Part shown: piece by piece, positions 1-20,194 of the stretch
Numbering within the stretch: the stretch's first letter is position 1
Layout of the letters: each line of letters opens with the position of its first letter
IMG/VR virus record: IMGVR_UViG_3300034050_000327
Location: 1 to 20,194 of that record
DNA from: a virus
Strand: one strand, 5' to 3'
DNA length: 20,194 nucleotides
Program-made: the position numbers and the translations under genes
The notes under the pieces: model-generated
What the model saw: only the letters and a program-made list of their open reading frames with translations
Told to the model about the DNA's origin: nothing
The model's database searches: none

Positions 1-221
1 GATCCACCCTGCAAGAGGATGGTGATCGTGTCCGCTGATGCGAGCTGCGTAGCAGTCAAAGCAGGGATCAAGACTTCTACTTCGGTATTCTCAGGGAAAA
101 ACCCTTTAGAATTGGTGCCGAGGTCGAGGTCAGGGGATTGGACGTTGCCGTCAGAGGCGGTCAGCAGACGAGCCTTGGTCAGGTCCGCGTCCTGAATGTT
201 TCGAGAAAATTCGTTAGCCAT
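1..221 (-). CDS. Small head-associated protein downstream of capsid gene, 3' end cut by window edge
   Basis: An open minus-strand frame starts with ATG at 219-221 and runs off the left edge; 73 residues are visible, beginning MANEFSRNIQDADL. It starts 19 nt after the capsid gene stop, so it is very likely co-transcribed with it. The visible part has no signal peptide or membrane segment. It alternates polar loops with short beta-like runs (TEVEVLIPAL and DTITILL), which suggests a beta-rich protein. In lambda-like phages the genes next to the capsid gene encode decoration, stabilisation or head-completion proteins, so a virion role is inferred from position only. I do not recognise the family. 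No Shine-Dalgarno sequence precedes the start; the leader is A/T-rich. Confidence 0.7.
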   Translation of the reverse strand, partial: MANEFSRNIQDADLTKARLLTASDGNVQSPDLDLGTNSKGFFPENTEVEVLIPALTATQLASADTITILLQGG

Positions 222-240
222 TGTAATAATTCTTTAGAGA

Positions 241-1197
241 TTAAGCGGTAAGAGCTTCGTCGTTGAGGATGGAATCGGTGATGACGATCGGGATGCCGTT
301 CGACTCAGTAGGTAGAGGGGCAAAGATCTCAGAACCGCTAGAGGTTTTGACACCGTTTTGAACCGTGGAAGCTGAGCGGCTGACCTGCAACTGGAAGGCC
401 GAGCGGCGGTTCATGAGCCAGTAATTAGGCCGGTAGCCCACTGGGTATTTGCTAAGCAACTCAGCAAGTTTGGCGTCGGTGACACCCATACCCGAATCAG
501 CGGTAGCGTCTTTCAGGCGGCCCACGCTGTACTTGCTGCCGACCTGCATACCCACCCAAGCGGTCAAGTTAGCAACGTGCGCAGGATAGACCGAGTCGGT
601 TCCCACGTTTTCGATGCGCCATTCGCCAAGCTCAAAAGTGGTGCCGGAGCCGAACACGAGCTGTACGCCTTGCGTATCAGTATTGATGCCGTACACCGAA
701 GAGCCAGTACCAGCACTTGTTCCGCCTGCATCGACCGTTAGCGCGGAAGCACCCAGACCGGAGTTAAAAGCGGTATGGATAGCCTGCAAGCCGGGAAAGC
801 CCTTCGCATCAACAGACGTTCCATAGATGACCTGTGAACCAAGCTCGATCATGGCTTGGCGCATGACGCCGATAGATTCGATGTCTTTCCATGCTTGTTC
901 TCCGTCCTCGTAAGCGCGAGCGACCGCAATATCGGCCTGAACGGCGCCACTGAGAATGTAGCACTCGATCAACTGGTTTTCAAAGCTCGATTTCGTCGGA
1001 GTCGAGCCTTCGTTAGCAGCGCGGAACCCGACGCCAGGATAAGACGTGCGAGAGACGACTTTGTAGCTGGTGCCGCGAATGGTGCGCGCTGGCATGATCT
1101 GCACCTCGGGAGCGTAGGTGAGGGTTTCCTCAATCAGCCCGACGATGGTGTCGGAGCCGTTGAGCTTAGCGATATCGAGAAGATTGGCTTGTGGCAT
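241..1197 (-). CDS. Major capsid protein (probable HK97 fold)
   Basis: A 318-residue protein encoded directly after the protease/scaffold gene, the standard place for the major capsid protein, which forms the icosahedral shell. The length fits phage capsid proteins of about 300-350 residues. Features typical of this class are an N-terminal segment with an ARTIRGTSYKV stretch (about 37-47), a long helical segment around 105-125 that includes EDGEQAWKDIESIGVMRQAM, and QVIYG followed by a GFPGLQ turn. There is no signal peptide, membrane segment or cysteine-rich region. The first ATG gives a start 18 nt after the stop of the upstream gene. There is no Shine-Dalgarno sequence; the leader reads ACCAAGACC before ATG. 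The capsid call rests on context plus general resemblance; the exact family is not certain. Confidence 0.82.
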   Translation of the reverse strand: MPQANLLDIAKLNGSDTIVGLIEETLTYAPEVQIMPARTIRGTSYKVVSRTSYPGVGFRAANEGSTPTKSSFENQLIECYILSGAVQADIAVARAYEDGEQAWKDIESIGVMRQAMIELGSQVIYGTSVDAKGFPGLQAIHTAFNSGLGASALTVDAGGTSAGTGSSVYGINTDTQGVQLVFGSGTTFELGEWRIENVGTDSVYPAHVANLTAWVGMQVGSKYSVGRLKDATADSGMGVTDAKLAELLSKYPVGYRPNYWLMNRRSAFQLQVSRSASTVQNGVKTSSGSEIFAPLPTESNGIPIVITDSILNDEALTA

Positions 1198-1215
1198 GGT
1201 CTTGGTAGAAAGTTG

Positions 1216-2127
1216 TTATGAGTTGGCCGAAACGTAAGCCGCTTCGGTTGGGAATTTTTCGGTGAACGCACGAACCGCTTTCAAGCGATCGAGACCGGTT
1301 GAGGTGCCGATAGCTTGATTCTTGGCTTCGTGGTAGGAGATCGCTGGAACCTTGACTTCCGGCTCGTTAATAGGAGCGGCAAACGCAGCAGGAGCAGGAG
1401 CGGCGGCGGCGAGGCGAGCTTGCAGCTCAATGTCGCTGTTACCAGCTTGCAACGCTTCCACGTAGGCCTTAAGTGCCTCACACTCGGCGAGCACTTTTGC
1501 GTTGTCGGCGGCAAACTGCGTAGCCACTTCGTCAAACTTAGCAGTGAAAGCGGCGAACTGCTCCGCAATCAGAGCGGAAAAATCAACTTGAGGTTCTGGC
1601 GCAGGCGCCGGTGGGTCAATTGGCATAACATCTTCGTCACTGTCAATCTGATCAGCCGAGAACACGCCGTCAGCGTTAGCGGCGGGTGTGTCTACAAAGT
1701 CTGCCGAGTATAGACCGCGTGGGCGGGTCATGTAGTTGCCGCTCTCCTTGTCCAACTCTGGCGCATCCGCTGCAAACATCAAACTCACGCCGAAAGTGGA
1801 GGGGATTTCGTTGATCATTTCAAGCAGCATCTCTTTTCCGCTGTGCGCGTCGAATAAAGTCAGATCGGCTAGGAGCTTGCCTTTACTGACCCGGAAATTC
1901 TCGTAATAACCCACCGTATCCTGCACCGAAGAGAAGTGATTAAGCTTTGCCTTCACCCTTCCCTTCTCGATTGCGAGTGACTTAAACTTGTTCAGCGAAC
2001 GCTTGTCCACAAACACGCCATGACCGAGCGCCGGGCCTTCCTGAATCAAGGAAACGCCCATGATGGTATTTCCTGAAACCTTGCCTTGGAACGCTGCGAA
2101 TGTCTGAATCTCTTCGGTGACTGGCAT
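1216..2127 (-). CDS. Prohead protease fused to capsid scaffold domain
   Basis: A 303-residue protein when started at the ATG at 2125-2127; the frame stays open upstream, but that part lies inside the portal gene and reads as Arg/Trp/Cys-rich nonsense. Residues about 1-155 resemble an assemblin-like prohead protease: His64 in KLNHFS and Ser115 in PSTFGVSLMF are spaced like the catalytic His and Ser of HK97 gp4 and related S78/U35-type proteases. About 170-260 is Pro/Ala-rich and then helical with coiled-coil character, as expected of an internal scaffold; the last ~45 residues may reach a capsid-binding end. This matches lambda C/Nu3 logic with both functions in one chain. It would guide prohead assembly and then degrade the scaffold. 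It lies 16 nt after the portal stop and 18 nt before the capsid gene. Confidence 0.78.
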   Translation of the reverse strand: MPVTEEIQTFAAFQGKVSGNTIMGVSLIQEGPALGHGVFVDKRSLNKFKSLAIEKGRVKAKLNHFSSVQDTVGYYENFRVSKGKLLADLTLFDAHSGKEMLLEMINEIPSTFGVSLMFAADAPELDKESGNYMTRPRGLYSADFVDTPAANADGVFSADQIDSDEDVMPIDPPAPAPEPQVDFSALIAEQFAAFTAKFDEVATQFAADNAKVLAECEALKAYVEALQAGNSDIELQARLAAAAPAPAAFAAPINEPEVKVPAISYHEAKNQAIGTSTGLDRLKAVRAFTEKFPTEAAYVSANS

Positions 2128-2143
2128 ACACGCCGCCCCGATG

Positions 2144-3802
2144 TCAATCAGTGCTGCCAGCCTCGGCTTCGTCCTCGGCAATGTCTTCGGCCTCGTCCTC
2201 TGGCGACTCTTCATCCTCGACTTCTGGCACGTCCTCCTCAGGCGCAGCCGCTGGCGCCGGGATAGCCGGCGCGTTAGGTGCCCGCCGCTCAAGCATGTAG
2301 ATGGCAGTTGGCAGATCCAGCACGCCGCCGGATGCGTCTTGCACCATCTTCGCATCTTCGACCAGCTCCATCGCCTCCGCGCGAAGCAGGCTGCGAATGA
2401 TGTTGCGATCCTCACCGCGATCCGCCGCAATCTGCGTCTTGCTGATAATTCCGGCCATGGTCTCGTCGATCAGAGCTTTGGATTCGCGCCCGATGTCGGC
2501 TGTGACTTTGGCAGGAAAACGCCATTCACCCGCATCAAAGTCAGCCACGGCTGGCAAGTGGCCGAGCTGGATGCCGCGAGCAATGACGCGGATAACGATC
2601 GGATACAGAAGCTTTTCCTCCAGCGTTAGCTGGGTCATTTCAAACTCCCGCGCGGCCTGCGCAGCTTCCATCCTGACCGCTGTCCCTTGTCCCGCCCAGG
2701 AGTAGATAAATCCGTAAGGCAGCCCGACGGCAAGTCCGGTCGAGCGAACGAGAGTGTCCAAGAACCCGTTAAAAGTCGGTGACGGGCGGTTGAAATCAAC
2801 CGGGTTGAACGATTCACCCTCTGCAAGGTACTGGATCGCACCCGGCTCGACCTTCTTCATGCGGTCGGCGTCGCTCATGTAGTCGCTGTGCGTCGTGTCG
2901 AGCGATACGTCTTGATCGGCGCTGCCGTCCGCATTGTTGATGACACCGCTGATTGAAGAGAGATACTTCACTGAGATTTTCTCACATGCGAGGATCTCTT
3001 GCAGATCCTTGATGTCAGTGATAGCTGCGTCGAACGCGGAAAAGCCTCGGTAAGAATCAAGCCGGGTCGGGTCGAACAAGTGCAGGAACTCCTGCGCCGG
3101 CACCTCAAGCGCAGGCATCATGGACTCACCGGTTGTGCTGCGGTTGTAGATGCGGTATCGGATCGGCCTACCCGTCGAGTCGATGACAACGCCGGAAAAG
3201 TCCTGCTCGCCTCTCTTGAGCGGCTTGAACGGTTTTGCATCTGTCCCGTTGCGGTTTGGAATTGAGCCAATGCGGTCAGCCTCGATGGCCTGTAGCCGGA
3301 TCGGACTGATTTTCAGCATCTCGTCGAGCTGCGTCATCGGCACTTCGGACACGATGTAACCGATGTCACCGTCCCGCTTCATCGAGGTCACGCCCAAACC
3401 GGCCAGCACCCGAAAGTGGTGGCGCCGGGTCAAGTCGCAGCTCGCCATCCACCGCTCAACATACGCTGTGATCGCCCTGTTGGCTTCCTCGGAGCTTGTG
3501 CGCGGCACGTACTGCAAGCGGCCCACCGAAAAGGTGCGGTACTTGCGCAGGATGCTTTTAACCACACTGCTATTCTCTTCCAGCCACCGAGCCTCCCGGA
3601 TGAGCGTCACCCGGTCGGTATGGTTGCGGCTGGAATCTGGCTGATCAAGTGATTGCCCGCTCGCCCGGCGATTGGTCGATGATTGCGCTCCGACGCGCCA
3701 GTAGCCCGTCCTTTCGCCCGCCTCAAGCTGCGCCTTCGCGCGTTGGCGTTGCAAGGCGGTTGCCGGACTGAAAAACCTGATCGTTTGTTCGATAAAACTC
3801 AT
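2144..3802 (-). CDS. Portal protein, lambda type
   Basis: A 552-residue protein of the lambda portal family (GpB-like), which forms the dodecameric ring at one capsid vertex through which DNA enters and the tail joins. Family features are the basic N-terminus with RTGYWR, the conserved segment starting RVTLIREARWLEENSSVV (about 64-81) followed by a KYRTFSVG-like strand, and the central clip/stem region. The length is typical. The C-terminus is strongly acidic (DEESPEDEAEDIAEDEAEAG), a composition that may contact basic partners in the prohead. The start ATG overlaps the stop of the preceding small gene as ATGA, which supports this start and translational coupling. It lies between the gpW-position gene and the protease/scaffold gene, the lambda W-B-C order. 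Confidence 0.93.
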   Translation of the reverse strand: MSFIEQTIRFFSPATALQRQRAKAQLEAGERTGYWRVGAQSSTNRRASGQSLDQPDSSRNHTDRVTLIREARWLEENSSVVKSILRKYRTFSVGRLQYVPRTSSEEANRAITAYVERWMASCDLTRRHHFRVLAGLGVTSMKRDGDIGYIVSEVPMTQLDEMLKISPIRLQAIEADRIGSIPNRNGTDAKPFKPLKRGEQDFSGVVIDSTGRPIRYRIYNRSTTGESMMPALEVPAQEFLHLFDPTRLDSYRGFSAFDAAITDIKDLQEILACEKISVKYLSSISGVINNADGSADQDVSLDTTHSDYMSDADRMKKVEPGAIQYLAEGESFNPVDFNRPSPTFNGFLDTLVRSTGLAVGLPYGFIYSWAGQGTAVRMEAAQAAREFEMTQLTLEEKLLYPIVIRVIARGIQLGHLPAVADFDAGEWRFPAKVTADIGRESKALIDETMAGIISKTQIAADRGEDRNIIRSLLRAEAMELVEDAKMVQDASGGVLDLPTAIYMLERRAPNAPAIPAPAAAPEEDVPEVEDEESPEDEAEDIAEDEAEAGSTD

Positions 3803-4074
3803 AGCGGAAAGGTTGAAAAGTCAGGTTTGAGGCGGTTGGAGATACCCGGATACTTTACGGGGTCGAGCTGGTGCATTCTGCGCATCACAGCCCGCATCAA
3901 AGTCATGACGGGAATGCCGCCATCCGATCCAGATGCGCGGGTTTCGGACTCACCGCCGCCCGATGTGCTGATAACGATGGTGCCCTGCCCTTCGGTCAGC
4001 GCCGAAAGACACTGATCGTAAAGCGTCTCGCAAAATTGCAGAGAAGCATACCGTAAAATCGAAGGTCCGCCCAT
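3799..4074 (-). CDS. Small head-tail connector-like protein (gpW position)
   Basis: A 91-residue protein started at the ATG at 4072-4074; the frame is open further upstream only across the 3' end of the terminase gene, where it reads as low-complexity Arg/Ser-rich sequence. It lies between large terminase and portal, where lambda encodes gpW, a head-completion protein. The predicted layout also suits that family: an N-terminal helix (residues about 9-25), a beta hairpin around GTIVISTSGGGESETR, then a C-terminal helix (VMTLMRAVMRRMHQL). It is longer than gpW (68 residues), so the assignment is by position and topology, not sequence identity. Its TGA overlaps the portal ATG by 4 nt. The start is 16 nt after the terminase stop. 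Confidence 0.6.
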   Translation of the reverse strand: MGGPSILRYASLQFCETLYDQCLSALTEGQGTIVISTSGGGESETRASGSDGGIPVMTLMRAVMRRMHQLDPVKYPGISNRLKPDFSTFPL

Positions 4075-4090
4075 AAAGTCACTCTGTCTG

Positions 4091-5899
4091 TCAAGCGTTG
4101 ACAGACTCTGCCTCGTTTGTGATGATTTCGGCCTGCCCGATGATCTTTTCGATGCAGGCGGCCAGCACCTGCATGGCTTCGGCGTCGAACGAGTGGTTCT
4201 CGCCCAGCTTTTTGAAAAACGTCTTGTTCTTGCCGGTCCGCTTGTCCTTCTCGGTGACAAAGACCTCATTCTGGATCTCTTTGAAATACCACTTTGGCGC
4301 ATTGTGCGCGATTTGCCACGATGCACCCTGGCCCGCGCGCAGCCGATGCAGAACCAGCTTGATGTAGTCGCTGCTCCAGACAATACGGTCGCACAAGTCA
4401 GCCTGTCGAGCGTTGCGGACTTTGGATCGTGCAAGCCCCACACCGGAATCAACGTGCTGGATCTGCGAATATGGACGTTTGACTGACCGGCTGCGACCGG
4501 TCCGCTTGTCCAGCAGTGTCCAAGTGAAGAATTGTGCTTTGTCGCCTTTTAATGCGATCCAATTATTGGCCGCACACTGGCGGTAAACTTCCCCTTGATA
4601 CCGCTCAAACCCGCAATCGACGAACACGCGCCTGTCGGTAATCTCTAATCTCTTCTGCAAGTCAGCCAATTGCGCCCATGTGTGCAGCTCGCCCGCGTAA
4701 AAGAGCCTAGATTCGCCGTTTTGCGCCCAAAGTCGGACGATGACGCGGAAATAGTCACGCTGAACGTCTACGGTCATGTAACGCCTAAACTCTTGATCCC
4801 ACGGCTCCTCCATCGCGAAACCACCCGACAAATTGACCTCTTCGCTCTGAAACTCCCGCATATCCCAGAACTCACCCAGTCGTTTGCGCACAAACTCCGC
4901 CAATGGCGAGTAATCACCCAATTTCCGCGCGTGTTCGGCCTTTAGGAACTCGCTGGCGATCGTGTCCCACGCTACCCATGGCACGGTCAGCGCGTTCCAG
5001 TGGTAACTCTTGACGCGCGGGTCTGGCGCCGAGTTCTGATTCTGATAGAACCCGCTGTTCGCGATCTGCCGGCGGACTTGCGGCTCGTCCTTGAGGTGGA
5101 CTTTGCACGAGGGGCATTCGTATCTGACCGTGTTCTTGATCCGCGCGAGGTCGTATTTGCCGTCAGCCAGCCTGGCGCCTTCACCGTCCCACTTGAGCTG
5201 ACCCAGCACCATCGGCCACTTTTCCCCGCACGCAGGACAAGCCACATGCCACTCGCTGCATGATCCGGCGGTAAACGATTCGTAGAACTCGCCGCTGTTG
5301 TTCATCGGTGTTGAGACGTAGATCCGCTTCGAGTTGCGCGCATCGAACGAGGTTGTCCGCTTGCGTGACTCGTCGATGTGCCCGTGCGTCCAGTAGGCGG
5401 CCTCGTCCCCGATGACATAGCGCGCCGCCTTACTCTGCAAGTTGTGGATGTTGCTGGCGCCCATCACGTACTGGGTCATGTGAGCGAATGCCACCGTCCG
5501 CTTCTGGATGCTTTTGTCCCCTTTGTTGAGCATCGCCCGCACCGGCTTGCAGTCCAGAATCCGATGCTTAAACCGGGTGTCTAGGAACTCGTCGGCGTGC
5601 TCGTCTGTTTGCAGGTAGAGACACATGTCCCCGCCTTCTTCCGCGATCAGGTACAACATGGCGCCTTCGGCCAGGGCGGTCTTGGCGCTCTGCACCGAGC
5701 ACGCGCAGATGATTTCGCGCGTCTCGTGATTTCGCAGCTCTTCAAGCGGCGCTTTAATCCACGGGGAATTGCGCACATCGAACGACCCGAGGATCGGCCC
5801 GCGCTCGAACCGCACGTGCGTTCTCAGCCACTCGTCTACCGGCAGCTTAGGCGTTGGCCGCCAAACCTCCGCCATCAATGGGTAGATCGAGAATGCCAT
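4091..5899 (-). CDS. Terminase large subunit, GpA family
   Basis: A 602-residue packaging motor and nuclease of the lambda GpA type. The ATPase half has a deviant Walker A (CSVQSAKT, residues 67-74, with Lys73) and a Walker B YVIGDEA (161-167, Asp165 and Glu166). A zinc-finger-like insert has Cys221/Cys224 and Cys262/Cys265. The C-terminal RNase H-like nuclease carries likely metal ligands Asp378 (TVDVQ), Asp428 (FVDCG) and Asp572 (HSFDAEA). It cuts concatemeric DNA and pumps it through the portal. The length is normal for GpA and all key motifs are intact. The ATG overlaps the TAA of the small terminase gene by one base (TAATG), so the two are translationally coupled. Confidence 0.96.
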   Translation of the reverse strand: MAFSIYPLMAEVWRPTPKLPVDEWLRTHVRFERGPILGSFDVRNSPWIKAPLEELRNHETREIICACSVQSAKTALAEGAMLYLIAEEGGDMCLYLQTDEHADEFLDTRFKHRILDCKPVRAMLNKGDKSIQKRTVAFAHMTQYVMGASNIHNLQSKAARYVIGDEAAYWTHGHIDESRKRTTSFDARNSKRIYVSTPMNNSGEFYESFTAGSCSEWHVACPACGEKWPMVLGQLKWDGEGARLADGKYDLARIKNTVRYECPSCKVHLKDEPQVRRQIANSGFYQNQNSAPDPRVKSYHWNALTVPWVAWDTIASEFLKAEHARKLGDYSPLAEFVRKRLGEFWDMREFQSEEVNLSGGFAMEEPWDQEFRRYMTVDVQRDYFRVIVRLWAQNGESRLFYAGELHTWAQLADLQKRLEITDRRVFVDCGFERYQGEVYRQCAANNWIALKGDKAQFFTWTLLDKRTGRSRSVKRPYSQIQHVDSGVGLARSKVRNARQADLCDRIVWSSDYIKLVLHRLRAGQGASWQIAHNAPKWYFKEIQNEVFVTEKDKRTGKNKTFFKKLGENHSFDAEAMQVLAACIEKIIGQAEIITNEAESVNA

Positions 5900-6600
5900 T
5901 AGCTCTTGCGCGGTCTCCCTCGCTTGACTGGCTCGGTTGGCGCAATCTCGACTTCCATCATTTCGACATCCACCTTCTTCGCCTTTAGCTGCTCTTCGAT
6001 TTTGACGTAATCCTCGTGCTCCATCTCCCGCAGGATCTTGTCGATGCAGACAAGCAGCCGTTCCTCGGCCTCCGCCGGTGACACGCCGCTGACTTCGTAT
6101 GCCATCTCAGGCGGAATGCGTTTGATCTTCTCCTTGATCGCATACATGACCGCGCGCACCTGCGCCAGCACCTCATCGACGGACACGTACTTTGCCTGTA
6201 GAATCTCAATCTGGGTGGCCAGCTTCTGGCACTCCAGATGGATCTTGCGCGCCTTTAGCGATGCCACGTCCTGCACGCCTTCGACGTTGATCGTGTCACC
6301 ATCGTTTAGCCGCGCGTATTTGCCGCTGGCCAGAAACTGCTGCCTTGCGGCCTTGATCTTCTCAATGTTGTAGCCGCTTGAACCTTTCTCAAACGCGTCC
6401 GGATACTTTTCTTCCCATCGACGCAAAGCTCCCTGTGTGATTCCAAAAAAAGCAGCGACATCTTTGAGTGTTTTGTATCCCGTCTCTGTGCTTTGGTTCT
6501 TCAAAAACTCGCTCTCTGCATAGGATAACGGATGACCAGCAGCGACCCGCGCGAGCAGGTTTTGCAGCTTCTTTTGTGTGTCCTCGGCGGTGGTGTCCAT
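5899..6600 (-). CDS. Terminase small subunit (Nu1-like) with C-terminal AT-hook
   Basis: A 233-residue DNA-binding protein directly upstream of the large terminase, one base overlapping. Residues about 42-90 form a winged-helix/HTH of Nu1 type (KTLKDVAAFFGITQGALRRW), the fold that recognises the packaging start site. Residues about 112-215 are helical with coiled-coil potential and would bind the large subunit or self-associate. The chain ends with KRGRPRKS (226-233), whose RGRP core is a canonical AT-hook. That adds a minor-groove contact not found in lambda Nu1. It starts 5 nt after the methyltransferase stop. The start has no Shine-Dalgarno sequence. The small-terminase role is inferred from the fold and position and is well supported. 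Confidence 0.85.
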   Translation of the reverse strand: MDTTAEDTQKKLQNLLARVAAGHPLSYAESEFLKNQSTETGYKTLKDVAAFFGITQGALRRWEEKYPDAFEKGSSGYNIEKIKAARQQFLASGKYARLNDGDTINVEGVQDVASLKARKIHLECQKLATQIEILQAKYVSVDEVLAQVRAVMYAIKEKIKRIPPEMAYEVSGVSPAEAEERLLVCIDKILREMEHEDYVKIEEQLKAKKVDVEMMEVEIAPTEPVKRGRPRKS

Positions 6601-6605
6601 AATTT

Positions 6606-7253
6606 CTAAAGAAACAAGTCACCCTGCGCCAATTCATTCTTGATCCGGGTCAAGGCAGTCAAGTAATGCGCTGGATCTTTTTCAATGCCAATGAAGCGAC
6701 GGCCAGTGCGAATACAGGCAATGCCGGTCGTGCCGCTGCCCATAAAGGGGTCGAGTACAGTGGCGCCTTCTGGAACCCCGGCCTGCTCCATTGTCCAGCC
6801 CATAACTCTAACTGGTTTTTGGGTCGGATGGCCAACGCGCTCTGCATTTGTAGCCGAAATACTCCAGTCAATGACTTTTAGATTTTGGTCAAGGTTAGTC
6901 CACGCTAGTTCTCCGTGCGACATACTAGGCGGCGCGTCTGGTTTGCGCCACATAAGCCAGCCCCGGCTGCAAGGAAGAGGGTAGTAATTACCTCCCCAGA
7001 CGACACAGATTGGAGCGATTTCCGGTAAACTTAGAACTACCTCAGGAATTGTAAAATCGTCCCACGCTTCTGGTTTCTTGCCAGCCAATCGCTGCCATTT
7101 AGTCGGCTGTGCCGCGAAGCCAATCCCATAAGGAGGATCAGTGATAACGGCGTCGGCGTTAATGCCTGCTATCGCTTGGCGGCAATCTCCCTGATACAAC
7201 GTCACGCGCCCACACTCCGAGACAAAAGAAGGTTTTAATGGTTCCGCATCCAT
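6606..7253 (-). CDS. Orphan DNA methyltransferase (N6-adenine/N4-cytosine, beta class)
   Basis: A 215-residue SAM-dependent DNA methyltransferase. The catalytic motif IV is DPPYG (39-43). Motif I comes near the C-terminus as DPFMGSGTTG (168-177), preceded by HPTQKP (142-147). This order (IV, target recognition, I) defines the beta class. The chain is short, with a small recognition region between about 45 and 140. DPPY allows N6-adenine or N4-cytosine methylation; the target site cannot be read. No restriction endonuclease is adjacent, so it is a solitary enzyme that could protect phage DNA from host restriction or mark packaging or regulatory sites. It heads the terminase block; palindrome 7348-7364 lies about 95 nt upstream of its start. 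Confidence 0.92.
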   Translation of the reverse strand: MDAEPLKPSFVSECGRVTLYQGDCRQAIAGINADAVITDPPYGIGFAAQPTKWQRLAGKKPEAWDDFTIPEVVLSLPEIAPICVVWGGNYYPLPCSRGWLMWRKPDAPPSMSHGELAWTNLDQNLKVIDWSISATNAERVGHPTQKPVRVMGWTMEQAGVPEGATVLDPFMGSGTTGIACIRTGRRFIGIEKDPAHYLTALTRIKNELAQGDLFL

Positions 7254-7257
7254 GTTG

Positions 7258-7461
7258 TTATTGATTGCGCAGCTCCGCCCGCGTCCGCTCGATCAGATCC
7301 GCAGCGTGTGCTTCCCGGCCTGTGCTCCGACACCACTCGACCCACTCATGCAAAAGAATTGCATTAGACTGTTTAGACAGTTTAGACGGTGGACTGTCTA
7401 GGACGGTCTCTCGTGAGATGTCCATGGTTTGCTGCATCCGCTGCGGCACCTCACCCAGCAT
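7258..7461 (-). CDS. Small hypothetical protein
   Basis: A 67-residue protein if started at the ATG at 7459-7461, 7 nt after the preceding stop. An upstream in-frame ATG at 7522-7524 would give 88 residues but overlap the previous gene by 56 nt with a Pro/Arg-rich extension, so I prefer the shorter form. It is polar and soluble, with a basic helical C-terminus (HEWVEWCRSTGREAHAADLI). A small S-K-L/S-K-Q repeat (about 27-32) is encoded by three tandem 9-bp repeats. The coding region contains one copy of the ATGCAA-N5-TTGCAT palindrome, so it may also carry control signals for the methyltransferase gene 4 nt downstream. No family recognised. Confidence 0.6.
   Translation of the reverse strand: MLGEVPQRMQQTMDISRETVLDSPPSKLSKQSNAILLHEWVEWCRSTGREAHAADLIERTRAELRNQ
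7348..7364. promoter_or_regulatory. Palindromic operator-like site, copy 3 of ATGCAA-N5-TTGCAT
   Basis: ATGCAAAAGAATTGCAT, with perfect 6-bp arms and a 5-bp spacer. Read on the minus strand it shares extended flanks with the copy at 9225-9241 (T-x-T-x-ATGCAATTC-x-TTTGCAT-x-AG), including a -10-like TCTAAT/TATTAT overlapping the upstream arm. It lies about 95 nt before the methyltransferase start, so it may control an internal promoter for the methyltransferase and terminase block. The binding protein is unknown. Confidence 0.55.
7364..7390 (+). repeat. Three tandem 9-bp repeats TTAGACNGT
   Basis: The plus strand reads TTAGACTGT, TTAGACAGT, TTAGACGGT without gaps, followed by two degenerate copies (GGACTGTCT, AGGACGGTC). 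The array begins at the last base of palindrome 7348-7364. It lies in the coding part of the small unknown gene, where it encodes a Ser-Lys-x repeat. It could be a replication-slippage product or a binding-site cluster. Confidence 0.75.
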
Positions 7462-7468
7462 GATCTCT

Positions 7469-8035
7469 CTATCCACTTGAGGCGGTGTCGGTGGCTTCGG
7501 GAATCTGCTTCGTGAGTGTCTCATAAATTTCTTGAAGGAATTGCATGTCTTCTAGGATCTCGGCGATCATCTCCGCATCGAGCGTTTCGATGACGTGCCC
7601 TTCGCGCCACCATCGCTTGATGCAGCCGAGTGATGCCATGAGGTTCTGAAACTTGAGAACGTCCGTCTTGCGCGGCGTCGTCTTTGGCGCGGACTCCAGC
7701 CCCATCGCAATCTGGAGCTGCTTGTACTGGCTGCTCCCGGTCTTTTGTAACGGTGGCTTGTCCGGTGACATCCTCGCCAGTCGCATACAGCGATACACCG
7801 CATAGTAGTCTCCGGCGCCCACGTGCTGGGTCGCGTATGCTTCCCAGTCGTCTTCGCTGACTGCCTCCTTGAGCTTGACGCACGCCTTGCCGACTTTCCA
7901 CGCTCGCTGGAATGCGGTCTGGCTGATTGTGGATGCGGTCTGTGCCTCCTCCCGCATCATCGAAAGTTCAGTCGCTGCGAAATCCTCCAGCTCTGTTTGG
8001 CTGAACGTGTCAAAATTAGGTAGTGCTAGTTGCAT
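7469..8035 (-). CDS. Hypothetical phage protein (helical)
   Basis: A 188-residue soluble protein that I cannot assign firmly. It is largely helical. Residues about 40-95 (from AFQRAWKVGKACVKLKEAV to YAVYRCMRLARM) vaguely resemble DUF3102-type phage/plasmid proteins, which have a helix-turn-helix-like middle and poorly known function. A Lys/Pro/Thr linker (about 110-125) separates it from a C-terminal helical part ending in an acidic, Leu-rich segment (IAEILEDMQFLQEIYETL). There is no signal peptide, membrane segment or metal motif. It starts 3 nt after the preceding stop, inside the tightly packed operon between the resolvase and methyltransferase genes. Confidence 0.72.
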   Translation of the reverse strand: MQLALPNFDTFSQTELEDFAATELSMMREEAQTASTISQTAFQRAWKVGKACVKLKEAVSEDDWEAYATQHVGAGDYYAVYRCMRLARMSPDKPPLQKTGSSQYKQLQIAMGLESAPKTTPRKTDVLKFQNLMASLGCIKRWWREGHVIETLDAEMIAEILEDMQFLQEIYETLTKQIPEATDTASSG

Positions 8036-8038
8036 AGG

Positions 8039-8239
8039 TCAGGCGTCGCGGCGGAAACGGAATGGCATTGATGAGTCATCCAGCGTGTAGATCTCGTGCA
8101 CGTACTTCTTCATGCGGAAGCGGAGCGTTGCGACCGCTTGAGCTTTTGACTTAGCGGCAAGCTCTCTTACTTCGCCTACTTGCATCCCCTTAAAGCGAGA
8201 GACGTTCTTTCTGGTTTCGAGTTTGATTGGTGTAAACAT
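8039..8239 (-). CDS. Small basic hypothetical protein
   Basis: A 66-residue protein started at the ATG at 8237-8239, 5 nt after the RuvC-like gene; the frame is open upstream only in the shadow of that gene. It is rich in Lys and Arg (KLETRKNVSRFKGMQVGEV; FRMKKYVHEI), with helical potential at about 20-50, so nucleic-acid binding is possible but unproven. It has no cysteines or membrane segment. Its leader reads AACTCTAACTACC before ATG, with no Shine-Dalgarno. It sits between the resolvase and the helical unknown protein in the same operon. Confidence 0.65.
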   Translation of the reverse strand: MFTPIKLETRKNVSRFKGMQVGEVRELAAKSKAQAVATLRFRMKKYVHEIYTLDDSSMPFRFRRDA

Positions 8240-8244
8240 GGTAG

Positions 8245-8703
8245 TTAGAGTTGTTTTTCCTGTGCGTAGGCGAGCAGCAAAAGTGCGTCCGCTGTTTTGA
8301 GTGTGACTTTGAGATGTGGGTAGCGCCGCTGTGCTTCGGCCTTGAGCTTGTTTTTCCATTCGGTGGTCCCGGTAGTGTCTCCTTTGGTGCCAAGACGGAA
8401 ATGCTTCTGCCAGTCTTGCGGCCTGACTAGGATGACCGGCATCCGGAGCGACACCGCAATCCCGCGAACCAGCCCGCAGTTAAACGCGAGAGGGAAGATG
8501 GTTGATCCCGGTAGCGCCCTTCCGACAAACTTCGGAACGTCTTCGATGATGCACTTAATGCCTGGCCGCATACTGTAGAGCAGGCTAATTTCCTCCGCGA
8601 TTTCGGTGTCGCTGTCCGGCATCCCCATGCAGGATGAGAGCGCGGTGGAGCCCCACGCAATGCCTCCGTTTACTCCTGGGTCGATTGTGATGTAGCTGGT
8701 CAT
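8245..8703 (-). CDS. RuvC-like Holliday junction resolvase
   Basis: A 152-residue RNase H-fold resolvase of the phage RuvC-like type. Acidic metal ligands are visible as Asp8 (ITIDPGVNGG), Glu54 (IIEDV) and Asp139 (TADALLLLAYA, after a conserved Lys136). The middle segment GLVRGIAVSLRMPVILVRP and the WKNKLKAEAQRRYP stretch are typical of the family. It would cut four-way junctions or branched DNA before packaging. The start is the ATG at 8701-8703, which overlaps the TGA of the HTH gene (ATGA); the frame extends upstream only as shadow. The length fits the family. The call comes from motifs and is strong. Confidence 0.88.
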   Translation of the reverse strand: MTSYITIDPGVNGGIAWGSTALSSCMGMPDSDTEIAEEISLLYSMRPGIKCIIEDVPKFVGRALPGSTIFPLAFNCGLVRGIAVSLRMPVILVRPQDWQKHFRLGTKGDTTGTTEWKNKLKAEAQRRYPHLKVTLKTADALLLLAYAQEKQL

Positions 8704-9152
8704 TGTTTGGGTGCGTCTTGTTCGATGTGCTCCCACTTAGCGTGGTGGACTGACTCGTAGATGCGGCGCTGCGGTTGTGGCCTCATCCCGTGTTTGGGCT
8801 TGAGGTGAAAGCTCTCCAGCGTTTTCTCCACCTTCTTTGAAAATGCCTGCTTGGAGATCCGATGGCGCTTCGCGATCTGGTCCATGGACTCTTCCGCACG
8901 ACCGATCAGCCCGTAGCAATAAGCGACCGCATCCAGCTCGACCATCGGGGTTGCTGAGTCAGCGATGTAGGCCAGTACAGCAGAGATACCTTTGGCGTAG
9001 CTGTAGTGGTCGAGGTCGCGTGCCTCTCGCTCAATCTGGAATTGCACGTACTCCACTTTTACGATGTCGATGGCTTGCTGCCGGCTAAGATCTGCATGTT
9101 GCCGCCACCGCCGCACGATGCGCTCGGCGAGGATGTCCTCGGGAGCTTCCAC
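8700..9152 (-). CDS. Helix-turn-helix protein, sigma region 4-like
   Basis: A 150-residue protein with a GTG start at 9150-9152; the frame upstream of it holds no ATG before an in-frame stop. The N-terminal two-thirds is helical and charged. Residues about 88-112 form an HTH of the sigma-70 region 4/transposase-like type (ESMDQIAKRHRISKQAFSKK), followed by a basic tail with a Pro/Arg-rich stretch (HGMRPQPQRR). It is the first gene of the leftward operon, directly behind the two palindromes at 9225-9265, and is translationally coupled to the resolvase. A transcription-factor or DNA-binding role is likely. It could be the palindrome-binding protein, but nothing in the sequence proves that. Confidence 0.7.
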   Translation of the reverse strand: MEAPEDILAERIVRRWRQHADLSRQQAIDIVKVEYVQFQIEREARDLDHYSYAKGISAVLAYIADSATPMVELDAVAYCYGLIGRAEESMDQIAKRHRISKQAFSKKVEKTLESFHLKPKHGMRPQPQRRIYESVHHAKWEHIEQDAPKQ

Positions 9153-9224
9153 ATACTCGGGCGCGGCTACCTGAAAAACTGGATGATCGGTGTCGATGCG
9201 TCAGGATGCCGAGAACTGGTTCTG

Positions 9225-9241
9225 ATGCAAATGAATTGCAT
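9225..9241. promoter_or_regulatory. Palindromic operator-like site, copy 1
   Basis: ATGCAAATGAATTGCAT, with perfect 6-bp arms and a 5-bp spacer. Its centre is 24 bp from that of the next copy, roughly two helical turns. Lying about 75 nt upstream of the HTH gene start and overlapping a -10-like box, it is well placed to repress the leftward operon. Confidence 0.6.
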
Positions 9242-9248
9242 AATACAA

Positions 9249-9265
9249 ATGCAAAAAGTTTGCAT
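9249..9265. promoter_or_regulatory. Palindromic operator-like site, copy 2
   Basis: ATGCAAAAAGTTTGCAT, with perfect 7-bp arms and a 3-bp spacer; its outer six bases per arm match the other two copies. It sits in the would-be -10 to -35 interval of the minus-strand promoter, so together with copy 1 it could bind two dimers cooperatively. Confidence 0.6.
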
Positions 9266-9347
9266 AAATAAAAATAATGGGCGTGGGACGGAAACCTGCC
9301 AAAATGAACACTGTACTAGTATTCTTATCCCGGCGCGGGTCCATGAC

Positions 9348-9398
9348 GGCGTTTTTTCTAATGGCTATGAATTTTGCGACATTAACTATCAAAACGCC
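9348..9398. repeat. Inverted repeat with 8-bp perfect arms, 3' of the HNH gene
   Basis: GGCGTTTT (9348-9355) pairs with AAAACGCC (9391-9398) across a 35-nt loop. It lies 17 nt after the HNH stop, so it may form a 3' structure for that transcript. It lacks a directly adjacent long U-tract in that direction, so a terminator call is weak. Confidence 0.45.
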
Positions 9399-9415
9399 AA
9401 ACTTTTATGGTCATT

Positions 9416-10207
9416 CTAATGTATTGTCATAATCAGCTCAGGCTGATGAGTGATGATCTTGGCTCTTTTAATTCTGTTCTCTTTGGCACTTAATGGCCTG
9501 AGGTTGGTATAGTGCCACGCTCTTAGCATGTGTTCATTATTGTACACGTCAAAAGCAGCTAATGGCTCAATGTGGTCAATATGCCAATAGCTTCCATAGT
9601 TCTCCCATTTCATTTTTTTGGTAAACTTTGATTCAATCCAAGATGTAAAAAATGCCCAAGTGCAGCCGATCATCTTGCTCAGTGTATCTACTTTGGTTTT
9701 TCTGTATCGCTTGAATGAATTTGCAAAATGGGTTCTTAATCTCTGCCTTTGCAAGATTATGGGACTACCCTTTTTCTCTCTTTTTATTTCATTAAAATAA
9801 TTAGAATTCTTCTTAAGCATTCGCCGTTTGTATCTGACCAGATGAGCTTCTTTATATCGCTTCCGTTCATCAGCACTCATTGAATTCCGATATCGACGGC
9901 CCAAGTAGCTTTTATAAGCACTTTGCCCCTCTTCAGATTTCCAAAACAATTCTTTAGCCTCCATCTTCAGCAGCATGGTTTTCTCATGTTCATACGATTC
10001 AAGGATTAAAGCGTTAATATCGTAGACCTTCCTTCCAAAAGCGACCTTCCAGCTCTCTTTTCGTTTCTTTAAGGTTTTTTCTTTACGCTTTTCATTCCTT
10101 TCCGGAATAGCGGCCCGAGCTTTAATCTGGTAACGCTGCTTTGTGCTCTCATTGTGAGTGTATCGATCTCTTGCGAGGCGATTGCGTCTTTCCTTTTTTG
10201 TCTCCAT
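9416..10207 (-). CDS. HNH endonuclease
   Basis: A 263-residue, strongly basic protein. The C-terminal HNH motif is clear: WHIDHIEPLAAF (about 208-219), followed by HYTNLRPLSAKENRIKR (about 231-247), in which the His-Asp-His, Asn and final His/Asn elements would hold one metal ion. The N-terminal half is Lys/Arg-rich and helical and probably binds DNA. Such phage HNH proteins act as homing-type endonucleases or aid packaging. This copy is AT-rich against its neighbours and sits alone between divergent and downstream control regions, so it looks like a mobile or late-acquired gene. A sigma-70-like promoter at 10213-10240 places the likely transcript start at or next to its ATG, giving a leaderless mRNA. 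Confidence 0.85.
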   Translation of the reverse strand: METKKERRNRLARDRYTHNESTKQRYQIKARAAIPERNEKRKEKTLKKRKESWKVAFGRKVYDINALILESYEHEKTMLLKMEAKELFWKSEEGQSAYKSYLGRRYRNSMSADERKRYKEAHLVRYKRRMLKKNSNYFNEIKREKKGSPIILQRQRLRTHFANSFKRYRKTKVDTLSKMIGCTWAFFTSWIESKFTKKMKWENYGSYWHIDHIEPLAAFDVYNNEHMLRAWHYTNLRPLSAKENRIKRAKIITHQPELIMTIH

Positions 10208-10212
10208 TCAAG

Positions 10213-10240
10213 ACTATAAAGAAAGGTTTCCGACGGTCAA
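10213..10240 (-). promoter_or_regulatory. Promoter for the HNH gene (leaderless)
   Basis: On the minus strand TTGACC (10240-10235) and TATAGT (10218-10213) are separated by 16 nt, as in the plus-strand promoters opposite. Only five bases separate the -10 box from the ATG at 10207, so transcription should start at about the A of ATG. The spacer lacks the CTATCCCC element of the plus-strand promoters. Confidence 0.65.
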
Positions 10241-10253
10241 GCCGGTCCAGCTC

Positions 10254-10281
10254 TTGACCACATCCCCCATCAGAGTACAGT
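10254..10281 (+). promoter_or_regulatory. Promoter/operator unit 1 (before XRE gene)
   Basis: TTGACC (10254-10259), a 16-nt spacer containing ATCCCCCATCAGAG, then TACAGT (10276-10281). It is closely related to units 2 and 3. Nine bases separate the -10 from the ATG at 10291, so the leader would be about 3 nt. It lies back to back with the HNH promoter. Confidence 0.65.
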
Positions 10282-10290
10282 CACGACCTC

Positions 10291-10524
10291 ATGACCAAGA
10301 CCACCACCACCGAAACGCTAGGCCAAACCCTCATCTCAATCCGTCGCAAGTATGGACTCAGCCAATCGCAGTGCGCCCGACTCATCCCTGGCTTGCCGGT
10401 AAGGATGTTGCAAAAGTACGAGCAGCACGCGAGCGAGCCGCCTGTCTGGGTGCAATCACTGCTCATTGATGCACTAATAAAAAAAGCGAAAAAGATTAAA
10501 TCATCCGTTGACACTATCCCCTGA
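10291..10524 (+). CDS. XRE/Cro-like transcriptional regulator
   Basis: A 77-residue protein with a single XRE-type HTH (about residues 10-62): GQTLISIRRKYGLSQSQCAR, then LPVRMLQKYEQHASEPP, where SQSQCARLI is the position of the first HTH helix and VRMLQKYE the recognition helix. A short Lys-rich tail follows. The size fits a Cro-like or small repressor rather than a CI with a dimerisation/cleavage domain. It sits at the divergent control region beside three similar promoter/operator units, so it is the natural candidate to bind their shared spacer element. Its last codons (VDTIP-stop) are encoded by the -35 and spacer of the next promoter. The leader is too short for a ribosome-binding site. 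Confidence 0.82.
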   Translation: MTKTTTTETLGQTLISIRRKYGLSQSQCARLIPGLPVRMLQKYEQHASEPPVWVQSLLIDALIKKAKKIKSSVDTIP

Positions 10525-10535
10525 TAGAGTATAGT
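10508..10535 (+). promoter_or_regulatory. Promoter/operator unit 2 (leaderless start)
   Basis: Consensus TTGACA (10508-10513), a 16-nt spacer with the inverted repeat CTATC-CCCT-GATAG (10514-10527), then TATAGT (10530-10535). The ATG at 10542 follows after six bases, so the expected transcript start coincides with the start codon. The unit overlaps the end of the XRE gene. Confidence 0.75.
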
Positions 10536-10541
10536 GACCAC

Positions 10542-10808
10542 ATGCAAACAACACCACTCACCATCGGCTCCACAGTCCAGCACATCAAAACTCCCTCGCA
10601 TTACGCCCCACGCATCGGCCAGGTCATCGCCATCAAAGACGGACGCGCTCAGGTCGATTGGGCTGGCTGGCCAAAAACATGGGTCAAGTTTGATTCAATC
10701 AAGGTGACCGACGACGGCTGGCGCGAGACGCCCGGCCTGAAGTCCTGCACAGCAGCACGGACCGTTACGCTGTCAGATGGCACGGTTTACCGCGAGTACC
10801 GCAAGTAA
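10542..10808 (+). CDS. Hypothetical protein, SH3/KOW-like
   Basis: An 88-residue protein of unknown function. The first ~50 residues alternate short beta strands and turns around GSTVQHIK, IGQVIAIKDGRAQVDWAGW and TWVKFDSIKV, which looks like a small SH3/KOW-type beta barrel found in many phage accessory proteins. The C-terminal part (TVTLSDGTVYREYRK) is another beta pair with a basic end. There is no signal peptide or membrane segment. The start ATG lies six bases after a strong -10 box, with no room for a Shine-Dalgarno sequence. It has its own promoter and a weak terminator after it, so it behaves as an independent cassette. Confidence 0.72.
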   Translation: MQTTPLTIGSTVQHIKTPSHYAPRIGQVIAIKDGRAQVDWAGWPKTWVKFDSIKVTDDGWRETPGLKSCTAARTVTLSDGTVYREYRK

Positions 10809-10838
10809 GCGGACCCATCAAAGCCCTCCCGCTTTTTT
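10807..10838 (+). terminator. Possible rho-independent terminator
   Basis: AAGCGG (10807-10812) pairs with CCGCTT (10829-10834) over a 16-nt loop, ending in a T-run (10833-10838) and a T-rich stretch. It overlaps the stop codon of the SH3-like gene and precedes promoter unit 3. The stem is short and the loop long, so efficiency may be modest. Confidence 0.42.
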
Positions 10839-10869
10839 GATTTATTTGATAAAATAATGCAATTATCCG

Positions 10870-10897
10870 TTGACGCTATCCCCTGACAGAGTATAGT
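10870..10897 (+). promoter_or_regulatory. Promoter/operator unit 3
   Basis: TTGACG (10870-10875), a 16-nt spacer starting CTATCCCCTGACAGAG, then TATAGT (10892-10897). From the -35 through the -10 it differs from unit 2 at only two positions. Unlike unit 2, it is followed by an A/C-rich leader of about 40 nt before the ATG at 10944. Confidence 0.72.
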
Positions 10898-10943
10898 GAC
10901 AACACAGCCCGCCAATCACGGCAGGCGCAACCAACCAACCAAT

Positions 10944-11144
10944 ATGAATAACGAAATTACATCCGGCAACTACAAGGCAACAGTAAAGCAAATTCAAGAC
11001 GGATACGGCGATACAGCCTTCCGCGTCATGGTGCTTTGCATGACGGGAACGCACGAAGCAGGCGACGTGCTCTTTATGAAAAACTACAACACGGAACGCG
11101 CCGCAATGACCGCAGCACGACGCGAACTGAAAAAGGCAGCATAA
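10944..11144 (+). CDS. Small hypothetical protein
   Basis: A 66-residue soluble protein, unassigned. It begins MNNEITSGNYKATVKQIQDG and looks like a small beta-sheet protein (GNYKATVKQIQ; TAFRVMVLCM) followed by a C-terminal helix (TERAAMTAARRELKKAA). The frame is open to a GTG at 10896, but that codon lies inside the -10 box, so the ATG is chosen. The leader (CAACCAACCAACCAAT before ATG) has no Shine-Dalgarno and resembles that of the next gene (CCAATATGAA in both). Confidence 0.62.
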   Translation: MNNEITSGNYKATVKQIQDGYGDTAFRVMVLCMTGTHEAGDVLFMKNYNTERAAMTAARRELKKAA

Positions 11145-11205
11145 ACGCTTTTCGCTTTTTACCCCTTATGTGCCCCTCATGTGCACCACCCACCACCACC
11201 CCAAT

Positions 11206-11469
11206 ATGAAAAACGCACTTCTCATCACGCTCCTCGTCACCCAAGCCTCATCCTTCACATGGATCGTGTCCCTAGAAGCCCGCCTGACCGACCGTCAGCC
11301 CACCGTGTTTCTCCACCCGTACGACACGCCAGCCAGCGACATCCCGATCTTCATCGCCCCACCTCCCGACCGCCCGTCGCGCCCAATCCAGCGCCAAGAC
11401 ACCGAGGATAGTCAGTTGCTTCCCCGGATCGCTCTTGACACCGAGCCAGATGGCGCTCTTTTCCCGTAG
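11206..11469 (+). CDS. Small membrane-anchored, proline-rich protein
   Basis: An 87-residue protein from the ATG at 11206; an upstream in-frame ATG at 11170 would add a His-rich extension and is less likely. Residues about 3-23 (NALLITLLVTQASSFTWIVSL) form a hydrophobic segment suited to a membrane anchor or uncleaved signal. The rest is polar and Pro-rich (PPPDRPSRPIQ) and would face outside the cytoplasm or stay inside, depending on topology. No lipobox is seen. Size and layout are compatible with a lysis accessory (spanin-like) or superinfection-exclusion protein, but that is only a guess. It ends about 30 nt before a strong terminator. Confidence 0.5.
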   Translation: MKNALLITLLVTQASSFTWIVSLEARLTDRQPTVFLHPYDTPASDIPIFIAPPPDRPSRPIQRQDTEDSQLLPRIALDTEPDGALFP

Positions 11470-11500
11470 TCTGGAAAATGGACGTTTAGGAAAAGGGGAG

Positions 11501-11535
11501 CCCCTCCAGTCTTTTCAGGCTGGAGGGGTTTTTTT
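11501..11535 (+). terminator. Strong rho-independent terminator
   Basis: CCCCTCCAG (11501-11509) and CTGGAGGGG (11520-11528) form a perfect 9-bp GC-rich stem with a 10-nt loop, followed by seven T (11529-11535). It ends the plus-strand cluster. The stop codon of the convergent minus-strand gene lies in the loop, and one stem arm encodes its last residues. Confidence 0.92.
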
Positions 11536-11961
11536 GCGTCTTGCCCGCATCTCAGCCGGCGCCAGCAGAATCGTCTCCACGCGGTCGATGACCCGGTAGT
11601 GATTGCTCTTGTCACCATAGGTGTTCACCCATTCCATCATTTGCTCAACTCCGCACACCATCGCGGCGTGTGTTACATCGGTCCAACTACGCCAACTGTG
11701 CCTCCGCCCGCGAGTTTGCAACACCACTTTCCGAGTACGCGACCCGGCGCCCAAAAATTCCGCATAGTAGAGCGCGGCATCAGCACCAGCCACACGCCCT
11801 CTCTTTTGCGCAGAAACGGCCTTTCTAGCGGGTTTTACCACATCTTCGCTATGTCCACAGCCAACCGCACCTTGACGCCCTTCTATGGCCATCTGTGCGC
11901 GTTTCATCATTTCCGCTACGCGAGCGGCTTGATCCGCATTGTGAGAGTTGCTTGTTTTCAT
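11515..11961 (-). CDS. Hypothetical protein
   Basis: A 148-residue basic protein using the ATG at 11959-11961; an in-frame ATG at 11992-11994 would add 11 basic residues. The N-terminus is helical and charged (ADQAARVAEMMKRAQMAI). A central basic segment (SRTRKVVLQTRGRRHSWRSW) is followed by a helical region with VEQMMEWVNTYGDKSNHYRV. The C-terminus ends RARRKKTPPA. It has no membrane segment or recognisable metal site. DNA binding is plausible from composition only. It stands alone, convergent with the plus cluster and sharing its terminator region; its upstream region has the ATAAGAATAC element at about 12062-12071, which may belong to its promoter. Confidence 0.6.
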   Translation of the reverse strand: MKTSNSHNADQAARVAEMMKRAQMAIEGRQGAVGCGHSEDVVKPARKAVSAQKRGRVAGADAALYYAEFLGAGSRTRKVVLQTRGRRHSWRSWTDVTHAAMVCGVEQMMEWVNTYGDKSNHYRVIDRVETILLAPAEMRARRKKTPPA

Positions 11962-12141
11962 TTTTAACTGTTTTTTTGAGCGGCTTCCAATCATCCCGCG
12001 CCAAACGGGTGGCGTTCAGTGCGTCGATAGACGGCGCGTTTGTGAACGCCGCCTATACTACGTATTCTTATTGTCCCCGAAAGCATTTACACCGGAGCGA
12101 CATATATTCATCCCGAGCTATTAGAAAAAGCTCACCGGGTC

Positions 12142-12164
12142 GATTATTCACTTGATCAATAATC
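12142..12164. repeat. Inverted repeat GATTATT-N9-AATAATC
   Basis: Perfect 7-bp arms GATTATT (12142-12148) and AATAATC (12158-12164) flank CACTTGATC. A further GATTATTC follows at 12175-12182. It is part of the repeat cluster between the divergent genes and could be a protein-binding site. Confidence 0.55.
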
Positions 12165-12213
12165 TTCCCCGTGTGATTATTCTTGTGTCGGATCGGTAAT
12201 CCTGACGAGCATA

Positions 12214-12237
12214 TATTGTCCCCACAGCGGGGTAATA
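12214..12237. repeat. Imperfect palindrome around CCCC-ACAGC-GGGG
   Basis: TATTGTCCCC and GGGGTAATA pair around ACAGC with a small asymmetry. It lies about 50 nt upstream of the plus-strand gene at 12287, where an extended -10 (TGCTATACC, 12247-12255) is also visible, so it may be an operator for that gene. Confidence 0.42.
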
Positions 12238-12286
12238 GAGTGCAAGTGCTATACCCCCAGACAAGAAACCAACAAAAACAAAAACA

Positions 12287-12718
12287 ATGATTCGTAGACC
12301 ACCAAAGTACCACCATTATTGGCCTCACATCAGCCAAATGCCACCCCTTAAACATTCCCGCCTTGGCGAAAGCGAGGTGATCAATTGGATGTGTAAAGAG
12401 TTCAAAATCGACGCCAAGCTCGCCGATGCGGTTTTCAGTTCCGCCCGCCATGCCAAATATGTCGTCATGTATAATGGACGCTGGCGCGGCGATTCTTTGA
12501 TCGGATTTTTTAATTGGAAGGATGGAGGTGTTCAAAGTGCAAAAGATAAAGAACCTGTTGTTCAAAGCCCGCACAAGGAAACAGTAGGTGAGCGGATTAT
12601 GAAAGAACTAAAGGAAATTGCAGAAGGAAAGCGTGAAATAAATATCGACGATAAACCGATGAGCCTTGATGAAGCAAAAGCAAATTTTCAACGCTTAAAG
12701 CAATCGCTCGGCCTGTGA
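12287..12718 (+). CDS. Hypothetical protein
   Basis: A 143-residue protein, unassigned. The N-terminus is basic and aromatic (RRPPKYHHYWPH). Residues about 30-60 are helical (ESEVINWMCKEFKIDAKLAD), followed by a compact segment with YVVMYNGRWRGDSLIGFFNW, and a charged helical C-terminus (GERIMKELKEIAEGKREI; SLDEAKANFQRLKQSL). No enzyme motif is seen. The leader is A/C-rich (CCAACAAAAACAAAAACA before ATG) with no Shine-Dalgarno. It converges on the primase-helicase gene and their stop codons abut exactly, with no room for a terminator between them. Codon use is more AT-rich toward the 3' end. Confidence 0.65.
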   Translation: MIRRPPKYHHYWPHISQMPPLKHSRLGESEVINWMCKEFKIDAKLADAVFSSARHAKYVVMYNGRWRGDSLIGFFNWKDGGVQSAKDKEPVVQSPHKETVGERIMKELKEIAEGKREINIDDKPMSLDEAKANFQRLKQSLGL

Positions 12719-14635
12719 TTAAAACGGACGGTTTGCCGTTCCCATCCACATCCCAGAATCTGGGTCGAGAATCACGCAGCTTTGATGCGGTTTGCTGGCC
12801 TCGGTCCAGATTTTCTGTGCAGCCTCAAAGCTCACATCAAGTGTGCTTTTGACGTATTCCAAAGCAGCAGCCTTGGAAAGCGACGGCATTTCGCGCAAAA
12901 TCAGAACCGCACTAGTCACCAAAGATTGGCTTTGGCTAAGCGCGTGATCGTTCCGCTTCAGCTTGTACAGCGCTCCCGTGCCTTGGCGCTCAAAGTGCCC
13001 GACGTTCCACTTTACAGCGAACGGATCGGTTTTTGGGTGTCCACGAGCCACTAGTTCAACGTCAAAATCGTAGGACGGCGGCGCTTCTCCTTTCTTCGGC
13101 TTTTGCGGCGGAGTGAAATAAACCATGGCGTCAGGATCGCGCGCCCACACCCCAGAACCTGACGCGCGGTCGATTGCCGATTTCTCGGAGCTGTCGCCTT
13201 TTGCGAAGTGGTGACTGTAGATAATACAGCACCCCACGTTCCGAGCGACCTGCTCCAACTCGTTCAGCAGCGAATTGATTTCGCCCGCTGCGTTTTCGTC
13301 TCGATCGCCTAGCAGCTTGTAAATCGGATCGAGGATGATGGCCAGCGGTCGCTCCTTGAGCAGCGTGTCCATCAGCGCGTGCATCAGCTCGGTCACCTCC
13401 CGCATCTGTCCACGCATCGGCCAGATCATCAGATTGTCCGCCCACACGTCCTCCGGCAGCAATCGCGATTCGCTGACCGTCATCAAACGGTCGAGGATCT
13501 GTTCTCTGTGCAGCTCGCCGTCGATAAAGATGACCTTTCCTTGAGCGCATGGCAGCCCGAGCCATGGCGCGCCCGACGATATTGAGATGGCCAAGTCCAG
13601 CAGCGTCCACGATTTCCGAGCCTTGGATGGCCCAGCAATCATCATCTTGGAGCGGACGCTAAGCAGCCCAGTAATCAGATCCGGCAGCCCGTCACCGAAT
13701 GCGACGCTCTGCCTCAGCGTTTTTACGTTCAACAGTTTTGGCAGCGGATTAGGTTCCGGCCACTCGCCCGGCCCGATCTGTGTGGCCAGCAGCGCCTGCA
13801 AGACACGCACGCCGTCCACTTCGCGCAGCACCCCTGGGCACCGACTCACCCGCGCCGGGTCGTTGTTCTTCGGGTCACACTTGAGCTGAGCAAAGATCTG
13901 GTCGCGCCGCTCGTCCCATTCTTGTTTGTTGGTAGCATCCACCCTGATCCAGCCATGGATTGATCGCTTGCCGCTTGTCACGATCAGGCTTATCGGCAGT
14001 CCTGACGTTTCCAGCGTGCGCCGTTGCTCCTCAGGATCGCCGTCGTCAAACTCTGCAAGTACATGGCGGTAAGCGTGTATATTATCGTTTTTACGCCCGC
14101 CCTGTAACGTCGAAAGCGGATTGATTCCGATGTAGGCGCCGCCGCCGGTCGAGCACACAAGGTCAATGGGACGTTTGGCGTGATGCCTCTCCCACTGCGT
14201 GCGGGTCTTAATCATCGCAGCGTCTGGCACCCACCTGTCTTCCTGCCAACGCGCATCGCACACAGCGACCAATTCATCTGGCAGGAATGCGGCCTGCAAC
14301 GCTTGGATGAAGTCGTCCTTGTGCACGAGTGCCGGCGCCATCGAATGCGAGACTGTGCGCCTCGACTTGATCGGGTCAGTCACAACCGTGCTCTTATACC
14401 CGCTTTGGATCGCCGTGATTGATTCAGCTTCCCTCAGCCCATCGGCCAGCGCACGAGGTAGAAGTCGGCTTTGCGCCTCGGCCTGCGAGATGCCAGCAGC
14501 GAAGAATTGCTGGGACATCGAGTAGAGCGTCGCGTTCCTCTGCCCCTTGGCGGCGCCGTGCTGCAAATAAGCGTGCACGCTCTCCGGCAGTCTACTTTCT
14601 ACGGTTTCTACGTGTAATCGTGGTGTGTATTTCAT
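12719..14635 (-). CDS. Primase-helicase fusion (AEP-like primase plus RepA-like hexameric helicase)
   Basis: A 638-residue replication protein. The N-terminal half resembles an archaeo-eukaryotic-type primase of the RepB/phage class: acidic metal motif EFDDGD (195-200), SIHGWI with His227, and DPARVSRCPG (259-268). The C-terminal half is a RecA-fold ATPase of the RepA/AAA_25 type: Walker A GPSKARKS (335-342), Walker B ILDP (434-437, Asp436), SHHF (474-477) and a likely Arg finger region around RASGSGVWARDPDA (490-503). The last ~70 residues may be a winged helix. It would prime and unwind phage DNA. The ATG overlaps the SF2 helicase stop by 4 nt. It is the last gene of the leftward operon. 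Confidence 0.85.
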   Translation of the reverse strand: MKYTPRLHVETVESRLPESVHAYLQHGAAKGQRNATLYSMSQQFFAAGISQAEAQSRLLPRALADGLREAESITAIQSGYKSTVVTDPIKSRRTVSHSMAPALVHKDDFIQALQAAFLPDELVAVCDARWQEDRWVPDAAMIKTRTQWERHHAKRPIDLVCSTGGGAYIGINPLSTLQGGRKNDNIHAYRHVLAEFDDGDPEEQRRTLETSGLPISLIVTSGKRSIHGWIRVDATNKQEWDERRDQIFAQLKCDPKNNDPARVSRCPGVLREVDGVRVLQALLATQIGPGEWPEPNPLPKLLNVKTLRQSVAFGDGLPDLITGLLSVRSKMMIAGPSKARKSWTLLDLAISISSGAPWLGLPCAQGKVIFIDGELHREQILDRLMTVSESRLLPEDVWADNLMIWPMRGQMREVTELMHALMDTLLKERPLAIILDPIYKLLGDRDENAAGEINSLLNELEQVARNVGCCIIYSHHFAKGDSSEKSAIDRASGSGVWARDPDAMVYFTPPQKPKKGEAPPSYDFDVELVARGHPKTDPFAVKWNVGHFERQGTGALYKLKRNDHALSQSQSLVTSAVLILREMPSLSKAAALEYVKSTLDVSFEAAQKIWTEASKPHQSCVILDPDSGMWMGTANRPF

Positions 14636-16137
14636 CGTCCGAATTTCTGAGAGATAAAGGTGCCTGCTTGAGTAAATGTCGCTGTCTGTGGTGACGGGTG
14701 GCCCAAGCGTTTTAGCAACCGCACTTGTTTGGGTGTTGCGAGGTTTGCCGCTCGGCGGATGGCCAGCTTGTCAAGGATCTTGGATGCGTGACCTCGGCAG
14801 GTCACTGACCCTGGGTCAAAGCCTGCGCGGATCAGGATATTCGTCTGCGCTTCGCTGACATCTTTGTGATGCCATTCCATCGTCGGTTCATACGTCAGCA
14901 GCTCTTCGTCATCCAGAGCGTAGGCCATTTCAACCGCGTCATATGTTTGCGCCGGTCGCTCTTTGACCGCATCCAGCGTTTTCAACAGCTTCTTGAGTCG
15001 CTGCGTCTCGACATCCTCGGCGGACTGAAACGCCTCGTCCCCGGCTTCGATAGCGGCCTCTATGCCTGCGACATCATCTGGCGATTTTGCAATCAGCCGC
15101 GAGATCGTAATCAGCTTGTGCTGGTCGGTTTGCCACAAGAAGTCAAGAAGCAGCAGATCCTCTTTGCCGGGATGGATGCGCGTGCCACGCCCCACCATTT
15201 GCGCAAAAAGTGCCCTCACCTGCGTCGGTCGGAGGATTGCGATACAATCCACGTCTGGCTGGTCAAAGCCCTCTGTGAGAAGCATGGCGTTACAAAGCGC
15301 CGTGCCCTTTGGCGCATTTGCAAACCATGCCAGCGCCCCGTGACGGTCGTCTGTGCTGTCCACTCCGGCCACTGCCTGCGATGCCACGCCGCACTTGTTC
15401 AGCATCGCGGAAAAGTCGCGTGCCATCTCGACAAGCGGCAAGAACACGATGGTTTTTCTGTCTTGCGTCTCGGCAGCAATGGCCTTGGCTACGTCCCACA
15501 AGCGCGGACTGAGCGCCTCGCCCAGATCCGAAACCTTGTAATCTCCGGCCAGCTTGGCGACTGTGCGCAGATCCACCGTGACCGGCAGCTTTTTGACCTT
15601 GATGCGTGACAGATAGCCGTCTCGCACGAGTCGAGCCAGCCCGACTTCGTATGCGATTTCTTCAAAATAGGCGCCCAAGTTGCGCTTGTCTCCTCGGTCT
15701 GGCGTAGCGGTCACGCCCAGAATCTTCGCGTGGTTATGGAAGTGCGACACCACCGACTGGTAAGAGTCGCTGAGCACGTGATGCGCCTCGTCCACCACCA
15801 CCAGCCCAAAGTGATCTTTAGGCCAGCGGTCTTTGCGTCCCATCATAGTTTGGACGCTTGCCACCACCACCTGTGCGCTCATTGATGCGTGGTGGCTGGC
15901 TTTCTCCATCTCCGCCACCAATCCGGTGGCACGATGGATCTTGTCGATTGCCTGCGTGAGCAGCTCTTCGCGGTGAGCTAGGACTAAAGTCCGCTGCGGT
16001 GTATGACTTGCCGCAATGTGAGCGAAGAGAATTGTCTTTCCGGCTCCAGTAGGAAGCACTGCCAAGAGCCGTTGTCGAGATTTGAATCCCTCGTGGATTG
16101 CAGTGAGTGCTTCCTGCTGGTAGTCGCGGAGCTTCAC
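14632..16137 (-). CDS. SF2 DEAH-box helicase (UvsW-like)
   Basis: A 501-residue helicase with a GTG start at 16135-16137, one base after the DUF669-like gene stop; the frame continues upstream only as Arg/Ser-rich shadow. Motifs: Q-like LRDYQQEA (3-10), Walker A PTGAGKT (29-35), LAHREEL (53-59), DEAH (116-119), TATP (143-146), a later LTEGFDQPDVD and the motif VI QMVGRGTRIHPG. This matches the phage UvsW/T5 D10-type branch-migration or recombination helicases rather than a replicative helicase. The C-terminal ~100 residues are a separate helical domain with an HAS-KIL segment that may bind DNA. It sits in the recombination block, coupled to the primase-helicase. Confidence 0.9.
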   Translation of the reverse strand: MKLRDYQQEALTAIHEGFKSRQRLLAVLPTGAGKTILFAHIAASHTPQRTLVLAHREELLTQAIDKIHRATGLVAEMEKASHHASMSAQVVVASVQTMMGRKDRWPKDHFGLVVVDEAHHVLSDSYQSVVSHFHNHAKILGVTATPDRGDKRNLGAYFEEIAYEVGLARLVRDGYLSRIKVKKLPVTVDLRTVAKLAGDYKVSDLGEALSPRLWDVAKAIAAETQDRKTIVFLPLVEMARDFSAMLNKCGVASQAVAGVDSTDDRHGALAWFANAPKGTALCNAMLLTEGFDQPDVDCIAILRPTQVRALFAQMVGRGTRIHPGKEDLLLLDFLWQTDQHKLITISRLIAKSPDDVAGIEAAIEAGDEAFQSAEDVETQRLKKLLKTLDAVKERPAQTYDAVEMAYALDDEELLTYEPTMEWHHKDVSEAQTNILIRAGFDPGSVTCRGHASKILDKLAIRRAANLATPKQVRLLKRLGHPSPQTATFTQAGTFISQKFGR

Positions 16138-16138
16138 T

Positions 16139-16567
16139 TTAGAATGGGATGGTGTCGGCGCCGCTGGTGATCTCCATTGGCTTCTGCTTGGCGTCCTTGT
16201 CGAACAAGTACCCTTGGACCTTGTTTGACTTGTTGCCGTTGTAGAGTTCGACCTTGATCTTTGCGCGGCCCTTCTCGCCGACAAAATCCATCGGGTCTAT
16301 GTCCATCTCGACGCCTACCCCTGGGTGACGTTGGATCGAGTGCAGGAAAGTGTCGAGCTTCCATTCGCTCTTGCCGTCGAACACGAGGTAATCAAACACG
16401 CCTTTTTCGTTTGGATGCGTGCCGACCGTCAGCTTTAGCTCGATCATGGGGTTGCCTGACTTGCTCTTCTTCTCGACCGCATCGTTTACGACAAAATCGT
16501 AATCGCCCGGTTCAAGAATCTTGTACTCTGGTTCTTTTGGTGCGCCTGCTGTGTATTTTAAGCTCAT
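16139..16567 (-). CDS. DUF669-like phage protein, possible ssDNA-binding protein
   Basis: A 142-residue protein from the ATG at 16565-16567, overlapping the nuclease gene by 4 nt. It begins MSLKYTAGAPKEPEYKILEP, then has the pattern GDYDFVVNDAVEKKSKSGNP, a beta strand MIELKLTV, and FDYLVFDGKSEWKLDTFLHS followed by a beta-rich C-terminus (KIKVELYNGNKSNKVQGYLF). This is typical of the DUF669 family seen in phage recombination clusters, which often accompany a Sak4-type ATPase and a nuclease and are suspected to bind single-stranded DNA. The function is inferred from family and neighbours. The frame upstream of this ATG is shadow of the nuclease gene. Confidence 0.75.
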   Translation of the reverse strand: MSLKYTAGAPKEPEYKILEPGDYDFVVNDAVEKKSKSGNPMIELKLTVGTHPNEKGVFDYLVFDGKSEWKLDTFLHSIQRHPGVGVEMDIDPMDFVGEKGRAKIKVELYNGNKSNKVQGYLFDKDAKQKPMEITSGADTIPF

Positions 16568-17601
16568 GACTTGGATGGTTTGGTTTTTGGTTTTGGTTGG
16601 CTGGCCACAAATTGTGAACTCGGCCCAGATTTGATCTCGTCCGTCGGGAAGGGAACGCCGTTGAGTGCTGTTTCCCATAACCCCTTGAACTTCTCGGCGG
16701 ACAAACTGCCATACGCCGCGAGGATGTTGGCAATGCCTAGTTGTTCCGCATGGATGGCAACGGTCTCCGGCTCGACGTATTCGCGGCCTCGACGATTGCG
16801 CAGTACGAAGCCGGGCACATCCTCGCCCGTGTTGAGCTTGTCGCGTGCAAGTCCGCGAGCGTAATCCTCCAGTCCGTCTTTGCTCGTGATGAGCGAGCAC
16901 AGATTGATGAACTGCGCGAGTTTTACCGGGTCTTCAAGCTCCACCTTCCAGTCGATGGTTGCCGGATCTTTGCCCGCCCAGAACGCGACCGTTTCCAGTC
17001 GTTCCGCGCATGTGTACTTTTTCGCGCACCAGTTGCAGTACTCGCATGGTGTGGCGACCGCCACCGGGTCGTGCACTCTTGCCATCAGGTTGCGAATGAT
17101 GTCCTGTGCCTGTTCGCGTGTAAAGACAACCCTCACCATCTTGCGCAGATCAGAGTACAACAAGACGACCGTCCACTTGTCCACGTTGTAGCGAGCCATA
17201 AAGCCCAACGCATAAAGCGCCTGTTGCTCCATGTAGTTGCGTTCTTGTCCGGTCTTTAGGTCAATGGATGTCCGAGCGTGCGGCAATGCGCAATCAGCGG
17301 TTCCGCGCATTCCGCACGCCTCGACGCGCAGGTCATCCTCCTTCCAGAGAATGCTTTCCGTGGTAAAGATCTCAGGTCCGACATCCTCTGCTTGTTTGTT
17401 GGCTAGGATGAGAGTCATATATACCGCCCACGAGATGCCTCGGTGTTCTTCGTCGTTTGGGTCAAGCACGGCCACTCCTCCCAGCACCTCACGATAGAGC
17501 TTGTCCAGCGTATTACCTCGCTCCGCAGCCGGCCCCGCACCCGCCATACCTTCAAAGCGCACGCATTCCGCGAGCTTTGGCAAACTTGATGGCCTAATCA
17601 T
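16564..17601 (-). CDS. DUF2800/Cas4-like PD-(D/E)XK nuclease with Fe-S-type cysteines
   Basis: A 345-residue nuclease. The active-site elements are Asp103 (GTADC), Asp114-Leu-Lys116 (SIDLKTGQ) and Gln126 (YMEQQALYALGF), the PD-(D/E)XK pattern of RecB/Cas4-type exonucleases. Cys13 at the N-terminus plus Cys186, Cys189, Cys192 and Cys198 (CEYCNWCAKKYTC) resemble the Fe-S cluster ligands of Cas4/AddB-like proteins. It likely resects DNA ends to feed recombination by the adjacent Sak4-like ATPase. The start overlaps that gene's stop as ATGA; the stop overlaps the DUF669-like start. The C-terminus is a Lys/Pro/Ser-rich tail (KPKTKPSKS). All visible motifs are intact. Confidence 0.83.
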   Translation of the reverse strand: MIRPSSLPKLAECVRFEGMAGAGPAAERGNTLDKLYREVLGGVAVLDPNDEEHRGISWAVYMTLILANKQAEDVGPEIFTTESILWKEDDLRVEACGMRGTADCALPHARTSIDLKTGQERNYMEQQALYALGFMARYNVDKWTVVLLYSDLRKMVRVVFTREQAQDIIRNLMARVHDPVAVATPCEYCNWCAKKYTCAERLETVAFWAGKDPATIDWKVELEDPVKLAQFINLCSLITSKDGLEDYARGLARDKLNTGEDVPGFVLRNRRGREYVEPETVAIHAEQLGIANILAAYGSLSAEKFKGLWETALNGVPFPTDEIKSGPSSQFVASQPKPKTKPSKS

Positions 17602-18515
17602 GATGCCACCTCCAGTCCAACGGCCTTCTTAAATGCTTCGACGTTGCTCATGACCCGCGCTTGGTATTCTTCGGACACGTGATCCAGCCCTTGCCCTTGC
17701 TCTAGTTCTTTCCGAAGGATCAGAAAATCGACAACCTTATCCCAGTGTGGCCCAAAGGTTTCCACAAACGAAAGCTGCGGCGCCACGGGTTGTGCTGGTT
17801 CTGCGGGAACGGCTGATTTCAGGATCTTGCGTATTGTGGCAATGTCCCACGGTTCCACGTCTTGCAGCCCGTGCCGGTTCTTGGCGTCGGCGGTGGCTGA
17901 GTGTGCGCATCGCAGTGTCCGCTCCCGAGCAGCCACGCCTTTCGCCCGGCCATCTGATTCGCGAATTGCCAGCTTGAAGGAGCCAAACAGAATCGCATCA
18001 GCCCATTCTTTGACGACTGGAGCGATCTGTTTTGCCAGCTTGAGTTGATAGCGGTCGAACGGCGGATGGTCTGGCAGCTCCTGTCTTTTAACTTCGCTGT
18101 GCGCCAGAAGGATGACGTTCGATTTGACGGCCAGCTTGTCGAGCAGCGTTAGGAACTTTACCATCTCCTCGGCTGCGACGATGTAGCCCTTGCCGTAGCC
18201 AAAATCCTCTACGCTGGCTTTGTTGTTGGCCTTACAGACGTGCTCCAGCATCTTTTCTTCCAGCCAGTCGATGGTGTCGATGATGACAGTCGAGAAGTCG
18301 CTGCCCTGTGCCAGCTCCTTTATGATGTCGCAGGTTTGCGCGTAGCTGGTCGGCTCCACTCTAGCGCAGTCCAGATGGTGGCTGCCCTGCTCTAGGTCGA
18401 TGATAAGCGGATCGGGACAGGCTGCGGCCAGTGTGGTCTTGCCGATGCCTTCTGGTGCGTAGATGACGATTTTCTGTGGGCGCGCGATCTTGCCGCGCGT
18501 GATGTTGAGTTTCAT
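17598..18515 (-). CDS. RecA-fold ATPase, Sak4/AAA_24-like annealing protein
   Basis: A 305-residue ATPase of the phage Sak4/AAA_24 type. Walker A is APEGIGKTT (20-28), Walker B TVIIDTIDW (76-84) and a later NVILLAHSEVKRQ (135-147) corresponds to the sensor region. These core-RecA proteins anneal or exchange DNA strands, and phage ones often depend on a single-strand binding partner, here possibly the DUF669-like protein. After about residue 230 a Pro/Ala linker (PAEPAQPVAPQL) leads to a helical C-terminal part of unknown role. The start leader is A/C-only (AACACGACACCAAAACC before ATG) with no Shine-Dalgarno. It follows the DHFR gene by 38 nt. Confidence 0.8.
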   Translation of the reverse strand: MKLNITRGKIARPQKIVIYAPEGIGKTTLAAACPDPLIIDLEQGSHHLDCARVEPTSYAQTCDIIKELAQGSDFSTVIIDTIDWLEEKMLEHVCKANNKASVEDFGYGKGYIVAAEEMVKFLTLLDKLAVKSNVILLAHSEVKRQELPDHPPFDRYQLKLAKQIAPVVKEWADAILFGSFKLAIRESDGRAKGVAARERTLRCAHSATADAKNRHGLQDVEPWDIATIRKILKSAVPAEPAQPVAPQLSFVETFGPHWDKVVDFLILRKELEQGQGLDHVSEEYQARVMSNVEAFKKAVGLEVAS

Positions 18516-18553
18516 GGTTTTGGTGTCGTGTTGTTGTTTTTGGGAGGAAAAGT

Positions 18554-19231
18554 CTATTGCTTAAGCTGAGCCTGAACGTCTTGCAGCTTCTGCAAGTAAA
18601 TTGCAGCATCCAGCATTTCCTCTTTTGCGTGCTGCATCCAATCGCCCACGCTCAAGTCGTCCCGCCTCATGGTCGTGCCGTATTTTGCCGCGCCCGCAGC
18701 CTGCCGCGCGCGAATCTGCTCGATGATTTTGTCCTCAACGCTTTGGCCGCGCCAGTATCGCACGAGTCGCAATGAATCGTGCTTCTCGGAAACACCATAA
18801 GTAAACTGGTCCTCCCACTCCGGCATGAAAACGTCCGAGTCGTGACGCATATCAAAACTCTGCGGGATGTGCGTGACGACGATAGAGTCGCAGAGCGGCA
18901 AGAATTGCTTGTAGATCTCGGCTCCTCCCATCACCCAGACGCTGCCGCCCCTGCGCGCACAAGCAGTCTGTGCACCCTCTGTACCCGTGACAAACGTCAC
19001 CTCCTTGCTGTTGGGTCTCACGTCTCTGCTGAGCACGACGTGGTGACGATACTCTAGCAGATTAGGCAGAGAATCAAAGGTCTTGCGGCCCATCAGAACG
19101 GTCGAGTACCTTGTTCTGCTGGCAAAGTGCCGCATATCCGCTGGACTGCTCCAGGGAAGTTTGCCGTTGCGGCCAATGCGGCCTTGTTTGTCGATGGCGA
19201 CGATTGCGTTGTAGGTGGTTGTGGTGGTCAT
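18554..19231 (-). CDS. Dihydrofolate reductase fused to MazG-like pyrophosphohydrolase domain
   Basis: A 225-residue two-domain protein. Residues 7-160 are a dihydrofolate reductase: AIVAIDKQGRIGRNGKLPW (9-27), the catalytic Asp32 in PADMRHF, VLMGRKTFDSL (45-55) and VWVMGGAEIYKQFLP (98-112), with NADPH- and folate-site motifs intact. It would regenerate tetrahydrofolate for thymidylate synthesis. Residues about 163-225 do not belong to DHFR: the pattern AAGAAKYGTTMRRDDLS, DWMQHAKEEMLDAAIYLQKL resembles phage MazG-like all-alpha NTP pyrophosphohydrolases with an EExxD metal motif. Such domains hydrolyse dNTPs or sanitise the pool. The start has an A/C-rich leader. The domain boundary is inferred. 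Confidence 0.85.
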   Translation of the reverse strand: MTTTTTYNAIVAIDKQGRIGRNGKLPWSSPADMRHFASRTRYSTVLMGRKTFDSLPNLLEYRHHVVLSRDVRPNSKEVTFVTGTEGAQTACARRGGSVWVMGGAEIYKQFLPLCDSIVVTHIPQSFDMRHDSDVFMPEWEDQFTYGVSEKHDSLRLVRYWRGQSVEDKIIEQIRARQAAGAAKYGTTMRRDDLSVGDWMQHAKEEMLDAAIYLQKLQDVQAQLKQ

Positions 19232-19243
19232 GGTTGTGTTGTC

Positions 19244-19540
19244 CTAAAAATAAACATCGCACGGCTGGAAGCACTCAGGGCACACATTGCACGGCTGGAA
19301 GCAATCCGGGCAAGCATACCATTGGGTTGATCCCGGCTTGCCAGCGACGACGGCTGGTGCCTCGCAGCACTCGGAGCGAGCGATGGTCTGGGGTTGTGCC
19401 TGCTCTTCCAAAATAGCAATCACTTGGTCTATCGCTTGGCCTAGCTCTGTCGGACCAGGCATCGGCTCGTCGGTGTCGCTGCGCCGCCATGCGTTTACCC
19501 TGCGAAGGTATGCGGCCAGCTCTTGAGGTGTTTTGGTCAT
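19244..19540 (-). CDS. Small zinc-ribbon-like Cys-rich protein
   Basis: A 98-residue protein. The N-terminal ~55 residues are helical and charged (PQELAAYLRRVNAW; LGQAIDQVIAILEEQ). Cys58-Cys59 and then Cys77, Cys80, Cys84, Cys87, Cys90 and Cys94 form two successive ten-residue units, CPDCFQPCNV and CPECFQPCDV, so metal binding is likely. The second unit arises from a 30-bp DNA duplication (19259-19318). It lies 12 nt before the DHFR fusion and overlaps the upstream gene by 4 nt. The function is unknown; the duplication may be a recent extension of an ordinary zinc ribbon. Confidence 0.65.
   Translation of the reverse strand: MTKTPQELAAYLRRVNAWRRSDTDEPMPGPTELGQAIDQVIAILEEQAQPQTIARSECCEAPAVVAGKPGSTQWYACPDCFQPCNVCPECFQPCDVYF
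19259..19318 (-). repeat. 30-bp tandem direct repeat, two copies
   Basis: Positions 19259-19288 and 19289-19318 match at 25 of 30 bases, starting GCACGGCTGGAAGCA in both. The period is a multiple of three, so each copy encodes ten residues (CPxCFQPCxV) and the frame is kept. Confidence 0.85.
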
Positions 19541-19902
19541 GATTGTAGCTCCTTAGTTAGCCGCTCGACTTCGGCAGCCAGAATCCGCGCGGCGGCTGCT
19601 AGTTGCGCGTGTCCACGCAGCTTGTCTTGCTCTGTTACTTCGTTTTCCATTTTGTCGGACGACCAGCAATACTCCGACAAGTTGGACTCCTTGTATTTTG
19701 CAAAATAGAGGGCCGCTTGCACGGCTTCTTTGATGGGTATTGAGGTCATGACTTTGCTTGTAATCACAGGCTTATGACTCTCACAGCTCTCGTAAGAGTC
19801 TGCGAGGATTTGATGGTGGTGGCACCAGCCAGAGATTTTATGTTCGTCGTCTGGTGACCAAAACTTGCAGGTCACGCACGCTGGCAGATTCTCGATGCTC
19901 AT
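19537..19902 (-). CDS. Hypothetical Cys/His-containing protein
   Basis: A 121-residue protein, unassigned. The N-terminus carries a likely metal site: Cys9-x2-Cys12 (ACVTCKFW), Cys27 with His28-30 (GWCHHH) and Cys40 (SYESCESH). Similar small CxxC...C...C proteins in phages are thought to bind zinc or an Fe-S cluster. The C-terminal half is helical with coiled-coil character (LAAAARILAAEVERLTKEL), suitable for oligomerisation. It overlaps both neighbours by 4 nt (ATGA junctions), so it is translated as part of the operon. No catalytic motif is seen. Confidence 0.65.
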   Translation of the reverse strand: MSIENLPACVTCKFWSPDDEHKISGWCHHHQILADSYESCESHKPVITSKVMTSIPIKEAVQAALYFAKYKESNLSEYCWSSDKMENEVTEQDKLRGHAQLAAAARILAAEVERLTKELQS

Positions 19903-20194
19903 GATTTCAAAGAGGATTTTGGCACCCCGTCGTTGTCCAGGATCATCTTAAATCCGACGTTCCCGGCGGTATGGAACACCACGATGCCTTCGGGTTGCAT
20001 AAATCCGGGCGCGGCTACGCTGCCTCGCTGGGTTAGCTCATACAATGCGGATTCGGCTAGGGTTGATATGTTGATGCCGCGACGTAGGATCGGAACCAAA
20101 TGGCAGCAGGCCGGGAGCACCTCCTGCATTTTCACGATGCGCGGGTCAGCGGTCGGGATGGGCTGCGGTGTCTCACCGTGCAGGCACCAGCGGC
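19899..20194 (-). CDS. RNA ligase family protein, C-terminal part (5' end beyond window)
   Basis: An open minus-strand frame enters from the right edge without a stop and ends at 19899. The ~97 visible residues include RWCLHGETPQPIPTADPRIV, ESALYELTQRGSVAAPGFMQ and the nucleotidyltransferase motifs PEGIVVF (motif IV) and GFKMILDND (motif V, with the catalytic-pocket Lys). This is the C-terminal end of the phage RNA-ligase family, which seals nicked RNA, for example tRNA cut by host defence nucleases. A GTG at 20133-20135 could be an internal start, but the upstream sequence is coding-like, so the gene is treated as truncated by the window. The N-terminal adenylation Lys is out of view. Confidence 0.8.
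   Translation of the reverse strand, partial: RWCLHGETPQPIPTADPRIVKMQEVLPACCHLVPILRRGINISTLAESALYELTQRGSVAAPGFMQPEGIVVFHTAGNVGFKMILDNDGVPKSSLKS

Follow-up and report, generated by a model that had tools for sequence, protein, structure and literature searches.

Why should a phage contig that is otherwise read from one strand carry three near-identical promoter units on the other, each ahead of a small gene, and does the regulator encoded behind the first unit govern them all? The window analysed here, a 20.2-kb phage contig, has all its recognisable genes on the minus strand, with portal, terminase and methyltransferase on the left side and a primase/helicase-like protein (minus strand) on the right. 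The sole exception is a plus-strand cassette at ~10254–11535, made up of four small genes (77, 88, 66 and 87 aa) and a strong intrinsic terminator. Three 28-bp plus-strand units, each a promoter with a predicted operator, lie at 10254–10281 (unit 1, TTGACCACATCCCCCATCAGAGTACAGT), 10508–10535 (unit 2, TTGACACTATCCCCTGATAGAGTATAGT) and 10870–10897 (unit 3, TTGACGCTATCCCCTGACAGAGTATAGT), exactly where an earlier note on this DNA had placed them, and two positions distinguish unit 2 from unit 3, as that note had also claimed. Each unit directly precedes a small plus-strand ORF (77, 88 and 66 aa, respectively), in agreement with the proposal that the units drive consecutive small genes. Neither the window nor 100 dinucleotide shuffles contained a further unit at three or fewer mismatches. 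The worry that the pattern might be a common chance promoter was dismissed, as a slightly relaxed version gave only chance-level matches (4 in 257 Gb of bacterial and archaeal genomes; ~3.7 expected by our own estimate from the information content of the pattern).

The first cassette gene encodes an XRE-type helix-turn-helix (HTH) regulator (77 aa, 10291–10524), and its 3′ end overlaps unit 2, the promoter-operator of an 88-aa cargo gene (10542–10808). Unit 3 is followed by a constant 46-nt leader (10898–10943) and a second cargo gene of 66 aa (10944–11144); neither cargo product belongs to a known family. The last gene (gene 4, 87 aa, 11206–11469) has a hydrophobic N-terminus and no unit of its own. 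The terminator closing the cassette (11501–11535, plus strand like all these features; CCCCTCCAG-N10-CTGGAGGGG-TTTTTTT) keeps its pairing in relatives though the stem sequences differ. The ATG of the XRE gene stands 9 nt after its −10 box, a spacing kept in 12 of the 14 contigs compared below, and that of the 88-aa gene only 6 nt after, so the latter mRNA is probably leaderless; judging from these spacings, both messages should be leaderless or nearly so. Among the minus-strand genes of the window, a Shine-Dalgarno-like sequence was seen at 3 of the 20 starts checked, and its absence from most of them suggests a host group not dependent on Shine-Dalgarno. A divergent minus-strand promoter-like site (TTGACC-16-TATAGT, 10240–10213) lies 14 bp from unit 1 and has no operator. 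It would drive the minus-strand gene at 9416–10207, which matched nothing in Pfam or PHROGs.

Searching viral contigs by pattern and by protein identified 13 relatives, which makes 14 contigs with the window. The cassette was present in all 14, with one to three units in each and none elsewhere, and its order was that of an XRE-like gene, variable small genes, the conserved 87-aa gene and an intrinsic terminator. A loose pattern written for all unit classes had 25 matches, spread over 13 of the 14 contigs and all inside the cassette; its reversed-pattern control had none. In the remaining contig, G012, the units (L047) deviate from this pattern. Of the earlier note's expectations for the rest of the phage and its relatives, recurrence in related phages was borne out within their cassettes; copies before other genes were not found. 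The 87-aa gene occurred in 12 contigs at 83–97% identity and matched no family. The closest terminase found by protein search was that of Verrucomicrobia phage P8625 (24%), and annotated phage genomes contained no relatives of either the XRE protein or the cassette region. At one locus (L040), a relative of the 66-aa gene (80%) sits behind an unrelated promoter-like stretch without a unit. Another (L060), taken up as a leader-pattern locus, proved to be a false match.

We aligned 31 units (27 distinct) from the 14 phages, anchored at the end of the −10 box. The best symmetry axis lay 12 nt from that end, with 6-N5-6 arms that were 64% complementary among the 27 distinct units. This displaces the inverted repeat CTATC-CCCT-GATAG, which the earlier note had seen in the spacer; it is perfect only in unit 2, its axis was 41% complementary with 6-bp arms over the same 27 units, and the best axis is ~4 bp downstream of it. 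At 3 mismatches, CTATCCCCTGATAG was found in the window only at units 2 and 3, and equally many matches occurred in 20 of 100 shuffles. The conserved element is a 17-bp imperfect inverted repeat with a half-site of ~RTACYC (ATCCCC in the window's class), its right half extending over bases 1–3 of the −10 box and ending there. The overlap of operator and promoter stands, with the predicted operator taking up the spacer and running into the −10 box; it was the axis that had been wrongly placed. In unit 1, the −35 box TTGACC (10254–10259) and the −10 box TACAGT (10276–10281) flank or overlap the operator ATCCCC-CATCA-GAGTAC (10262–10278). The corresponding parts of unit 2 are a −35 box at 10508–10513, the −10 box TATAGT at 10530–10535 and the operator ATCCCC-TGATA-GAGTAT at 10516–10532, with its axis at 10524, and those of unit 3 are a −35 box at 10870–10875, TATAGT at 10892–10897 and ATCCCC-TGACA-GAGTAT at 10878–10894. 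Half-site symmetry is imperfect in the window's class (class A; left arm ATCCCC, right arm GAGTAY; 3–4 of 6 positions matching), and two units of other classes are perfect repeats (GTACGC-CAATG-GCGTAC and ATACCC-ATTTA-GGGTAT). Among leader-linked class A units, the left arm is invariant (identity 1.00) and the 5-bp middle varies (0.56), as is typical of a protein site in two parts. Every class A phage with an intact XRE gene, seven in all, had TACAGT as the −10 box of the XRE-gene promoter, whereas nearly all cargo promoters had TATAGT, so the regulator's own promoter seems consistently weaker.

The product of the first gene served is probably an XRE regulator, as had been proposed, given its structure model and its XRE-type matches. 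The 77-aa model is a four-helix HTH (helices at residues 10–21, 25–31, 37–44 and 52–74) and has the characteristic feature of the XRE/HTH_3 superfamily, a four- to five-helix XRE fold with a helix-turn-helix. By profile, matches to the MqsA/RstR HTH were sub-threshold and a Pfam match fell under the curated cut-off. Foldseek related the model to the MqsA C-terminal domain, C.BclI, C.Esp1396I, P2 C, HigA2 and Aca2, with probability 1.00 to several XRE proteins and a weak best E-value of only 0.054; weak E-values are usual for an HTH model of 77 residues. Autoregulators are present among these structural matches. The best structural and profile resemblances were to restriction-modification C proteins and the MqsA antitoxin, both of them small autoregulators of XRE fold whose own promoters carry palindromic sites. 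The cassette differs from these systems in having several separate target promoters and no recognised restriction enzyme or toxin partner; no toxin family was recognised among the neighbours of the XRE genes, which vary between phages. In one phage (G001; L052, 293–385) a natural deletion has left only the opening codons of the XRE gene, joined to the closing codons of the 88-aa gene. Loss of the regulator was confirmed by profile search, and this phage keeps one intact unit with the −10 box TATAGT, compared with TACAGT before intact class A XRE genes.

We compared the divergence of regulators and operators across the phages. Three relatives (G009, G010 and G011; loci L043, L044 and L045, respectively) encode terminases 98–99% identical to that of the window and XRE proteins only 34–40% identical, and their operators differ from the window's in step with the XRE protein. 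XRE distance was strongly correlated with the distance between downstream operators (Mantel, r = 0.86, p = 0.0001; 12 phages, many of them close kin, from metagenomic contigs). The correlation persisted in a partial Mantel test removing the distances of the terminase and the left HTH-like protein (r = 0.85, p = 0.0001); the permutations model no tree, and removing terminase distance guards against simple relatedness. For the operator of the XRE gene's own promoter (unit 1), the correlation was only moderate (r = 0.52, p = 0.0011; after removal 0.47, p about 0.001). Terminase distance was less correlated with downstream operators (r = 0.43), and the distance of conserved gene 4 gave r = 0.03 against unit 1 and r = 0.23 (p = 0.046) against the other operators. 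Operators thus follow the XRE protein much more than the terminase, conserved gene 4 or another HTH-like phage protein.

The changed operators are flanked on both sides by conserved DNA. Between class A and other phages with the same leader type, the left half-site had an identity of 0.50 (1.00 within class A), compared with 1.00 for the −35 box, 0.98 for the leader and 76% for the 20 bases upstream. Moreover, four cargo genes follow a class A unit in one phage but a unit of another class in a second, namely those of 66 aa (97% identical between phages of different XRE classes), 95 aa (98%), 47 aa (94%) and 73 aa (70%), and in each swap the operator class fits the resident XRE protein. With the same cargo and flanks but a changed operator, the operator goes with the regulator rather than with the cargo it precedes. 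As the XRE gene adjoins the next unit, part of the co-variation could stem from joint transfer. In the four phages with three units, all of class A, the distal unit, past at least one cargo gene, is also in the class of the XRE protein.

The scanned cassette genes had no match to functions in NCBIfam, Pfam or PHROGs, which cover known Acr families only partly. The 88-aa protein has relatives in three phages and an all-beta model of moderate confidence (pLDDT 77). The constant leader at 10898–10943 is also found in ten relatives, at ~46 nt with the core GCCAATCACGGC, before at least five unrelated cargo genes, and may act as an RNA element or as a point at which recombination exchanges cargo. 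It contains a candidate hairpin (GCCCGCC-AATCAC-GGCAGGC, 10907–10926); its consensus fold has only three invariant pairs and no covariation, so the hairpin is not proven, and the leader had no match in Rfam.

Two of the contigs both start and end at CGCGAGGCGGAAACC (G012, 1–17 and 37912–37927; G013, 1–17 and 38130–38145; loci L047, L048, L062 and L063). In 11 contigs the same sequence precedes unit 1 by 157–510 bp, and the window has a degenerate copy at about 9283–9298. From its position, CGCGAGGCGGAAACC seems to mark where the phage genome physically ends, as a cos site or a short terminal repeat, and the location of the cassette near this probable end points to early expression. A search limited to tyrosine integrases (Phage_integrase, PF00589) detected none in the 14 contigs, some of them incomplete, making an ordinary lysogeny repressor less likely. 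The phages are apparently virulent.

The best reading of these sequences is an Aca-like autorepressor with repeated operator-promoters. We are fairly sure that the cassette is a small autoregulated regulon, in which the XRE protein would repress its own and the cargo promoters through the repeated units, and the earlier suggestion that one small repressor could control several accessory genes draws support from the restriction of the units to the cassette, the co-variation and the cargo swaps. The XRE-type protein, probably as a dimer, would bind the 17-bp imperfect inverted repeat, which occupies the spacer and reaches into the −10 box, at sites preceding its own gene and those of the small accessory proteins, whose promoters are predicted to be strong and sigma-70-like. 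On entry of the DNA into a cell, the promoters would be unoccupied and fire at once; accumulating XRE protein would then exclude RNA polymerase, shutting off the cargo promoters together with its own. Such a repeated unit would allow cargo to be swapped while control stays, and the regulator and its operators would diverge jointly into specificity classes.

We favour repression over activation because the predicted operator lies over the spacer and the −10 box, and the boxes are near consensus. The XRE protein might still act as an activator or in both ways, as do the controller proteins of restriction-modification systems, a family that activates at low level and represses at high level, and the units would then be activator-dependent promoters. 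The structural matches to C.BclI and C.Esp1396I speak for this, as does the weaker −10 box of class A unit 1 (TACAGT) relative to those of the cargo units (TATAGT). However, activators normally bind at the −35 box or farther upstream, whereas the operator here occupies the place of RNA polymerase, the −35 box is intact, and each promoter has one site with no second upstream site seen; we consider activation unlikely.

A passive origin of the units would see them simply as a strong type of phage promoter, copied together with the small genes; their spacers would then be alike because they were recently duplicated or transferred together, and no regulator would bind them. The near identity of units 2 and 3 would fit, the XRE gene and the unit following it could move as a block, and the minus-strand site at 10240–10213 has the same boxes. 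This site, however, lacks ATCCCC and AGAG, and within leader-linked class A units the left half-site stays invariant while the middle varies. Across classes both flanks are kept but the operator changes, and the correlation with the XRE protein outlasts the removal of phage relatedness, so that we regard duplication without binding as quite improbable. Finally, the units could serve host sigma-70 with a host regulator, or represent a common host promoter type; the boxes are sigma-70-like and small phages use the host polymerase. Against this, the unit occurs at chance level in bacterial and archaeal genomes, and phages with nearly identical terminases, presumably infecting related hosts, have different operators, which leaves a host origin very hard to credit.

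An autorepressor with repeated operator-promoters resembles several known systems. By analogy, the closest parallel in layout appears to be Aca8 and the promoter sequence common to anti-defence genes of archaeal viruses. In archaeal rudiviruses, small genes near the genome ends, Aca8 included, share one regulatory sequence that surrounds a strong promoter and also precedes a small HTH gene; autorepression was proposed, and the sequences differ between viruses (PMC11065993). Mostly single small genes without an assigned function near genome ends, a shared promoter sequence and a small HTH gene are common to both, whereas archaeal TATA/BRE promoters and a winged HTH in the rudiviruses contrast with the sigma-70-like boxes, XRE fold and 17-bp predicted operator found here. 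None of the cargo genes here is known to act against host defence. The bacterial anti-CRISPR-associated (Aca) proteins Aca1–Aca10 are small phage HTH autorepressors whose inverted repeat always lies inside the core promoter of the controlled genes (PMC9410906; Aca2 structure, PMC8434428). The cassette likewise encodes a small HTH protein, by its 77-aa model, on a mobile element and has an inverted-repeat site inside the core promoter (14 contigs), and Aca2 and Aca3 were weak sequence or structure matches to the XRE protein. In contrast, aca ends the acr-aca operon, while here the regulator comes first and is followed by further transcription units with their own operator-promoters. The XRE protein had no significant sequence membership in any Aca family, and because no known anti-CRISPR (acr) gene was recognised in the cassette, Aca membership is not claimed. 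In cluster A mycobacteriophages, the immunity repressor and its stoperator motif diverge jointly, with up to 30 sites genome-wide (PMC6550527). Co-divergence of regulator and site into specificity classes among related phages is the common trait; lysogen immunity and many sites there contrast with one to three sites in a single cassette here. Of the features of a temperate immunity repressor, we found the co-varying specificity classes, and no tyrosine integrase as a sign of lysogeny functions (PF00589, 14 contigs).

For the biology of these phages, we tentatively suggest that the regulator and its operators may form a specificity module exchanged like an immunity allele, controlling a plug-in row of small accessory genes that come in behind constant operator-promoters near the packaging end. 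The cargo might comprise new anti-defence or host-takeover proteins, and the diversity of regulators might be kept because a phage gains by escaping the regulator of a co-infecting relative. The cassette offers a bacterial-phage counterpart to the archaeal rule by which a shared promoter leads to anti-defence genes. The constant unit and leader mark a hotspot of small genes of no known family, at least seven of them different, which are candidates for tests of anti-defence or host takeover, and a predicted operator with specificity classes makes clean swap experiments possible. Close relatives with swapped regulator-operator pairs offer a way to ask why specificities diversify without evident lysogeny.
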